Part shown: piece by piece, positions 1-64,000 of the stretch
Layout: the number at the start of each line of letters is the position of its first letter
Numbering within the stretch: the stretch's first letter is position 1
From: Leifsonia xyli subsp. cynodontis DSM 46306
GTDB lineage: Bacteria > Actinomycetota > Actinomycetes > Actinomycetales > Microbacteriaceae
NCBI RefSeq assembly: GCF_000470775.1
Contig: NC_022438.1
Location: 1,302,001-1,366,000, forward strand
Length of the DNA: 64,000 nucleotides
Direction: 5' to 3'
Notes under the pieces: model-generated
Told to the model about the DNA's origin: nothing
The model's database searches: none
Seen by the model: only the letters and a program-made list of their open reading frames with translations
Made by a program: the position numbers and the translations under genes

Positions 1-62
1 AATCAGCAGCCGCTGAGCTCAACTCCGCGACCGCTGACATTCGTGCCGCCCAGAAGCGAACT
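1..62. other. Unidentified sequence abutting the truncated IS30 copy
   Basis: Identity with the two complete IS30 copies stops abruptly at about position 63. The 62 bases before it are not part of that element. Read on the reverse strand one frame is open (…VRFWAARMSAVAELSS…), so it may be the end of another gene or another mobile element, but it is too short to name. The junction marks a deletion, recombination or insertion that removed the rest of the IS. Confidence 0.4.
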
Positions 63-846
63 TCGTCTCGGTCGCCACTCGCATCCCAACGTCGTCCGGG
101 AACTGACGGATCAGGGCTCGAGTGATCTGCTCGGGAGACCACCGCAACGCCAGCTTCGACTCAACGAAAGCACGCAACCGCAGCTCTGTCACCAGTCTTC
201 GCGGCTTTGGCCGTGGGCGACGCTTCGCCGAGTAGCGATGTGCTGCGAAGGGGTGATAGATCCCGGTCGAGGACCGGTTCCGGGAGATTTCCCGACTGAT
301 CGTGGATGGCGACCGCCGCAGCTGGGCGGCGATGCTCCGCAGTGACAACCCATCGCGGAGGAGATCCCGGATCTGCTCACGTTCCTCCAGCGAAAGGAAC
401 CGCGGATCGAGCTTCCTCTCCAGCTGAAAGATCGCCGCCGGCGAGATTGTCTCGGTGCCGTCAAGAAACGTCGTCATACCTGTTTTGTAATCGACGACCC
501 GACCATCTGGGTAATAGCGGCGATGAGCGGTCTTCCGGACACCGTTATCCCAATCCCGTGCCGTGCGGATGTTCACCCCGACGGCAGCCGCTGCTTCGCG
601 ACGCGAGATGCCATCGCGTCGCAACTGGAAGTAGCGTTCCTTTCCTGGATGCGGACCAGTCCCGGTTTTCCCCTGGCTGCGCAGGCCGGCCTTCCATACC
701 CACGTCCCGCAGGTCGCCGGGTTGAACCCCAACTCACGCGCCGCGATCGTGATGCTCCCACACGCCTCGAACAACGCGAAGAACGCGTCCTTATCAGCCT
801 GCGTGAAACAGCGTCGATCCCTCGAATAGCTCCTTAAACGGGCCAC
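63..846 (-). pseudogene. IS30 transposase, N-terminal fragment
   Basis: The fragment holds about the first 260 codons of a 474-residue transposase, identical as far as it goes to the two full copies. It includes the N-terminal HTH region and the second HTH (…LSLRSIAAQLRRSPSTISRE…), which in IS30 enzymes binds the terminal repeats. The DDE catalytic half is missing. Reading continues for 14 foreign codons beyond the break and then stops at 19. The start is the GTG at 846, as in the full copies, with GGGAG upstream. It cannot catalyse transposition but could in principle still bind IS ends. Confidence 0.9.
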
Positions 847-900
847 GGTCGTTACAACTCCCAGAAAGTCCAGGTGTTGCAACGACCGTTAGAACCCAAG
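63..900 (-). mobile_element. IS30-family insertion sequence, truncated copy 1
   Basis: This 838-bp segment matches the transposase-start half of the complete copies at 22367-23878 and 48239-49750. It retains the right terminal repeat (about 874-900, containing GTTGCAACGACC and ending CCCAAG) but lacks the other end, cut at about position 63. At 900/901 it joins the coding sequence of a secreted amidase gene, which it truncates. Because the second end is missing no target duplication can be checked, and the copy should not be mobile by itself. Confidence 0.93.
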
Positions 901-1719
901 TGGTGGTCTTGAGGCCCTCGTCGTTCCAGGTCATTGTGATGACGTCGCCGACCTTGACGTCTGACCAGGTGGCGGGGTCATTCTTCAGATCGGTGCGGGT
1001 GATGCCCGTGTCCTTCTGCGTGTTCAGCCAAGTCGAGAAAGCCGGAACGTATGCCCAAGACGGGGTGACCCACTGGTTGGCGGGGTCGAGTTTGCCGTAG
1101 GGGTCGTTGTAGGGGTTCGCGCCCGGGTGTTTCGCCACCCAGGCCGCAAAGGAGTTGTACCAGTCCGGGCGGATGCTTTTCGAGCCGAACCATTCGGCCA
1201 GTCCTGCGGAGACGAAGTTCATGCAGTCCCCGCCCACCGGGCTGAAGTCGCCGTAGCGGGCGCTGTCGTACTTCTCCCAGTGCGCGAGCACAGAGGACAT
1301 TTCCCGTCCGGTGGGGTGAGCGCTTCATACCGGTATCGCTGGAGGGCGATGACCGTCTCCCTCTGGCCCCGTTTGAAGGTGACGGTGACGGTGCCTTTCT
1401 GGTAGTCCGGGACAACCGCTTGCGCCTGACCGCCTTGATACCCGTAGTGCGGTGGCGTTGTCACTGTCACTTTCTTGGGCGTGGCCGAGGTGACAGGAAC
1501 GCATCCCTGCCCGAAGCAGACCTCGGTGGCGTTCTGCAGGTGCCTACCCGTGATCGCGATGTGCTCTCCGCCCATTACATCTCCGACCGTTTTGGACAGG
1601 CCGGACACGGTGGGATTCGCGCCGGATTCCGTCGGCGCCGCCACGCTTGGCGCGGCGGCGCCGAGGATCGCTCCCGCACTGAGGAGAACCGCGACGCTGG
1701 CAGCAACAACCGATCTCAT
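901..1719 (-). pseudogene. Secreted IPT/TIG plus amidase-domain protein, frameshifted and IS-truncated
   Basis: The ATG at 1719 is preceded by AAGGAG and begins a signal peptide (MRSVVAASVAVLLSAGAIL…AAPSVAA). An IPT/TIG-like immunoglobulin fold follows (about residues 35-115: NPTVSGLSKTVGDVMGG…). At about 1300-1315 the frame shifts by one base into an amidase_6-type domain with the nucleophile motif GGDCMNFVS and W-rich surroundings (WYNSFAAW, WAYVPAFSTWL). The domain is then cut off by the IS at 901 after …DEGLKTT. The intact protein was probably an exported peptidoglycan- or peptide-directed hydrolase. Two independent lesions make it non-functional. The amidase assignment rests on the GGDC-x-NFVS motif. 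Confidence 0.8.
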
Positions 1720-1770
1720 AACCGCTCCTTGTTCGTTTGCTTTCGTCCCAGACCGACGGGGACGATCCAA

Positions 1771-2066
1771 TTAATATTGGTATACGTTGTGAGTGGGCTG
1801 GCGGCGGGCTGAAGCTCTTCGCATGCCGTCACCGGGCGTCGCTGGTCGCGACGACACGCTCCGCTCGCACCTGTTCGCTGCTGCTCCCGAGGCGGAAAAA
1901 CGCAGCAGGACCAGGTTTTCGCCTGCCCCGCATCGACGGGAAAGCCGTACGTCGCCAGCCTGTGCCGCCGAGTGGCGACACGCGGAACTCCGCACCGGGT
2001 TCGGCGGTCCTCCCCCGCCGAGCGCGCCCCACCCCATGAGAACGATGGAACGATGCCGAGGGTCCC
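1771..2066. other. Intergenic stretch without recognisable gene
   Basis: No open frame here shows a convincing start, ribosome site or family motif. It begins with an AT-rich patch (1769-1785, containing TTAATATTGGTATAC) that could be the promoter of the reverse-strand amidase gene. The rest is GC-rich and featureless up to the hairpin at 2067. Confidence 0.5.
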
Positions 2067-2093
2067 GTCCGCCTCCGACAGTGCGAGGCGGAC
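2067..2093 (-). terminator. Hairpin downstream of the VOC gene
   Basis: Two perfect 9-base arms, GTCCGCCTC and GAGGCGGAC, enclose a 9-base loop about 34 bases after the VOC stop codon. There is no clear T-run, so intrinsic termination is likely but not certain. Confidence 0.45.
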
Positions 2094-2126
2094 CTACGCC
2101 GCCTGAGGCGCGAGCGCGAACGTGGC

Positions 2127-2546
2127 TCAGACCTGCGGCGAACTCGCGATGTTCACCAGCCACTGGATTCCGAACCGGTCGGCGAGCATCCCGAAGCTGT
2201 CGCCCCACGGCGCCGTCGAGAGCGGTTCGAACACCGTTCCGCCCTCGGCGAGCTTGGTGTAGTAGCCGGCGAGCTGGTCGTGGTCGTCGCCGCTGAGCGA
2301 CACCGAGATCTGCGATCCCTCCCTCAGCTCCATGTGCGAGGGGACATCGGCGGCCATGATTGTGAAACCGGCGTCCGTGGTGAGCTGCCCGTGCATGACG
2401 AGGTCCGCATCGGCCGGGTCCTGACTCATCCCGACCTCACCGAATGTGCTGGTCTGCAGAGCCCCACCGAAGACGGACTGGTAGAAGTCGAGCGCATCCC
2501 GGGCCTGGGCGCGAAAGTTGAGGTAGGGGTTCAGGATGGACGGCAT
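2127..2546 (-). CDS. VOC (glyoxalase/PhnB-like) family protein
   Basis: This 139-residue protein begins MPSILNPYLNFRAQARDALDFY and contains the PhnB-type signatures FGGALQTSTFGE and ‘APWGDSFGMLADRFGIQWLVN’ split around residues 110-132. Such proteins fold as paired beta-alpha-beta-beta-beta modules and usually dimerise around a metal or small-molecule site; the substrate is unknown for this subgroup. The start has a good AAGGAGA ribosome site seven bases upstream. It is a single-gene unit beside tRNA-Val. A name of 3-demethylubiquinone methyltransferase often attached to this family would be misleading here. Confidence 0.85.
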   Translation of the reverse strand: MPSILNPYLNFRAQARDALDFYQSVFGGALQTSTFGEVGMSQDPADADLVMHGQLTTDAGFTIMAADVPSHMELREGSQISVSLSGDDHDQLAGYYTKLAEGGTVFEPLSTAPWGDSFGMLADRFGIQWLVNIASSPQV

Positions 2547-2709
2547 GAGAAGGTCTCCTTCGTCGTTTTCTCGGCCCGCGTGTCCGGTCTCGCCCAGCGT
2601 AGCCCCGGAACGGCGACCGCGGGAGAGGCCGGCCGCCGCGCTGGGGCCGGCGGTCGGAGTGCCATCGTCGCTCGCACAGCATCGAGTTCGGTAGGCTGAG
2701 CGAGATGAC

Positions 2710-2782
2710 GGGCCTTTAGCTCAGCTGGTAGAGCGCCACGTTTACACCGTGGATGTCGTCGGTTCGAACCCGGCAGGGCCCA
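2710..2782 (+). tRNA. tRNA-Val (anticodon TAC)
   Basis: A 73-base cloverleaf: acceptor GGGCCTT pairs with AGGGCCC plus discriminator A, the D stem is GCTC/GAGC, the anticodon stem CCACG/CGTGG encloses loop TTTACAC (TAC), and the T loop is GGTTCGAAC. CCA is not encoded. Confidence 0.95.
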
Positions 2783-2799
2783 CTGTGCGCCGCTCGCTG

Positions 2800-3274
2800 T
2801 CAGCCGACGTGCGCGGGCAGGGGGTCCAGGGCCGCGCGGTAGGCCTCGATCGAACGCGCTTGGCCGGGGGCGGTGATGAAGGGAGGAGCGGATGATGCCG
2901 CTCTCGTCGATGACGAAGGTCGCGCGGTTCGCGAAGCCTTTCTCCGCCAAGAAGACGCCGTACTCCTTGGCGATGCCGCCGTGTGGCCAGAAGTCGGCGA
3001 GGAGGGTGAAGCCGTAGCCTTCGTGCTCCGCCCACGCGCGCAGAGTGAACTTGGAGTCGACCGAGACGGCGAGGAGCTCGACGCGGTGGTCCTCGAAGAG
3101 GGCGAGGTTGTCGCGCAGCTCGCACAGCTCTCCGGTGCAGGTTCCTGAGAACGCGAGGGGGAAGAAGACGATCGCGACCGCCTTTCTGCCCCGGAAGTCG
3201 CTGAGGCGGACGGCCTGGCCGTGCTGGTTCGGCAGTTCGAAGTCGGGAGCCTGGGTGTCGTTCTCCAGAGCCAT
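2800..3274 (-). pseudogene. AhpE-type peroxiredoxin, C-terminal frameshift
   Basis: Starting at ATG 3274 the protein is a one-cysteine-type peroxiredoxin close to actinobacterial AhpE: ALENDTQAPDFELPNQHG, then FFPLAFSGTCTGELCELRDNL with the peroxidatic Cys in SGTC, then DFWPHGGIAKEYGVF and FVIDESGIIRSS. At about 2885 one base is out of register; in the next frame the expected ending …ITAPGQARSIEAYRAALDPL continues to a TGA at 2800. Without a shift the frame runs far past into the tRNA. The catalytic core is intact, so a partly active read-through product is conceivable; a sequencing slip is the alternative. Confidence 0.82.
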
Positions 3275-3485
3275 ATCGTGCAGCTGTCCTTTCAGTCCCG
3301 CGGCGTACGGTCTCCTGCGGGAACACGAGCACATAGCATAAACCCCATTCCATGCCCGCCAACACAGCGACGGTCACCGTCCGCTTCGAGATGCGGCTAG
3401 GCTGAGCGATGGTGCCCGATTTGTCGCAATCCGACAGAGGATGCGCGCCTTCCACGATCCATCCGACACAAGAAAGAGGTCGAGG

Positions 3486-6212
3486 GTGACTGTAAACGAC
3501 CAGGACCCGTACTCGATGAATAACATCGATTCGGACCCGGAGGAGACCGCCGAATGGCGCGAATCCCTCGATGCACTGGTTGCGGCACACGGCCATGAGC
3601 GGGCTCGCGAGATCATGCTCAGCCTGCTGAAACGCTCGAAGGAACTGCACCTCGGCGTGCCGATGGTGCCGACCACCGACTACATCAACACCATCTCCCC
3701 GGAGAACGAGCCGGACTTCCCCGGCGACGAGGAGATCGAGCGCCGGTATCGGGCCTGGATGCGCTGGAACGCGGCGGTCCTCGTTCACCGTGCGCAGCGC
3801 CCCGGCATCGCCGTCGGCGGCCACATCTCCACTTACGCGTCGAGCGCGGCGCTGTACGAAGTGGGCTTCAACCATTTCTTCCGCGGCCAGGACCACCTGG
3901 GCGGCGGCGACCAGATCTTCATCCAGGGCCACGCCTCCCCCGGCGCCTACGCCCGGGCGTTCCTCGAGGGCCGGCTCAGCGCCGACCAGCTCGACGGCTT
4001 CCGGCAGGAGAAGTCCCACGCCGGCGGCGGCCTCTCCTCGTACCCGCACCCGCGGCTCATGCCGGAGTTCTGGCAGTTCCCGACCGTGTCGATGGGCCTC
4101 GGGCCGATCAACGCGATCTACCAGGCGCAGCTCAACAAGTACCTCACCAACCGCGGCATCAAGGACGCCTCCGACCAGCATGTCTGGGCGTTCCTCGGCG
4201 ACGGCGAGATGGACGAGGTGGAGTCGCGCGGACAGCTGCAGGTGGCGGCGAACGAGAAGCTCGACAATCTGACTTTCGTCATCAACGCCAACCTCCAGCG
4301 CCTCGACGGCCCGGTGCGCGGCAACGGCAAGATCATCCAGGAGCTGGAGAGCTACTTCCGCGGCGCGGGCTGGAACGTCATCAAGGTCATCTGGGGCCGC
4401 GAGTGGGACGACCTGCTCGCCCGCGACGCCGATGGCGCGCTGGTGAACCTCATGAACCAGACGCCGGACGGCGACTACCAGACCTACAAGACCGAGAACG
4501 GCGCGTACGTGCGCGAGAACTTCTTCGGTCGTGATCCGCGCACCCTCAAGCTCGTCGAGGACTACACCGACGACCAGGTGTGGGGCCTCAAGCGCGGCGG
4601 CCACGACTACCGCAAGGTCTACGCGGCCTTCAAAGCGGCCGTCGAGCACAAGGGCCAGCCCACCGTCATCATCGCGAAGACCATCAAGGGCTACGGCCTC
4701 GGTCCGAGCTTCGAGGGCCGCAACGCGACCCACCAGATGAAGAAGATGACGCTGGACAACCTGAAGACGTTCCGCGACGCCATGCGCATCCCGATCTCGG
4801 ACGCGCAGCTCGAGGAGAACCCGTACCTGCCGCCGTACTACAACCCGGGACCGCAGGACGAGGCCATCCAGTACCTGCACGACCGCCGTCGCGCGCTGGG
4901 CGGCTACCTGCCCGAGCGCCGCACGAAGTACACGCAGCTGAACCTACCGGAAGACTCCGCCTACGCGATCGCCAAGAAGGGCTCCGGCACACAGGAGATC
5001 GCCACGACAATGGCGTTCGTCCGCCTGCTCAAGGACCTGCTGCGCTCGAAGGACTTCGGCCACCGCATCGTCCCGATCATCCCGGACGAGGCCCGCACCT
5101 TCGGCATGGACGCGTTCTTCCCGAATGCGAAGATCTACAACCCGAACGGCCAGCACTACACCTCGGTCGACCGCGAGCTGCTGCTGGCGTACAAGGAGAG
5201 CCCGCAGGGCCAGATCCTCCACGTCGGCATCAACGAGGCCGGTGCGCTGGCCGCGTTCACCAACGTGGGAACGTCGTACTCGACGCAGGGCGAGCCGCTC
5301 ATCCCGGTCTACGTCTTCTACTCGATGTTCGGGTTCCAGCGCACGGGCGACGCGATCTGGGCGGCGGGCGACCAGATGGCGCGCGGCTTCATGATCGGCG
5401 CGACCGCCGGCCGCACCACGCTGACCGGCGAGGGTCTGCAGCACGCCGACGGCCACTCCCTCGTGCTCTCGAACACGAACCCCGCCGTCGTCTCCTACGA
5501 TCCCGCTTACGGCTATGAGATCGGCCACATCGTCCGCTCGGGCCTCGAACGGATGTACGGCGAGTCCCACCCCGAACCGAACATCATGTACTACCTGACG
5601 GTCTACAACGAGCCGATCGTCCAGCCCGCCGAGCCGGAGAACGTCGATGTGGACGGCATCGTCCGCGGCATCCACAAGCTCAGCGACGGCGAGGGCGGCG
5701 GCCCCAAGGCCCAGCTGCTCGCATCGGGCGTCTCGGTGCCGTGGGCTCTGGAGGCCCAGCACCTGCTTCAGCAGGACTGGGGTGTGTCCGCCGATGTGTG
5801 GAGCGTTACGTCGTGGGGCGAACTGCGCCGCGACGGTCTCAAAGCGGAGGAGCACAACTTCCTCCACCCGCAGCAGGAGAAGCAGGTGCCTTACCTCACC
5901 CGCAAGCTTGAGGGCGCCGAGGGCCCGTTCGTCGCGGTCACCGACTATATGCACGCTGTCCCCGACCAGATCCGCCCGTTCATCCCCGGCGAGTACGCGA
6001 CGCTGGGAGCCGACGGCTTCGGCTTCTCGGACACCCGCGCCGCCGCCCGCCGGTTCTTCAAGATCGACGGCCCCTCGCTCGTCGTCCGCACTCTGGAGCT
6101 GCTCGCGGCCCAGGGGAAGGTGGACCCGAACGCGCCGGCCTGGGCGATCGAGAAATACCTCCTGCACGATGTGAACGCGGGCACCACCGGCACCGCGGGC
6201 GGCGACGCCTGA
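3486..6212 (+). CDS. aceE: Pyruvate dehydrogenase E1 component (homodimeric AceE)
   Basis: This 908-residue enzyme matches the alpha2-type E1 (about 890-930 residues) that decarboxylates pyruvate with thiamine diphosphate and acetylates the lipoyl domain of E2. The ThDP motif is clear ([10 protein letters not shown] … [11 protein letters not shown], about residues 238-280), as are [28 protein letters not shown] and the C-terminal [14 protein letters not shown] at 3486 is preferred over an upstream ATG at 3441 because AAAGAGG lies just before it. It is followed closely by fasR and the fab genes, so acetyl-CoA supply and fatty-acid synthesis sit together. Confidence 0.97.
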
Positions 6213-6222
6213 CTCCGGGCCC

Positions 6223-7431
6223 GTGCCGACGACACCGGAGAGGACCACGTCCGAGACCCTTGCGTGGCTGCGCAAGATCTCAGGCGAACTCGCCACGACG
6301 ACACTGAAGCGCCTGGAGGACACGCTCCCCTGGTACCGGGACATGCCCCCCGGCCGCCGCAGCGCGGTCGGCCTGGTGGCTCAGGCCGGCATCTCCTCGT
6401 TCATCTCGTGGTTCGACGACCCGCGTTCGACGCCGTGGATCGCGGCCGACGTCTTCGGGGCGGCTCCTCGCGAGCTGCTCCGGAGCGTCAGCCTGCAGCA
6501 GACGCTCCAGCTGATCAAGATCACCGTCGAGGTGGTCGAGGAGCGCGTCAAGAGTTCCAACGATGGACCGTTGAAGGACTCGATCCTGCTCTACTCGCGC
6601 GAGATCGCCTTCGCCGCCGCGGACGTCTACGCTCGCGCCGCCGAGGCCAGAGGGCTGTGGGACGCACGTCTGGAGGCGCTCGTCGTCGACAGTATCCTCA
6701 CCGGTGAGTACGACGATGAGCTGCCCAGCCGCATCGCCGCGCTCGGCTGGCACGGTCACGGCGAGGTGAGCGTCCTCGTCGGCACCGCACCGAAGCTGCT
6801 GGATGTCGACCAGCTGCGGCGAACGGCCCGGCACATGTCCGCCGACGTGCTGATCGGGGTGCAGGGCAGCCGGCTCGTGCTCGTCATCGGCCGCGCCTGG
6901 CCGAGCGACAGCACTCCGGAGGACGCCATCGGCACCGCGCCCACGGTCTCCTTCATGGACATCGCGCAGCAGCTGGAGCCGGGCTTCGGCTCTGGGCACC
7001 TCGTCCTCGGCCACGAAGTCCCGAGCTTGGTGGACGCCTCCAAGAGCGCGAAGGCCGCCCTCGCCGGCTTCGCTGTGGCCAAGGCCTGGCGCAACTGCCC
7101 CCGCCCGGTGCATGCCGACGATCTGCTCCCCGAGCGCGCGTTCGCCGGCGACGGCCTTGCCCGCGCGACGCTCATCAACCGTGTCTACCGGCCGCTGCAG
7201 AGCTATTCGACCGAACTGCTCACCACACTGTGGTGTTACCTTGACAACGGCCGGTCGCTGGAGGCGACGGCGCGGGAGCTGTTCGTGCATCCGAACACCG
7301 TGCGCTACCGGTTGAAGCGCGTCTCCGACGTGATCGGCTGGGACGCCACCGGGGCGCGCGAGGCGCTCATCCTGCAGGCCGCGCTCATCGTGGGCTCGAT
7401 CAACGAGCCGGACGGGCCGCGGCGCGCCTGA
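6223..7431 (+). CDS. fasR: PucR/CdaR-type transcriptional regulator of fatty-acid synthesis (FasR-like)
   Basis: The 402-residue protein has a long N-terminal sensor region, a central GGDEF-like PucR region and a C-terminal PucR helix-turn-helix (TLWCYLDNGRSLEATARELF then HPNTVRYRLKRV, about residues 335-380). Lying directly upstream of fabD-fabH-acpP-fabF, it matches the position and type of Streptomyces FasR, which binds the fabD promoter and activates the operon. The GTG start lies 11 bases after aceE, suggesting co-transcription. A likely operator is the palindrome at 7447-7468. That it activates rather than represses here is by analogy. Confidence 0.88.
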   Translation: MPTTPERTTSETLAWLRKISGELATTTLKRLEDTLPWYRDMPPGRRSAVGLVAQAGISSFISWFDDPRSTPWIAADVFGAAPRELLRSVSLQQTLQLIKITVEVVEERVKSSNDGPLKDSILLYSREIAFAAADVYARAAEARGLWDARLEALVVDSILTGEYDDELPSRIAALGWHGHGEVSVLVGTAPKLLDVDQLRRTARHMSADVLIGVQGSRLVLVIGRAWPSDSTPEDAIGTAPTVSFMDIAQQLEPGFGSGHLVLGHEVPSLVDASKSAKAALAGFAVAKAWRNCPRPVHADDLLPERAFAGDGLARATLINRVYRPLQSYSTELLTTLWCYLDNGRSLEATARELFVHPNTVRYRLKRVSDVIGWDATGAREALILQAALIVGSINEPDGPRRA

Positions 7432-7433
7432 TT

Positions 7434-7468
7434 TTGCAGACTCCCACAAAGCCTTCGATAATACTTTG
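7434..7468 (+). promoter_or_regulatory. Candidate fabD promoter and FasR operator
   Basis: Immediately after fasR lie TTGCAG (7434-7439) and TAATAC (7459-7464), a plausible -35/-10 pair with a long 19-base spacer. An inverted repeat CAAAG-12-CTTTG (7447-7451 and 7464-7468) spans the spacer and reaches into the -10 box. A long spacer covered by a palindrome is typical of promoters that need an activator. The link to FasR is inferred from position only. Confidence 0.4.
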
Positions 7469-7516
7469 AATTTGTCCCACACATCCGCGCGGCGGAAGAT
7501 TGGCAGACTGGAACTC

Positions 7517-8437
7517 GTGATTGTCATCGTGTGCCCGGGGCAGGGCTCTCAGACCCCCGGCTTCCTCGATCCCTGGCTCGCCGAAGCGCCGTTCCGCGAT
7601 CAGCTCACCGGCATCTCCGACGCGGTGGGGATCGACCTCGTCGCACACGGGACGGTGAGCGACGAGGAGACCATCCGGGACACCGCGGTGGCGCAGCCGC
7701 TCATCGTGTCGGCCGGTCTGCTGACGCTCTCGGCGCTGCTGGCCGATGGCCGCCGGGAGAAGATCGGCGGAATCGCGGGCCACTCGGTCGGCGAGCTGAC
7801 CGCCGCCGCCGGGGCCGGGGTGCTGTCGGAGACCGACGCTGTGGCGTTCGTCCGTGAGCGCGGAGCCGCGATGGCGCGCGCCGCCGCCGAGTCGCCCACC
7901 GGCATGAGTGCCATCATCGGAGCCGATGAGGCCGAGCTGTCCGCGAAGCTCGACGAGCTGGGCCTCTCCCCCGCCAACAACAACGGTGCGGGGCAGATCG
8001 TGGTCGCCGGAGCGCTGGACGCTCTGGCCGCTCTCGGCGCGGAGCCGCCGGCGCGCGCCCGGGTCATCCCGTTGCGGGTCGCGGGCGCTTTCCACACTCG
8101 GTACATGGCCTCCGCTGTTCCCGCGCTGGAGCGGTTCGCGGCGACGCTGACCACGAGTGAACCGACGCTGCGCCTCTGGACCAACAAGGACGGCTCGGAG
8201 GTCGCCGACGGCGCCGAGTTCCTCCGGCTGCTGGTCGGACAGGTCTCCTCGCCGGTGCGGTGGGACCTCACCATGCAGGCGTTCCAGGAGGCCGGGGTGA
8301 CCGGTCTGATCGAGCTGGCCCCGGCCGGTGCGCTCACGGGGCTCGCCAAGCGCGGCCTGAAGGGCGTGCCCACCGTCGCCGTCAAGACGCCGGAGGACCT
8401 GCCTGCCGCGTACGACCTCATCGACCAGGCTGCCTAG
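7517..8437 (+). CDS. fabD: Malonyl-CoA:ACP transacylase
   Basis: A 306-residue FabD. It loads malonyl groups onto ACP for FAS-II. The N-terminal CPGQGSQTPGFL, the nucleophile elbow GHSVGELTAA (about residue 90) and GAFHTRYM with the catalytic His are all present. Start is placed at GTG 7517 (IVIVCPGQGSQ…), which fits actinobacterial FabD N-termini; the open frame extends upstream without a good ribosome site. It is followed after 11 bases by fabH, whose ribosome site overlaps the fabD stop. Confidence 0.95.
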   Translation: MIVIVCPGQGSQTPGFLDPWLAEAPFRDQLTGISDAVGIDLVAHGTVSDEETIRDTAVAQPLIVSAGLLTLSALLADGRREKIGGIAGHSVGELTAAAGAGVLSETDAVAFVRERGAAMARAAAESPTGMSAIIGADEAELSAKLDELGLSPANNNGAGQIVVAGALDALAALGAEPPARARVIPLRVAGAFHTRYMASAVPALERFAATLTTSEPTLRLWTNKDGSEVADGAEFLRLLVGQVSSPVRWDLTMQAFQEAGVTGLIELAPAGALTGLAKRGLKGVPTVAVKTPEDLPAAYDLIDQAA

Positions 8438-8448
8438 GAGAGACCCGG

Positions 8449-9459
8449 ATGACCCAGAACCACCCCACCCTGCAGCAGCCGCACGGCCCGCAGTACACCC
8501 GCATCCTGTCGATCGGCGCCGCGCGCGGCGACCTCGTGGTTCCGAACGATGACCTCGTTGGCCCCATCGACTCCTCGGACGAGTGGATCCGGCAGCGCAC
8601 CGGCATCGTCACGCGCACCCGCGCGAGCCGCGGGCTGACCGCCGTCGATCTCGCCACCGAGGCCGCGACCGAGGCCATCGAGAAGTCGGGTGTCGACCCG
8701 AAGCTGATCGACGTCGTCATCGTCGCGACGATCTCGAACCCCCAGCAGACGCCGTCGCTGGCCGCTGTGCTCGCCGACCGGGTCGGTGCGAACCCCGCGG
8801 CCGCGTACGACATGAACGCGGCCTGCGCCGGATACGCCTACGGCATCGCCCAGGCCGATGCGCTCATCCGCACCGGCGTAGCGCACTATGCGCTGGTGGT
8901 CGGCGCTGAGAAGCTCTCGGACATCGTGGACCCCACCGACCGCACCATCTCCTTCCTACTCGGCGATGGTGCGGGCGCCGTCGTCATCGGCCCGAGCGAG
9001 TATCCGGGCATCTCCCAGACGATCTGGGGCTCCGATGGGTCGAAGGCCGGAGCGGTCGGGATGGGCAGCACGCTCACCGAGTTCCGCGACGGCGAGAAGC
9101 CGTGGCCGACTCTGCGCCAGGACGGGCAGGCTGTGTTCCGGTGGGCCGTCTGGGAGATGGCGAAGGTGGCCAAGCAGGCCCTGGATGCGGCCGGTGTCGC
9201 CCCGGAGCAGCTCGCCGCCTTCATCCCGCACCAGGCGAACATGCGCATCGTCGACGAGTTCGCAAAGCAGGTGAAGCTGCCGGAGACGGTCGCCATCGCC
9301 CGCGATATCGAGACAACCGGGAACACCTCGGCCGCCTCGATCCCCCTTGCGACCCACCGCCTGCTCCAGGAGAACCCGGAGCTCAGCGGCGGCCTCGCGC
9401 TGCAGATCGGATTCGGCGCCGGTCTGGTCTTCGGCGCTCAGGTGGTTGTGCTGCCTTAG
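8449..9459 (+). CDS. fabH: 3-oxoacyl-ACP synthase III
   Basis: A 336-residue KAS III that starts fatty-acid chains by condensing acyl-CoA with malonyl-ACP; in Gram-positives branched acyl-CoA primers are typical. The catalytic triad is visible: Cys in AACAGYAYG, His in IPHQANMRI and Asn in TTGNTSAAS. ATG 8449 is preceded by TAGGAGAG, which includes the fabD stop codon, indicating translational coupling. It lies between fabD and acpP. Confidence 0.96.
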   Translation: MTQNHPTLQQPHGPQYTRILSIGAARGDLVVPNDDLVGPIDSSDEWIRQRTGIVTRTRASRGLTAVDLATEAATEAIEKSGVDPKLIDVVIVATISNPQQTPSLAAVLADRVGANPAAAYDMNAACAGYAYGIAQADALIRTGVAHYALVVGAEKLSDIVDPTDRTISFLLGDGAGAVVIGPSEYPGISQTIWGSDGSKAGAVGMGSTLTEFRDGEKPWPTLRQDGQAVFRWAVWEMAKVAKQALDAAGVAPEQLAAFIPHQANMRIVDEFAKQVKLPETVAIARDIETTGNTSAASIPLATHRLLQENPELSGGLALQIGFGAGLVFGAQVVVLP

Positions 9460-9501
9460 ACTGTTCCACGGTCAAACGACACCCTCAAGGAGATAAACAT
9501 C

Positions 9502-9753
9502 ATGGCATTGTCTACCGAAGAAGTTCTTGCCGGCCTGGCCGAACTCATCAAAGACGAGACCGGCATCGCAACGGACACGGTTGAGCTGGACAAATCGTTC
9601 ACCGATGACCTCGACATCGACTCCATCTCGATGATGACCATCGTGGTCAACGCCGAGGACAAGTTCGACGTCAAGATCCCGGACGAGGAGGTTAAGAACC
9701 TCAAGACCGTCGGTGACGCTGTCGAGTTCATCGTCAAGGCGCAGGACGCCTAA
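9502..9753 (+). CDS. acpP: Acyl carrier protein
   Basis: An acidic 83-residue carrier protein. The phosphopantetheine attachment serine is in DLDIDSISMM (about residue 39). It carries the growing acyl chain between the FAS-II enzymes. A strong AAGGAGAT ribosome site precedes ATG 9502, in keeping with the high level needed. A GC-rich hairpin after the gene (9780-9807) may reduce read-through into fabF. Confidence 0.97.
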   Translation: MALSTEEVLAGLAELIKDETGIATDTVELDKSFTDDLDIDSISMMTIVVNAEDKFDVKIPDEEVKNLKTVGDAVEFIVKAQDA

Positions 9754-9779
9754 GCGCCGCAAGAAGAAACTTCTCTCGT

Positions 9780-9807
9780 GCGGGCGGCGTGACACCGCTC
9801 CGCCCGC
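9780..9807 (+). terminator. Intra-operon hairpin between acpP and fabF
   Basis: Arms GCGGGCGG and CCGCCCGC are perfect 8-base partners around a 12-base loop. No T-run follows, so it may be a partial terminator or an mRNA-stabilising end that leaves acpP message more abundant than fabF. Confidence 0.35.
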
Positions 9808-9861
9808 GCGGGCGGCGGCGCTTGCGATGCGCCGATGTTCCTACTACACGGAGTTGCCGTT

Positions 9862-11097
9862 ATGACCAAGAAGATCGTGATCACCGGGCTCGGAGCCTCC
9901 TCGCCGCTCGGTGGCACCGCTTCGGAGAGCTGGGCCGCGCTGCTGGCCGGCGAGTCCGGAGCCCGCTCGCTCACCCATGACTGGGTCGCCGAGCTGGAGC
10001 TGCCGATCACCTTCGCCGCCGAGGCCAAGGTGCGGCCGTCCGCTGTTCTCGAGCGCACGGTCGCGAAGCGGCTGGACCCCTCCAGCCAGTTCGCGCTGGT
10101 CTCCGCGATGGAGGCCTGGGCCGATGCGGGCTCCCCCCGGGTGGCCCCGGAGCGCCTCGGCGTCGACTACGCCACGGGCATCGGCGGTGTGTGGACCCTG
10201 CTGGACGCCTGGGACACGCTGCGCGAGCGCGGGCCGCGCCGCGTTCTGCCGATGACCGTCCCGATGCTCATGCCGAATGCGGCCGCGGCCGCCGTCTCCA
10301 TGCACTTCGAGGCGCGCGCGTTCGCCCGCACCGTCGCCTCCGCCTGCGCGTCGAGCACCGAGTCGCTCGTCAACGCGTATGAGCACTTGCAGGCCGGGCT
10401 AGCCGATGTCGTGATCGCCGGCGGCAGCGAGTCGGCCATCCACCCGATCACGCTCGCATCGTTCGCGTCCATGCAGGCTCTCTCGCGCCGCAACGACGAC
10501 CCCGCCACCGCTTCCCGGCCCTACAGCGTCGACCGCGACGGCTTCGTGATGGGCGAGGGCGCGGCGAGCCTCGTGCTCGAGACCGAGGAGCACGCGCTCG
10601 CCCGAGGCGCCCGTGTCTACGCGGAAGTCGTCGGCGGCGGTGTGACGGCGGATTCGTACCACATCACCGCGAACGACCCCGAGGGCCGCGGCGCCAGCCG
10701 GGCTGTGCGGATGGCGCTGGAGCAGGCGGGCGCCTCGCCCGACGAGGTGACGCACATCAATGCGCACGCGACGAGCACGCCGGTCGGCGACCCGTCGGAG
10801 TATGTGGCACTGCGCGAGGTTTTCGGTGACCGTGTCCACCGTATCCCGGTCTCCGCCACCAAAGCGTCGACGGGCCACTTGCTCGGCGGAACCGGTGCGC
10901 TGGAAGCTGTTTTCACCGTCCTTGCGCTGCGCGACCGCATCGCTCCGCCGACGATCAACATCACGGAGATGGACCCGGCGATTCCGCTGCAGGTCTCGGG
11001 CGAGTGCCATTCCCTCGGCGACGGTCCGCAGCTCGCCATCAGCAACTCGTTCGGCTTCGGCGGCCACAACGCCGTCGTCGCTCTCCGCTCGGTCTGA
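9862..11097 (+). CDS. fabF: 3-oxoacyl-ACP synthase II
   Basis: A 411-residue KAS II that elongates acyl-ACP. Active-site Cys lies in SACASSTESL (about residue 165), followed by the two histidines in NAHATSTPVGD and KASTGHLLGG, and the glycine-rich SNSFGFGGHN near the end. ATG 9862 has GGAG eight bases upstream; an upstream in-frame ATG at 9835 lacks one. It closes the aceE-fasR-fab series. Confidence 0.96.
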   Translation: MTKKIVITGLGASSPLGGTASESWAALLAGESGARSLTHDWVAELELPITFAAEAKVRPSAVLERTVAKRLDPSSQFALVSAMEAWADAGSPRVAPERLGVDYATGIGGVWTLLDAWDTLRERGPRRVLPMTVPMLMPNAAAAAVSMHFEARAFARTVASACASSTESLVNAYEHLQAGLADVVIAGGSESAIHPITLASFASMQALSRRNDDPATASRPYSVDRDGFVMGEGAASLVLETEEHALARGARVYAEVVGGGVTADSYHITANDPEGRGASRAVRMALEQAGASPDEVTHINAHATSTPVGDPSEYVALREVFGDRVHRIPVSATKASTGHLLGGTGALEAVFTVLALRDRIAPPTINITEMDPAIPLQVSGECHSLGDGPQLAISNSFGFGGHNAVVALRSV

Positions 11098-11119
11098 GCG
11101 CACCGGACCCCGCGTCCCG

Positions 11120-11191
11120 AAGAATCTCCACAAAAGGGAGGAGATGCGCCGCCGGGAGGCCGGGAACGCGAGAGAAGGAGGAGTTCCCGGC
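11120..11191. repeat. Intergenic repeat relative with hairpin at the fabF 3' side
   Basis: Two GGAGGAG-type blocks (AGGGAGGAGAT at 11135-11145 and GGAGGAGTT at 11177-11185) are 31 bases apart, exactly the spacing seen in the larger inverted-repeat element at 39884-40110. The second block lies in a hairpin with perfect 9-base arms, GCCGGGAAC (11159-11167) and GTTCCCGGC (11183-11191), and a 15-base loop. Between convergent fabF and the DUF3145 gene, it may serve as a two-way terminator. Confidence 0.45.
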
Positions 11192-11231
11192 GAGCGGGCG
11201 GCGTCTGCCGGGCCCGCCACGGGAGTTCGCG

Positions 11232-11735
11232 TCAGCCCACTTTGTGCAGCCAGATGACGGAGGTAGCGTCGTGCGCGTGCCGGAAGGGTTCTAGCTCGTC
11301 GTCCCACGCCTGCCCGAGCGCCAGCCGCAGCTCGCGGTGCAGCTCGAGCGGGTTGCTGCCAGCGATCTCCATCGCAGAGCGCACGCGGTCTTCGGGGATG
11401 ACGGTGTTGCCCGCCGTGTCGGTCTGAGCGAAGAAGACGCCGAGGTCGGGCGTGTGCATCCAGCGCCCACCGTCGGTGCCGAGACCGGCATCCTCGGTCA
11501 CCTCGTAGCGGAGGTGTTCCCAGCCGCGTAGTGCCGTCGCGAGACGTGCGCCTGTGCCGGAGGGGCCATCCCAGAAGAACTCGGTCCGCTGGCTGCCTTT
11601 CAGCACCGGTTGCTGCTCCCAGGTGAAATTGACGCCACGACCGAGAGCGCGACCCGCCGCCCATTCGATATGGGGGCAGAGCGCGCTTGGTGAGGAATGC
11701 ACGTAGAGCATTCCTCGGGCTGCGTGAGCCGTCAT
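11232..11735 (-). CDS. DUF3145 family protein
   Basis: This 167-residue protein (MTAHAARGMLYVHSSPSALCPHIEWA…) belongs to an actinobacterial family of unknown function. Tryptophans and histidines are well spread (WEQQPVLKGSQ, FFWDGPSGTG, LGQAWDDELEPFRHAHD). There is no signal peptide or membrane segment, so it should be cytoplasmic. Homologues are often found next to the fab cluster, which hints at a link with lipid synthesis, but this is not established. It is convergent with fabF. Confidence 0.85.
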   Translation of the reverse strand: MTAHAARGMLYVHSSPSALCPHIEWAAGRALGRGVNFTWEQQPVLKGSQRTEFFWDGPSGTGARLATALRGWEHLRYEVTEDAGLGTDGGRWMHTPDLGVFFAQTDTAGNTVIPEDRVRSAMEIAGSNPLELHRELRLALGQAWDDELEPFRHAHDATSVIWLHKVG

Positions 11736-11897
11736 AATTTCCTCCGTTCGTCGGTGCGTCTTCCCCTACGACCAGGAACGGATGTCATGACAAGTATGAA
11801 GTTGGCTAGGGCCATTGTTCCGGAAAACGCCGGCGAGTTACAAGATTGTGTTTCGGCGATTCCACCGACGCTGTGGAAAGTGAATAACATACCGAGT

Positions 11898-12491
11898 ATG
11901 TCGGTGCAGTTCGGCTTTCTCGCGATCCTGACCCAGGGACCCGCCTACGGCTCGCAACTCCAGAGCGAGTTCCTCCTCCGCGCGGCTCATCGCCGCCAGC
12001 TGAACGCCGGGCAAGTGTACTCGACGCTTGAACGGATGGTCCGCCAGGGTCTCGTCCGGTCGGATGGGGAGACGGAAGACGGTCTTCCGCTCTACGCCCT
12101 GACGGACGCGGGCGCCGCCCAAGCCCATATCTGGCTGACCGGAGGTTCCCTCGATGCGCGGCCGGACTGGGAGGAGATGCAGGACCAAGTGCTCATCGCC
12201 GCCTCCCTCGCCGGTGCGGAACCAGCGGTCGTGGTGGAGGGCTATCGGGCGGTGTTCGCCGAACGTATCCGCGGACTGAGCCATGACGCCGACTCGCGCG
12301 CGCGCCTCGCGGCGAATCGCGCGGCGGAGCTGGGTGCGAAGGCCGCCCTCGCCTGGCTGGACGAGGTAGCTGCCGCGCTGGCCGCGCACCCGGACGCGCT
12401 TGTCCAGCCGCGCAGCCCGGAGCGGCCGCGGCGGGGACGTCGGCCCTCCGCCGCCACCACGGAGCGATCGTTCCCGGGAGCTCGGCGGTGA
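11898..12491 (+). CDS. PadR-family transcriptional regulator
   Basis: The 197-residue form starts at ATG 11898 (SVQFGFLAILTQGPAYGSQLQSEF), an N-terminus typical of PadR winged helices, with the recognition region GQVYSTLERMVRQGLV and the wing DGLPLYALTDAGAAQ. The C-terminal alpha-helical part (about 90 onward) is the usual dimerisation arm. A longer form from ATG 11785 has a better AGGAA ribosome site and would add 37 residues, so the start is uncertain. No obvious target gene is adjacent; it is divergent from DUF3145 and convergent with DUF1684. Confidence 0.85.
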   Translation: MSVQFGFLAILTQGPAYGSQLQSEFLLRAAHRRQLNAGQVYSTLERMVRQGLVRSDGETEDGLPLYALTDAGAAQAHIWLTGGSLDARPDWEEMQDQVLIAASLAGAEPAVVVEGYRAVFAERIRGLSHDADSRARLAANRAAELGAKAALAWLDEVAAALAAHPDALVQPRSPERPRRGRRPSAATTERSFPGARR

Positions 12492-12500
12492 GCGCCCGGA

Positions 12501-13346
12501 TCATCGGTGCAGCAGTTCGCCGGCCTTGTCCAGGACGTTCTTCTCCCCCGCCTCGATCGGCACCGCGAACCGGTTCTGCGCCGGCGGCAGCGGGCAGTTG
12601 AAGTTGTAGCTGAACGCGCAGGGCGGCAGCACCGCCAGGTTGAAGTCGAGCGTGACGGTTCCGTCGGAGTTCGGCGCGACGAAGAGGAAACGGCCGACGG
12701 CGTACGTGCTGTCGCCATTGGTGCTGTCGGCGAAGACGAGCTGGAGGGCCCGTCCGGCCTGGAAGGCGGCGAGGCTGTAATCGACGCCGTCTTTGGTGAA
12801 GGCGATCTCGCCGGGGATCACTATGTCGCGCGTCGCGCCATCGTCTTTGAGGTGCTCGAAGCCGACGATCTTGCCGCCCTCGATCGGGCGGAACGCAGCC
12901 TGGACGATCCACTCGGGGTTGAAGGGGAAGGCGTCAATGGAGCCGAAATCCCGGATCGCCTCGGAGTTCGCGTCCCACACCCGCAGCGCATACTCCCCCG
13001 TTTCGCTGGCGATCACGAAACCGGTGACCGTGTCGCTGAAGACGACCTCCGAGGGTTTCGGGTCGTCTTTGCCGCGTACGATCGCCGAGCCGTCGACGTG
13101 TGTGCCGTCCACTGTGATGCCGTCGGCGGCCGCAGCGGTGACCCTGAGACCTGATTGCCCGGCCGGCAGCGGGGCCCACCGTCCCGGGACTCCCCAGATC
13201 GTCTGGTCGCTGCCGGGCTCGCCGGTGATCCACTGCGTGTTCACGAGTGCCAGGCTGCCCTTCGGCGCGACGACGGCCTGCTCGCGGCGCTGGCGGTAGC
13301 GGGCCAGGATATCGCGGGGATCGGAAGGGGGGGCCGTGTCTGTCAT
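12501..13346 (-). CDS. DUF1684 domain protein
   Basis: A 281-residue cytoplasmic protein. The family signatures are visible: FPFNPEWIVQAAF, then GFEHLKDDGATRDIVIPGEIAF, and a C-terminal NLAVLPPCAFSYNFNCPLPP with a conserved Asn-Cys pair. The function of the family is unknown. A N-terminal stretch (DPRDILARYRQRREQAVVAPKGSLAL) is also family-like. It starts with ATG 13346 and ends convergently 9 bases from the PadR gene. Confidence 0.82.
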   Translation of the reverse strand: MTDTAPPSDPRDILARYRQRREQAVVAPKGSLALVNTQWITGEPGSDQTIWGVPGRWAPLPAGQSGLRVTAAAADGITVDGTHVDGSAIVRGKDDPKPSEVVFSDTVTGFVIASETGEYALRVWDANSEAIRDFGSIDAFPFNPEWIVQAAFRPIEGGKIVGFEHLKDDGATRDIVIPGEIAFTKDGVDYSLAAFQAGRALQLVFADSTNGDSTYAVGRFLFVAPNSDGTVTLDFNLAVLPPCAFSYNFNCPLPPAQNRFAVPIEAGEKNVLDKAGELLHR

Positions 13347-13414
13347 GGGTCTCCATCCTCGAGCAGATCTCGGAGTGCCACCGCCACCGACACTCGCAGA
13401 TTGCGGTCGCGGCC

Positions 13415-15080
13415 TCATCTGGCCTCCGCGTAGTTGTCGACCACGGCCGCGGCGACGGGGAATTCGACGGGGAAACCGCCGAAGAGCAGTGTACCGGCCC
13501 GGGCGGCGGCGCTCGACACGGCTTCGCCCACCGCCTCCGTGAGAGCGTCCGGCGTATGAACGATGACTTCGTCGTGCAGGAAGTAGACGAGGTGGGGCGC
13601 TTCGGTCAGCGGACGACCCGCCGCGAGCGCGGTCAGGCGGTTCCGCAGCTCGGCCATCCAGCACAGCGCCCACTCGGCCGCGCTCGCCTGCACCACGAAG
13701 TTGCGCGTGAAGCGGCCCCAGTCGCGGGCCTGCGCGCGTGCGCGGCGTTCGTCGGCGGGGGTCGACTCGGCCGTGCTGGCAGCCGACTGCGTCTCCTGCC
13801 AGGAGCCGCCCGGTCGCGGCGAGCTGCGGCCCAGGCGGGAGGTGACGACCTCCCCTCTCTCCCCCGCCCGCGCGGCTTCTTAGACGAGCCGCACGGCTCG
13901 TGGGAAGGCCCGGGCGAGGCGCGGCATCAACCGCCCGCTCTCCCCCGTCGTCGCGCCGTACATCGCGCCGAGCATGGCGACTTTGGCCTGTGTACGCTCC
14001 GTCACCGCACCCGCGGAGACGATGCCCGTGTACAGGTCCTGCCCGCGGCCGGCGGCGGCCATCGCCTGATCGTGCGCGAGGCCGGTCAGGATGCGCGGTT
14101 CGAGTTGTGCGGCGTCGGCGACGACCAGTTTCCAGCCGGGATCGGCGATCACGGCACCGCGTACGTGCTTCGGCAGTTGGAGGGCGCCGCCACCGCGCGT
14201 CGCCCAGCGTCCCGTCACCACCCCGCCCGGAACGTAGTCGGGCCGGAACTGGCCGTTCTGCACCCAGGATTCGAGCCAGGACCAGCCGTTGGCTGTCAGC
14301 AGCCTGGAGAGTTTCTTGTAGTGCAGCAGCGGCTCGATGACCGGGTGGTCGAGCTCGCGGAGCTCCCAGGAGCTGGTGGAGCTCACGCGGAGGCCCGCGC
14401 GTTGCAGGGCCCGCAGCAGCGCGGGCGGGCTGTCGGGGTTGAGGGTGGGCGAGTCGAGCGCGGCGCGGATCTGCGCGGCCAGGTCCTCGAGCACCACGGG
14501 CCCGCCATAGGCGGGGCGGGGTCCGAGCAGCTCGGTCAGAAGGGCGTCGTGCCGCTCAGCGCTGTACGGCAGGCCGGCGAAGCGCATCTCCGCCGCGATC
14601 AGTGCGCCGGCGGACTCGGCGGCCAGCAGCAGACGGAGGCGTCCGGGATCGGCGGAGGCGGCCACGGCATCCTGCTGAGCGGCGAACTCGGCAGCGGCGG
14701 ATGGTGGCTCCCGACGGGTGGGCTGGTCCAGCTCGAAGAGCGCGGTGTGCGCGGCGGACGGCGCCTCTTCGGCCTCGATCGTGGCCTCCCACGGCCCGGG
14801 CGGGGCGGTCGCGATCGCCGAGGCCGCGCTCAGTGTACTGTGACGGATGATGACGTGGCTCAGCCGCAGGTCGGCGCACAGCGTTCGACACGAAGGCCGG
14901 CGGCGAGCAGCGCGGGGTACCAGGCGCGCGTGTCGCTCCAGACCCAGCGCGGGTGCTCATCTCCCGTTCGTGGAGCCGGACAAACTCTATCAGGCCGCCG
15001 GTGTCGAGCCGCTCCGGCGGCCCGTCCTCCGGCATCGCTACGACGGAGCCGTCGGGCGACCGGTCGAGGACGATGTGCAT
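13415..15080 (-). pseudogene. Family-A DNA polymerase-like (bifunctional 3'-5' exonuclease/polymerase), broken
   Basis: The start is ATG 15080 (HIVLDRSPDGSVVAMPEDG) with a GAGGGA site. A frameshift near 14950-14970 moves from …LIEFVRLHERE to the frame that continues …WSDTRAWYPALLAAGLRVERC. The polymerase domain follows: GRWATRGGGALQLPK, LVVADAAQLEPRIL (motif A) and AKVAMLGAMYG. An in-frame TAA at 13880-13882 replaces what was probably a Tyr codon, after which the same frame runs on through FTRNFVVQASAAEW and motif C (LVYFLHDEVIVHTP) to a stop at 13415. Related actinobacterial proteins are accessory to PolA. Two lesions make this a pseudogene. Confidence 0.85.
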
Positions 15081-15197
15081 TCCCTCATTCTCACGTGTAC
15101 CGCCGACATCGGCTGGACCGCCGCCGTTCACCGGAGAAGAGCTCGGCTCACGGCGATGCCGGTCCCGCCGTCCGGGCGAGTCCGCTCTCCTGAGGGC

Positions 15198-15677
15198 TCA
15201 GCCGGTCAGCGCCGTCAGCCGTGCGTGGAGCTCTGGCCACGCTGCGCCGAACCCGGGATGCAAGGGCAGCCCGGCCACCTCGGCGAGCGGCACCCAGCGC
15301 AGTTCGATGCTCTCGACGTCCGCCATCCGCGCCTCGAACGGGCGCACGACCTCAGCCGCGACCGTGGTGTACGACCAGAAACCGAGATCCAGCACACGGG
15401 TGAACAGCAGCTCAAGGGCATCCGCTGGGACAGCCGCCTCCTCCGCGGCTTCGCGCAGGGCTCCTTCCACGGCGGACTCCCCCTCGTGCCGTGCTCCTCC
15501 CGGCAGGCCCCACGTTCCGCCGAAGTGACTCCACTCGGCCCGGTGTTGCAGGAGCACCCCTCGGCGGACGTCGTGGACCAGCAGCCCGGCGGCGCCGAAC
15601 CGGCCCCAGAACCGCTCGCCGTTCGGGCCTTCCACCCACGCATCGCCGGAGTTCACTTTCCCCACGTTAGTCGGCAT
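15198..15677 (-). CDS. Nudix hydrolase
   Basis: From ATG 15677 the product has about 159 residues (GTG 15656 is an alternative; neither has a good ribosome site). The Nudix box is at about residues 65-87: G-ARHEG-E-SAVEGAL-RE-A-A-EE-A-A-V. The glycine near the end of the box is alanine, while the metal-binding glutamates are kept. The family hydrolyses nucleoside diphosphates linked to another group; no substrate can be named. It is divergent from a second Nudix gene 55 bases away. Confidence 0.8.
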   Translation of the reverse strand: MPTNVGKVNSGDAWVEGPNGERFWGRFGAAGLLVHDVRRGVLLQHRAEWSHFGGTWGLPGGARHEGESAVEGALREAAEEAAVPADALELLFTRVLDLGFWSYTTVAAEVVRPFEARMADVESIELRWVPLAEVAGLPLHPGFGAAWPELHARLTALTG

Positions 15678-15732
15678 AGGGTGTCGGCATGACGATCGAA
15701 CACCGTCGCCGTCTCCTCGGATGGTCGCGCTG

Positions 15733-16207
15733 ATGGCGGCCCGCAGTGCCGGAATCCTGTTGTACCGTCGCGGCGAGACCGGTGTCGAGGTGTGGATCGC
15801 CCACATGGGCGGGCCGTTCTGGGCACACAAGGACGAGGGCGGCTGGAGCATCCCGAAAGGCCTCGTGGACGAGGGTGAGGACGATATGGCGGCGGCCCAG
15901 CGGGAGTTCGCCGAGGAGATGGGCTCGCCCGCGCCGGAGGCCGACTACGAACGGCTCGGCGAGTTCACGGCCTCTGGCAAGACGATCGTCGTGTTCGCGG
16001 CCGAGGCCGCGTTCGACCCGGCCGAGATCCACAGCGACACATTCGAACTCGAGTGGCCGCCGCACTCGGGCCGTGTCCGGCGGTTCGCCGAGGTGGACGC
16101 CGCAGGATGGCACCCTGTCGCAGACGCCCGCCTCAAGCTCACGAAGGGGTCAGCGGCCTCTGCTCGACGCGTTGCTGAGGGCACAGGGAGGCGCGGACCG
16201 GCTCTGA
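15733..16207 (+). pseudogene. Nudix hydrolase with C-terminal frameshift
   Basis: The product starts MAARSAGILLYRRGETGVEVWIAH, continues with GGWSIPKG and a complete Nudix box (G-LVDEG-E-DDMAAAQ-RE-F-A-EE-M-G-S). At about 16149 (after …ARLKLTKG) one base is out of register: the expected tail QRPLLDALLRAQGGADRL lies in the next frame and ends with TGA at 16207. Unshifted, the frame runs on for about 50 foreign residues. The fold core is complete, so it may keep activity. It resembles the predicted NTP pyrophosphohydrolases with 140-160 residues. Confidence 0.78.
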
Positions 16208-16329
16208 CGCCGGGGCTCCGGGGAATAGCTATCGCCGATGGCTCGCTGGTGCCGTGGCGGCGAAGAAGCCGGACGCGGTACGCGAGCGCTAGCAACGGCC
16301 CTCGATCGCCGCTGATCGGGTGAGCGCCG

Positions 16330-17115
16330 TCACCTGTTTTCTCCGATGTACTCGCGGATTCTTTCGTTCACCGCCTCAGGATGGGTGACATTCACCGCAT
16401 GCGTTCCACCAGGGACGACGAATGGTGCGCGCGAACCCGGGAGCTTGTCGGAAAGTTCATACTGGATATCCGGTGCGATGTCGTGGTCCTCTTCGCCGAC
16501 CACGACCAGCGCCGGACAGGAGATGTCGCCCAGCCGTGGTGTGAGGTCGTCGCGTTCGAGGACGCACTGTGCCGCATTGTCTAACCGCTGCCAAGGCAGC
16601 GAACGCCAAAGATCTTGCCACTCTCCCCAGTATTCCCGGTACCCATCGAACAGATTGGCGGCAATCTGATCCAGAAGGTTCGAGGACGGTCCGGACGAAC
16701 TCCACGCCTTGGAGGTCCTGTAATAGTTCTGAAAGCTCTCGGGGGATGCTGCTCTAGTCTCGGTGGAGATGAGGATCAAGCCTTGCACGCTTTCGGGGTA
16801 TGCGAGGGCACCACGCAACCCGATGAATCCGCCCTGCGACATCCCCGCCCAGAACGCCTTCTCCACGTCGAGAACCCTCAGGATCTCGTTGGCGTAGCGC
16901 GCCAGGTACCAGAAGGTGAATCCCTCACATCCATCATCGGCGGCACCATGACCGAAGGAATCCACCGTGATCCACCGGAACTCTGACAGCCTCTGAACCT
17001 GATGGTCGAACATCTTCTGACCCAGGAGAAAGCCGTGGAGCGCGAGGACAGGCGTTCCGGCGCCTCCGTGGTCTGTGTAGGCAAGCCGTCCATAAGGCGT
17101 CTGCAGAAAAGACAT
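16330..17115 (-). CDS. Alpha/beta-fold hydrolase
   Basis: A 261-residue hydrolase without signal peptide. The HG oxyanion motif is ALHGFLLGQKMF, the nucleophile elbow GMSQGG (about residue 92), acid residue in VGEEDHDIA (about 208) and catalytic His in GGTHAVNV (about 237). The cap region is rich in aromatic residues (WGEWQDLWRSLPWQRL), suggesting a hydrophobic substrate; the reaction (esterase, lactonase, C-C hydrolase) cannot be told. It stands alone. Confidence 0.88.
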   Translation of the reverse strand: MSFLQTPYGRLAYTDHGGAGTPVLALHGFLLGQKMFDHQVQRLSEFRWITVDSFGHGAADDGCEGFTFWYLARYANEILRVLDVEKAFWAGMSQGGFIGLRGALAYPESVQGLILISTETRAASPESFQNYYRTSKAWSSSGPSSNLLDQIAANLFDGYREYWGEWQDLWRSLPWQRLDNAAQCVLERDDLTPRLGDISCPALVVVGEEDHDIAPDIQYELSDKLPGSRAPFVVPGGTHAVNVTHPEAVNERIREYIGENR

Positions 17116-17326
17116 ACTCCCCGCTCCTTCTCAGCTCCGTGAAGTGAGCAGGATAGACCCTTGGAGGGAGAACTGTTAAGGGGGCGTTTTCAGAGCTGCC
17201 GGCGCCGGGGCGGGCTTTCACCTTGTTTTGCTGTTCGGACCCCGCTCTTCTGGGGGCCGGTTTTCGTTGGCGCGGCGCCGGTGGGTGTCATTGCGCGCCG
17301 ATGACGGTCCGAACTCTGGCCTCCCC

Positions 17327-17364
17327 GTGCATTACGGGACGGTAGGTGCATCACTGGACGGTAG
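17327..17364. repeat. Tandem 19-bp direct repeat at the 3' end of tRNA-Met
   Basis: GTGCATTACGGGACGGTAG (17327-17345) is followed directly by a second unit at 17346-17364 that agrees at 17 of 19 positions. The second unit includes the last three bases of the tRNA gene (reverse strand) and the CC that follows. No element is visible between the units. Confidence 0.6.
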
Positions 17365-17435
17365 GGCGGACGGGACTTGAACCCGTGACCGGCGGATTAT
17401 GAGTCCGATGCTCTGACCAGCTGAGCTACCGCCCC
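17362..17435 (-). tRNA. tRNA-Met (anticodon CAT)
   Basis: A 74-base cloverleaf: acceptor GGGGCGG with CCGCCCT (first pair G-T) and discriminator A; D stem GCTC/GAGC; anticodon loop CTCATAA; T stem ACGGG/CCCGT with TTCAAGT loop. Elongator Met is most likely, but an Ile tRNA read after lysidine modification of the CAT anticodon cannot be excluded from sequence alone. Initiator Met is unlikely because the first pair is formed. Confidence 0.9.
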
Positions 17436-17453
17436 GTGCCCGCCGCTTCCGGA

Positions 17454-18680
17454 TCACTCCGTAGCGGGCTCGACGGCCGCCTCCGTCACCGGATCGGCCA
17501 CCTGCTCTCTACGATACAGGCTTTCGAAGGTGGCGATCGTCGTCTGGATGTCGTGGGAGGCCACGATGCGCAGGGAAGCGTTCTTCAGCGCGTCGAGTTC
17601 GTCCTGCGGGAGGGTGAGGACGCTCTTCAGCTTGTCCGCGAGGTCCTGGGCGTCGCCGGGGCGGAAGAGGAAGCCGTTCTCGCCGTCGTGGACGAGGTGG
17701 GGCAGCGCCATCGCGTCGGCGGCGACGACGGGAAGCCCGGAGGCCATCGCCTCCATCGTGGCGATGGACTGGAGCTCGGCGATCGAGGGCATCGCGAAGA
17801 CGGTGGCGCGCGTGTAGGCCGCCCGCAGCTCCTCGTCGGTGACATAACCGAGGAAAGCGACCCGGTCGGCGATGCCGAGGGTCTCCGCGAGGGCCTGCAG
17901 GTTCTTGAACTGGTCGCCGCCGCCGACGATCTCGACCTTCGCGTCGAGGGCATCGGGCAGGAGCTTCACCGCTTTGAGCAGCACGTCGATCTGCTTCTCG
18001 CCGGTCACCCGGCCGACGAAGAGGATGCGGTTGGCCGTGCGCGATCCGAAATCGGGAGTGTAGTTGTGGGCGTCGATGCCGCAGGAGATCGCGTGGATGC
18101 CGCGCAGTCCCGTCGCCTTTTCGAGGAACTCGGCGGCGCGGCGGGTCGGGGTCGTGATCGCCTCCGCGCGGTCGAAGCTCTTGCGGGCGTCTTTCCACGC
18201 CAGCGAGACGAAGGTGTGGTGCAGGAACCTCGGCAGACGAGTGAACTCGATGATGTTCTCGGGCATGACGTGGTTGGTGGCGACGATGCGGATACCGCGC
18301 TTCTGCGCCTCATAGGCCAGCCCGCGGCCGATGACGATGTGCGATTGCAGATGCACGACATCGGGTTTCACTTCGTCCAGCACGCGCCGCGCATTGGCTT
18401 TGCTGGTCCAGGGCAGTGCGAAGCGCAGCCAGTCGTGCGGATACCAGCGCCAGCTGCGCAGCCGATGGGCGGTCAGTTTGCGGCCGAGGTGCTCCTCCAC
18501 CCAGGTGCCGTGGCGGCGGGAGGCCGCGGGGGCGACGATGTGGACGTCGTGACCGCGCTCGACCAGCCCGGCGGCCAGGCGCTCGGCGAAGCGGGCGGCG
18601 CCGTTGACATCCGGGGCAAAGGTGTCGCAGCCCATGACGATGGTCAGCGGTCGGGGGGGCGGTCCGCTCGGTTCAGTCAC
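17454..18680 (-). CDS. GT4-family glycosyltransferase
   Basis: A 408-residue GT-B enzyme with GTG start at 18680 (AAGGGA nine bases upstream). The N-terminal domain has VMGCDTFAPDVNGAARFAERLAAGL (shown in two parts in such enzymes: CDTF and NGAARF) and HLQSHIVIGRG. The C-terminal donor domain shows FVGRVTGEKQIDVLLKA, GGGDQFKNLQ, and the E-x7-E motif in ELQSIATMEAMASGLPVVAA. It resembles actinobacterial GDP-mannose-dependent alpha-mannosyltransferases used for lipid glycans, but the donor is not proven. No transmembrane segment is evident; it should work at the inner leaflet. Confidence 0.88.
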   Translation of the reverse strand: MTEPSGPPPRPLTIVMGCDTFAPDVNGAARFAERLAAGLVERGHDVHIVAPAASRRHGTWVEEHLGRKLTAHRLRSWRWYPHDWLRFALPWTSKANARRVLDEVKPDVVHLQSHIVIGRGLAYEAQKRGIRIVATNHVMPENIIEFTRLPRFLHHTFVSLAWKDARKSFDRAEAITTPTRRAAEFLEKATGLRGIHAISCGIDAHNYTPDFGSRTANRILFVGRVTGEKQIDVLLKAVKLLPDALDAKVEIVGGGDQFKNLQALAETLGIADRVAFLGYVTDEELRAAYTRATVFAMPSIAELQSIATMEAMASGLPVVAADAMALPHLVHDGENGFLFRPGDAQDLADKLKSVLTLPQDELDALKNASLRIVASHDIQTTIATFESLYRREQVADPVTEAAVEPATE

Positions 18681-18776
18681 GGTTTGTGGTCCCTTGGTTC
18701 GTGGGCCGGGAAGAGGTCTTCGGCGAGGGCCGGAGCGTTCCGTCCGTCGTGATCCCGGCCGGTTCAACGGTCTATT

Positions 18777-19730
18777 CTAGGTGGCTTTCCCAGCCCCGGC
18801 CGCAGCGGCGTCGGCGATCGGCGCTTCGCCGCCCGATTGCGGGTGGTGCCGCGCGAGCTGGAAGACGCCGAAGATGGCGGCCGCGCCGGTGATCGCGAAT
18901 CCGAGCATCGCCCACCACGGCGCGCCCGCCGCCTCGTTCAGGACGAGGATGCCGATGGTGACGGCGATCATCGGGTCGATGACGGTGAGGCCGGCGATCA
19001 CGAGGTCCGGCGGTCCGGAGGAGTAGGCGTTCTGCACGAAGTAGGCCCCGAGCCCCGCAGCCGCGAGCAGCGCGACGATGCAGGCGACGAGCAGCCAGTC
19101 CCACTCCCTGTTCGAGATGCGGTCGATGACTACCTTCGCGAGCGTGGCGACGAACCCGTAGAGCACACCGGCGCCCACGATGTACATGATCGCCTTGAAC
19201 CGGTGCCGCAACAACCAGGACGCGAGCCCGAACAGCAGGAGCACGACGGCCAGGACGATGAGGATGACGGTCAGCGCTTGGCCCGTCACCGGCAGATCCT
19301 TCGCGAAGACCGCCGCGATGAGAACGAACGAGCCGACGCCCCCGACGCACAGACCGACGGCGATGATCGACTGCTTGTTGAGTTTCACCCCGCTCACGCG
19401 AGCGTTCAGAACGCTGGTGATCACGAGCCCGACCACGCCGAGCGGTTGCACGAGGATGAGCGGTGAGAGCTTGAGGCTGACCAGCTGGAAAACGATGGCG
19501 AGTCCCAGCAGCAGCGTCCCGATCACCCAGGAGGGGCGGGCCAGCAGCAGCCCGATCTGTTTGAGAGAGAGACCGTCGCCGGCGTTCTCGGTCTGCGCCT
19601 CCACTTTGGCCACACCGTGATGCTGCAATTGCGCGCCGACGGAGAGGAAGCACGCGCCGATGAGCGCGACCGGGATGCCCAGGAGCTGACTGGGCTGATA
19701 GGTCAGCTCGAGCGCGTCCATCAGTTCCAT
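18777..19730 (-). CDS. DMT-superfamily permease
   Basis: A 317-residue membrane protein with about nine or ten hydrophobic segments (LLGIPVALIGACFLSVGA, VIGTLLLGLAIVFQLVSL, IIAVGLCVGGVGSFVLIAAV, VILIVLAVVLLLFGL and so on), the EamA-like internal duplication, and the repeat-end motif LAAAGLGAYFVQNAYSSG. Such proteins export or import small metabolites; actinobacterial members are often annotated as multidrug DMT transporters without proof. ATG 19730 lies behind a GGGGGGTGGG ribosome site, and the gene is divergent from def 48 bases away. Confidence 0.85.
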   Translation of the reverse strand: MELMDALELTYQPSQLLGIPVALIGACFLSVGAQLQHHGVAKVEAQTENAGDGLSLKQIGLLLARPSWVIGTLLLGLAIVFQLVSLKLSPLILVQPLGVVGLVITSVLNARVSGVKLNKQSIIAVGLCVGGVGSFVLIAAVFAKDLPVTGQALTVILIVLAVVLLLFGLASWLLRHRFKAIMYIVGAGVLYGFVATLAKVVIDRISNREWDWLLVACIVALLAAAGLGAYFVQNAYSSGPPDLVIAGLTVIDPMIAVTIGILVLNEAAGAPWWAMLGFAITGAAAIFGVFQLARHHPQSGGEAPIADAAAAGAGKAT

Positions 19731-19778
19731 ACCCACCCCCCCGACACTACCGAACAGCGGGCCGATAGTCTTGCTGAC

Positions 19779-20345
19779 ATGGCTGTCCTTCCGATCCGGA
19801 TCACCGGAGACACTGTTCTCCACACCCGCGCGGACGAGGTGACCGCGTTCGACGACGGACTGCGAACGCTTGTCGCGGAGATGTTCGAGACGATGGACGA
19901 GGCCCCCGGCGTCGGCCTGGCCGGTCCCCAGATCGGTGTGCCGCTGCGCCTGTTCGTCTACGGGTGGACGGATAACGACGAGGCACCCCACCGCGGTGTC
20001 GCGATCAACCCGGTGCTCTGGCAGAGCCCGCTCGACACCGGCCCGCTGGACGAGGACGCGGAGAGCGAAGGCTGTCTCTCCTTTCCCGGCGAGCGCTTCC
20101 CGCTCCGGCGCGCCGAGCGCGTGATTCTGCAGGCGGTGGATCTGGAGGGCGTGCCGTTCGAGGTGCGCGCCGAAGGCTGGCTGGCCCGGATCTTCCAGCA
20201 CGAGTACGACCACCTCGACGGCGTGCTCTACGTGGATCGCCTCGGCCATCCCTTCGGCAAGCAGGCGCTGAAGACGCAGCGGAAGAACTCGTGGGGCGTC
20301 CCCGGACTCAGCTGGCTGCCCGGGCGCGACCACCTGGAGGACTGA
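19779..20345 (+). CDS. def: Peptide deformylase
   Basis: A 188-residue metalloenzyme that removes the formyl group from nascent proteins. Its three motifs are present: GVGLAGPQIG (GLAG rather than the common GLAA), EGCLSFPG with the metal-binding Cys, and HEYDHLDG with the two His ligands and catalytic Glu. The longer upstream open frame is non-coding on this strand; ATG 19779 starts the conserved N-terminus (AVLPIRITGDTVLHTRA). Confidence 0.95.
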   Translation: MAVLPIRITGDTVLHTRADEVTAFDDGLRTLVAEMFETMDEAPGVGLAGPQIGVPLRLFVYGWTDNDEAPHRGVAINPVLWQSPLDTGPLDEDAESEGCLSFPGERFPLRRAERVILQAVDLEGVPFEVRAEGWLARIFQHEYDHLDGVLYVDRLGHPFGKQALKTQRKNSWGVPGLSWLPGRDHLED

Positions 20346-20363
20346 GCCGACGGGCCCAGGAGG

Positions 20364-21236
20364 TCAGCGCAGCCGGACGCCGTGAATTCCGTTGTGGTGC
20401 CGCAGCGCCGGGAAGACGACGCACAGTGAGAAGCCGACCCCCGGAACCGTCTTCGCCGTGAGCACACCGCCGAACAGCGACGCCCGCTCTCGCAGCTCGG
20501 TCAGGCCGGCGCCCTCGGGCGGCTCGGTGATCGCGTGGAGGTCGTCCTCCATCGTGTAGGCGGTCGCGCGGTCGACGCCGTCACGATCGAGTCCGCTGCG
20601 GCGGGCTGCGGCCCGGATGCCGTCGTCGTCCACGCTCACCTGCAGACCATCGCCGGTCCACGCGAACGAGACGGTGGCTTTCGTTCCCGGGCCACCGTGT
20701 TTCAGCGCGTTCCCGAGACTGGTCTGCAGTATGCGGAAGATGGCGAGCTCCGCGCCTGGACGCAGCTCGAACGGCTTGCCGCTCTCGGTGAAGCCGACCG
20801 CGAGACCGGCGTCGCGCAGGACGCGGAAGAGGCCGCCCGCCGAGTGGAGGTCGGGGCTCGGGAGGGCGGCATTGCGGCCCTCCGCGACGACGTCCTGCAG
20901 TCGGCGCAGATCGGCCAGCGCGTCCCGCGCGGCCGTCTCGAGCGCTCCGGCGGAGAGAGAGGTCGCTTCGGGATCGGAGCCGGCGGCGTACCGTAGTCCT
21001 TCCGCCTGGCTGGCGAGCCGGCTGACGGCCGCCACAGCGACATCCGCGAGCTCTCCGGCGATGCGGAACCGGCCGTCCTGCTCGGCCAGGTCGAGTTCGC
21101 GGTCGATACGGTCCCACTCGGACTCCTCCCGCGTCGCGGCAAGCCGGCGGCGGACGCGCTCGGCGAGCCAGAGGGCGAGGAAGACGATCGTCGCAGCCCC
21201 GAGGGCTGCGACGAGGGCGGTCATGGGCGGGGTCAT
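20364..21236 (-). CDS. Histidine-kinase-like protein without the phospho-accepting His
   Basis: The 290-residue protein has one N-terminal membrane segment (MTALVAALGAATIVFLALWLA), a helical DHp-like region (GRFRIAGELADVAVAAVSRLAS) and a C-terminal HATPase_c domain (GNALKHGGPGTKATV N-box, SVDDDG G1-like box, AGLTELRERASLFGG). In the NarL-type kinases the DHp motif is ERxRIAxELHDxxxH; here the His is replaced (ELADVAVA). No response regulator is adjacent. It is therefore either a pseudokinase, a phosphatase-only partner, or an orphan that uses another residue. Confidence 0.75.
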   Translation of the reverse strand: MTPPMTALVAALGAATIVFLALWLAERVRRRLAATREESEWDRIDRELDLAEQDGRFRIAGELADVAVAAVSRLASQAEGLRYAAGSDPEATSLSAGALETAARDALADLRRLQDVVAEGRNAALPSPDLHSAGGLFRVLRDAGLAVGFTESGKPFELRPGAELAIFRILQTSLGNALKHGGPGTKATVSFAWTGDGLQVSVDDDGIRAAARRSGLDRDGVDRATAYTMEDDLHAITEPPEGAGLTELRERASLFGGVLTAKTVPGVGFSLCVVFPALRHHNGIHGVRLR

Positions 21237-21498
21237 ACGGGTCCTTCCGGAGGCCGGCTGCGATTCGCCCGGGCAGGATGCGCAGATCGTCCTACCGCAG
21301 GCGCGGCCGCTCCCACGGGGTTCGGCGGGTGAGGTTCAGGGTATGCCCATGCTAGCGCCGGGGACCGTGCTCATCCTGAGCCCGGAGGCACCGCGCGGCT
21401 CTTCTTCCGAGGAATGCCGGCTCTTCTCCGAGGAGCATGCGGGGATGTGCGTGCCGACGCAGTGCGGAAAGCGGCTGCACGCCTCTCCCGGCATGGCA
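21237..21498. other. Intergenic stretch with imperfect tandem repeat
   Basis: No gene is supported. At about 21396-21441 two related units lie in tandem: CGGCTCTTCTTCCGAGGAATGC and CGGCTCTTCTCCGAGGAGCATGC (first 20 bases nearly identical). The second leads into ATGCGGGGATGTG, a 13-mer that also occurs in the inverted-repeat element at 40028-40040. The rest is featureless. Confidence 0.4.
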
Positions 21499-21531
21499 AA
21501 GGTCCCGGGCCGCTTCGCCGCCCGGGACCTT
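21499..21531 (-). terminator. Strong hairpin terminator after tRNA-Asn
   Basis: Perfect 12-base arms AAGGTCCCGGGC (21499-21510) and GCCCGGGACCTT (21520-21531) around a 9-base loop. On the reverse strand the hairpin lies 10 bases after the tRNA-Asn 3' end and finishes with a short T-run, as expected for an intrinsic terminator. Confidence 0.85.
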
Positions 21532-21540
21532 GCTCTGACG

Positions 21541-21613
21541 CTCCCCGACTTGGACTCGAACCAAGAACCTGCCGGTTAACAGCCGGCTGCTCTGCCAATT
21601 GAGCTATCGAGGA
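21541..21613 (-). tRNA. tRNA-Asn (anticodon GTT)
   Basis: A 73-base cloverleaf: acceptor TCCTCGA with TCGGGGA and discriminator G, anticodon stem GCCGG/CCGGC enclosing loop CTGTTAA, T arm TTGGTTCGAGTCCAA. CCA is not encoded. A hairpin terminator follows at 21499-21531. Confidence 0.95.
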
Positions 21614-21691
21614 ATGCTTGATCAGCGAAGCCACTCTAGCAAGGATTCCGCTACCGGGAGAAATCGGCGGCGCATTCCGCGCGCGTCGCCA

Positions 21692-22366
21692 TCAGTACCC
21701 CGCGCCGGGGTCCACCAGGCCGACGAAACGGCCGTCGCCGAGGAACGCCTGGACGTTCACCCGGACCCGCTCGGCGAGCAGCGGAGCGACCATCTGCGGC
21801 GTGTCGGCCTGGTGCGGGGTTGACGATGCAGTTCTTCTCCGCCCAGAGCGGGTGGCCGTCCGGCAGCGGCTCTGGGTCGGTGACATCGACCCCGGCTCCG
21901 GCGATGGCCCCGGTGCGAAGAGCCGTCACGAGCGCATTGCTGTCGACGAGGCCGCCGCGGGCGATGTTCACGAAGACGGCGGTGCTCTTCATCGCGGCGA
22001 ACTCCCGGGCGCCGATGAGACGTCGCGTGCTGTCCGTGAGCGCGGCCGCGATGACCACCACATCCGCGGCGGGGAGGACCTCGCCCAGCCGATCGGCGGT
22101 GATCGTCGCCGCCGAACCGGGGACGGGCTCGGCGGAGCGCCAGACGATCGTCGCGCGGACTCCGAACGGTTCGAGCAGCCGCAGGAGTTCGCGCGCGATG
22201 CCGCCCGCGCCGACGATCACGACATCCAGGCCGTAGAGGGAGGTGCCCTCCTGCACCGTGCCCCAGCTCATCGCTCGAACCCGCCGGGGAAGGACGCGCA
22301 GCAGCGCGAGTGCGAGAGCGTGCTCGGCGACGGGCTGGGCGTAGGCCCCTTTCGCGCTCGTCCAGA
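21692..22366 (-). pseudogene. D-2-hydroxyacid dehydrogenase, C-terminal part (split by IS30, frameshifted)
   Basis: This is the second part of a gene interrupted by the IS at 22367-23878. It resumes in frame with WTSAKGAYAQPVAEHALAL and contains the NAD-binding region (VVIVGAGGIARELLRLL, about the GxGxxG motif), then ALTDSTRRLIGA, FVNIARGGLVD with the catalytic Arg region, and GAGVDVTDPEPLPDGHPLW. At about 21824 an extra base breaks the frame after NCIV; the expected TPHQADTPQMVAPLLAERV lies in the next frame and ends at 21692. So two independent lesions inactivate the gene. Confidence 0.9.
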
Positions 22367-23878
22367 TGGCGGATTCTAGTGGTCGTTGCAACACGACGAT
22401 TAGCTGGTAGGTAGTTTAGCGAGGCGCTGGGCTGGGGTTTCCCAGCCGAGCGTTTTGCGTGGGCGGGTGTTGAGTTCGTGTGCGACTCGGGCAAGGTCCG
22501 CGGGCGAGTGCTGTGAGAGGTCGGTGCCCTTCGGGAAGTACTGCCTCAGCAACCCGTTCGTGTTCTCGTTAGAACCGCGCTGCCAGGGCGAGGCTGGGTC
22601 GCAGAAGTAGACGTCCATGTCGGTGGCGATCGTGAACGTCTTGTGGGCGGCCATCTCCGCACCCTGGTCCCAGGTCAGCGACTTCTTCAGTTCGGCCGGC
22701 AGGCCGCTCATCGTCCGAATGAGGCCATCGCGGACGGTCTCGGCAGCGTGGTCGGTCGGGAGGTGGACGAGCATCACGAACCTGGTGGTTCGCTCGACGA
22801 GGGTGCCGATCGCGCTGGCGTGGTCAGCGCCGATGATGAGATCGCCTTCCCAATGCCCTGGAACAGCACGATCAGCGACCTCAGCGGGGCGCTCGGAGAT
22901 CATGAGCATCGGGTCGACGAACCGCGAACGACGTGCGTTGGTTCCCCGGTTCGGTCGGCGACGTGCGCGCCCGGTACGCAGCGCTGTCGCGAGATCACGG
23001 CGCAGCTGGCCGCGTCCTTGGAGATAGAGCGTCTGGTAGATCGTCTCGGTCGCCACTCGCATCCCAACGTCGTCCGGGAACTGACGGATCAGGGCTCGAG
23101 TGATCTGCTCGGGAGACCACCGCAACGCCAGCTTCGACTCAACGAAAGCACGCAACCGCAGCTCTGTCACCAGTCTTCGCGGCTTTGGCCGTGGGCGACG
23201 CTTCGCCGAGTAGCGATGTGCTGCGAAGGGGTGATAGATCCCGGTCGAGGACCGGTTCCGGGAGATTTCCCGACTGATCGTGGATGGCGACCGCCGCAGC
23301 TGGGCGGCGATGCTCCGCAGTGACAACCCATCGCGGAGGAGATCCCGGATCTGCTCACGTTCCTCCAGCGAAAGGAACCGCGGATCGAGCTTCCTCTCCA
23401 GCTGAAAGATCGCCGCCGGCGAGATTGTCTCGGTGCCGTCAAGAAACGTCGTCATACCTGTTTTGTAATCGACGACCCGACCATCTGGGTAATAGCGGCG
23501 ATGAGCGGTCTTCCGGACACCGTTATCCCAATCCCGTGCCGTGCGGATGTTCACCCCGACGGCAGCCGCTGCTTCGCGACGCGAGATGCCATCGCGTCGC
23601 AACTGGAAGTAGCGTTCCTTTCCTGGATGCGGACCAGTCCCGGTTTTCCCCTGGCTGCGCAGGCCGGCCTTCCATACCCACGTCCCGCAGGTCGCCGGGT
23701 TGAACCCCAACTCACGCGCCGCGATCGTGATGCTCCCACACGCCTCGAACAACGCGAAGAACGCGTCCTTATCAGCCTGCGTGAAACAGCGTCGATCCCT
23801 CGAATAGCTCCTTAAACGGGCCACGGTCGTTACAACTCCCAGAAAGTCCAGGTGTTGCAACGACCGTTAGAACCCAAG
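22367..23878 (-). mobile_element. IS30-family insertion sequence, complete copy 2
   Basis: The element is 1512 bp with imperfect terminal inverted repeats of about 27-28 bases (22367-22394 and 23852-23878); the inner 14 bases GGTCGTTGCAACAC are identical at both ends. It is flanked by a 2-bp direct repeat GA (22365-22366 and 23879-23880). Deleting the element plus one GA restores the dehydrogenase reading frame (…RPGLI|WTSAKG…), which proves the boundaries. It encodes one transposase and appears identical to copy 3. Confidence 0.96.
22400..23824 (-). CDS. IS30-family transposase (copy 2)
   Basis: A 474-residue DDE transposase. N-terminal HTH-like region, then the IS30 HTH (LEEREQIRDLLRDGLSLRSI … SPSTISREISRN, about 150-190), then the rve catalytic domain: D in GHWEGDLIIGADH, D in LTWDQGAEMAAHK, E in RGSNENTNGLLRQYFPKG. 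Start is placed at GTG 23824, with GGGAG ten bases upstream; a TTG twelve codons earlier is the only other in-frame candidate. It appears intact and therefore potentially active. Confidence 0.93.
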   Translation of the reverse strand: MARLRSYSRDRRCFTQADKDAFFALFEACGSITIAARELGFNPATCGTWVWKAGLRSQGKTGTGPHPGKERYFQLRRDGISRREAAAAVGVNIRTARDWDNGVRKTAHRRYYPDGRVVDYKTGMTTFLDGTETISPAAIFQLERKLDPRFLSLEEREQIRDLLRDGLSLRSIAAQLRRSPSTISREISRNRSSTGIYHPFAAHRYSAKRRPRPKPRRLVTELRLRAFVESKLALRWSPEQITRALIRQFPDDVGMRVATETIYQTLYLQGRGQLRRDLATALRTGRARRRPNRGTNARRSRFVDPMLMISERPAEVADRAVPGHWEGDLIIGADHASAIGTLVERTTRFVMLVHLPTDHAAETVRDGLIRTMSGLPAELKKSLTWDQGAEMAAHKTFTIATDMDVYFCDPASPWQRGSNENTNGLLRQYFPKGTDLSQHSPADLARVAHELNTRPRKTLGWETPAQRLAKLPTS

Positions 23879-24205
23879 GATCAGCCCGGGCCGCTTCTCC
23901 TCCACCAGGATGCCGGCGAAGGCATCGACGCCCGCGAACGGCAGCTGCACCCAGCCGATGCCGGGGTGCGCCTCGAGCACCGGCGGGAAGTCCTTCGCAT
24001 CCCGGTTCGACAGCCACACCACTCCGCGTGTCCGATCGGACAGCGGCTCGACCGTGCCGCCTCCGGCCTCCACCGCGGCGACGAAGGCCGGTTCGGCGAC
24101 CGGCAGCACCGCGATCGGGCCCGGCTCAGGACGGCGGCCGATTGGAAGGGGGATCGCCTCCACCGCCAGGACGGCGCGGTGCGGGGCGGGGTGCTCGGTG
24201 GTCAT
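23879..24205 (-). pseudogene. D-2-hydroxyacid dehydrogenase, N-terminal part (split by IS30)
   Basis: The first 109 codons of the interrupted gene, from ATG 24205 (MTTEHPAPHRAVLAVEAIPLP; GGAAGG nine bases upstream) to …EEKRPGLI, where the IS enters. The ending ‘HPGIGWVQLPFAGVDAF’ is the substrate-domain hallmark of the family, here at about residues 85-101. Read-through into the IS adds only three residues (LGF) before a stop. It follows the oligopeptide ABC genes on the same strand after 30 bases and may have been their last cistron. Confidence 0.9.
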
Positions 24206-24235
24206 CGACATTGTCCTTCCGGCGACGGGGCGGGA

Positions 24236-25081
24236 TCAGCTCGCGCGCTGCGGTCGCCGCTCGGTGCGCCGCTGCGTCGGGCCGAGCGCCCTGGCCAGCT
24301 TCCGAACGAAGGGATGCGCGGGGTCGGCGAGCACGTGCTCGATCGGGCCGTAGCCGACCGGGCGACCGCCCTGAAGCACGAGGGAGACATCCGTCGCCCG
24401 GCGCAGGACGGCGAGGTCGTGGCTGACGATCACGGCGGTGAAGCCGGCGTGCTCGCGCAGCTGGCCGAGCAGGTCGATCACGGCGTCCCGGACGGTCGCG
24501 TCGATGCCCGCTGTCGGCTCGTCGGCGACCAGGATGCGCGGCCCCAGCACTAGCGAGCGAGCGAGCGCCACGCGCTGCCGCTGGCCGGAGCTGAGCTCGT
24601 AGGGGTACTTCGAGAGCACACTGAGCGGCAAGTGAATCGTGTCGAGCATGGTCGCCGCTCGCTCCCCCGCCGCGCGGCGCGAGAAATGCCTGTCACGCTC
24701 GAGGATCGGCAGCGATACGTTGTCCTGCACACTGAGCGACGGCTCCAGGGTGTTCCCGGCGTCCTGCGGCAGGTAGCCGACATGGAAGGTGACTTCCGCG
24801 ATGTCCCGCTTCTTCGCCTTCCGGAGAGGGTGGCCGAGGACGCTCGCCTGCCCCCCGGTGATCCGGGGTCCGGGATCGGACGGCTTCAGCGGCAGTCCAT
24901 GGCCGGAGAGCACAGCGGCGAGCGTGCTCTTGCCGGAGCCCGTCTCTCCCAGGACGCCGAGGGACTGACCCGGCTCCAGCCGGAAGTCGACCCCGCGCAG
25001 GGCGACGCAGGAGGCGCTGGCGCCCCGCGCCGGGTATTCGACGGACAGGTCGCTGACGACGATGGCGTGTTCGGAGCTCAC
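24236..25081 (-). CDS. ABC transporter ATP-binding protein
   Basis: A 281-residue ATPase: Walker A GETGSGKST (about 46-54), signature LSSGQRQRVALARSL (first Gly of LSGGQ is Ser), Walker B ILVADEP, switch VSHD. A DppD/F-like C-terminal region is present but short. It lies 9 bases after the fused double ATPase and is probably part of the same peptide-import operon, though an extra ATPase is unusual when the previous gene already supplies two. It may serve a different permease or be a regulator. Confidence 0.88.
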   Translation of the reverse strand: MSSEHAIVVSDLSVEYPARGASASCVALRGVDFRLEPGQSLGVLGETGSGKSTLAAVLSGHGLPLKPSDPGPRITGGQASVLGHPLRKAKKRDIAEVTFHVGYLPQDAGNTLEPSLSVQDNVSLPILERDRHFSRRAAGERAATMLDTIHLPLSVLSKYPYELSSGQRQRVALARSLVLGPRILVADEPTAGIDATVRDAVIDLLGQLREHAGFTAVIVSHDLAVLRRATDVSLVLQGGRPVGYGPIEHVLADPAHPFVRKLARALGPTQRRTERRPQRAS

Positions 25082-25090
25082 AGACCGACT

Positions 25091-26779
25091 TTAGGCGCTC
25101 TCGCCGCGCAACGCTTGCAAGGCATCCCGCCGGTCTGCCTGTTCGGCCGGGTCCGGGACGGGGAGGGATGCGAGCAGGCGCTGCGTGTACTCCTCGCGCG
25201 GGCTGCCCAGCACCTGGTCGCCGGTCCCCTCCTCGATGAGCCTCCCGCGGTGCAGCACCGCGATCCGGTCGGCGAGCAGGTCGACGACCGCCAGATCGTG
25301 ACTGATGAACAGGGAGGCGAACCCGAACTCGCGCTGCAGATCGGCGAACAGCTCGAGGACGCGCGCCTGCACCGACACGTCCAGCGCGGAGGTCGGCTCG
25401 TCCGCGATCAGGAGCGCCGGCTCCAGCGCGAGCGCACGGGCGAGACTCGCGCGCTGCCGCTGGCCGCCGGAGAGTTCGTGCGGGAACCGGTCGCCGTAGC
25501 CGCGTGGCAGCTGCACCGCCTCCAGCAGTTCGTCCACCCGCGCCCGCGCGTCCGCCGGCGACGAAGCCTTGCCGTGGACGACGAGCGGTTCGGCGACGCA
25601 GTCCGCGATGCTCAGCAGCGGGTTGAAGCTCGAAGCCGGGTCCTGGAAGACGAAGCCGATATCGCTGCGGACCCGGCGGAACTCCCGTTCCCGGACGCCG
25701 TTCAGCTCGATCCCGAGCACCTGCAGCGACCCGCCGGTGACGCGGTTCAGTCCGGCGATGGCGCGCCCGATGGTCGTTTTGCCGGAGCCCGACTCGCCCA
25801 CCAGTCCGAGCACTTCGCCCGGACGGATTTCGAGGCTCACACCGTCCACCGCCACATATCCGGGTCGGCCGAGCCGCCCCGGGTATTGGACGCGCACGTC
25901 GCGCGCCTGCACCACTGGCGCCGCCTCGGGCTGTTCCGCCCGCGCGAGAGCCCGCTCCTGCGTCGCGATGCGGCCCTGCCCGATCGTCGGGACGGCTGCC
26001 AGCAGCCGGCGCGTGTAGTCGACCTGTGGAGCGGAGAACAGCGTGTACACATCCGCTTCTTCGACGAGTTCGCCCTGGTACATCACGGCCACCCGGTCGG
26101 CGAGGTCGGCCACCACACCCATGTTGTGGGTGATGAGCACGATCGCGACGCCGAATTCGTCGCGGCAGCGGCGGAGCAGGTCGAGGATGTCGGCTTGCAC
26201 GGTCACATCCAGCGCGGTCGTCGGCTCGTCGGCGACGATCAGCCCCGGGTTCAGGACCAGCGCCATGGCGATGACGATGCGCTGCTTCTGCCCGCCGGAG
26301 AACTGGTGCGGGTAGTGCTTGACGCGCGTCTCCGGGTCCGGGATGCCGACGCGGCGCAGGATGTCGACCGCCTTCTGGCGCGCGGCCTTCTTCGACACCT
26401 TGCCGTGGGCGCGCAGACCTTCGGCGATCTGCCAGCCCACGGTGTACACGGGGTTCAGCGCGGTGGAGGGCTCCTGGAAGACCATCGCGACGTCCGTGCC
26501 GCGCCTCTCCCGCAGCTCCCGCTTGCTCAGCGAGAGGATGTCCGCCTCGCTCTGCCGGTCCCTGCTGCGCAGGATCACCGCGCCCGAAGCCGTCGCCGTC
26601 GCCGGAAGCAGGCCGAGGATCGTCTTGGCCGTGACCGTCTTGCCGCTGCCGGACTCGCCGACGATCGCGAGCACCTCGCCTGGAGACACGGACAGCGAGA
26701 CACCGTCGACAGCCTTCACGGGGCCGGCGTCGGTGGAGAACGTCACTTGCAGATTGTCGATCTGGACGACATCGTTCAT
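25091..26779 (-). CDS. Oligopeptide ABC transporter, fused double ATPase (DppD-DppF)
   Basis: A 562-residue protein made of two complete ATP-binding cassettes. First cassette: [39 protein letters not shown]. Second (from about residue 300): [40 protein letters not shown]. Each has the DppD/OppF-type C-terminal end ([30 protein letters not shown]). It energises uptake through the two permeases encoded just upstream. Its ATG overlaps the stop of the preceding permease gene by four bases (ATGA), so the two are translationally coupled. Confidence 0.95.
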
Positions 26780-27831
26780 GGCTTGACCTCGATTCCGTGC
26801 TGGTCGGCGCTCTCCCCGCCGTCGAGTCCGTCGATGCCGCCGGGCGCCGAGAGCGGCCCACCCGGGACGACCGACGTCTCGGTGACTTCGCCCGAGGCCT
26901 CCGCCGCCCGCCGGCGCCCGCGCAGGCGCGGGTCGGCCAGATCATTGAGGCTTTCGCCGACCAGGGTGATGCCGAGAACGACCAGCACGATCGCAAGGCC
27001 CGGGAAGACCGCCGTCCACCAGATGCCGCTCGTGACATCGGCCACGGCCTTGTTGAGGTCGTAGCCCCATTCGGCGGCCGCGGTCGGTTCGATCCCGAAG
27101 CCGAGGAAGCCGAGCGCCGCGAGCGTCAGGATCGCCTCCGAGGAGTTGAGCGTGAAGATCAGCGGCAGGGTGCGCGTCGAGTTCCGCAGGACGTGTCGGA
27201 ACATGATCCGGCCGTCGCTCGCCCCGATCACCTTGGCCGATTCGACGTACGCCTCGGCCTTGATCCGCACGGCCTCCGCACGGATGACGCGGAAATACTG
27301 CGGGATATAGACGACGGTGATCGAGATCGCCGCAGCGAGGATGCCGCCCCACAGGCTGGACTGGCCGCCCGAGATGACGATCGCCATCACGATCGCCAGG
27401 AGCAGCGAGGGGAACGCGTAGATCGCGTCCGCGATCACGACGAGCACCCGGTCCACCCAGCCGCCGAAGTATCCCGAGACCAGCCCGAGGACCACACCGG
27501 CGAAGATCGACAGGAGCACGGCGATGACGATGACCAGGATGGCCGTCTGGGCGCCCCAGACCACCCGCGAGAACACATCGTATCCGCCGACGGTCGTGCC
27601 CCAGATGTGTACGGCGCTCGGCGGCTCCTGCGATCCGAACTGCCGTCCATCGGCTCCCCGCAGCTGGGCGAAGCCGTAGGGGGCGATCACCGGTGCGAAG
27701 ACGGCGACGACGAGGAAGAGCGCGGTCAGGACGAGACCGGCGACCAGCATCCCGCGCTGGAGTCCCACGGACTGGCGCAGCTGGCGGACGACGGGCAGCC
27801 GGCTCCACCGGGAGCGTTTCTGCGCGGCCAT
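26776..27831 (-). CDS. Oligopeptide ABC transporter permease (DppC-like)
   Basis: A 351-residue inner-membrane permease with about six hydrophobic segments; first at [21 protein letters not shown]. The binding-protein-dependent permease loop that contacts the ATPase is [20 protein letters not shown] (EAA-like). The C-terminal tail is long, hydrophilic and Gly/Ser-rich (about residues 300-351), not usual for DppC. One base separates it from dppB and it overlaps the ATPase gene. Confidence 0.93.
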
Positions 27832-27832
27832 C

Positions 27833-28930
27833 TCAATACCTCACTCTCGGGTCGATGAGCGCCGCGATGATGTCGACGATGAAGTTCGTGACGGCGACGA
27901 TCACGGCCAGCAGCACCACGAGCCCCTGGACCGCGACGAAGTCGCGCGCCTGGAGGTAGTGCGAGAGCTGGAAGCCGAGCCCTTTCCACTCGAAGGTCGT
28001 CTCGGTCAGGATCGCTCCGCCGAGCAGCAACGCGATCTGGAGGCCGATCACTGTGATGATCGGGATGAGCGCCGGACGGTAGGCGTGCTTGCGCACAAGC
28101 CGGTACTCCCACACTCCCCGCGAGCGTGCCGCGTCCACGTAGTCGGTGGACAGCGTCCCGATGACGTTCGTGCGCACCAAGCGCAGGAAGATCCCGGCGG
28201 TCAGCAGGCCCAGTGTGACGGCGGGGAGGACCGCGTGCAGCAGGACATTGCCCACGACCGCCGGATCGCCGGTCTGGAGAGCGTCGATCAGGTAGATGCC
28301 GGTCTTGCTGCCGAGCGTCTGCATCTCGATCTCGGAGCCGGTGGAGGCGCGACCGGCGACCGGGAACCAGTCGAGCCAGATCGAGAAGACGAGTTTCAGC
28401 ACGAGACCGGCGAAGAAGACCGGTGTGGCGTAGCAGAGGATCGCGAACACACGGAGGGAGGCGTCTCCCCAGCGGTCGCGAAAGGCGGCGGCCAGCAGAC
28501 CGAGCGGGATGCCGACGATGAAGGCCACGATGAGGGCGTAGAACGCCAGTTCGAGCGTCGCGGCGCCGTAGGTCAGCAGCACCTGCGTGACCGGCAGGCG
28601 ATCGGTGAACGTCGTGCCGAAGTCTCCGCGCAGCAGCTGCCCGAGGTACTCGACGTACTGGATGAGGAGGGGCCGGTCGTACCCGGCCTGGTGGATGCGC
28701 TCCTGCAGCTGTGCGGGTGGCAGCTTGCCACCGAGCGCGGCCGTGAGGGGGTCGCCCGTCGCGCGCATCAGGAAGAAGACGACTGTGACGAGGATGAAGA
28801 TCGTCGGGACGATGAGGAGCGCGCGGATCAGAATGTAGCGGCCGAGACCGCCTCCCGACCGCTGGCGTCTCCGGGTGCGTTCGGGACCGGGCGCGGTGGG
28901 CGCCGCCGGTCCGCTGACCGTCGCTGTCAT
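27833..28930 (-). CDS. Oligopeptide ABC transporter permease (DppB-like)
   Basis: A 365-residue permease with the DppB N-terminus (GRYILIRALLIVPTIFILVTVV, then FFLMRATGDPL) and the EAA-type loop DYVDAARSRGVWEYRLVRKH. About six membrane segments follow. A Pro-rich, Arg-rich cytosolic extension precedes the first helix. ATG 28930 is chosen over an upstream TTG at 28939; neither has a strong ribosome site, so expression may depend on the upstream hairpin-bounded message. Confidence 0.93.
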   Translation of the reverse strand: MTATVSGPAAPTAPGPERTRRRQRSGGGLGRYILIRALLIVPTIFILVTVVFFLMRATGDPLTAALGGKLPPAQLQERIHQAGYDRPLLIQYVEYLGQLLRGDFGTTFTDRLPVTQVLLTYGAATLELAFYALIVAFIVGIPLGLLAAAFRDRWGDASLRVFAILCYATPVFFAGLVLKLVFSIWLDWFPVAGRASTGSEIEMQTLGSKTGIYLIDALQTGDPAVVGNVLLHAVLPAVTLGLLTAGIFLRLVRTNVIGTLSTDYVDAARSRGVWEYRLVRKHAYRPALIPIITVIGLQIALLLGGAILTETTFEWKGLGFQLSHYLQARDFVAVQGLVVLLAVIVAVTNFIVDIIAALIDPRVRY

Positions 28931-28995
28931 AGAAGCCAATCGTGGGTGGTTCGTGGAGGGGGTGGCCCCCAGACTGCGGGCCGCCCCCTTGGGGT

Positions 28996-29014
28996 CCCGG
29001 GCCGGCTGCCCGGG
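28996..29014 (-). terminator. Hairpin between the binding-protein gene and the permeases
   Basis: CCCGGGC (28996-29002) and GCCCGGG (29008-29014) form a 7-base stem with a 5-base loop just after the lipoprotein stop codon; flanking bases extend it imperfectly. Such hairpins often limit read-through so the binding protein is made in excess of the permeases. Confidence 0.45.
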
Positions 29015-29023
29015 GTCAGGGTC

Positions 29024-30634
29024 TTATTTCGAGAGCGCCGCGTAGCGGAACTTGAACGAGGCGTCGAGCGTTTTGTCGGCACCCTTCACCTTATTGCCCA
29101 CCACAGCGACCTGGGCGCCCTGCAGCAGCGGCAGGGTGGGGAGGTCGGCGCCGGCTTTGGCCTGGATTTCCTCGATGAGCTTGGTGCGCTCGCCCTTGTC
29201 GGTCGTGCCCACCTGCTGAGTGATCAGCTGCTGCACCTCGGGGCTGTCGTAGTGGTTCGCCAGGAAGTTGTCCTTGGTGAAGAACGGCGACAGGTAGTTG
29301 TCCGCGTCGGAGTAGTCCGGGAACCAGCCCAGCTGATAGGCCGGGTAGAGGTCCTTCACCCGGTCCTTGGAGTACTGCACCCACTCGGTCGACTGCAGGT
29401 TGACGGCGAACAGGCCGCCGTTCTCCAGCTGCTCCTTGACGAGAGCGTATTCGTCGCCGGAAGACGGGCCGTAGTGGTCGGGGTTGTACTGGAGGTTCAG
29501 CGCGATCGGCGTGGTGACTCCTGCCGCCTGCAGTGTCGCCTTCGCTTTGTCGAGACTGGGCCCACCGTTGCCGTCGCCGTAGAGATCCTTCAGCACGTTG
29601 GTCGCCCCGGTCAGGCCCTCGGGCACGTAGGAGTAGAGCGGGGTGTAGGTGTCCTTGTAGACCTGCTTGGCGATGGTCGGACGGTCGATGAGGTCGGCGG
29701 CCGCTTGGCGCACGGCCAGGGCCTTCGCGGCGTCGGCCACCGGCTGGGTCGCACCGTACGGCATCGTGTCGATGTTCCACACGATGTAGCGGGCCTCACC
29801 GCCCGGGCCTTTGACGACCTTGACGCTCTTGTTCGAGCTCAGGCTGTCGATGTCGGTCGCCGAGAGGCTCCGGAACGCCACGTCGATGGCGCCCTTCTGA
29901 ATGTCCAGCTTCAGGTTCGAGGACTCGGCGTAGTACTTGACGTTCACCTTCGAGGTCGCCGGCTTCCCCAGGAGGCCCTGGTAGTCCGGATTCGCCGTGT
30001 ACGCGATCAGGTTGTTGAAGTCGTAGTTCGCGATGTCGTACTGGCCGGCGAAGGCGTGACCTTTGACGATGGTGTTGTCCGGGGTGACCTTGTCGGCCGA
30101 GAAGACCTGCTCGTCCACGATCGGACCGGCCGGGCTCGAAAGCACCTGGGGGAAGGTCTGGTCGTCCGCGACCTTCAGCGTGAACACGACGGTCGTCTTG
30201 TCCGGGGCGCTGACGCTGTCCAGATTGCCCAGCAGCGAGGCTGGACCGTTCGGGTCGTTGATCTTCAGCTGACGGTCGAAGGTGAATTTCACGTCGGACG
30301 AAGTCAGGTCGTGACCGTTCGCGAATGTCAGGTTCGGCTTCAGCTTGACGGTGTACTCGGTGGGTGAGGTGAAGGAAGCGCTCTCGGCGATGTCCGGCTT
30401 CACATCCGGGCTGCCGTACGGCGTGTTCATCAGGAAGGGATAGACCTGGTTCATCACGGCGAACGAGCCGTTATCGTAGGAGCCGGCCGGGTCGATCGAC
30501 GTGACTTTGTCCGTCGTGCCGACGGTCAGTGTGCCGCCGCCGCTGGCGGAGCAGCCGACGAGCACCAGCGCCGTGGCTGCGAAAGCGGCCGACACGGCCA
30601 ACAGCCGCCGTCCGCCGTTGTGTGCGGATCTCAT
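29024..30634 (-). CDS. Peptide-binding lipoprotein of the ABC transporter
   Basis: A 536-residue SBP_bac_5-type protein. The lipoprotein signal ends in the lipobox LVLVGC (Cys at residue 28), so the mature protein is lipid-anchored outside. Family features: TLTVGTTDKVTSIDPAGSYDNGS near the start, FTSPTEYTVKLKPNLTFANG, SSDVKFTFDRQ, and the late GWFPDYSDADNYLSPFF. It delivers oligopeptides or a similar ligand to the two permeases. First gene of the operon on this strand. Confidence 0.94.
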   Translation of the reverse strand: MRSAHNGGRRLLAVSAAFAATALVLVGCSASGGGTLTVGTTDKVTSIDPAGSYDNGSFAVMNQVYPFLMNTPYGSPDVKPDIAESASFTSPTEYTVKLKPNLTFANGHDLTSSDVKFTFDRQLKINDPNGPASLLGNLDSVSAPDKTTVVFTLKVADDQTFPQVLSSPAGPIVDEQVFSADKVTPDNTIVKGHAFAGQYDIANYDFNNLIAYTANPDYQGLLGKPATSKVNVKYYAESSNLKLDIQKGAIDVAFRSLSATDIDSLSSNKSVKVVKGPGGEARYIVWNIDTMPYGATQPVADAAKALAVRQAAADLIDRPTIAKQVYKDTYTPLYSYVPEGLTGATNVLKDLYGDGNGGPSLDKAKATLQAAGVTTPIALNLQYNPDHYGPSSGDEYALVKEQLENGGLFAVNLQSTEWVQYSKDRVKDLYPAYQLGWFPDYSDADNYLSPFFTKDNFLANHYDSPEVQQLITQQVGTTDKGERTKLIEEIQAKAGADLPTLPLLQGAQVAVVGNKVKGADKTLDASFKFRYAALSK

Positions 30635-30836
30635 ATCCGATTACCTCATTCCTGGTGAGTGGGGTCATCGACACGGCAGGACGCACACGAGTACACCATC
30701 GCCGAATCGGGTATGCACTGTCCTAGCATGAAAGGTCATCAGACCGCGCCTCTGGAGCCCGATTGAGCCGAGATCTTTACATCCACGCAACAAACGGCGC
30801 TGATTCGCGCACAGCGGCCAGGCCCCGCGTCACCGG
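30635..30836. promoter_or_regulatory. Presumed promoter region of the peptide-transport operon
   Basis: About 200 bases between the dnaG stop and the lipoprotein start. AT-richer patches occur near 30716-30740 and 30770-30790, but I cannot point to a convincing -35/-10 pair or operator. No small gene is evident. Confidence 0.35.
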
Positions 30837-32699
30837 CTAATCGCTGCGAAGACGCATCCGCTCGCTGTCGATCGACGCCAGGGCGATCTGCAGAGAGCGC
30901 CGGTGCTCCGCGTCCTGTGGGTCGGTCCGCGCCAGCCGTGCGGTGAGCACGGCCTTCTCGCGCAACAGATCGCGGTCGATCAGGCCGTCCAGGACAGACC
31001 GGGCGTACCGTCCCGGGTCGGACCCCGCGTGCAGGGCTCCGACCGCCAGTGCGTTGACCGTCGGCGCATACGCCGTCGGCACTTCGGCCTGAACGCGGTC
31101 CACCCAGCCCGGTTGTCCGAGCGTCGCGAGCTGGCTGGCCATCGCATCGCGGATGACCGCGTGCGTCGGGTTCGCGAAGGGCACCTGCAACGCCCGGGCC
31201 GCGCGCTCGCCGCCGACCTCCCCGGGCAGCTGGAGGAGCACCATGAGGCTCTCCCGCTCGGTGCGCTGCGTCGGGTCGGCCGGGGCGGTGTCGGCCACCA
31301 CGATGGGCTCTGCCGGCGCGGACTCCCGCACGGCCGCCATCCCTGCGCGCTGGTCGCTCTGCTGCTCGCCGCGGCCGGAGCGCTGCGCGGAGCGGACCGC
31401 TCGGAGCGCGTCCTGCAGCTCAGCGCCGGACAGCCGGGCGAGTTCCCGCGCGTAGCCGTTCTGCGAAGCGGGGTCGCGGATGGTCGCCACGATCGGCGCG
31501 CCCGCTCGGAGGGCGGCCGTCCTCCCCTCGACCGAGTCGAGGTCGTACCGTTCGACAACCTGCCGGATCATGAACTCGAACATGGGTTTCTTGCCGTCGA
31601 TCATCCGCCGCACAGCGTCGTCGCCTTTCGCGAGCCGCAGATCGCACGGGTCGAGTCCGTCCGGCCCGACTGCGACGTAGGTCTGCGCCGAGAAACGCCG
31701 CTCCTCGCCGAATGCCCGCGCGGCGGCCTTCTGCCCGGCAGCGTCCGGGTCGAACGTGAAGATCACCGACCCGCTACTGGAGTCGTCCCCCATCACACGA
31801 CGGATCGTCTGGATGTGGTCCACACCGAACGCGGTGCCGCAGGTCGCCACCGCCGTCGTGATCCCGGCCAGATGGCAGGCCATCACATCCGTGTACCCCT
31901 CGACCACCACGACCTGATCGTCCCGGGCGATGTCCCGTTTGGCGAGATCCAGCCCATACAGCACCTGTGTCTTCTTGTAGACCGGTGTCTCGGGCGTGTT
32001 CAGGTACTTCGGGCCATTGTCGTCCTCCAGCAGCCGGCGCGCGCCGAAGCCGATGGTCTGGCCCGTCACATCCCGGATCGGCCAGACCAGACGGCCGCGG
32101 AACCGGTCGTAGACACCGCGGTCGCGCTGCGAGACGAGCCCGGCCGCGAGCAGCTCCTCGGGGGTGAAGCCCTTGCCGCGCAGATGGTTCGTCAGCTCGT
32201 CCCAGCTCTTCGGCGCGTACCCCACGCCGAAGCGCTGCGCGGCGATCGCATCGAACCCGCGCTCTCCCAGGAACCGGCGGCCCGGGTCAGCCTCCGGCAT
32301 GCCGAGCATCCCGGCGAAGAACTCTTCGGCGGCTGTGTTGGCGGCCAGGATGCGCGCACGGTTCCCGCTGGACTCGCGCGGTCCGCCGCCGCCCTCCTCA
32401 TAGTGCAGCTCGAAGCCGATCCGGGCCGCGAGCCGTTCGACCGCTTCCGTGAAGGAGACATGGTCGAGCTTCACGAGGAACTCGTACACATCCCCGCCCT
32501 CGCCGCAGCCGAAGCAGTGGTAGCGTCCGACCCCGGGACGCACGTTGAAGCTGGGGCTCCTCTCATCGTGGAACGGGCACAGCCCCTTCAGCGAACCGAC
32601 ACCGCCGGGTTTCAGGCTGACGTAGTCGCCGATGATGTCGGCGATGTTGGTGCGAGCCTTGACCTCTTCGATGTCGCTCTGTCGAATCCGGCCGGCCAT
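30837..32699 (-). CDS. dnaG: DNA primase
   Basis: A 620-residue primase that makes RNA primers at the replication fork. Zinc-binding domain: CPFH (Cys41, His44) and CFGC (Cys62, Cys65). The RNA-polymerase core has GYAPKSWDELTNHL, the Toprim motifs VVVEGYTDVMACHLAGI and FTFDPDAAGQKAA. The C-terminal helicase-binding region (about 450-620) is diverse, as usual. The ATG at 32699 starts MAGRIRQSDIEEVKARTNIAD, a standard N-terminus. Confidence 0.97.
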   Translation of the reverse strand: MAGRIRQSDIEEVKARTNIADIIGDYVSLKPGGVGSLKGLCPFHDERSPSFNVRPGVGRYHCFGCGEGGDVYEFLVKLDHVSFTEAVERLAARIGFELHYEEGGGGPRESSGNRARILAANTAAEEFFAGMLGMPEADPGRRFLGERGFDAIAAQRFGVGYAPKSWDELTNHLRGKGFTPEELLAAGLVSQRDRGVYDRFRGRLVWPIRDVTGQTIGFGARRLLEDDNGPKYLNTPETPVYKKTQVLYGLDLAKRDIARDDQVVVVEGYTDVMACHLAGITTAVATCGTAFGVDHIQTIRRVMGDDSSSGSVIFTFDPDAAGQKAAARAFGEERRFSAQTYVAVGPDGLDPCDLRLAKGDDAVRRMIDGKKPMFEFMIRQVVERYDLDSVEGRTAALRAGAPIVATIRDPASQNGYARELARLSGAELQDALRAVRSAQRSGRGEQQSDQRAGMAAVRESAPAEPIVVADTAPADPTQRTERESLMVLLQLPGEVGGERAARALQVPFANPTHAVIRDAMASQLATLGQPGWVDRVQAEVPTAYAPTVNALAVGALHAGSDPGRYARSVLDGLIDRDLLREKAVLTARLARTDPQDAEHRRSLQIALASIDSERMRLRSD

Positions 32700-32727
32700 A
32701 AGACGATCCTAATGAGCCCCGCCGACC

Positions 32728-33573
32728 TCACTCGCGCGGAGGGCGGTGGTGTGGCCTCGTGTTCTGCGCGATCTCGATGATCGCGCAGAAGACCTCGATC
32801 GTCACCCGCAGCAGGAGCACGCTCAGGACGGCCGCGACGAGCGTCACGAGCACACCCAGCAAGAAGACGAAGGCTCCCACCGGCGAGGGGGTTCCGATCG
32901 CGATGCCCAGGCTGTTCGAGAACCCGACCACGATCCCGAGGCCGATGAGCACGAGGCCGACCACATAGACCGGGCCGGCGAGCTTGCGGGTGACATAGGA
33001 CGTGAAGGTGAAATCGAACAGGGACGAGAAGAAGCGCGAATCCTCCAGCCGCTCGGCGAAGTCGTTCACGGTGCGGCCGTAGCCGGGCTGTCCGCCGGCC
33101 GATTGCGGCGGATCCGACCGAGCCGCGCCTGCATCGCTGGGAAAGCCGGGGGCGTCAGCGGTGAAAGTGGTGCCGTCGGCGGTCAAAGCAGTCGTCTCGC
33201 TGGCGGCGCTTCGGTCTTCCGCCTCCGCCTCCGCCACCGCGGCCCTGCCTGCGGGCGGGGGCGCTGTCGCGAGCATGGCGTCCAGGATCTCTGGGGCCTC
33301 GCCGTCGGTGTTCCTCGCCTTCTCCGGCGGCGTCGTGCGCGGCGGACGTTTGCGGGGCGCTGGCGTCCGCTTCGCGGGCATCTCCGTCGCAGGCGTCCCG
33401 GCGCCTGCCGCCGGCTTCCCCGCCGGTGCGCTGGTCTTTTCCGTCGGCTTCTTGGCCGGCGTGCGAGGCGTGCGCTTTGCGGGCGCGGGCGCTCCGGTTT
33501 CGGCGGCCTCCGTGGCATCGGTCGTGGGGCCGGGCTGGTGATCGTCGTCCAACGGCGGTTGCGGCGTGCTCAT
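32728..33573 (-). CDS. Membrane protein with DUF4282 domain and Pro/Ala/Lys-rich N-terminus
   Basis: Residues 1 to about 165 are low-complexity (PAPAKRTPRTPAKKPTEK …), probably disordered and basic. The C-terminal part is DUF4282-like: FFSSLFDFTFTSYVTRKLAGP, then two membrane segments (VYVVGLVLIGLGIVVGF and VGAFVFLLGVLVTLVAAVLSVLLLR) and VTIEVFCAIIEIAQNT. The function of the family is unknown. It sits between dnaG and dgt on the same strand. Confidence 0.82.
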   Translation of the reverse strand: MSTPQPPLDDDHQPGPTTDATEAAETGAPAPAKRTPRTPAKKPTEKTSAPAGKPAAGAGTPATEMPAKRTPAPRKRPPRTTPPEKARNTDGEAPEILDAMLATAPPPAGRAAVAEAEAEDRSAASETTALTADGTTFTADAPGFPSDAGAARSDPPQSAGGQPGYGRTVNDFAERLEDSRFFSSLFDFTFTSYVTRKLAGPVYVVGLVLIGLGIVVGFSNSLGIAIGTPSPVGAFVFLLGVLVTLVAAVLSVLLLRVTIEVFCAIIEIAQNTRPHHRPPRE

Positions 33574-33652
33574 TCGTCTCCCTCGATGCGCATGCTCCCA
33601 GCATTCTGCACCGGGGGCGAGGTTTCAAGCCTGCGACTCGCGCGTCGCGTTC

Positions 33653-34939
33653 TCAGCGCTGCGCGAGACGGTCGAACCAGCTCAGAGCGGACTGGTCGGT
33701 GAGGCTCGCGACCTGGTCGACCACGACGCGTTTGCGCTCAGCGTCGGTGGCGGCGAGCCGCCAGTCTTCCTGGAATCCGGCGTCGAGGGCTGCCGGGCCC
33801 TGAGCGTACAGCAGATCGGCGAGCGTCGACAGGATCTCGCGCTGCTGCGCGTAGATCGGCTGCCGCGTGTTGTGCGACATCACGAACGTCGCCACGATCC
33901 CCTTGAGCACCGCGATCTCCGCCCAGATGTCCCTCGGCACCACCACATCGGCCCCGAACCGGAGGAGTTCGGCGCTACCGGCCGCCGCCCTCGTCGCGTG
34001 GACGGCGGCGTGGGCGAAGCGTCCGATGAGCTGGCTGGTCAGATTCTTGAGACGCGCCTGCGAGCGGCGGCTGCCATCCCAGCCGTCCAGCCAGATATCG
34101 AGGTTGTCGAGCCGGTCGAAGGCGGCGATGAGCTCATCGTGGCTGAACTCCCCGCCGATCCACTCGTACATCGAGCGGACGAGGTCGTCGTGGTCCACTC
34201 TGCTGCCGAGCGCGGCGACGTCGATGGAGCCGTTGACCACGGCATCCTCGAAGTCATGCACCGAATATGCGATGTCATCGGAGAGGTCCATGACCTGCGC
34301 TTCGATGCACCGTTGCCGGTCGGGAGCGCCGTCGCGCAGCCACGCGAACACCGCGCGATCATCGGTGTAGAAGCCGAACTTGGCGCGCCCGCTCGGGTCT
34401 GGCACCGACGAGGTCGCCGGCCACGGATACTTGCAGCTCGCGTCGAGGCTCGCGCGTGTCAGGTTGAGGCCGAAGGGATGGCCGTCCCGGCCGAACATCT
34501 TGGGTTCCAGCCGGGTGAGCAGACGCAGGGTTTGGGCGTTGCCTTCGAAACCGCCGATATCCGCCGCCCACGCGTTGAGCGCCCGTTCGCCGTTGTGGCC
34601 GAAGGGGGGATGCCCGATGTCGTGTGCGAGACAGGCGGTGTCAACGATATCGGGGTCGAGGCCGAGGCTGGTTGCGAGCTCGCGGCCGACTTGCGCCACT
34701 TCAAGCGAGTGCGTGAGCCGGTTCCGGGCGAAGTCGAGACCAGCGGTCGGGCTGAGCACCTGCGTTTTGGCCGCGAGCCGTCGCAGCGCGCTCGAATGCA
34801 GCAGCCGGGCGCGATCGCGGGCGAAGTCGCTGCGACGGCTGGAGTGCTGCTCCGGGAGCCAGCGCTCCCGATCGTGCTCGCGGTACCCCGCCGCTGTCTG
34901 GGGGGTGGCGCCCGCCACCGCCTCCCGGCTATCCACCAC
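33653..34939 (-). CDS. dgt: Deoxyguanosinetriphosphate triphosphohydrolase-like protein
   Basis: A 428-residue HD-domain hydrolase that releases tripolyphosphate from dNTPs. The metal site is visible: H in RNRLTHSLEV, HD in CLAHDIGHPPFGHNGE, and D in DLSDDIAYSVHD. GTG 34939 is the start; it overlaps the 3' end of dusB by 11 bases. The dus-dgt-dnaG order is a common actinobacterial grouping. Confidence 0.94.
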   Translation of the reverse strand: MVDSREAVAGATPQTAAGYREHDRERWLPEQHSSRRSDFARDRARLLHSSALRRLAAKTQVLSPTAGLDFARNRLTHSLEVAQVGRELATSLGLDPDIVDTACLAHDIGHPPFGHNGERALNAWAADIGGFEGNAQTLRLLTRLEPKMFGRDGHPFGLNLTRASLDASCKYPWPATSSVPDPSGRAKFGFYTDDRAVFAWLRDGAPDRQRCIEAQVMDLSDDIAYSVHDFEDAVVNGSIDVAALGSRVDHDDLVRSMYEWIGGEFSHDELIAAFDRLDNLDIWLDGWDGSRRSQARLKNLTSQLIGRFAHAAVHATRAAAGSAELLRFGADVVVPRDIWAEIAVLKGIVATFVMSHNTRQPIYAQQREILSTLADLLYAQGPAALDAGFQEDWRLAATDAERKRVVVDQVASLTDQSALSWFDRLAQR

Positions 34940-36155
34940 TGTTGTGTGCCTCCGCTTCGGCGATTTCGAACCGGCCTTCGACGTCGAGTTCCCGGCTGTT
35001 CAGCCAGCCCTCCGGCAGCGTCGGACGCTTGGGGGATCCGGCGCGCCCACGCTGGCCTTCCGCTGCCTCCCCCGGATACTCCTGGTCTGTGTCCAGCGTC
35101 GCGAGAAAGTCATCGAGGTGCGCCAGCGTGTCCACTGTGGCGAGACCGGCTCGCAGGTCGCCGCCGACCGGATAGCCCTTGAAGTACCAGGCGACGTGTT
35201 TCCGGATGTCGCGGCAGCCGCGCTCCTCGCTGTCGAAGAACTCGACCAGCAGCTCGGCGAGCCGCCGGAAGGTGGCCGCGACCTCTCCGAGGGTCGGACG
35301 CGCCTGTGCCGAGGCCGCTTCGTCCGCGCTCAGCTCGCCGGCCCGGGCTTTGAAAGCGGCAGCCAGGTCTCCGAAGAGCCAGGGCCGGCCGAGGCAGCCG
35401 CGGCCGACGACCACGCCGTCGCATCCAGTCTCCTCGACCATGCGGACGGCGTCTGCCGCCGACCAGATATCGCCGTTGCCGAGCACCGGCGTGCCGGCGA
35501 TCGTCTCCTTGAGCGTGCGGATCGCCGACCAGTCCGCGTGCCCCGAGTAGAACTCGGCCGCTGTGCGGGCGTGCAACGCGATCGAGGCCACGCCCGCGCC
35601 CTCGGCCGCCCTCGCCGCTTCGAGATAGGTCAGGTGATCGCTGTCGATGCCCTTGCGCATCTTGACAGTGAGGGGGATGTCCTCCGCGGCTGCGACCGCG
35701 CCCTCCACGATCTCGCGGAACAGCCCGAGCTTCCACGGCAGTGCCGCTCCCCCGCCCTTGCGCGTCACCTTGGGGACCGGGCAGCCGAAGTTGAGGTCGA
35801 TGTGGTCGGCGCGGTCTTCCGCGACCAGCAGCGTGACCGCCTCGCGCACCGTTTTCGGGTCCACCCCGTAGAGCTGGATGCTGCGCGGCGTCTCCGACTC
35901 GTGGTGGGCGATCAGCCGCAGCGACTCGGGCGTGCGCTCCACGAGCGCCCGCGAGGTGATCATCTCGCTGACATACAGACCGGCACCGAACTCGCGGCAC
36001 AGCCGCCGGAACGCGGTGTTCGTTATCCCGGCCATGGGCGCGAGCACGACCGGCACATCGAGCTCGAGCGGGCCGATGGCCAGCTTCGCCGCAGCGCCGG
36101 CCGAGGGCGTGTCGCCGCGGAGAGTGGCGCTGGGGGTGAGAGTAGTGGTGGACAT
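34929..36155 (-). CDS. dusB: tRNA-dihydrouridine synthase (DusB family)
   Basis: A 408-residue flavoenzyme that reduces uridines in tRNA D loops. FMN-barrel features: VLAPMAGITNTAFRRLCREFG, the active-site Cys in NFGCPVPKVTRKGGGAAL, KMRKGIDSDH, and VVVGRGCLGRPWLF. The C-terminal tail is somewhat longer than in E. coli (RPTLPEGWLNSRELDVEG). ATG 36155. It is divergent from the ybaK-like gene. Confidence 0.94.
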   Translation of the reverse strand: MSTTTLTPSATLRGDTPSAGAAAKLAIGPLELDVPVVLAPMAGITNTAFRRLCREFGAGLYVSEMITSRALVERTPESLRLIAHHESETPRSIQLYGVDPKTVREAVTLLVAEDRADHIDLNFGCPVPKVTRKGGGAALPWKLGLFREIVEGAVAAAEDIPLTVKMRKGIDSDHLTYLEAARAAEGAGVASIALHARTAAEFYSGHADWSAIRTLKETIAGTPVLGNGDIWSAADAVRMVEETGCDGVVVGRGCLGRPWLFGDLAAAFKARAGELSADEAASAQARPTLGEVAATFRRLAELLVEFFDSEERGCRDIRKHVAWYFKGYPVGGDLRAGLATVDTLAHLDDFLATLDTDQEYPGEAAEGQRGRAGSPKRPTLPEGWLNSRELDVEGRFEIAEAEAHNSGG

Positions 36156-36188
36156 CTGTTTCGATTCTCCCAGAAAGCGTGCTGAGCT

Positions 36189-36722
36189 ATGGCCGAGAGC
36201 CCGGAATCTGTGGACAACCCGCGGGATGCTGAATCGGTGGAGGAGGCTGCCGCGAGCGAGGGCCGCCGCCGCGTCGAGACCGACGCCGTCGCCCGCGGCG
36301 TGCCGATCCGCATCGTCGAGCGTCCCGCCGCCCGGAGCCTCGACGAAGCCGCCAGGCTGCTCGGGCTCCGCCCCGCCGACATCGTGAAGACGCTGGTGGT
36401 CAAGCGCAGCGATGGCGCTTTCGTCTTCGCGCTGGTCCCCGGCGGACGGAAGATCTCCTGGCCCAAGCTGCGCGGGCTCCTGGGCGTCAACAAGCTACGG
36501 CTGCCGGAGGCCTCCGTCGCCTTGGCCGCGACCGGGTACGAGCGCGGCACCATCACCCCGTTCGGAAGTGTCACCGCGTGGCCGGTCGTCGCGGACGCCA
36601 GTATCCGGGGCCGCACCGTGTCGATGGGCGCTGGGGCCCACGGCTATTCGCTCTTCGTGGACTCCGACGCTCTCCTGGCGGCGTTCGACGCGACTGTCAC
36701 GGACATCACAGACCCGGAGTAG
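36189..36722 (+). CDS. YbaK/aminoacyl-tRNA deacylase family protein
   Basis: A 177-residue protein with a 30-residue acidic N-terminal extension followed by a YbaK/ProX editing domain: DIVKTLVVKRSDG (conserved Lys), FVFALVPGGRKISWPKLRGLLG, TGYERGTITPFGS, and GAGAHGYSLFVDSD. Such proteins hydrolyse mischarged aminoacyl-tRNAs, for example Cys-tRNA(Pro). Single gene, divergent from dusB. Confidence 0.9.
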   Translation: MAESPESVDNPRDAESVEEAAASEGRRRVETDAVARGVPIRIVERPAARSLDEAARLLGLRPADIVKTLVVKRSDGAFVFALVPGGRKISWPKLRGLLGVNKLRLPEASVALAATGYERGTITPFGSVTAWPVVADASIRGRTVSMGAGAHGYSLFVDSDALLAAFDATVTDITDPE

Positions 36723-36744
36723 CCCGGAATCTCGCAGCCGTCGC

Positions 36745-36770
36745 CATCGCAGACGGCAGCGTCTGCGATG
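36745..36770. terminator. Bidirectional hairpin terminator
   Basis: Perfect 11-base arms CATCGCAGACG and CGTCTGCGATG with a 4-base loop, 22 bases after the ybaK-like stop and in the gap before the convergent frnE-like gene. No T-run on either side. Confidence 0.65.
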
Positions 36771-36807
36771 CCGAGCGGGATCAGTGGGGCGACCGGCTCC
36801 GGCCCGC

Positions 36808-37479
36808 TCACGCCGTCGCCGCCGTGCGCTCGGTCCAGGCCTGCTCCAGCGCCTGGGCGAACGCCGCGGTGCCCTGCGCTCCCGACACGCCGTACTTTCC
36901 GTCGATCACGAAGAACGGCACGCCGGTGATCCCGTACTCTCTCGCGACCGCCTGGTCGACGCGCACCGCCTCCCGGAACTCGCTTGACTCCAGCGCGGCC
37001 AGAGCCGCCGCACGGTCGAGCCCGACCTCGGCGGCGAGAGTGGCGAGGTCCTCAGCGCGGCCGACATGACGGCCTTCGACGAAATAAGCGCGGAACAGTC
37101 GCTCAACCAGTTCCCGCTGCTTGCCCTGCGCCTTCCCGAAGTGCAGCAGTTCATGCGCCCGGACGGTGTTCGTGTGCTTCAGAGCGTCGAAGTCGTAATC
37201 CAGCCCGACCGAGGCCGCGACACCGGTCACCCGCTCCAGCATCTGCTGGACCTGAGCGGCCGGGATGCCTTTGTGACCCGCGAGGAAGTCGGCCTCGCTG
37301 CCGTCGAAGTCCACCGGCGTGTCGGGCGAGAGCTCGAAGGAACGGTACTCCACCTCGACTCCGCGGCCCCCGCCCGCAGCGGAGAACAGGTCGCTGCCCG
37401 CTTCGAACATCCGCTTGCCGATGTAGCACCACGGGCAGGCGATGTCGGACCAGATCTGGATCTTGAGGGGTTCGCTCAC
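36808..37479 (-). CDS. DsbA-family (FrnE-like) thiol oxidoreductase
   Basis: A 223-residue cytoplasmic thioredoxin-fold protein with the active site CPWC near the N-terminus (IWSDIACPWCYIGKRMF), the inserted helical domain, and the cis-Pro motif in TGVPFFVIDGKYGVSGAQ. FrnE-like proteins act in disulfide exchange or 2-hydroxychromene isomerase-like reactions. GTG 37479 is the most likely start; it lies inside a hairpin (37474-37501) and has no good ribosome site. Confidence 0.88.
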   Translation of the reverse strand: MSEPLKIQIWSDIACPWCYIGKRMFEAGSDLFSAAGGGRGVEVEYRSFELSPDTPVDFDGSEADFLAGHKGIPAAQVQQMLERVTGVAASVGLDYDFDALKHTNTVRAHELLHFGKAQGKQRELVERLFRAYFVEGRHVGRAEDLATLAAEVGLDRAAALAALESSEFREAVRVDQAVAREYGITGVPFFVIDGKYGVSGAQGTAAFAQALEQAWTERTAATA

Positions 37480-37501
37480 GGACGATGCAACATCCGTGAG
37501 C
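37474..37501 (-). promoter_or_regulatory. Hairpin enclosing the frnE-like start codon
   Basis: GCTCACGGA (37474-37482) and TCCGTGAGC (37493-37501) are perfect 9-base arms with a 10-base loop. The start codon of the oxidoreductase gene lies inside one arm. It may end uppS transcription or mask translation of the next gene. Confidence 0.45.
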
Positions 37502-37508
37502 GGTGCGG

Positions 37509-38315
37509 CTATTCCTTCGTCGGTGTGTCGATCGCACCGCCGAAACGCCGGCTGCGCCTCGCGAACAGCTCGATCGCCTCCCACAGATCGGTGCGGGAGA
37601 AGTCCGGCCAGAGTCTGTCGAGGAACACCATCTCGGCGTAGGCGCTCTGCCAGAGCAGGAAGTTGCTCGTCCGCTGCTCCCCCGAACTGCGCACGAAGAG
37701 GTCGACATCGGGCGTGTCGGGGAGGTAGAGGTGACGCTGGATGGTCTTCTCCCCCACGGCGGACGGTTTCAGCCGGCCCGCGGCGACCTCCTCGGCGATG
37801 GAGCGCACAGCGTCCGCGATCTCGGTCCGGCCCCCGTAGTTGACGCACATGGTCAGCGTCAGGACATCGTTGCTCGCCGTGAGCCGCTCGGCGTACTGCA
37901 GCTCTTTGATCACGGACGACCACAGCCGGGGCTTGCGTCCGGCCCAGCGGACGCGCACACCCCACTCGTTCAGCTGGTCGCGGCGGCGGTGCAGCACCTC
38001 GCGGTTGAAACCCATGAGAAAGCGGACCTCGTCGGGCGAGCGCTTCCAATTCTCGGTCGAGAACGCGTAGACGCTGAGGTGCTTGACGCCGACCTGGATG
38101 GCGCCGGCCACCACGTCCAGCAGCGCTGCCTCTCCGGCGCGGTGCCCCTCGATGCGGGTGAGGCCCTGACGGTTCGCCCAGCGGCCGTTGCCGTCCATCA
38201 CGATCGCGATGTGCTCGGGGATCGCCGTCCGGGGGAAGGCCGGCGGGTGGATGCCGGTCCAGTCGAGCGGGCGGTACTCGACCGCGTCCTTGTGAGTGTA
38301 GGGCCGGGGAGTCAT
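37509..38315 (-). CDS. uppS: Isoprenyl (undecaprenyl/decaprenyl) diphosphate synthase
   Basis: A 268-residue cis-prenyltransferase that makes the lipid carrier for cell-wall precursors. Conserved: [17 protein letters not shown] (catalytic Asp in MDGNGRWA), [22 protein letters not shown], and the C-terminal [20 protein letters not shown] (split by function in the family as RTSGE-RxSNFLLWQ). ATG 38315 overlaps the recO stop by four bases. Chain length cannot be told from sequence. Confidence 0.95.
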
Positions 38316-39076
38316 CCGCTCGCCTTCTGGTGGTCCTGATCGGTGCGCTGTTGATCCGTCTGGAGGTGCTGGAGGGAGCGCAGCCCGCGCTCGAGGTGCC
38401 ACTGCGTGTACGCCGCGACGAGTCCGTTCGCCTTCGCGCGGGCAAACTCGCCGGCAGCCTCCGCCGCCTCCCAGTCGCCGGTCAGCAGCGCGCCGAGGAG
38501 CGCGATGGTGGCAGCGTCCACCCGCGGCGCCCCCTGGGGCGCGCAGTCCGGGCAGACGACACCGCCGAGCTGCACGACGACCTGCAGATGCGGGCCGGGA
38601 CGCCCACAGCGCGAGCAGTCCTGAAAGCTCGGCGCCCAGCCCGCGAGCGACAGCGCGCGCAGCAGGTACGAGTCGAGGGTCAGGCCCGGGCCGTGCTCGC
38701 CCCGGGACAGAGAGCGCAACGCGCCGACGAGCAGGAGATACTGCTGTAGGGACGCCTCGGCGTCCGTCAGTCGATCGGCGGCCTCCGCCATCGCGTTCGC
38801 CGCCGTGTAGCTTGCGTAGTCCTCGGCGATCGCAGCGCCGTACGCCCCGATGCTCTCGGCCTGGGTCACGACATCCAGGGAGCGGCCCTCGTACAGCTGC
38901 ACATCGGCCACCATGAACGGTTCCAGCCGCGAGCCGAAGCGGGACGCCGTGCGCCGCACACCCTTCGCCACGGCACGGATCTTGCCGTGCTGCCTGCTGA
39001 GCATGGTGACGATCCGGTCGGCTTCCCCCAGCTTGTGGGTACGGAGCACGACGGCTTCATCACGGTAGACAGGCAC
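38312..39076 (-). CDS. recO: DNA repair protein RecO
   Basis: A 254-residue RecO: OB-fold N-terminus ([20 protein letters not shown]), then [15 protein letters not shown], a helical domain and a zinc motif (CSRCGRP … CPDCAPQ). It helps load RecA with RecF/RecR. GTG 39076 begins the conserved N-terminus; the extra upstream in-frame codons overlap the divergent gene's promoter and are unlikely. recO-uppS coupling is common in Actinobacteria. Confidence 0.94.
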
Positions 39077-39096
39077 GCATCCAGTATCCCGCGTGA

Positions 39097-39111
39097 TATA
39101 AGTGACAGGTG
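39097..39111 (+). promoter_or_regulatory. Extended -10 promoter, probably leaderless, for the TRIC gene
   Basis: TGATATAAG includes an extended -10 (TG-n-TATAAG, hexamer 39097-39102). The GTG start at 39109 lies where transcription should begin, six bases after the hexamer, and there is no ribosome site. This suggests a leaderless transcript. Confidence 0.45.
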
Positions 39112-39867
39112 ACAACCGACGCCCTTTCGATCCCGCTCTGGGGCGATTTGGTGGCCGTCGGCGTCGGCAGCCTGCAGGGCGCGATGTTCGCCTCCGGCTT
39201 CCGCGATCGCCGCATCGACCTGCTCGGCGTGGCCATCATCGGCGTTGCGACCGGTATCGGCGGCGGTCTGCTGCGCGATCTGCTGCTGAACGTGAATCCG
39301 GTGGCCCTCCAGTCGAACTGGTACCTGATCGCCACTGTCGTCTCGGCGTTGGCCGGGATGCTGCTGGTTCGGCTCTTCCGCCGCCTCGATCCGGTCATCA
39401 CCTTCCTCGACGCGCTCACCATCGGCCTCTTCGGCGCAATCGGCGCGACGAAGGCGCTCTCGCTCGGGCTGCCGAAGGTGCCGGCTGCGTTCGTCGGCGT
39501 GGTCTCGGCGGTCGGCGGCAGCATCCTGCGCGATGTGCTGCTGAACCTCCCGATCGCTCTCATGCACGTCGGATCACTCTACGCGGTCGCGGCCGGCGCC
39601 GGCACGGTGGTGCTCGTCGTGCTGGTCGACCTGGCGGTGCCGCCGAGTATCGCCGCGCTCGTGTGCGTCGTCGTGACCCTCGTCATCCGGCTGCTGGCTG
39701 TGAGATTCGGCTGGAGTCTGCCCGAACAGCGCGAACTTGGCCGAATCCAGCCGCCGCGGTGGATGGCCTTCGGCCGCCGCCCGAGCGCCCAGCGCACCCT
39801 CGACCGGACCGACACCGGCGCTATCCCCCGCTACCGCATCGAGAAGCCTGACCACCTCGCAGACTGA
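39109..39867 (+). CDS. TRIC cation channel / YadS-family membrane protein
   Basis: A 252-residue protein with about seven membrane segments and two copies of the family motif: [17 protein letters not shown] and [18 protein letters not shown] (GGG-x-x-R-D-x-L). This internal duplication is diagnostic of the UPF0126/TRIC family, which forms trimeric intracellular-type cation channels; bacterial physiological roles are unclear. The C-terminal tail (about 205-252) is cytosolic and basic. Divergent from recO, 32 bases away. Confidence 0.88.
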
Positions 39868-39883
39868 CCCCGCCTCCCCGGCC

Positions 39884-40110
39884 CGTGGCTCCGTGGTTCT
39901 GTGGGAAAGGGAGGACTTTCCGCCCATCTCGTCCGTGTACTCCGCCCTTCCCTGCCCGACGCTCTCATCGGGCCCGGATCTCCTCCGTTCCCGACGCGAT
40001 CGGAAAGGGAGGAGATCGGCGTGGGAAATGCGGGGATGTGGGGAAAGGGAGGAGTTTGCGGCCGGTGGGGCTGGAAACTCCTCCCTTTCCCACAGAACCA
40101 CGGAGCCACG
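39884..40110. repeat. Nested inverted-repeat element with GGGAAAGGGAGGAG motifs
   Basis: Perfect 32-base terminal inverted repeats (39884-39915 and 40079-40110) enclose 163 bases. The motif GGGAAAGGGAGGAG or close variants occurs three times forward (39903, 40002, 40041) and three times reversed (about 39939, 39979, 40076), giving nested hairpins such as GATCTCCTCC … GGAGGAGATC (about 39978-40017). No open frame is convincing. It lies in the gap between convergent TRIC and leuA genes. The structure suggests a non-autonomous mobile repeat or a complex two-way terminator. Confidence 0.85.
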
Positions 40111-40132
40111 CGGCGGGGATGGGGCGGCGGGC

Positions 40133-42038
<1,906 letters not shown>

Positions 42039-42043
42039 GCGCG

Positions 42044-44590
42044 TCAGCTCCGCCCCACCGCAAGCGCGGCCGCCTGCCGGACGGACAGGCCGGGCAGGTA
42101 GGCGCGGACGAGGGCGACGCCGATGGTGGGCAAGGCCACCGGGTCGGGATACGCCATGATCAGCGGGTGCAGCTCGGGCTGGAACTTCTGCTTGAACTTG
42201 AGCAGGGACCGGAAGCCGTAAACGGGTTCCAGGGAGGTGCTGAGGTAGCTCAGAATGAGGTCCATGCCGCTCTGCCCCTCCGACGCCGCGCCGGCTGTGT
42301 GCGCGAGCGGCGCCGCCGACAGGCTCATGAACTCCACGCCGTCGGCCTTCATTTGTGTGGCTGCCTCCGCGATCAGGAACTCCATGACGCCGTTGATGCT
42401 GCCCGGGCGACGGCGCATGAAGTCCAGCGTCCAGCCGATCACCCGGCCCTCCTCGTAGCACGGGAGCCAGGAGGTGACGCCCTCGATGCGCCCGTTCTCG
42501 TCCACGGCCAGCATGAGGCGGACCGCGGGGTCGCGCAGTTCGTCGAGTCCGCCCAGCGTGAACCCCATCTCGGGCAGATCCTTCTCGGCCACCCACTGCT
42601 CGGAGATGTCGGAGAGTTGCACGGCGGCCGTGAGCGGCAGCGCGCCGAAGGTCGTCCACTCCGCCCGGATGCCGGCCCGCTGGGCGCGATTGATGGAGGT
42701 GCGCACGTCCTGCCATTTCTTGCCGGTGGTCTCCCACTGCTGTGGACGGATGACGGTCTCCTCGGCGACGGTCATCGTGGACCAGCCGAGACGGTCGAAG
42801 AGCGGCTGGTAGTCCGCCTCCACGCTGTAGAAGACCGGTATCCAGCCGCTGTCGTCGCAGAAGCGCGCGAACCGTTGGATCGCCTCGTCGTGAGGCGGGG
42901 GCCCGCCGAAGGGCCCACCAGTAGTCAGCGCCACGCGGCCGACCACGCGATAGGCGATCGCCCGGCCGTCGACCGGGTCGAACCAGTAGCTGTTGCCGGG
43001 CCAGGTCGCCATGAACGAGATCGCGTCGCCTCCGCCCCGCTCGAGCAGCGCACGCACCCGCGAATGATCGGTGACGCGGCGCAGCCCTGTGCCCCCGCCG
43101 AGCATCAGCGGGATGGCGGCGATGATCGCTACGAGCCAGAACACTGTCCCGATGTTGTGGTAGACAGCCGTCGCGAACGGGGTGGTGGGCAGATACTGAA
43201 CGGGCTCACGACGGAGGAAGGAGACCGGGATGAAGCGTTCCAGCACATCGTCGAAGAGGTCGCCCAGGTCGATCGGGCGGGTGAAGCTGGTGTCTTTTTG
43301 CAGCCAGCCGGCCAACACGTAGAACGCCACGAGCCCGGCCCCGGTGAGGACGACCGTGAGCGCGTAGCGGCGCACCGCTCGCGCCGACGGAATCACGGTG
43401 AAATGACGGCGGAACAGGATCAGGAGGAGGGCCATTGCCGCCGGCACCAGGGAGGAGAGCGCCAGGATGGCGGTGACCTCCCAATACCGCGGCGTCACGG
43501 TCGGGCGGGCGCTGGCGAGCGGCAGGATGCCGAAGTAGAGGGCCGAGAGCACGGCGAGAAGCGTGTTCACGGTCACGGCGAGCCACACCGCGAACCGGCG
43601 CCCGCGCAGCAGACCGACGGCCGCGACGAGCAACAGGAGCAACGGGAGCACGGAGAGCAGCACCGGGCCGAGGCCGTTGATGCGCGTCAGGGTGAGGTCT
43701 CGCACGCATTCCTTTGTCACGGCGAAGGCCTGGCAGTGCTGCAGCACGCTCCCCGCGGTGGGCACATCGGAGGCGAACAGGAGGCCGATCGGCGAGAGCA
43801 GCCCGTAGCGGGACGCCGTGAGCAGGCCGATCACCGGCCCGAGCGCTGAGATGGTCAGCGCGGAGGCGAACAGCACCCGGACCTCGTGGTGCGAGGAGCG
43901 TGCCCAGCCGACAGTGCGGGCTTTCGTGTACATCAGCACACCGAGGGCGAGGCCGCTGAGCACCGCGAGGAGCCGGTAGAGGTCGGACGGCAAGCCCGAG
44001 TACAGCAGGTACATGATCGCGATCAGCAGAGTGATCACACGGATTCGGCGGCGCCAGAGTGTGCCGGCGAACGCGCTCGCGGCCATGATCGTGCCGCCGA
44101 GGGCGGTGAACACGTCCAGCACGACGAGATGATGGACGTTCCGTGCCCACATCTCACCGGTCTGCGAGCCGATCAGCTGCACACCGGTGCCCACCAGGAC
44201 ACCGGACACGGCGGTCGCGAAGAAGGCGACGGCTGTGCGCCAGGTGCCCATCAGACGCTCGGACACTCCGACGAGCAGGACGGTGAGCACCAGGGCAACC
44301 ACCAGCTCGGACAAGTCGTTCGTGAACAGCACCGCGGTGATCGGCGACCACCAGTGCCCGGCCGCGAGCTGGTCGGCACCGGTGCCGAGCCAGAGGCGCA
44401 GCGGCCGGTGCGGGCCGTGCAGCGGGTTGGTCACGAGCGCGAGAAAGAGGATGAGAAGGGTGACACCGGTCGTGAAAGGATGGGTGCCGACGAGGCGTGC
44501 GGTTCTCGACAGCCAGGAGCCGAAGCGGGCCGCCGGTTCGGGTTCGACCGGGTGCGGGACGGGCGGCGTCGTGCGCTGCGTCCCGCTCAT
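42044..44590 (-). CDS. MprF-like aminoacyl-lipid synthase (membrane domain plus DUF2156)
   Basis: An 848-residue protein. Residues 1 to about 500 contain a dozen or so membrane segments; the first third looks rhomboid-like rather than like the MprF flippase. Residues about 520-845 form a DUF2156 (GNAT-type) transferase: DAISFMATWPGNSYWFDPVDGRAI, YRVVGRVALTTGGPFGGP, WIPVFYSVEADY, and LKFKQKFQPELHPLIMAYPD. Such enzymes move an amino acid from aminoacyl-tRNA to phosphatidylglycerol or diacylglycerol, which alters surface charge. It overlaps the downstream stop of a hydrolase gene by four bases, so the two are translated together. Confidence 0.85.
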   Translation of the reverse strand: MSGTQRTTPPVPHPVEPEPAARFGSWLSRTARLVGTHPFTTGVTLLILFLALVTNPLHGPHRPLRLWLGTGADQLAAGHWWSPITAVLFTNDLSELVVALVLTVLLVGVSERLMGTWRTAVAFFATAVSGVLVGTGVQLIGSQTGEMWARNVHHLVVLDVFTALGGTIMAASAFAGTLWRRRIRVITLLIAIMYLLYSGLPSDLYRLLAVLSGLALGVLMYTKARTVGWARSSHHEVRVLFASALTISALGPVIGLLTASRYGLLSPIGLLFASDVPTAGSVLQHCQAFAVTKECVRDLTLTRINGLGPVLLSVLPLLLLLVAAVGLLRGRRFAVWLAVTVNTLLAVLSALYFGILPLASARPTVTPRYWEVTAILALSSLVPAAMALLLILFRRHFTVIPSARAVRRYALTVVLTGAGLVAFYVLAGWLQKDTSFTRPIDLGDLFDDVLERFIPVSFLRREPVQYLPTTPFATAVYHNIGTVFWLVAIIAAIPLMLGGGTGLRRVTDHSRVRALLERGGGDAISFMATWPGNSYWFDPVDGRAIAYRVVGRVALTTGGPFGGPPPHDEAIQRFARFCDDSGWIPVFYSVEADYQPLFDRLGWSTMTVAEETVIRPQQWETTGKKWQDVRTSINRAQRAGIRAEWTTFGALPLTAAVQLSDISEQWVAEKDLPEMGFTLGGLDELRDPAVRLMLAVDENGRIEGVTSWLPCYEEGRVIGWTLDFMRRRPGSINGVMEFLIAEAATQMKADGVEFMSLSAAPLAHTAGAASEGQSGMDLILSYLSTSLEPVYGFRSLLKFKQKFQPELHPLIMAYPDPVALPTIGVALVRAYLPGLSVRQAAALAVGRS

Positions 44591-45894
44591 CCCGCTCCCC
44601 CTGTTCTCGCCGTCCCGATCCCCGTGAGCCCCATCTGCCCCGTGATCTTCGGGAATCCGTTGGCGAGGGTGTACCTCACCGTTTTCCAGTCGTGGGCGGT
44701 CCCCGGCGAAATCAGCAGTTCGGCATGCATGCCGGCACGCATCGCGTCCTCATGCAGCGTCTTGGCGAACGCTGTGTACTTGGCGTCGTTCTCCCCCGCA
44801 GCGAGCACGATCGTCGACTTCTCATAGGGCGTATGCGCCGCCATCATCGCCGCGGGCTGCGCCTTCTTGTAAGCTGCACGGGACCCGCCGAAGCCTTGAG
44901 CGATGGTCGCCGCCTCGTCGCCGAGCGTCGGGCCGAGTTCGCTGGAGGAAGCGAGCGCGGAGCCGAACAGCTGCGGATGCCCGGTGGCGAACTGTACGGC
45001 GCAGGTCGCTCCCTCCGAGTACCCGAATACGCCCCAAGCCGCGGGATCATTGCTGACGCGCAGATGCGAGGCGATCCAGTTCCTCACATCGGTCAGGAGG
45101 TAGGTGGCCGAATTGCCGAACTCGTGGGAGTCGACGCACATCGGATTGCGGCCGGGACCGCCGAGCTGATCAGGGGCGACCACGATCGGCGCGTACCCAT
45201 TGTGCTCTGCGGCGTAGGCGTCCATGAAGCTTGCGATCCGCCCGGCGGTGAACATGTCGGCGGGCGCCCCCGGCTGGCCGGAGAGCGCGAAGAGAACGGG
45301 CAGCGCCGGTGGCTTCGGGCCCAGCGCAACCGGGGGCAGGTAGACGACAGCCTGGCGTGCGGGGAAATGCGACACGGTGGCCGGAATGCGGACCGTGCCG
45401 ACCTCGCCTTTCGCCCGTGCTTCGGTCTGCTGCGTCGTGCTCGCCCAGTCGGTCCCGGTGACCGTCTCGCCGTATTCGGCGTGCAGGTTCAACGGTCCGT
45501 ATGGCATGACGCCGAGCACCTCGTTCAGATTGCGGTACGCCCCAAAATCGACGTTGACGCCCGCGCCGGCGGCGGCGAGGAAAACCGGGATGCTCACCGC
45601 CGCGATCAGTTTCCGCCACCACCGCGAACGGAACAGGTTCGCGATCGCCAGCCCGACCCCGGCGAACCCCAGCGTCGTCCACACGGTCGTCACGGGAGTG
45701 AGTCCGACACTGAAGAGGTCGAGTACTATCAGCCACACCAGGAGCCCGCCGGCGATCCCGGCGACCGCCGCCGCGGCGGCACTCACCAAGAGCGATCGCC
45801 CGCTGGGGCGGATGAGCAGATACAGTGCGAGCACGAGAGCGATGACATCCATCGCGATGAGAAACGGCGGCTTGTCGATCCTCAGCGTCATCAT
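44587..45894 (-). CDS. Membrane-anchored alpha/beta hydrolase (esterase family)
   Basis: About 435 residues from ATG 45894. Four N-terminal membrane segments (FLIAMDVIALVLALYLLI, LLVSAAAAAVAGIAGGLLVW and so on) precede an esterase-D-like domain: VYLPPVAL, nucleophile GYSEGATC, acid in AAGENDAKY, catalytic His in SPGTAHDWK. The domain should face outward. Translationally coupled (ATGA) to the MprF-like gene. Aminoacyl-lipid synthases paired with hydrolases that remove the amino acid are known in Corynebacterium and Pseudomonas; that role is inferred here. Confidence 0.82.
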   Translation of the reverse strand: MMTLRIDKPPFLIAMDVIALVLALYLLIRPSGRSLLVSAAAAAVAGIAGGLLVWLIVLDLFSVGLTPVTTVWTTLGFAGVGLAIANLFRSRWWRKLIAAVSIPVFLAAAGAGVNVDFGAYRNLNEVLGVMPYGPLNLHAEYGETVTGTDWASTTQQTEARAKGEVGTVRIPATVSHFPARQAVVYLPPVALGPKPPALPVLFALSGQPGAPADMFTAGRIASFMDAYAAEHNGYAPIVVAPDQLGGPGRNPMCVDSHEFGNSATYLLTDVRNWIASHLRVSNDPAAWGVFGYSEGATCAVQFATGHPQLFGSALASSSELGPTLGDEAATIAQGFGGSRAAYKKAQPAAMMAAHTPYEKSTIVLAAGENDAKYTAFAKTLHEDAMRAGMHAELLISPGTAHDWKTVRYTLANGFPKITGQMGLTGIGTARTGGAG

Positions 45895-45999
45895 CCCGTC
45901 CAGGGCGGACTCCTTCTCTTGTGGGCGACGATCAGTATGCTGCACACAGCCTGTGCCTTGCTGAGGCGTGAGGGGCATTCAGCAAATTGGAAGGACCGT

Positions 46000-47447
46000 C
46001 TACTCGATCGCGAGCGCCGCGACCGGAGCGACGCGGGTGGCGCGGCGGGTGGGGGCGATGGATGCCCCGACCGCCAGCAGCGCCGTCGCGAACACCATGA
46101 GCGAGAGGAAGGGCCACGGGAGGGACGGCAGGAACAGGCCTCCCCCGAGGATCGTCCCGAGCAGCGACTGCGCGCCGATCCAGCCGTAGAGGGTCCCCAG
46201 CAGAAACCCGGTCAGAACGGCCGCGACAGTGAGTTGCACGCTCTCCGCGAGGATCATCCAGCGCACCTGACGCGCGCTCAGTCCGAGGGCCCGGAGCAGA
46301 CCGAGCTCGCGCCGCCGGTGCAGGACGCTGAGCGACAGGCTGTTTACGACGCCGACCGCGGCGATGATCGCAGAGAACCCGATGAGCGCGCTGAACACCA
46401 GCATCGTGACGGTGAGCACGCTCTCAACCCCGTCGTACAAACCCGGGTTCTTGACCGCAGCGTCCCGGATCATCTGAAGCCAGGACTCGGCCGCGACCAC
46501 GAGCATCGTCACGAGGTCACGAGTGTGACGCCGATGACCAGCCCGATCGCGGTGCGTGAGCTGCGCTCCGGGTTCCGCACGGCGTTCGCCGCGGCGAGGC
46601 GTCCGGCAGCGCCGCGGCCGAGCAGCATCCCGACTCCGCGGAGAACAGCGGGCAGGAAGAACGGCGCGGCCAGGATGACGCCGGTGAACGAGAGGAGGCC
46701 GCCGGGCAGCGCGACCAGTACGCCGTACGGGCCGAATTCCGCCAGAACCCCGCCACCGGAGCCCGCGAAGACGCCCAGCCCGAGGAGCAGCCCCAAGCCG
46801 AGCAGTGCTGCCCCGACCGCGATGAGGAGGAGCGCGATGGCCAGGCGTCCCCGGTTCCGGACAGCGGCGGGCGGGCGCTCCTGGGCCGCCCCGAGAGCCT
46901 GGACCGGATTGACGGTCAGCACGCGCCGGCTGCCGACCCAGGAAGCGAGCCAGGTGGTCAGCGCCACCACCGCCATCGGTGCGAGCAGTGATGGCGTCAG
47001 CACCGGATAGGACCCCTCCGGCAGGACTCCCGTGAGCGTGCAAAGCCGGACGCCGAGGAGAGCCAGCACGGTCGCCGCCACTCCTCCGGTCAGCGCGCCG
47101 ACCGTTCCGACGCTCAGGCCCTCGCCGGCGACGGAGCGGCGCTGAGCCCGGGCGCTGGAGCCGATGAGGCGCAGCAGGGCGATCGTGCGCGTGCGTCCGG
47201 CAATGATCGTCGCGAAGGTATTGGTGGTCACGATCGCGCCGACATACACGGCGATCGCGAAGAAGATCGCCGCCACGATGGACAGAGCGATCTGCGCGGA
47301 AGCCCCGCCGCCGAATCGGGAATGCGCGATGTAGGCGCTCAGCACAGTGATGCATGCGAGCAGCGCCACACCGAATGCGCTGCTGAGGGCGGCGACGAGG
47401 ACGCTGGCGCGGTGGTCACGGGCGTTGGCGCGGAAGGCGCGGATCAC
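46000..47447 (-). pseudogene. FtsX-type ABC permease broken by an 8-bp tandem duplication
   Basis: From GTG 47447 the protein has a MacB/FtsX layout: N-terminal segment (VLVAALSSAFGVALLACITVLSAYI), an FtsX domain, two middle segments, and a second FtsX domain (GFSAIIAAVGVVNSLSLSVLHRRRELGLLRALG) near the C-terminus. At 46508-46523 the octamer GTCACGAG occurs twice in tandem; it shifts the frame after …IGVTLVT. Removing one octamer restores …GVTLVTMLVVAAESW…. The start overlaps the ATPase stop (GTGA). Confidence 0.92.
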
Positions 47448-48175
47448 GCGAACGCCTCCATCCCGAGCATGAAGGCCGAGATGTCCTCGGCGCTCGACCG
47501 CTCGCGCTCCGCGACGATGCGGCCGTCGGCGAGGAACACGAGGTGGTCTGCGTAGCTCGCGGCGACGGGGTCGTGCGTCACCATCGCGATGCTCTGGCCA
47601 TAGGTCTGGGCCGCCTCCCGGAGCACGCCGAGCACCTCGCGTCCGGTGCGGGAGTCGAGGTTGCCGGTCGGCTCGTCGGCGAAGACGAGGTCGGGGCGGG
47701 TCGCCAGGGCGCGCACGATCGCGACGTGCTGCTGCTGTCCGCCGGAGAGCTCGTGCGGCCGGTGGGTGAGGCGCTCGGCGAGTCCGAGCGTCTCGATGAG
47801 CCCATCGATCCACTCCCGCTGCACGGTCGTCGGCTTGCGGCCGTCGATCTCGAACGGGAGCAGGATATTGGCCCGCACATCCAGGGTCGGCACGAGGTTG
47901 AAGGACTGGAAGACAAAGCCGACCCGGCGGCGGCGCAGCACCGTCAGCTCGGCGTCCCCGAGCCCGGTGATCTCGGTTTCGCCGAGGAACACCCGGCCGC
48001 TCGTCACGCTGTCCAACCCTGCCATGACATGCATGAGCGTGGACTTGCCGGAACCGCTCGGTCCCATGACGGCGGTGAACCGGCCGGCCGGGATGCCGAG
48101 CGTCACGCCGTCGAGGGCGTTCACGCGGCCGGCGCCGGCGCCGTAGGTCTTGGTAGCGGACTCGACACGGGCCAC
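47444..48175 (-). CDS. ABC exporter ATP-binding protein (MacB/LolD type)
   Basis: A 243-residue ATPase: Walker [10 protein letters not shown], signature [15 protein letters not shown] (His where Arg is usual in GGQQQR), Walker [13 protein letters not shown], switch THD. These ATPases drive FtsX-type permeases in lipoprotein or antibiotic export. Start is GTG 48175 with no ribosome site; a -10-like hexamer (TACATT) lies just upstream, so the mRNA may be leaderless. Since its permease partner is broken the system is probably inactive. Confidence 0.9.
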
Positions 48176-48181
48176 AGTTAA

Positions 48182-48198
48182 TGTATTTCATATATACA
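48182..48198 (-). promoter_or_regulatory. Palindromic operator-like site upstream of the ABC ATPase
   Basis: TGTAT-7-ATACA forms an AT-rich 17-base palindrome (TGTATTTCATATATACA) 7 bases from the start codon, overlapping the probable promoter. A GntR- or PadR-type repressor would fit such a site. IS copy 3 enters only 40 bases farther on, so a neighbouring regulator gene may have been lost. Confidence 0.45.
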
Positions 48199-48238
48199 AC
48201 CCTAGGAAGCGGGACGGCCCAGCGAATCACGCCGCAGG

Positions 48239-49750
48239 CTTGGGTTCTAACGGTCGTTGCAACACCTGGACTTTCTGGGAGTTGTAACGACCGTGGCCCG
48301 TTTAAGGAGCTATTCGAGGGATCGACGCTGTTTCACGCAGGCTGATAAGGACGCGTTCTTCGCGTTGTTCGAGGCGTGTGGGAGCATCACGATCGCGGCG
48401 CGTGAGTTGGGGTTCAACCCGGCGACCTGCGGGACGTGGGTATGGAAGGCCGGCCTGCGCAGCCAGGGGAAAACCGGGACTGGTCCGCATCCAGGAAAGG
48501 AACGCTACTTCCAGTTGCGACGCGATGGCATCTCGCGTCGCGAAGCAGCGGCTGCCGTCGGGGTGAACATCCGCACGGCACGGGATTGGGATAACGGTGT
48601 CCGGAAGACCGCTCATCGCCGCTATTACCCAGATGGTCGGGTCGTCGATTACAAAACAGGTATGACGACGTTTCTTGACGGCACCGAGACAATCTCGCCG
48701 GCGGCGATCTTTCAGCTGGAGAGGAAGCTCGATCCGCGGTTCCTTTCGCTGGAGGAACGTGAGCAGATCCGGGATCTCCTCCGCGATGGGTTGTCACTGC
48801 GGAGCATCGCCGCCCAGCTGCGGCGGTCGCCATCCACGATCAGTCGGGAAATCTCCCGGAACCGGTCCTCGACCGGGATCTATCACCCCTTCGCAGCACA
48901 TCGCTACTCGGCGAAGCGTCGCCCACGGCCAAAGCCGCGAAGACTGGTGACAGAGCTGCGGTTGCGTGCTTTCGTTGAGTCGAAGCTGGCGTTGCGGTGG
49001 TCTCCCGAGCAGATCACTCGAGCCCTGATCCGTCAGTTCCCGGACGACGTTGGGATGCGAGTGGCGACCGAGACGATCTACCAGACGCTCTATCTCCAAG
49101 GACGCGGCCAGCTGCGCCGTGATCTCGCGACAGCGCTGCGTACCGGGCGCGCACGTCGCCGACCGAACCGGGGAACCAACGCACGTCGTTCGCGGTTCGT
49201 CGACCCGATGCTCATGATCTCCGAGCGCCCCGCTGAGGTCGCTGATCGTGCTGTTCCAGGGCATTGGGAAGGCGATCTCATCATCGGCGCTGACCACGCC
49301 AGCGCGATCGGCACCCTCGTCGAGCGAACCACCAGGTTCGTGATGCTCGTCCACCTCCCGACCGACCACGCTGCCGAGACCGTCCGCGATGGCCTCATTC
49401 GGACGATGAGCGGCCTGCCGGCCGAACTGAAGAAGTCGCTGACCTGGGACCAGGGTGCGGAGATGGCCGCCCACAAGACGTTCACGATCGCCACCGACAT
49501 GGACGTCTACTTCTGCGACCCAGCCTCGCCCTGGCAGCGCGGTTCTAACGAGAACACGAACGGGTTGCTGAGGCAGTACTTCCCGAAGGGCACCGACCTC
49601 TCACAGCACTCGCCCGCGGACCTTGCCCGAGTCGCACACGAACTCAACACCCGCCCACGCAAAACGCTCGGCTGGGAAACCCCAGCCCAGCGCCTCGCTA
49701 AACTACCTACCAGCTAATCGTCGTGTTGCAACGACCACTAGAATCCGCCA
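48239..49750 (+). mobile_element. IS30-family insertion sequence, complete copy 3
   Basis: A 1512-bp element, same length and apparently the same sequence as copy 2 but in the opposite orientation. Ends are CTTGGGTTCTAACGG… on the left and …CTAGAATCCGCCA on the right. The flanks are GG on the left and GA on the right, so the 2-bp duplication seen for copy 2 is absent. This suggests that recombination or a deletion changed one side after insertion. It lies between an ABC exporter promoter and a decayed response-regulator gene. Confidence 0.95.
48293..49717 (+). CDS. IS30-family transposase (copy 3)
   Basis: A 474-residue product, residue for residue the same as copy 2, with intact HTH and DDE regions (GHWEGDLIIGADH, TWDQGAEM, GSNENTNGLL). 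GTG 48293 is used as start with GGGAG upstream. No lesion is seen, so it may be active and could also act on the ends of the truncated copy. Confidence 0.93.
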   Translation: MARLRSYSRDRRCFTQADKDAFFALFEACGSITIAARELGFNPATCGTWVWKAGLRSQGKTGTGPHPGKERYFQLRRDGISRREAAAAVGVNIRTARDWDNGVRKTAHRRYYPDGRVVDYKTGMTTFLDGTETISPAAIFQLERKLDPRFLSLEEREQIRDLLRDGLSLRSIAAQLRRSPSTISREISRNRSSTGIYHPFAAHRYSAKRRPRPKPRRLVTELRLRAFVESKLALRWSPEQITRALIRQFPDDVGMRVATETIYQTLYLQGRGQLRRDLATALRTGRARRRPNRGTNARRSRFVDPMLMISERPAEVADRAVPGHWEGDLIIGADHASAIGTLVERTTRFVMLVHLPTDHAAETVRDGLIRTMSGLPAELKKSLTWDQGAEMAAHKTFTIATDMDVYFCDPASPWQRGSNENTNGLLRQYFPKGTDLSQHSPADLARVAHELNTRPRKTLGWETPAQRLAKLPTS

Positions 49751-49785
49751 GACTCATCCCGCGTCCCTCTTGAGGATGACCCCGG

Positions 49786-50464
49786 CTATTCCGCCCCCCG
49801 GTTCAGCCCATGCTCGAAGGCGTACACGACCATATGAACGCGGTCGCGGAGACTCAGTTTGCTCAGGATGCGGCTGATGTGGGTCTTCACGGTGGCTTCG
49901 CTGAGGAACTCGCTCCCGGCGATCTCCGCGTTGCTCAGGCCGCGAGCGGCGAGCACGAAGATCTCCCGCTCCCGGGAGGTCAGCGATGCGGACTCGGCCG
50001 GCGCCGGCTGCGTCGCACGGCCGGTGGAGAAGCGCTCGAAGAGATCCTGGGTTGCCCCCGCCGCGATGACGGCGTTGCCCGCATGCACGGTGCGGATAGC
50101 AGCCAGCAGGAACTCCGGTTCCGCATCCTTCAGGACGAATCCGCTCGCTCCGCCGCGGATGGCGCGCGCGGCCGCTTCGTCCAGGTCGAAGGTGGTGAGC
50201 ACGACGACGCGGGGCGGCGTCCGGCCGTCGCGAGCGGCCTTGCCCGACGATCTCGCCGGTGGCGGCGATACCGTCCATCACCGGCATGCGGATGTCCATC
50301 AGCACCACATCGGGGTTCGTCTCACGCACCAGTTCGACGCCCTCCGCGCCGTTGGCGGCCTCACCGGCGAATTCGAGGTCCTCCTGCGAGCTCACCAGCA
50401 TCCGGACTCCCGTGCGGAACAGCGCCTGGTCGTCCACCAGGACGACGCGGATCGGCGCGGTCAC
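49786..50464 (-). pseudogene. NarL-family response regulator, frameshifted
   Basis: GTG 50464 begins a receiver domain (IRVVLVDDQALFRTGVRMLV, phospho-accepting Asp in DVVLMDIRMPVMDG). At about 50225-50245 (after GEIVGQ) one base is out of register; the expected …TPPRVVVLTTFDLDEAA follows in the next frame with the rest of the receiver (conserved Lys in GFVLKDA) and the LuxR HTH (LTSREREIFVLAARGLSNAEIAGSEFLSEATVKTHISRI). It ends 35 bases from IS copy 3. The start overlaps the kinase stop (GTGA), so this is the partner of the kinase pseudogene. Confidence 0.88.
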
Positions 50465-52349
50465 TCCCGCGCTCCCGGCACCCCGAGGGCAGGCAGGAAC
50501 GCGGAGACCACGAACACTCCCTCGGCGGCGGAAAGCGTGCCGCCGGCGAGGGAGGCGCGCTCGCGCATCCCGGGCAAGCCGTGCCCAATGTGCGGGAGCG
50601 AGCCGGTGATCAAAGGGTCGGCGGGGACGGGCTCCATGGTGTTCCTCACGGTGATGTCGAGACCGGCCTCGCCGCCGGCGCGCACTGTCTTGGCGAGCAC
50701 GACGGTGGCCGGCTGGGTGGTGTCGCCGTGCCGGAGGGCGTTGGTGAGCGCCTGCTGCACGATGCGGTAGGCGGCGATCTGCTGGGCGGCGCCGAGCCCG
50801 TCGAACTCGCCGAGGCGTTCGACGGCGACGGCGAGACCGGCGGCACGGATCTGCTCGACCGTCTGATCGAGGCTCGCGAGCGTCGGCTGGGGGCCCTCCG
50901 GCTGCGACTGTCGCAGTTCGGCGAGCAGGACACGCACATCGGCGAGGGCCGAACGGGCCGTCGCGGCGATGGTCGTCAGCGCCTCGTCGACCGCCTCGGG
51001 CGCGGTGCGGCGGGCGTAGCGCGCGCCGTCGGCCTGCGCGATGACGACCGCGAGCGACATCGTGCATGTCACGAGCGATGCGCGTGCGCTCCTGTTCGAC
51101 CGCCACATCCTGTTCGGCCCGGTTCCGCTCGATCTCGGCGGCCATCTGGGCGGACCGCGAGTAGAGGGCGTTGCGCCAGGTGCGCATGAGGAGGCCGAGC
51201 ACCCAGGAGAGCCCGAGCACGGTCACGCTGACCACGAAGAGGAAAGCGAACTGCAGTGCGAGGCCGGTGAACTGAGACGACAGCAGATCGAAGTAGCCCT
51301 GGGAGAGAGCAGCGCTCAGCGACAGGTAGAGCCCCGCGACGAATGCGCCGACGCCGGCCGAGATCAGGCCCGCGTACCGGACGACCCGATCGCCGTAGGC
51401 GGCCGTCGCGTAGAGCACGATCAGCACGGCGATGTCGCTGATCAGGATGCTGTGCCCGGTCGTCAGCTGGAGCACTGCCGCCAGCCACGCGATCGCGAGC
51501 GCCACGGCCGGCGTCATCCGCCGCAGCGCCACGGCGACCGCGAACACGATCAGGACGAGGACGGTGCTGCGGCCGCCGTCCTCCCACGACATACGCCGAT
51601 GACAGGTCGAACAGCAGGCAGAACGGGACGAACGCGATCGCTCCGCCGATGTCGAAGGTCAGCTGGCGCCGGGTCAGCCGCCGCACCAGTCCAGCGCTCT
51701 GCGGGTCCTCCGCGGTCGGCAGCATCCCACCGGAGGACGCGAGCCACATGAGCACGCTCCGCCCGTGTCCCTCCGCCGTCCGCTGCCGCGACGCCAGGAA
51801 GCCGAGCAGCCACCCCGACACGAACACCACCGCAAGCAGCAAGCTCATCAGCACGACCCCGACGCCCTGACTAGGGTAGTACCCGGCGATGACCGGACCG
51901 AATCGCGGAAACTTCACCTCCCCGCGCACGCTGAACAGATACGCGACCACCGGCGACCACAGGAGGGCCGACACGAAACCCAGCCAGCGGAGCGCGCGCC
52001 CGCCGTGCGACGCGATGCCGAACAGCGCTGCGGTGACCGCCACGGCCGAGATGAGCTGGAAAGCGGCCGGGAGCGACTCCATCTCGGTCAGCTCCGCCAG
52101 CAGGCCCAGCCAGACCAGCGCCAGGACCGCCCCCGGCAGCACACGCGAGAGCGGGACACTCGCCGCATAGAGGACCATCGCCAGCGCGGCCGAGAGGTCC
52201 AACGGGAGACCGGTGATCAGCCACGCTGCGAACAGCGCGAGCGCGAGCGCAGGCTCGAGCACCCAGCGGTACCGCTCCAGCGCGCTCAGGAGACGGGGTC
52301 CGGTCGGCCATCCTCCTACGGTACGGGCCCGGATGCCGTGGGGCGGCAT
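50461..52349 (-). pseudogene. NarL-family sensor histidine kinase, two frameshifts
   Basis: The N-terminal part (52349 to about 51600) has five or so membrane segments (LEPALALALFAAWLITGL, AVTAALFGIASHGG, GVVLMSLLLAVVFVSGWLLGFL). A frame change at about 51590 leads to four or five more segments and a DHp start, EQERTRIARDMHDV. A small deletion at about 51060-51070 then removes the residues after the phospho-accepting His (MHD|…SLAVVIAQADGARY) and shifts the frame again; the ATPase domain (QALTNALRHGD N-box, GHGLPGMRERASLAGG) follows. The membrane region is about twice the usual length, so a fusion of two kinase N-termini is possible. The true start is unclear. Confidence 0.82.
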
Positions 52350-52436
52350 CCGGACCCGCGAATCATCCTCGGGATGTACACCGCGAGCAGCGGGTGCGAG
52401 ACCTCCAGGCTCTCGGCGAGCTGCTGCCGGAGGGGC

Positions 52437-53990
52437 TCAGAACCAGAACGTCTGATTCGTCCCGCCTGTGCAGCGATACCCGGCGACGTTCCCGTTCTCC
52501 TGGACCGTTGCGCAGACATCGTCCGCCATACGCGTGCGGAGTTCGCCTTCGGGAGTGGTCGTCCATTTCTGATTGATCCCGCCGGTGCAAGCCCAGAGGA
52601 TGATCGGGGTGCCGTTCGCGCTCGAGGAGCCGCTGAGATCGAGACACTGCTTGTCGTCGCGGCTGCGAATCGTTCCGTCGGGCAGCATCTTCCAGCCCAG
52701 GTCGGGAACCGACGACCGGGTCGCCACCGGGGTCTGCGATCTCACGCTCGCGTCCGCCCAGAGATAGGTTCCCGGTCTCCGGGTCATGATCGACTGCGGC
52801 TGGACGCTGACGAACTCCTGGTCGGCGTCTCGTGAGCAGGGGGCGGTCACCAGACGAGCGCCGGGGTACGTGCTGTGATCGGACGTGGCCAGGCAGAGTC
52901 CGGTTGCCTCGTTCTTGAGATGGCCGTCCACTTGGCTCCAGACCCGGTTCGACGCCGATGAGCACGAGGCGAGAGCGACCCGCTTGCCATGCCAGAACGT
53001 CTCGGGCTCTTCGGTGAGGCACCACCGATCGTTCGTGGTGCGGATGGTGCCGTCAGAGCGCAGAAGCCAGTCGTGCGCATCGTCCGACTGGGCGGGTTGC
53101 AGGCGGATCGCCGAACTCCAGAAGCTCGCGTCGGGAGTGACCGCGAGTGCGTTCGGTTTCGAAAGAAGCGCAACCGGTTTCAGCTTCGCGTGGCTCGCGA
53201 GGAATGCGGAGCCGTCATCGTTGATGCGGAGCACCGCATTGGTGCATGCGAACTTGTACCTGTTCAGGTACGAGTACCGGAAGGATTTCCCATCGACCTG
53301 GAAAGGCCCGAAGGTCACATCGCTGTCCTCCAGCTTCGCGCACTGCTCGCCGGGCTCGCTCAGCTGATAGAACCCGACCCACCCCCGCAACGGCAAGAGC
53401 CGAGTCCCGCCGTTCGCGAACCGGAGGGTGCCCAGAGCGGTCTCGGTGCCGTCGGAGCCATCGACGACAGACGCGCGCCACCAGCCCGCGCGATCCGCGA
53501 CGGCAGCGATTTTGAGCGCGTAGGTCCGCCCGGCCTGCCAAGTTTTCCAGATGCGGGCACTCGCCTCGCTCTTCCCGTCCAGCGGGCCGACGCACTGGCC
53601 GCCGTCCGTCGCGGAGGGCTCGCATCCCGTCACACCCTGTGTGGAGAAGAGCCAGAGGTTGCGGCCCGACCCGTCTTCGGTGCTCTGGAAGCCGATGCTG
53701 CCGAGCTGGTTTCCAACCTGAAACTGATGGCTCCAGAAAGTCTGGGCGTCCTTGGAGGGTTTCAGCCCCACAGTGGTGGTGAACACTGCCGACTGACCGG
53801 TCGGATGAGCCGCGGATTCCGTGTAGAGCGCGGGCGTGTCGCTGGCAGCGATGGCTGTTCCCGGAATGAGCGCCGGGGCGGCGATTCCGAGGGAGCCCCC
53901 GATGAGGACGAGCGCGAGCGCCGAGGCGGAGCGGCTGCGGCCCCGCCCGCCGTCGCTCCCGGGCGATCCCGAACCGAACTTCTTGAACAT
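52437..53990 (-). CDS. Secreted protein with ricin-type beta-trefoil lectin domains
   Basis: A 517-residue protein. Signal peptide (SASALALVLIGGSLGIAAPAL … AIAA, cleavage near residue 48). Middle part (about 55-250) resembles a laminin-G-like beta-sandwich: FWSHQFQVGNQLGSIGFQ, WKTWQAGRTYALKIAAV. Then one or two ricin-B modules with the carbohydrate-binding QxW-like repeats (NRVWSQVDGH, LCLATSDHS, KQCLDLSGSS, NQKWTTTPEG, NQTFWF). It should bind sugars outside the cell, perhaps plant cell-wall glycans. No catalytic motif is seen. Confidence 0.83.
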   Translation of the reverse strand: MFKKFGSGSPGSDGGRGRSRSASALALVLIGGSLGIAAPALIPGTAIAASDTPALYTESAAHPTGQSAVFTTTVGLKPSKDAQTFWSHQFQVGNQLGSIGFQSTEDGSGRNLWLFSTQGVTGCEPSATDGGQCVGPLDGKSEASARIWKTWQAGRTYALKIAAVADRAGWWRASVVDGSDGTETALGTLRFANGGTRLLPLRGWVGFYQLSEPGEQCAKLEDSDVTFGPFQVDGKSFRYSYLNRYKFACTNAVLRINDDGSAFLASHAKLKPVALLSKPNALAVTPDASFWSSAIRLQPAQSDDAHDWLLRSDGTIRTTNDRWCLTEEPETFWHGKRVALASCSSASNRVWSQVDGHLKNEATGLCLATSDHSTYPGARLVTAPCSRDADQEFVSVQPQSIMTRRPGTYLWADASVRSQTPVATRSSVPDLGWKMLPDGTIRSRDDKQCLDLSGSSSANGTPIILWACTGGINQKWTTTPEGELRTRMADDVCATVQENGNVAGYRCTGGTNQTFWF

Positions 53991-54181
53991 GGTCGCACCC
54001 CTTCTTCGTGGCAGATTGGCGATTCACGCTAACCGTGAGCGCCGAAGCGGCAGTGCGCGTGTCCGGGGGCGAGGGAGGAGGATCGGCGGGGAAATGAGTG
54101 GAAGCCCCCTGCGCTGAGTGCCGGAGTCGCATGACATCGTTCGGGCGGGAGCGACCGGAACCCGACGAGAACCGCAGCCCT
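53991..54181. repeat. Degenerate relative of the 39884 repeat
   Basis: At about 54070-54105 the string AGGGAGGAGGATCGGCGGGG then AAATGAGTGG closely follows the internal part of the element at 40006-40035 (AGGGAGGAGATCGGCGTGGG then AAATGCGGGG), with a single extra G. No gene is supported in this gap. Confidence 0.5.
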
Positions 54182-55075
54182 CTAGAACCCGAGCCGCCCC
54201 AGCTGCTTCGGGTCCCGCTGCCAGTCCTTCGCCACCTTCACCCGGATCGACAGGAAAACGTGCCGCTCGAGCAGCGCCTCGATGGGTTCTCGCGCCGTGG
54301 CGCCGACCTCCCGGATTCGGCGGCCACCTTTGCCGATCACGATGGCCTTCTGACTATCACGTTCGACGAAGAGGTTCGCGTAGATCTCGAGGAGGTCTTT
54401 GTCGTCGCGTTCGATCAGATCGTCGATGGTCACGGCCAGGGAGTGCGGCAGCTCGTCCTCGGCACCATCGAGCACGGCCTCGCGGATGTATTCGGCGATG
54501 CGGTCCTCCACGCCCTCATCGGTGACGGCTTCGTCCGGGTACAGCGGGCCGGGCGAGACCCGCAGCAGTCTCATCAGCTCGGTGGTGAGAGTGTCCAGCT
54601 GGATGCCGCGCGCCGCCGAGACCGGCACGATCGCCTCCCACTCCCGCAGCGCCGACACCGCGAGCAACTGCTCGGCCACCTGCGTCTTCCTCGCGGAGTC
54701 GATCTTGGTGACGATCGCGACCTTCTTGGCGCGCGGGTAGTCGTCCAGCTGCTCGTTGATGAAGCGGTCGCCCGGGCCGATCCTCTCGTCGGCGGGCACG
54801 CAGAAGCCTATGACGTCGACATCCCCGAGCGTCGATTGCACGAGCGTGTTGAGCCGCTCGCCGAGCAGCGTCCGCGGCCGGTGGACGCCGGGGGTGTCGA
54901 CCAGGACGAGCTGGCCCTCCCTCCGGTGCGCGATCCCGCGGATCGCACGGCGGGTCGTCTGAGGCTTCGAGCTCGTGATGGCGATCTTCTCGCCCACCAG
55001 AGCGTTGGTCAATGTCGACTTGCCGACATTCGGCCGACCGACGAACGAGACGAATCCGGCGCGGTAATCGGTCAC
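54182..55075 (-). CDS. era: GTPase Era
   Basis: A 297-residue GTPase required for 16S rRNA maturation and 30S assembly. G1 GRPNVGKST, G2 region SSKPQTTRRAI, G3 DTPG, G4 TKID, then the C-terminal KH domain (IVIGKGGRRIREVGATAREPIE). ATG 55075 overlaps the stop of the upstream corC/hlyC gene by four bases. It is last in the reverse-strand series that starts at hrcA. Confidence 0.97.
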   Translation of the reverse strand: MTDYRAGFVSFVGRPNVGKSTLTNALVGEKIAITSSKPQTTRRAIRGIAHRREGQLVLVDTPGVHRPRTLLGERLNTLVQSTLGDVDVIGFCVPADERIGPGDRFINEQLDDYPRAKKVAIVTKIDSARKTQVAEQLLAVSALREWEAIVPVSAARGIQLDTLTTELMRLLRVSPGPLYPDEAVTDEGVEDRIAEYIREAVLDGAEDELPHSLAVTIDDLIERDDKDLLEIYANLFVERDSQKAIVIGKGGRRIREVGATAREPIEALLERHVFLSIRVKVAKDWQRDPKQLGRLGF

Positions 55076-56421
55076 GGTCGCGGCTCCTTCTGCTGCTTGT
55101 TCCTGTCGTTCCTGTGCTTGTCGTTCCTGGCGGCGCGGTCCGGCTTCTCGGCGGGTTCGGGCAGTGCCGCAGTGTCCCGCTCCACCAGCACGCTCGCGAC
55201 GTGCTTGTGCCGTCCCTCGATGCGATCCACCGTGAAGCGCAGACCGTGCGCGGCCACCGTCGAACCGACCTCTGCGAGCCGGCCGAGGGCCTTGGCGACA
55301 AGGCCGCCGACGCTGTCGACATCCTCGTCCTCGATCTCCAGATCGAACAGTTCGCCCAGATCGTCGATCGGCAGGCGTGTCGCGACCCGGTAGCGGCCGT
55401 CGCCGACCTCCTGCACGAGGGCGACCTCCTGGTCGTACTCGTCCGAGATGTCTCCGACGAGCTCCTCGATGAGGTCCTCCAGGGTCACCAGTCCGGCAAT
55501 GCCGCCGTACTCGTCCACGACCATCGCAAGGTGGTTCGACTCGCGCTGCATCTCGCGCAGCAGGGCGTCCGCTTTCTGCGACTCCGGTACGAAGAGGGCC
55601 GGCCGCACCAGCTCATCGAGCGCGATCGCGTCCAGACCGAGCATGCTCTCGAAACTGAGCTTCGCCGCATCCTTGAGGTAGAGGATGCCGACCACGTCGT
55701 CCGGATCGTCGTCGATGACCGGGATGCGGGAGACGCCTTTAGAGAAGAACAGCCCCATCGCGGTGCCGAGACCGGCGCTCTTGTCGACGGTGATCATGTC
55801 CGTGCGCGGGAGCATGACCTCGCGCACGACCGTGTCGCTGAACTCGAAGATCGAGTGGATGAGCTCGCGGTCGTCCTCCTCCAGCACGTCGAACTCGGTC
55901 GCCTCGTCCACGATGCTGAGCAGTTGCTCCTCGCTCGTGACCGGAGCCGACCGGGCACGCGACGGCGTCACCCGGTTGCCGAGGGCGACCAGACCGCCCG
56001 GTATCGGGCCGAGCACGATGCAGACGATGCGCACCAGCGGCGCGGCGCGGCGCAGCAGCAGCGTCGAGTTCGCCCGTCCCACACTGCGCGGGCTCGCGCC
56101 GACGAGGACGAACGAGACGCCCGTCATGATCAGCGCCGACAGGAGGAGCGAGATCCACCACTCCTCGAAGATCTGCTCGAAGGCGAGCGTCACCAGCACC
56201 GCGGCGGTCGTCTCGGCGATGATCCGGCTGAAGCTGACAGCGTTGAAGTAGGGGCCCGGGTCTTCCGCGATCGCCGCGAGCGATTTGCTGGCGCGCGAGG
56301 TCTCCGCCAGATCGGCGATGTCACCGCGGGACTGCACGGCCAGGGCGGCTTCGACGGCGGCCATCAGACCGCCGAACGCCACCAGGGCGAATGCGACGAC
56401 GAAGAACAGCGCGGCGAGCAT
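55072..56421 (-). CDS. HlyC/CorC (CNNM-type) transporter-family protein
   Basis: A 449-residue membrane protein: CNNM (DUF21) region with four hydrophobic segments ([42 protein letters not shown]), two CBS domains ([31 protein letters not shown], with [16 protein letters not shown]), and a C-terminal CorC_HlyC domain ([14 protein letters not shown]). It is implicated in Mg/Co homeostasis; older ‘haemolysin’ names are misleading. Confidence 0.92.
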
Positions 56422-56430
56422 CGCCGCCGC

Positions 56431-56892
56431 CTAGCGCTGCCGGTCGTAGCGGGCGAAGCCCACCAGGATGTCGCGCTGGATGCTGAACATCTCCCGCTCC
56501 TCTGCCGGTTCGGCGTGGTCGAAGCCGAGCAGATGCAGGATGCCGTGCGTCGTCAGGAGCAGCAGCTCGTCCATCAGAGCGTGGCCCGCGGTTTCCGCCT
56601 GGATCTGCGCCACCTGCGGGCAGAGCACCACATCGCCCAGCAGACCCGCGGGCGATGGCTCGTCCTCTGTGCCGGGGCGCAGCTCGTCCATCGGGAAGCT
56701 GAGCACATCGGTCGGGCCGGGTTCGTCCATCCACTGCACATGCAGCTGCTCCATCGCCGCCTCGTCCACCAGCAGGATCGCCAGCTCGGCGTCCGGGTGG
56801 ACGTGCATGATGTCGAAGGCGTACCCCGCGAGCCGCTGCAACATCGCCTCGTCCGCAGCGATCGCAGACTCGTTGTTGACTTCGATACTCAT
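56431..56892 (-). CDS. ybeY: Endoribonuclease YbeY
   Basis: A 153-residue metalloprotein with the diagnostic H-x3-H-x5-H site (HGILHLLGFDH, about residues 114-124) and VDEAAMEQLHVQWM and DVLSFPMDE upstream. It matures rRNA and helps in 70S quality control. ATG overlaps the phoH stop by four bases. Confidence 0.96.
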   Translation of the reverse strand: MSIEVNNESAIAADEAMLQRLAGYAFDIMHVHPDAELAILLVDEAAMEQLHVQWMDEPGPTDVLSFPMDELRPGTEDEPSPAGLLGDVVLCPQVAQIQAETAGHALMDELLLLTTHGILHLLGFDHAEPAEEREMFSIQRDILVGFARYDRQR

Positions 56893-57992
56893 TTACTCGG
56901 ACCCTGTCGTCGCTTGGTGAGGTGGTCGCGCGGCGTCCCGGAACGGCGCTCGGCGCGGGCCGCGAACTCGGCCGCCTGCTCGCGCTCGTGCTGCCGAGCC
57001 TGCTGTTTGGCGTCGTATTCGGTGTAGGCGTCCACAATCCGGCCGACGAGGCTGTGGCGCACGACATCGTCGCTGGTCAATTGGGCGAAGTGGATGTCGT
57101 CGATCCCTTTCAGCACGCGTGTCACCAGCCGCAGTCCGCTCGCAGCGTTCGGAAGGTCGATCTGGGTGATGTCGCCGGTGACGACCATCCGCGCGTTGAA
57201 GCCAAGCCGCGTGAGGAACATCTTCATCTGCTCGAGCGTGGTGTTCTGCGCCTCGTCCAGGATGATGAACGAGTCGTTCAGCGTGCGTCCGCGCATGTAG
57301 GCCAGCGGCGCGACCTCGATCGTGCCCGTGGCCAGCAGCTTCGGAACCAGCTCGGGGTCCATCATCTCGTTGAGGGCATCGTAGAGCGGGCGGAGATAGG
57401 GGTCGATCTTGTCCGTGAGGGTCCCCGGCAAATAGCCGAGCCGCTCGCCCGCTTCGATGGCCGGCCGCGTCAGGATGATGCGGGTGACCTCTTTGCGCTG
57501 AAGCGCCTGCACCGCCTTGGCCATCGCGAGATACGTCTTCCCGGTTCCGGCCGGGCCGATCCCGAACACGATCGTGTTGTGGTCGATCGCGTCCACATAC
57601 TCGCTCTGCCCGAGCGTCTTGGGGCGGATGCTCTTGCCGCGCGCGGTCAGGATGGCCTGGCCGAGCACGTCCGATGGGCTCAGATTCAGCCCGCTCTGGA
57701 GCATCTTCGCAGAGTTCGCGACGTCCGCCGGGCCGATGTCCTGGCCGCCACGCACCAGCTGCAACAGCTCCTCGACCAGGCGCCGGGCCGCTTCGACCTG
57801 CGCCGGGTCGCCGGTCAGGGTGATCTCGTTGCCGCGGACGTGAACGCTCACCAGCGGGAACTGCCGTTCCAGCATGGTCAGCAGCCGATCCTGCGGCCCG
57901 AGCAGCCGGACCATCTGGATGCCGTCGACGCTCAGATGCGTCTCGGCCGCGCCCTCGGGGCTCAGCGGCGGTGTCGGTTCACTTCTTGGCAA
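56889..57992 (-). CDS. phoH: PhoH-family ATPase
   Basis: A 367-residue protein: N-terminal KH-like region (VHVRGNEITLTGDPAQVE) then the ATPase domain with Walker A GPAGTGKTYLAMAKAV, FIILDEAQNTT (Walker B) and VVTGDITQIDLP. The C-terminal tail is basic. It is thought to act with YbeY in RNA metabolism. Lies between the HIT and ybeY genes with short overlaps at both ends. Confidence 0.94.
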   Translation of the reverse strand: MPRSEPTPPLSPEGAAETHLSVDGIQMVRLLGPQDRLLTMLERQFPLVSVHVRGNEITLTGDPAQVEAARRLVEELLQLVRGGQDIGPADVANSAKMLQSGLNLSPSDVLGQAILTARGKSIRPKTLGQSEYVDAIDHNTIVFGIGPAGTGKTYLAMAKAVQALQRKEVTRIILTRPAIEAGERLGYLPGTLTDKIDPYLRPLYDALNEMMDPELVPKLLATGTIEVAPLAYMRGRTLNDSFIILDEAQNTTLEQMKMFLTRLGFNARMVVTGDITQIDLPNAASGLRLVTRVLKGIDDIHFAQLTSDDVVRHSLVGRIVDAYTEYDAKQQARQHEREQAAEFAARAERRSGTPRDHLTKRRQGPSK

Positions 57993-58347
57993 GGCTTCCT
58001 TCCTCGAGCCCGCCGGCCGGCGTGCCCAGAACGTGAGCGTGGACGTGGAACACGGTCTGCCCCGCGTTCGCCCCGGTGTTGAAGATCAGGCGGAAGTCGC
58101 CGTCCGCGTACACGGCGGCGAGCGATTTGGCGGTGGCGACCAGTTCGGCGAGCAGTCCCGGGTCCCCCGCGGCGAGTTCGACGACGTCGCGATACTGTTC
58201 GGTCTTGGGGACGACCAGGAGATGCACGGGCGCCTGCGGGGCGATGTCCTTGAACGCGATCAGCCGCTCGCCGTCGTACACCACGTCGGCCGGGATCTCT
58301 CCCGCGATGATGCGAGTGAAGACCGACCTCTCATCCTGCTCCGTCAT
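57979..58347 (-). CDS. HIT-family (histidine triad) nucleotide-binding protein
   Basis: A 122-residue HINT-type protein: FTRIIAGEIPADVVYD near the start, FKDIAPQAPVHLLVVPK, and the histidine triad HVHAHVLG. It hydrolyses AMP-linked amides in related proteins. ATG 58347 (MTEQDERS) is preferred over ATG 58356; an AGGATGG ribosome site precedes it. Overlaps phoH by 14 bases. Confidence 0.94.
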   Translation of the reverse strand: MTEQDERSVFTRIIAGEIPADVVYDGERLIAFKDIAPQAPVHLLVVPKTEQYRDVVELAAGDPGLLAELVATAKSLAAVYADGDFRLIFNTGANAGQTVFHVHAHVLGTPAGGLEEGSLAKK

Positions 58348-58361
58348 AGCATCCATCCTAT

Positions 58362-59087
58362 TCACCAGCGCCGGGTGGCCGCGGAGAGCACGGCCAGGGC
58401 GGCCGGTCCCGCGGTGGACGTTCGGAGGATGGTGTCGCCGAGGCGGAGGAACTCGGCCCCCGCGGCGCGGAAGACGTCGAGCTCGGCGGGGTCGATGCCG
58501 CCCTCGGGGCCCACCACGAGCGCGAGCGGGCGGGCGTCCGGGGTCACATCCGTGAGCCGTTCGCCGGCGGACGGGTCGAGCACCAGGACGCGGTGCGTCA
58601 CGGCCAGAGCCGCGATCTGCCTCGTGGTCGACAGCTCGCCGACCTCTGGCGTCCAGGCGCGGACGGACTGTTTGCCCGCCTCGCGGACGATCGTCGCCCA
58701 GCGCTCCCGGCCCTTCGCGATCTTCGTCCCTTCCCAGCGGGAGACCGACCGGGCGGCTGCCCACGGGATCACCGCATCCGCTCCGAGCTCGGTCGCCGCC
58801 TGGATCGCCCGCTCGTCGCGGTCGCCCTTCGCGAGCGCCTGCACGAGGGTGATCGTCGGTTCGTGCCGCTCGACGCGCTCGAGCGCATCGACGTCGATCG
58901 TCAGCTCGGAGCCCGTGGCGACGAGCACCTCGCCCGCGGCGATCAGCCCGCGGCCGTTGCCGATCAGGATGCGCTCACCCGGCCGCGTGCGGTTCACCGT
59001 GACCGCATGTCTGGCCTCAAGCCCGGTGAGCGTCAGCCGATCGCCGATGGCGGCGTCGAGGTCCTCGCACAGGTAGAGGGAGGCCAT
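58362..59087 (-). CDS. rsmE: 16S rRNA m3U1498 methyltransferase
   Basis: A 241-residue SPOUT-class enzyme. The knot motif is ALVVGPEGGIDPAELDVFRAAGAEFLRLGDTILRTSTAGPAAL in sense, with GPEGG and LG-x-x-ILR-x-ET-like residues (ILRTSTA, with Ser where Glu is usual). The N-terminal PUA-like domain has LTLTGLEARHAVTVNRTRPGE. It sits between dnaJ and the HIT gene, the usual order. Confidence 0.93.
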   Translation of the reverse strand: MASLYLCEDLDAAIGDRLTLTGLEARHAVTVNRTRPGERILIGNGRGLIAAGEVLVATGSELTIDVDALERVERHEPTITLVQALAKGDRDERAIQAATELGADAVIPWAAARSVSRWEGTKIAKGRERWATIVREAGKQSVRAWTPEVGELSTTRQIAALAVTHRVLVLDPSAGERLTDVTPDARPLALVVGPEGGIDPAELDVFRAAGAEFLRLGDTILRTSTAGPAALAVLSAATRRW

Positions 59088-59088
59088 G

Positions 59089-60207
59089 CTAGACGTTCAG
59101 GAACCGATCGCGCAGCTTCGCGAACAGCCCCTGCTGGAAACACGCCAACGACGGCTCGCCGGTCTTGTGGCTCTCCGCGAACTTCTTGATCAGCTCCTTC
59201 TCCTTGTGGTCGAGTTTGGTCGGGGTGACCACTTGGATGCCGACCCGCAGATCGCCGCGGCCGCTGCCGCGCAGGTGTGTGATGCCGCGGTCCTTCACAC
59301 TGACGATGTCCGCGCTCTGGGTTCCCGGTTTGAGCTCCAGGCGGATATCGCCGTCGAGCGCCTTCACGGTCGCAGTGGCACCGAGGATGGCGTCCGCCAT
59401 CGACACTTCCAGCGTGCAGAGCAGATCGTCGCCATCGCGGCTGAAGACGTCATGGTGCTTGACCTTGATCTCCAGGTACAGATCGCCGTTCGGGCCGCCC
59501 GCGGGGCCGGCTTCGCCCGAGCCCGGCATGTGAAGGCGCAGGCCCGTGTCCACACCGGCGGGGATGTCCACCGGCACGGTGCGGCGGGCGCGCACCCGGC
59601 CCTGGCCCTGGCAGGTGACGCACGGCGTCGCGATGACGGTGCCGTACCCGCGGCAGGAGCCGCAGGGGCTCGACGTCATCACAGTGCCGAGCAGCGACCG
59701 GACCGAGCGCTGGATGCTGCCGGTTCCGTGACAGATGTCGCAAGGGACGGGCGCGGTCCCCGGCTGGCAGCAGGAGCCGTCGCAGGTCTCGCAGACGACG
59801 GCGGTGTCCACCTCGAGGTCGCGATGGGTGCCGAACACCACCTCGTCGAGGTCCACCTCCACACGCAGCAGGGCGTCCTGACCCCGCTCGCGCCGGGACC
59901 TCGGCCCGCGGCTCGCCCCGCCGCCTCCCCCGCCGCCGAAGAACGTCTCGAAGATGTCCCCGAATCCGGAGAAATCGGCCCCGCCGCCTCCGCCGAAGCC
60001 GCCCGAGCCGCCACGGTCGTACTGCTGCCGCTGCTGCGGGTCGCTGAGGACGTCGTAGGCGTGTGTGACGAGTTTGAAACGCTCCTGCGCCTCGGCGCTC
60101 GGGTTCACGTCCGGGTGCAGCTCGCGCGCGAGGCGGCGATACGCCTTTTTGATCTCGTCGGGTGTGGCGTTGCGCTCAACGCCCAGGACTTCGTAATGGT
60201 CGGCCAC
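59089..60207 (-). CDS. dnaJ: Chaperone protein DnaJ
   Basis: A 372-residue type I J-protein. J domain with HPD ([18 protein letters not shown]), Gly-rich linker with [16 protein letters not shown], four zinc motifs ([32 protein letters not shown]; the first has Cys in place of the second Gly), and the C-terminal substrate domain. It works with DnaK. It follows hrcA, so it should be under heat-shock control through the CIRCE at 61319. Confidence 0.96.
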
Positions 60208-60276
60208 GTAAGGCTGTTCCTTCTTGTCGGTGCTTGTCGCGTATCGGTGCTTGTCGTCGGTGTTCGCCGGTCCGGC

Positions 60277-61296
60277 TCAGTCGCCGAGGAGCCAGGAGAG
60301 GTAGCGGGCCACGGCGCGCACGGCGGCCATGTTGCCCGAGTAGTCCATGCGGAGCGGGCCGATGAGTCCGACGCGGGCGATGTCCGCTCCCGCCGAACTG
60401 TAGCCGCTGGACATGACCGAAGCCTCGGTGAGCCCGAAGCCGGCGTTCTCCCGGCCGATGCTGACCGCGACGCTGTGCTGGTCGTGCGCCATCTCGTCGA
60501 AAAGACGCAGCAGGACGACCTGCTCTTCGATCGCCTCCAGCACCGGAGTGATGCTGGAGGGGAAGTCGTCGCCGGTGCGCACCAGGTTCGCCGCGCCCGC
60601 TATCATGAGCCGCTCCTGCCGGTTCGCGGCGATCTGATCGAGCAGGGCGCTCGCGACCGGGGCCACAAGCGCCCGTGCCCGGTCTGTGAGCGCGTCCGGA
60701 AGCTCGCTCAGCCGGACGGCCGCATCGGCGAGGGACAGCCCGGCCGCCGCACCGTTGATGGAGCCGCGGATCTCGGCGATGTCTGCTTCCGCCAGCTCCT
60801 CCGCCAGCTCGATCACGCGCTGTTCCACAGCGCCCGAGTCGGTGATCAGCACACTGAGCAGCCGGCGCGGCGCGAGCGAGACCAGCTCGATGTGCCGGAT
60901 GCGCGAGCGCGACAGGGAGGGATACTGCACGATCGCGGTCTGATTGGTCAGCTGGGAGAGCAGACGGACGGTGCGCGAGAGGACATCGTCCAGGTCCACC
61001 GACTGCCCGAGGAAGGTCTCGATCGCCGTGCGCTGGGCCGGCGAGAGCGGGCGCGCCTCCACGAGATGGTCGACGAAGAGGCGGTAGCCCTTGTCGGTCG
61101 GGATGCGGCCGGACGAGGTGTGCGGAGCCGCGATCAGCTCCTCCTCTTCGAGCAAAGCCATGTCGTTGCGGATCGTCGCCGCCGACACCCCGAAGGAGTG
61201 CCGTTCGACAATGCTCTTCGAGCCGACGGGCTCGCGGGAAGAGACGTAGTCCTGCACGATCGCGCGCAGCACATCGAGGCTTCGTTCCGAGACCAT
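60277..61296 (-). CDS. hrcA: Heat-inducible transcription repressor HrcA
   Basis: A 339-residue repressor: winged HTH (DYVSSREPVGSKSIVERH, GVSAATIRNDMALLEEEELI, SSGRIPTDKGYRLFVD) then the GAF-like domain and FGLTEASVMSSGY, LIGPLRMDYSGNMAAVRAV. It binds CIRCE. ATG 61296 lies 22 bases from the CIRCE element. dnaJ lies 69 bases downstream on the same strand, so the repressor controls itself and the J-protein. Confidence 0.96.
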   Translation of the reverse strand: MVSERSLDVLRAIVQDYVSSREPVGSKSIVERHSFGVSAATIRNDMALLEEEELIAAPHTSSGRIPTDKGYRLFVDHLVEARPLSPAQRTAIETFLGQSVDLDDVLSRTVRLLSQLTNQTAIVQYPSLSRSRIRHIELVSLAPRRLLSVLITDSGAVEQRVIELAEELAEADIAEIRGSINGAAAGLSLADAAVRLSELPDALTDRARALVAPVASALLDQIAANRQERLMIAGAANLVRTGDDFPSSITPVLEAIEEQVVLLRLFDEMAHDQHSVAVSIGRENAGFGLTEASVMSSGYSSAGADIARVGLIGPLRMDYSGNMAAVRAVARYLSWLLGD

Positions 61297-61318
61297 GCTC
61301 CGCCTCCTCGATCGTCTC

Positions 61319-61345
61319 TTAGCACTCGCTGATCCTGAGTGCCAA
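61319..61345 (-). promoter_or_regulatory. CIRCE operator
   Basis: TTAGCACTC-9-GAGTGCCAA agrees with the consensus TTAGCACTC-N9-GAGTGCTAA at 17 of 18 arm positions. It lies just upstream of hrcA and is its autoregulatory site. Confidence 0.93.
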
Positions 61346-61536
61346 TCATATCTCCTCGACGTGGGACCGGGCCACGGCCGTGCGGGACGGCGACGAGGCA
61401 CACACCTCCCCGGTCGGTGCCCGCTCGAGCGAGGGGCCGATTTCTCGCTGCTGTTCTCAGATTCGCCCGAGCCCCCTATGATTGGACCGTCACTCGTCCA
61501 CCAACCCGGTGGGCATCTAGGTAGGAGGAGAGACCC

Positions 61537-61914
61537 ATGTCCGCAACGTCCCCGCCGCCCGATCAGCCGTACGGAGGCAGCTCGCAGCAGTTGAGCCCAG
61601 CCGACGAGAAGCTCTGGGCGACGCTCGTCCACGTCGGCGGCATCCTGTTCAACTGGATCCCCGCGCTGGTCGGCTATCTCGTGCTGAAAGACCGCGGTCC
61701 TTTCGTGCGCGCGCACACCGCGACGGCTTTGAACTTCCAGATCACGCTCTTCATCGGCTACCTGGTGGGCTGGATCACCAGCTTCGTGGGTGTCGGGCTG
61801 ATCATCCTCTTCGCTGTCTGGGTGGTGAACATCGTGCTCAGCATCATGGCGGCGATGAAGGCCAACCAGGGCACCAACTACACGTATCCGATCGCCATCA
61901 AGTTCGTCAGCTGA
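61537..61914 (+). CDS. DUF4870 membrane protein
   Basis: A 125-residue protein with a hydrophilic N-terminus (PPPDQPYGG) and three membrane segments (LVHVGGILFNWIPALVGYLVL, TLFIGYLVGWITSFVGVGLIIL and AVWVVNIVLSIMAAM); FVRAHTATALNFQ is the DUF4870 signature. The function is unknown. A strong GGAGGAG ribosome site precedes ATG 61537. It is convergent with hemW and divergent from hrcA. Confidence 0.9.
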   Translation: MSATSPPPDQPYGGSSQQLSPADEKLWATLVHVGGILFNWIPALVGYLVLKDRGPFVRAHTATALNFQITLFIGYLVGWITSFVGVGLIILFAVWVVNIVLSIMAAMKANQGTNYTYPIAIKFVS

Positions 61915-61926
61915 CCTTCGCCCGCT

Positions 61927-63168
61927 TCACTCCTCGGCGAGCAGCCGCCGTACCACGGCGTCCGCCAGCAGCCGCCCCCGCAGAGACAGCGCCGCTGTCC
62001 CGGCGAGGGCGGCTTTCGCGTCCACCAGACCATCCGCGATGAGTCCGGCCACGGCGCGGCGGCCGGCCGGCTCCAGCTCGGGGATCGAGATGCCCTCCCG
62101 AATGCGCGTGCGGAGCAGCACGCGTTCGACACGCTGAGTCTCGGCGCTCAGAGTCTCCCGTCCCGCCGCGGGCGACTCCCCCGCGAGAACCCGCTGCGCA
62201 TAGGCGGCGGGGTGCTTCACGTTCCACCAGCGTACTCCGCCGCCGTCGCCGCCGATATGGCTGTGAGCGCCGGGACCGATGCCCCACCAGTCGTGGCCGA
62301 GCCAGTAGGCGAGGTTGTGGCGGGAACGGTGGTCGTCGTCCTTCGCCCAGTTGCTGACCTCGTACCAGTCGTAGCCCGCGCCGGTCAGCCGGGTGTCGGC
62401 GCGTTCGTACATATCGGCCTGGAGATCGTCGTCCGGCTCCGGGATCTGCCCCGATGCGATCTGCCGGGCGAGCTTGGTGCCCGGTTCGACGATCAGCGAG
62501 TATGCGGAGAGGTGGTCGGGCACACAAGAGAGCGCGGTGTCGAGCGAGCGCTCCCAATCGCCGAGCGTCTCCCCCGGTGTGCCGTAGATGAGATCCAGAC
62601 TGACCTGCAGGCCGGCGTCCCGCGCCCACTGGACCACGAGGGGGATGCGCTCGGGGTCGTGGGTGCGCTCCAGGGTCGCGAGGACGCGCGGGACGGCGGA
62701 CTGCATCCCGAAGGAGACCCGGGTGAACCCGGCGGCGGCGAGCCGGAACAGACCGGCCGCGTCCACCGAGTCCGGGTTCGCCTCGGTCGTGACTTCCGCG
62801 TGCGGTGCGAAGCCCCACTGCTCGCGCACGGCGCCGAGCATCCTGCCGAGAGCCTCCGGCGGGAGCAGTGTGGGGGTGCCGCCGCCGAAGAAGACGGTCG
62901 AGACAGGCCGGGCCGGAAGGCCGCTGCGCTCGAGCGCCCGAGCGGCGAACCGCACCTCCGTCGCGGCGTGATCCGCGTAGTCGGTCTGGGCGACACCGCG
63001 CAGTTCGGTCGCGGTGTACGTGTTGAAGTCGCAGTAGCCGCAGCGCACGCGGCAGAACGGCACATGCAGGTAGACGCCGAAGTCCCGGTCTGCCGAACCG
63101 GCCCCGACGCCGCTGGGGAGCGCCCCGTCCGCCGGCGCCGTCTCCCCGAGCGGAAGCACACCCGGCAT
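61927..63168 (-). CDS. hemW: Radical SAM protein HemW (coproporphyrinogen III oxidase-like)
   Basis: A 413-residue radical-SAM protein with the HemN/HemW cluster motif C-x3-C-x2-C in VPFCRVRCGYCDFNTY. Then VFFGGGTPTLLP, VTTEANPDSVDAAGL, SFGMQS and DLIYGTPGETLGDWERSL. HemW is a heme chaperone; true oxidases carry extra residues, so oxidase activity should not be assumed. ATG 63168 overlaps the DUF1990 stop by one base. Confidence 0.93.
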   Translation of the reverse strand: MPGVLPLGETAPADGALPSGVGAGSADRDFGVYLHVPFCRVRCGYCDFNTYTATELRGVAQTDYADHAATEVRFAARALERSGLPARPVSTVFFGGGTPTLLPPEALGRMLGAVREQWGFAPHAEVTTEANPDSVDAAGLFRLAAAGFTRVSFGMQSAVPRVLATLERTHDPERIPLVVQWARDAGLQVSLDLIYGTPGETLGDWERSLDTALSCVPDHLSAYSLIVEPGTKLARQIASGQIPEPDDDLQADMYERADTRLTGAGYDWYEVSNWAKDDDHRSRHNLAYWLGHDWWGIGPGAHSHIGGDGGGVRWWNVKHPAAYAQRVLAGESPAAGRETLSAETQRVERVLLRTRIREGISIPELEPAGRRAVAGLIADGLVDAKAALAGTAALSLRGRLLADAVVRRLLAEE

Positions 63169-63815
63169 CAGCCGGCCCAGGCAGGGAGCAGCGACCGCAG
63201 ATAGCGGGCGGTGAACCGCCGCTGCATCACCCCGAGCACCGGCGACGCGATCCAGAAGAGCGCGTTCGAGGGCCGTGAGAGCGCGCGCAGCACGAACCAG
63301 ACCGTTCCATCCTCACGGAACTCCACCAGGAAGAGCTCTTCTCCGCTTTCCGGATGCCCCTTGAGCGTCCCGTACGCGAAACCGCGCCGATTGGGCTCGT
63401 CCACCACGGAGACCACCCGCACGGGAGCGGAGAAGCGGAACGGTCCCAACGGGACCCGCAGCACCGCCGACATACCGTTGCGGATGAAGGGCGAGCCGTC
63501 GTCGGCGAAGAGATCCTCGCCGGCCCGGCGCTCCCGCATCCCGCGCGGCGAGCCGTCGGGGTTGTATTCGATGCCCTCGTACTGGATGCCGGTGCCTTCG
63601 TCGACCTCGGTGATCTGGATGCCGCTGCCCCGTTGCACTCCCCAGGTCATGAGCGCCTGCGCAGCGGACTCGAACCGCTCTTCACCGCTGCCAAGCCGGA
63701 CTTGCCGCTCCAGCGGTTTGTAGCCCCGCGGCGGGTAGGACATCAGATCCGAGGCCTGAGTCGCGCCGACCGCACCGTACGTGACGGGCTGATCGGAGAG
63801 AGGGGAACGCTGCAT
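63168..63815 (-). CDS. DUF1990 family protein
   Basis: A 215-residue protein starting MQRSPLSDQPVTYGAVGATQ, with the family traits TWGVQRGSGIQI, YGTLKGHPESGEELFLVEFREDGTVWFVLRA split over residues 150-180, and a C-terminal QRRFTARYLRSLL. Function is not known; plant homologues exist. It precedes hemW and follows lepA. Confidence 0.85.
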   Translation of the reverse strand: MQRSPLSDQPVTYGAVGATQASDLMSYPPRGYKPLERQVRLGSGEERFESAAQALMTWGVQRGSGIQITEVDEGTGIQYEGIEYNPDGSPRGMRERRAGEDLFADDGSPFIRNGMSAVLRVPLGPFRFSAPVRVVSVVDEPNRRGFAYGTLKGHPESGEELFLVEFREDGTVWFVLRALSRPSNALFWIASPVLGVMQRRFTARYLRSLLPAWAG

Positions 63816-63931
63816 CGTGTCTATCCTGCGTCAATCGGGCGCGGAGCGCGAATCTGCGGGAAGCGGCGGCACGGCCACGGTGTGGGCGAGCGCTGTTGCC
63901 GGCACAGCGCTCCACGAGGCGCCCGGCCTCG

Positions 63932-64000
63932 GCTCACTTCTTGTCCTTCTTCCCCACTTCCCCCGACAACGCCGCGATGAACGCTTCCTGCGGCACCTCG
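63932..64000 (-). CDS. lepA: Elongation factor 4 (LepA), 3' end, possibly frameshifted
   Basis: At the window edge the reverse strand reads EVPQEAFIAAL, the typical LepA C-terminus, followed by a run of six G. If the run had five G the product would end SGEVGKKDKK and stop at 63932, the expected length. As given, the LepA frame runs on to a stop near 63834 with about 33 extra residues. A G-run slip in the genome or in sequencing explains this. Confidence 0.75.

Follow-up and report, generated by a model that had tools for sequence, protein, structure and literature searches.

Repeats of the REP type are common in bacteria; in the available parts of the cited work, the protein named as their partner is an HUH transposase. 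REPINs and REPtrons are described there as dispersed extragenic palindromic repeats, arranged in doublets or tandem clusters, together with a non-mobile gene bordered by them (PMC3116915, PMC8266576). For the CGTC REP families no transposase is known, and the mode of spread is stated as open in the portion of the source at hand (PMC3733652). The 227-bp element described here, located at positions 39,884–40,110 of a 64,000-nucleotide stretch of the Leifsonia xyli subsp. cynodontis chromosome (the window), consists of two units without a gene and belongs to a REP/BIME-like family dispersed in Leifsonia. Judged against the accessible descriptions of REPIN/RAYT systems and REPtrons, the family shares with these both the short palindromic repeats in extragenic DNA, often arranged as doublets in inverted orientation or in tandem clusters of regular order, and a cognate gene that is flanked by the same repeats, is non-mobile and is matched in type to the repeat type. 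It differs from the REPIN/RAYT systems, as far as the same texts describe them, in that the putative Leifsonia partner combines an AbiEi wHTH with a Vsr-type nuclease-like part instead of being an HUH/Y1 transposase, and in the three-box unit with its 37/41 spacing, in which no GTAG tag was recognised by eye. We consider it reasonably probable that the system is of a REPIN/REPtron-like kind, with a Vsr-type nuclease-like protein and not an HUH transposase as the partner. As for the GTAG- and CGTC-tagged REPs in the available text of PMC3733652, most of the units follow coding regions, in gaps between convergent or unidirectional ORFs, and inverted dimers are formed, and Leifsonia box 1 has a weak CGTC-like start as in the CGTC REPs. 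The CGTC stems reported there are 8–9 bp long with loops of 4–5 nt, compared with a Leifsonia box of approximately 14–20 nt and a spacer of 23 nt, and the combination of tag, 8–9-bp stem and 4–5-nt loop is not found in the Leifsonia units; the strings "Leifsonia," "Actinobacteri," "Clavibacter," and "Microbacteri" have no occurrence in the main text of that paper. The regular spacing and alternating orientation of the units are also features of BIMEs (see PMC2817692), from which the Leifsonia units differ in sequence, spacing, and partner protein.

The element occupies most of a 265-nt gap between two genes that are convergent, as the first-pass annotation of this DNA had stated. These are an ORF on the plus strand (39,109–39,867), which we take to encode a TRIC-like membrane protein, and leuA on the minus strand (40,133–41,905), encoding 2-isopropylmalate synthase. 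The perfect 32-base terminal repeats reported earlier were confirmed by direct reading and pattern search, with 39,884–39,915 (plus strand) and 40,079–40,110 (minus strand) being exact inverted copies within inverted-repeat pair I1. The three forward and three reversed motifs of the same annotation correspond to six boxes, three per strand, at 39,903–39,916 (+), 39,940–39,953 (−), 39,980–39,993 (−), 40,001–40,014 (+), 40,041–40,054 (+), and 40,078–40,091 (−). They make up two three-box units positioned tail to tail, unit 1 (+37−40−; 39,897–39,999, plus strand) co-directional with the TRIC-like gene and unit 2 (39,995–40,097, minus strand) with leuA, which score 64.6 and 66.9 bits, respectively, with R1, a sequence-only unit model derived from 46 units of the L. 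xyli subsp. cynodontis genome. Compared with GGGAAAGGGAGGAG, two boxes are exact, two carry one mismatch, and two (at 39,940 and 39,980) carry more than two. With up to two mismatches allowed, GGGAAAGGGAGGAG has five matches in the 64-kb window, four of them inside the element, against 0.68 expected, and none of 100 shuffles gave as many. A weak R1 match (26.1 bits) is present elsewhere in the window at 11,133–11,197 on the minus strand. The long end had been proposed as the feature to follow through the genome and its relatives; a genome-wide pattern search at 31 of 32 bases returned the window locus only, whereas the boxes are widespread, so that the long end is local to this locus and it is the boxes that define the family.

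The genome was searched for repeats as one contig of 2,686,418 bases (2.69 Mb), in which 93 pieces similar to the element were recovered at E values up to 10. By the box matrix, at least 67 clusters of two or more boxes are present, as counted in the window and in 66 fetched stretches picked by similarity to the element, two of which held no cluster; complete triads number 64 among these clusters. The order of boxes in a unit is strict, + (37/38) − (40/41) −, with the consensus +37−41−, and in a tail-to-tail pair of units the start of box 4 follows that of box 3 by 21 or 22 nt. The +− spacing is 37 nt in 56 cases, 38 nt in 19, and 39 nt in one, that of ++ or −− pairs is 40 nt in 26 and 41 nt in 43, and that of −+ pairs is 21 nt in 10 and 22 nt in 6, with the remainder scattered in each class. 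Since the box matrix holds no spacing, this regularity is an independent result, although the loci were picked by similarity. Three boxes are found in 32 clusters, six in 12, two in 11, five in 8, and four in 4, and the spacers between boxes are poorly conserved. At one six-box element (L076, locus positions ∼2589–2630) a short TG/GA-rich microsatellite between boxes 5 and 6 stretches their spacing from 37 to 55 nt. The family therefore shows what characterizes REPs and BIMEs, namely many extragenic copies of palindromic units at gene ends, and combinations of alternating orientation that sometimes form ordered arrays.

Clusters lie mostly directly behind stop codons, and of the 64 that were classified, 37 have convergent neighbors, 26 tandem ones, and one divergent ones; the genes were called by a simple codon-usage script, and the classification omits three of the 67, two having no right neighbor and one being called within an ORF. 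Among nearby gaps that hold no element and measure 80 nt or more, 11 are convergent, 67 tandem, and 35 divergent, a baseline that understates the convergent share because it omits the element gaps. In tandem gaps, 10 of 12 single three-box units have the order +−− when followed in the direction of the upstream gene (p 0.019), which allows a six-box element between convergent genes to be seen as carrying one unit for each of them. Along the chromosome the clusters are evenly spread, with 8, 6, 8, 4, 6, 9, 8, 6, 4, and 8 per tenth, and a role in chromosome domains was rejected.

Folded as RNA, the window element reaches −168.3 kcal/mol on the plus strand (z −11.4) and −167.4 kcal/mol on the minus strand (z −13.9), with none of 200 shuffles as low on either strand, in agreement with the hairpin-forming design noted at first. 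Among the six copies in the orthologous leuA gap, 99.1% of the cells of the box1:box2 hairpin are paired and both sides have changed in 4 of 19 pairs, a number reached by 6 of 500 shuffles when the structure is drawn from the very sequences tested. The proposal of a large RNA structure is accordingly retained at the level of one unit hairpin, where the paired changes make a structured RNA a plausible identity of the unit. Conservation of the two arms as a single long hairpin is not generally supported; at ten two-unit loci the complementarity of the arm spacers within a locus does not exceed that between loci, indicating that the boxes are kept and not one perfect long hairpin. No intrinsic terminator (stem-loop followed by a T-run) was found in 39,800–40,200 and no sigma-70 site in the gap of the element, and a comparison of the element with Rfam gave sub-threshold matches only, mostly to miRNA families. 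The units could be RNA 3′-end signals only, acting as terminators or 3′ stabilizers with one per gene and two for a convergent pair, the nuclease-like gene described below being a mere neighbor. Their location at gene 3′ ends, the sense orientation of 10 of 12 units in tandem gaps, and the paired changes in the six orthologues all agree with this explanation, which we nevertheless regard as unlikely. The T-run is absent at the window element, and 67 clusters seem few for the size of the chromosome, which argues against a general terminator. It would also leave unexplained the two-sided boxes at 15 gene copies, the dialects that follow gene clades, and the inverted flanks in other genera. A simple terminator, the outcome that the first-pass annotation named as contrary to its own proposal, fits poorly for lack of the T-run and given the constant box spacing across loci and a partner gene bordered by units. 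A 3′-end RNA role of the units is compatible with the REPIN-like reading and not exclusive of it.

The probable partner gene was found on the same chromosome. Only two of 66 inter-cluster gaps in the genome are shorter than 3.5 kb, and one of these, in which two neighboring clusters lie 877 nt apart, encloses an ORF at 447,592–448,434. The same units face each other at this locus in the layout [+−−] gene [++−], and the same arrangement surrounds a protein of 59% identity in a second Leifsonia genome (G002). This layout without its gene would correspond to the six-box element. The earlier statement that the element has no gene is correct for the window copy and does not extend to the family, whose units border a gene elsewhere. 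By profile matches, the encoded protein has an AbiEi-type part at the N terminus and a REase_MTES_1575/DUF559 domain at the C terminus, and it is probably the cognate protein of the units. The available part of PMC3710099 counts MTES_1575 among novel Vsr-type REases. In alignment A4, from which six of the 37 gene copies were excluded (two with broken frames, one short, one fragmented, and two extracted later), matches at E 0.01 were obtained with MTES_1575 for 31 of 31 members, AbiEi_4 for 29, and DUF559 for 22; the source-genome copy scores 31.9 bits with MTES_1575, which is under the Pfam cut-off of 38.2. Residues Glu-180, Asp-207, Glu-217, Asp-219, and His-224 are invariant in all 31 members and are PD-(D/E)XK-like, so that a domain match and conserved acidic residues are both present, as expected for the Vsr/PD-(D/E)XK class. 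Two copies, L210 (G042) and L220 (G005), have disturbed frames near the C terminus.

Among PDB entries, the nuclease-like protein matched 3hrl ("Endonuclease-Like Protein," E 7e-4) and 3r3p ("Mobile intron protein," E 0.096), the latter presumably a homing endonuclease, with an unrelated co-chaperone at E 0.035 in the same list, indicating that the Vsr-like similarity is marginal. From these sequence similarities, the protein and the Vsr-like endonucleases of mobile introns probably belong to the same nuclease fold class; a PADLOC homing-endonuclease model matched 2 of 31 members, and unlike those endonucleases, the Leifsonia gene has no intron. Toward the N terminus, over a stretch that reaches residue 166 in some PADLOC AbiEi matches, the Leifsonia protein is like the AbiEi antitoxin of AbiE systems, from which it differs by the fusion to a nuclease-type domain. 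The RAYT-type domain PF01797 (Y1_Tnp) gave no match at E 0.001 in the source genome, whereas the same profile matched in 5 of 14 genomes as a control, and a different protein class would therefore stand in the place of the RAYT. In titles and the beginnings of abstracts, mostly of papers available without subscription, no pairing of an AbiEi/Vsr-type protein with palindromic repeats was found, and the strings "palindrom" and "mite" do not occur in the main text, as available, of a paper on L. xyli IS elements (PMC2516522).

The A3 profile detects the nuclease-like protein in 27 of 28 Leifsonia genomes, the exception being G018, the closest relative. In the gene tree, which comprises 36 copies with the fragmented G005b left out, 23 copies are located at site I, beside a gene that we take to be biotin-carrier-like, 12 at site II, beside what is presumably msrB (both names are based on sequence motifs), and one is unplaced. 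This restriction to two conserved chromosomal sites means that the gene itself does not look mobile. At least two R1 boxes are present on each side in 15 of the 36 copies read, all 15 at site I, giving a cognate gene bordered by repeats as in REPIN-RAYT systems, but of another kind. In 14 of these 15 copies the nearest upstream minus-box is 78–155 nt before the start (209 nt in G005), and in 13 the first 3′ box lies 26–47 nt before the stop, the exceptions being G042 and G005, whose frames are broken. The boxes could also be operators of a dispersed regulon, with autoregulation by the AbiEi-type wHTH at the upstream unit and further targets at the scattered copies. The AbiEi-type domains seen by profile and the position of the nearest upstream box in 14 of 15 copies are in line with such operators, but the scattered copies are behind genes, with one of 64 between divergent genes, and a second unit is located at the 3′ end of the gene, making this explanation very improbable.

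The flanking words differ between gene copies and follow the gene tree. Words of the CTCCGGAG type are found at five copies (upstream only in G012, downstream only in G016), four copies have other or unclear flanks, G017 shows R1 words in a variant form, and the 12 site II copies have GGAGATT-type dialect words upstream only, two of the 12 being without any. Placed on the gene tree, the four dialect groups require 5 changes, compared with a shuffled mean of 17.7 and none of 200 shuffles as low. The site II genes form a clade with support of 100/98, as do the R1-flanked genes together with G017 (100/98); the CTCCGGAG group is not one clade and requires 3 changes, with 14 of 500 shuffles as low. 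R1 matches listed per genome number 47–139 in the 15 genomes with an R1-flanked gene and 0–45 in the 13 without (Mann-Whitney p 4e-6, uncorrected for shared descent), a separation that is narrow at its edge (47 versus 45) and is obtained with a model built from the source genome. The dispersed units and the nuclease-like gene are thus associated within Leifsonia.

Among the matches listed (142 candidates scored, antisense half matches included), R1 is present in 27 of 28 Leifsonia genomes. Together with the clusters in the source genome, this excludes a single copy without relatives, the other outcome that would have spoken against the initial proposal. Under stricter filters R1 matched 5 of 149 genomes of the order, the four besides the source genome with one weak hit each. 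The two-box pattern identified a stretch with two facing units in genome contigs of Leifsonia sp. CL147, and gave no match in viral contigs; a stretch in a Syntrophaceae MAG was taken as chance. A plasmid search with the window element returned short, unrelated-looking matches only. Units in the leuA gap are common to 7 of 28 Leifsonia genomes (six besides the source), indicating that some copies are old. The same gap carries different dialects by species, with R1 boxes or CTCCGGAG boxes behind the same gene, and the same holds for L182 and L177 against L151 and L159 (R1 versus CTCCGGAG boxes). As a marker of the second dialect, GGAACTCCGGAGAT proved too strict, occurring at 16 places in 9 of 28 genomes. 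Several different hairpin families were seen in the leuA-TRIC gaps of the 28 genomes (L120–L147), and in part of these a CGACACGCCG / CGGCGTGTCG word recurs, which is also present in some unit spacers. Tandem box arrays were observed at L195 (G014:2674000-2679500; period ∼140 nt) and L193 (G023:4101500-4104000; period 121 nt).

In the closest relative, G018, the leuA gap measures 96 nt compared with 265 nt and retains a shortened remnant. By eye, this gap (L121) resembles the outer ends of the window element with the inside deleted. No clean empty site for the element was found, the shortened G018 site being the one case, and no target duplication was recognised by eye. For the idea of a non-autonomous transposable repeat in the first-pass annotation, support therefore comes from form, through a counterpart that carries a gene between the same units, and not from the insertion traces that were sought. 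The window element has terminal inverted repeats, as MITEs do, and such repeats, the gene-less copies, and gene-bearing copies with the same units would also suit a conventional MITE family of a DDE transposon with the nuclease-like gene as an accidental neighbor. We assign this explanation a very small probability, given that no target duplication was seen by eye, that the enclosed gene is nuclease-like and not a DDE transposase, that the gene keeps two chromosomal sites, and that the units form ordered arrays such as the one of period ∼140 at L195.

In the wider family, the A4 profile matched 102 of 150 genomes (E 1e-20; 1–7 matches each) and 63 of 85 genera. Inverted flanks with a score of at least 15 are present at 17 of the first 27 loci listed from other genera, whose orientation was verified, and at 9 of the 20 next on the list, for a total of 26 of 47 compared with 2 of 220 size-matched genes sampled from two genomes (G203 and G252); 21 of the 47 loci are below this score. 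The threshold was fixed after the controls were inspected and is reached by only 8 of 36 Leifsonia copies, and the score is therefore a coarse measure. When flanks were compared with flanks of other loci (154 pairs), the maximum was 16, which 14 of the 27 loci exceed, and among 39 control genes of the source-genome loci the top score was 19, for a gene that reads as a transposase by eye. One of the 220 control genes (L285:5009-5969, G252) scored 40, with a repeat arm across its stop codon. Its protein resembles AbiEi_4 weakly, at 18.4 bits compared with a cut-off of 25, and has a BLASTP match to the nuclease-like protein at E 0.089, similarities by which the gene is perhaps a distant cousin of the nuclease-like gene. 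At two loci at least (G275 and G278) the stop codon lies inside the 3′ repeat, as judged by eye. The flank sequence of the nuclease-like gene of G203 occurs 0 times in a 400-kb sample of that genome, and in G252 the flank word occurs 9 times in 400 kb versus 0–2 times for five controls.

In the REPIN/REPtron-like reading, the wHTH part of the protein would recognize the boxes, and the nuclease part would nick or cut at them, perhaps at extruded hairpins. Repair or strand transfer may then copy and homogenize the units, which would persist mainly where harm is small, directly behind stop codons. Hairpins at these positions may also end or protect the transcripts of both convergent genes. We see about an even chance that this extends to a REP-type selfish or domesticated system of the Microbacteriaceae, in which a Vsr-fold nuclease that reads DNA through an AbiEi domain takes the place of an HUH transposase, spreading and homogenizing its own palindromic sites, and the dialects of gene and repeat change together. 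The results suggest that this enzyme-and-repeat partnership is new, resembling the known REP-transposase pairs but distinct from them. If a second, unrelated kind of partner is confirmed, the REP lifestyle would seem to have arisen more than once, and many proteins now named AbiEi-domain protein or "very-short-patch-repair endonuclease" would gain a testable role. The dialect differences between species can serve as natural experiments on protein-DNA co-evolution.
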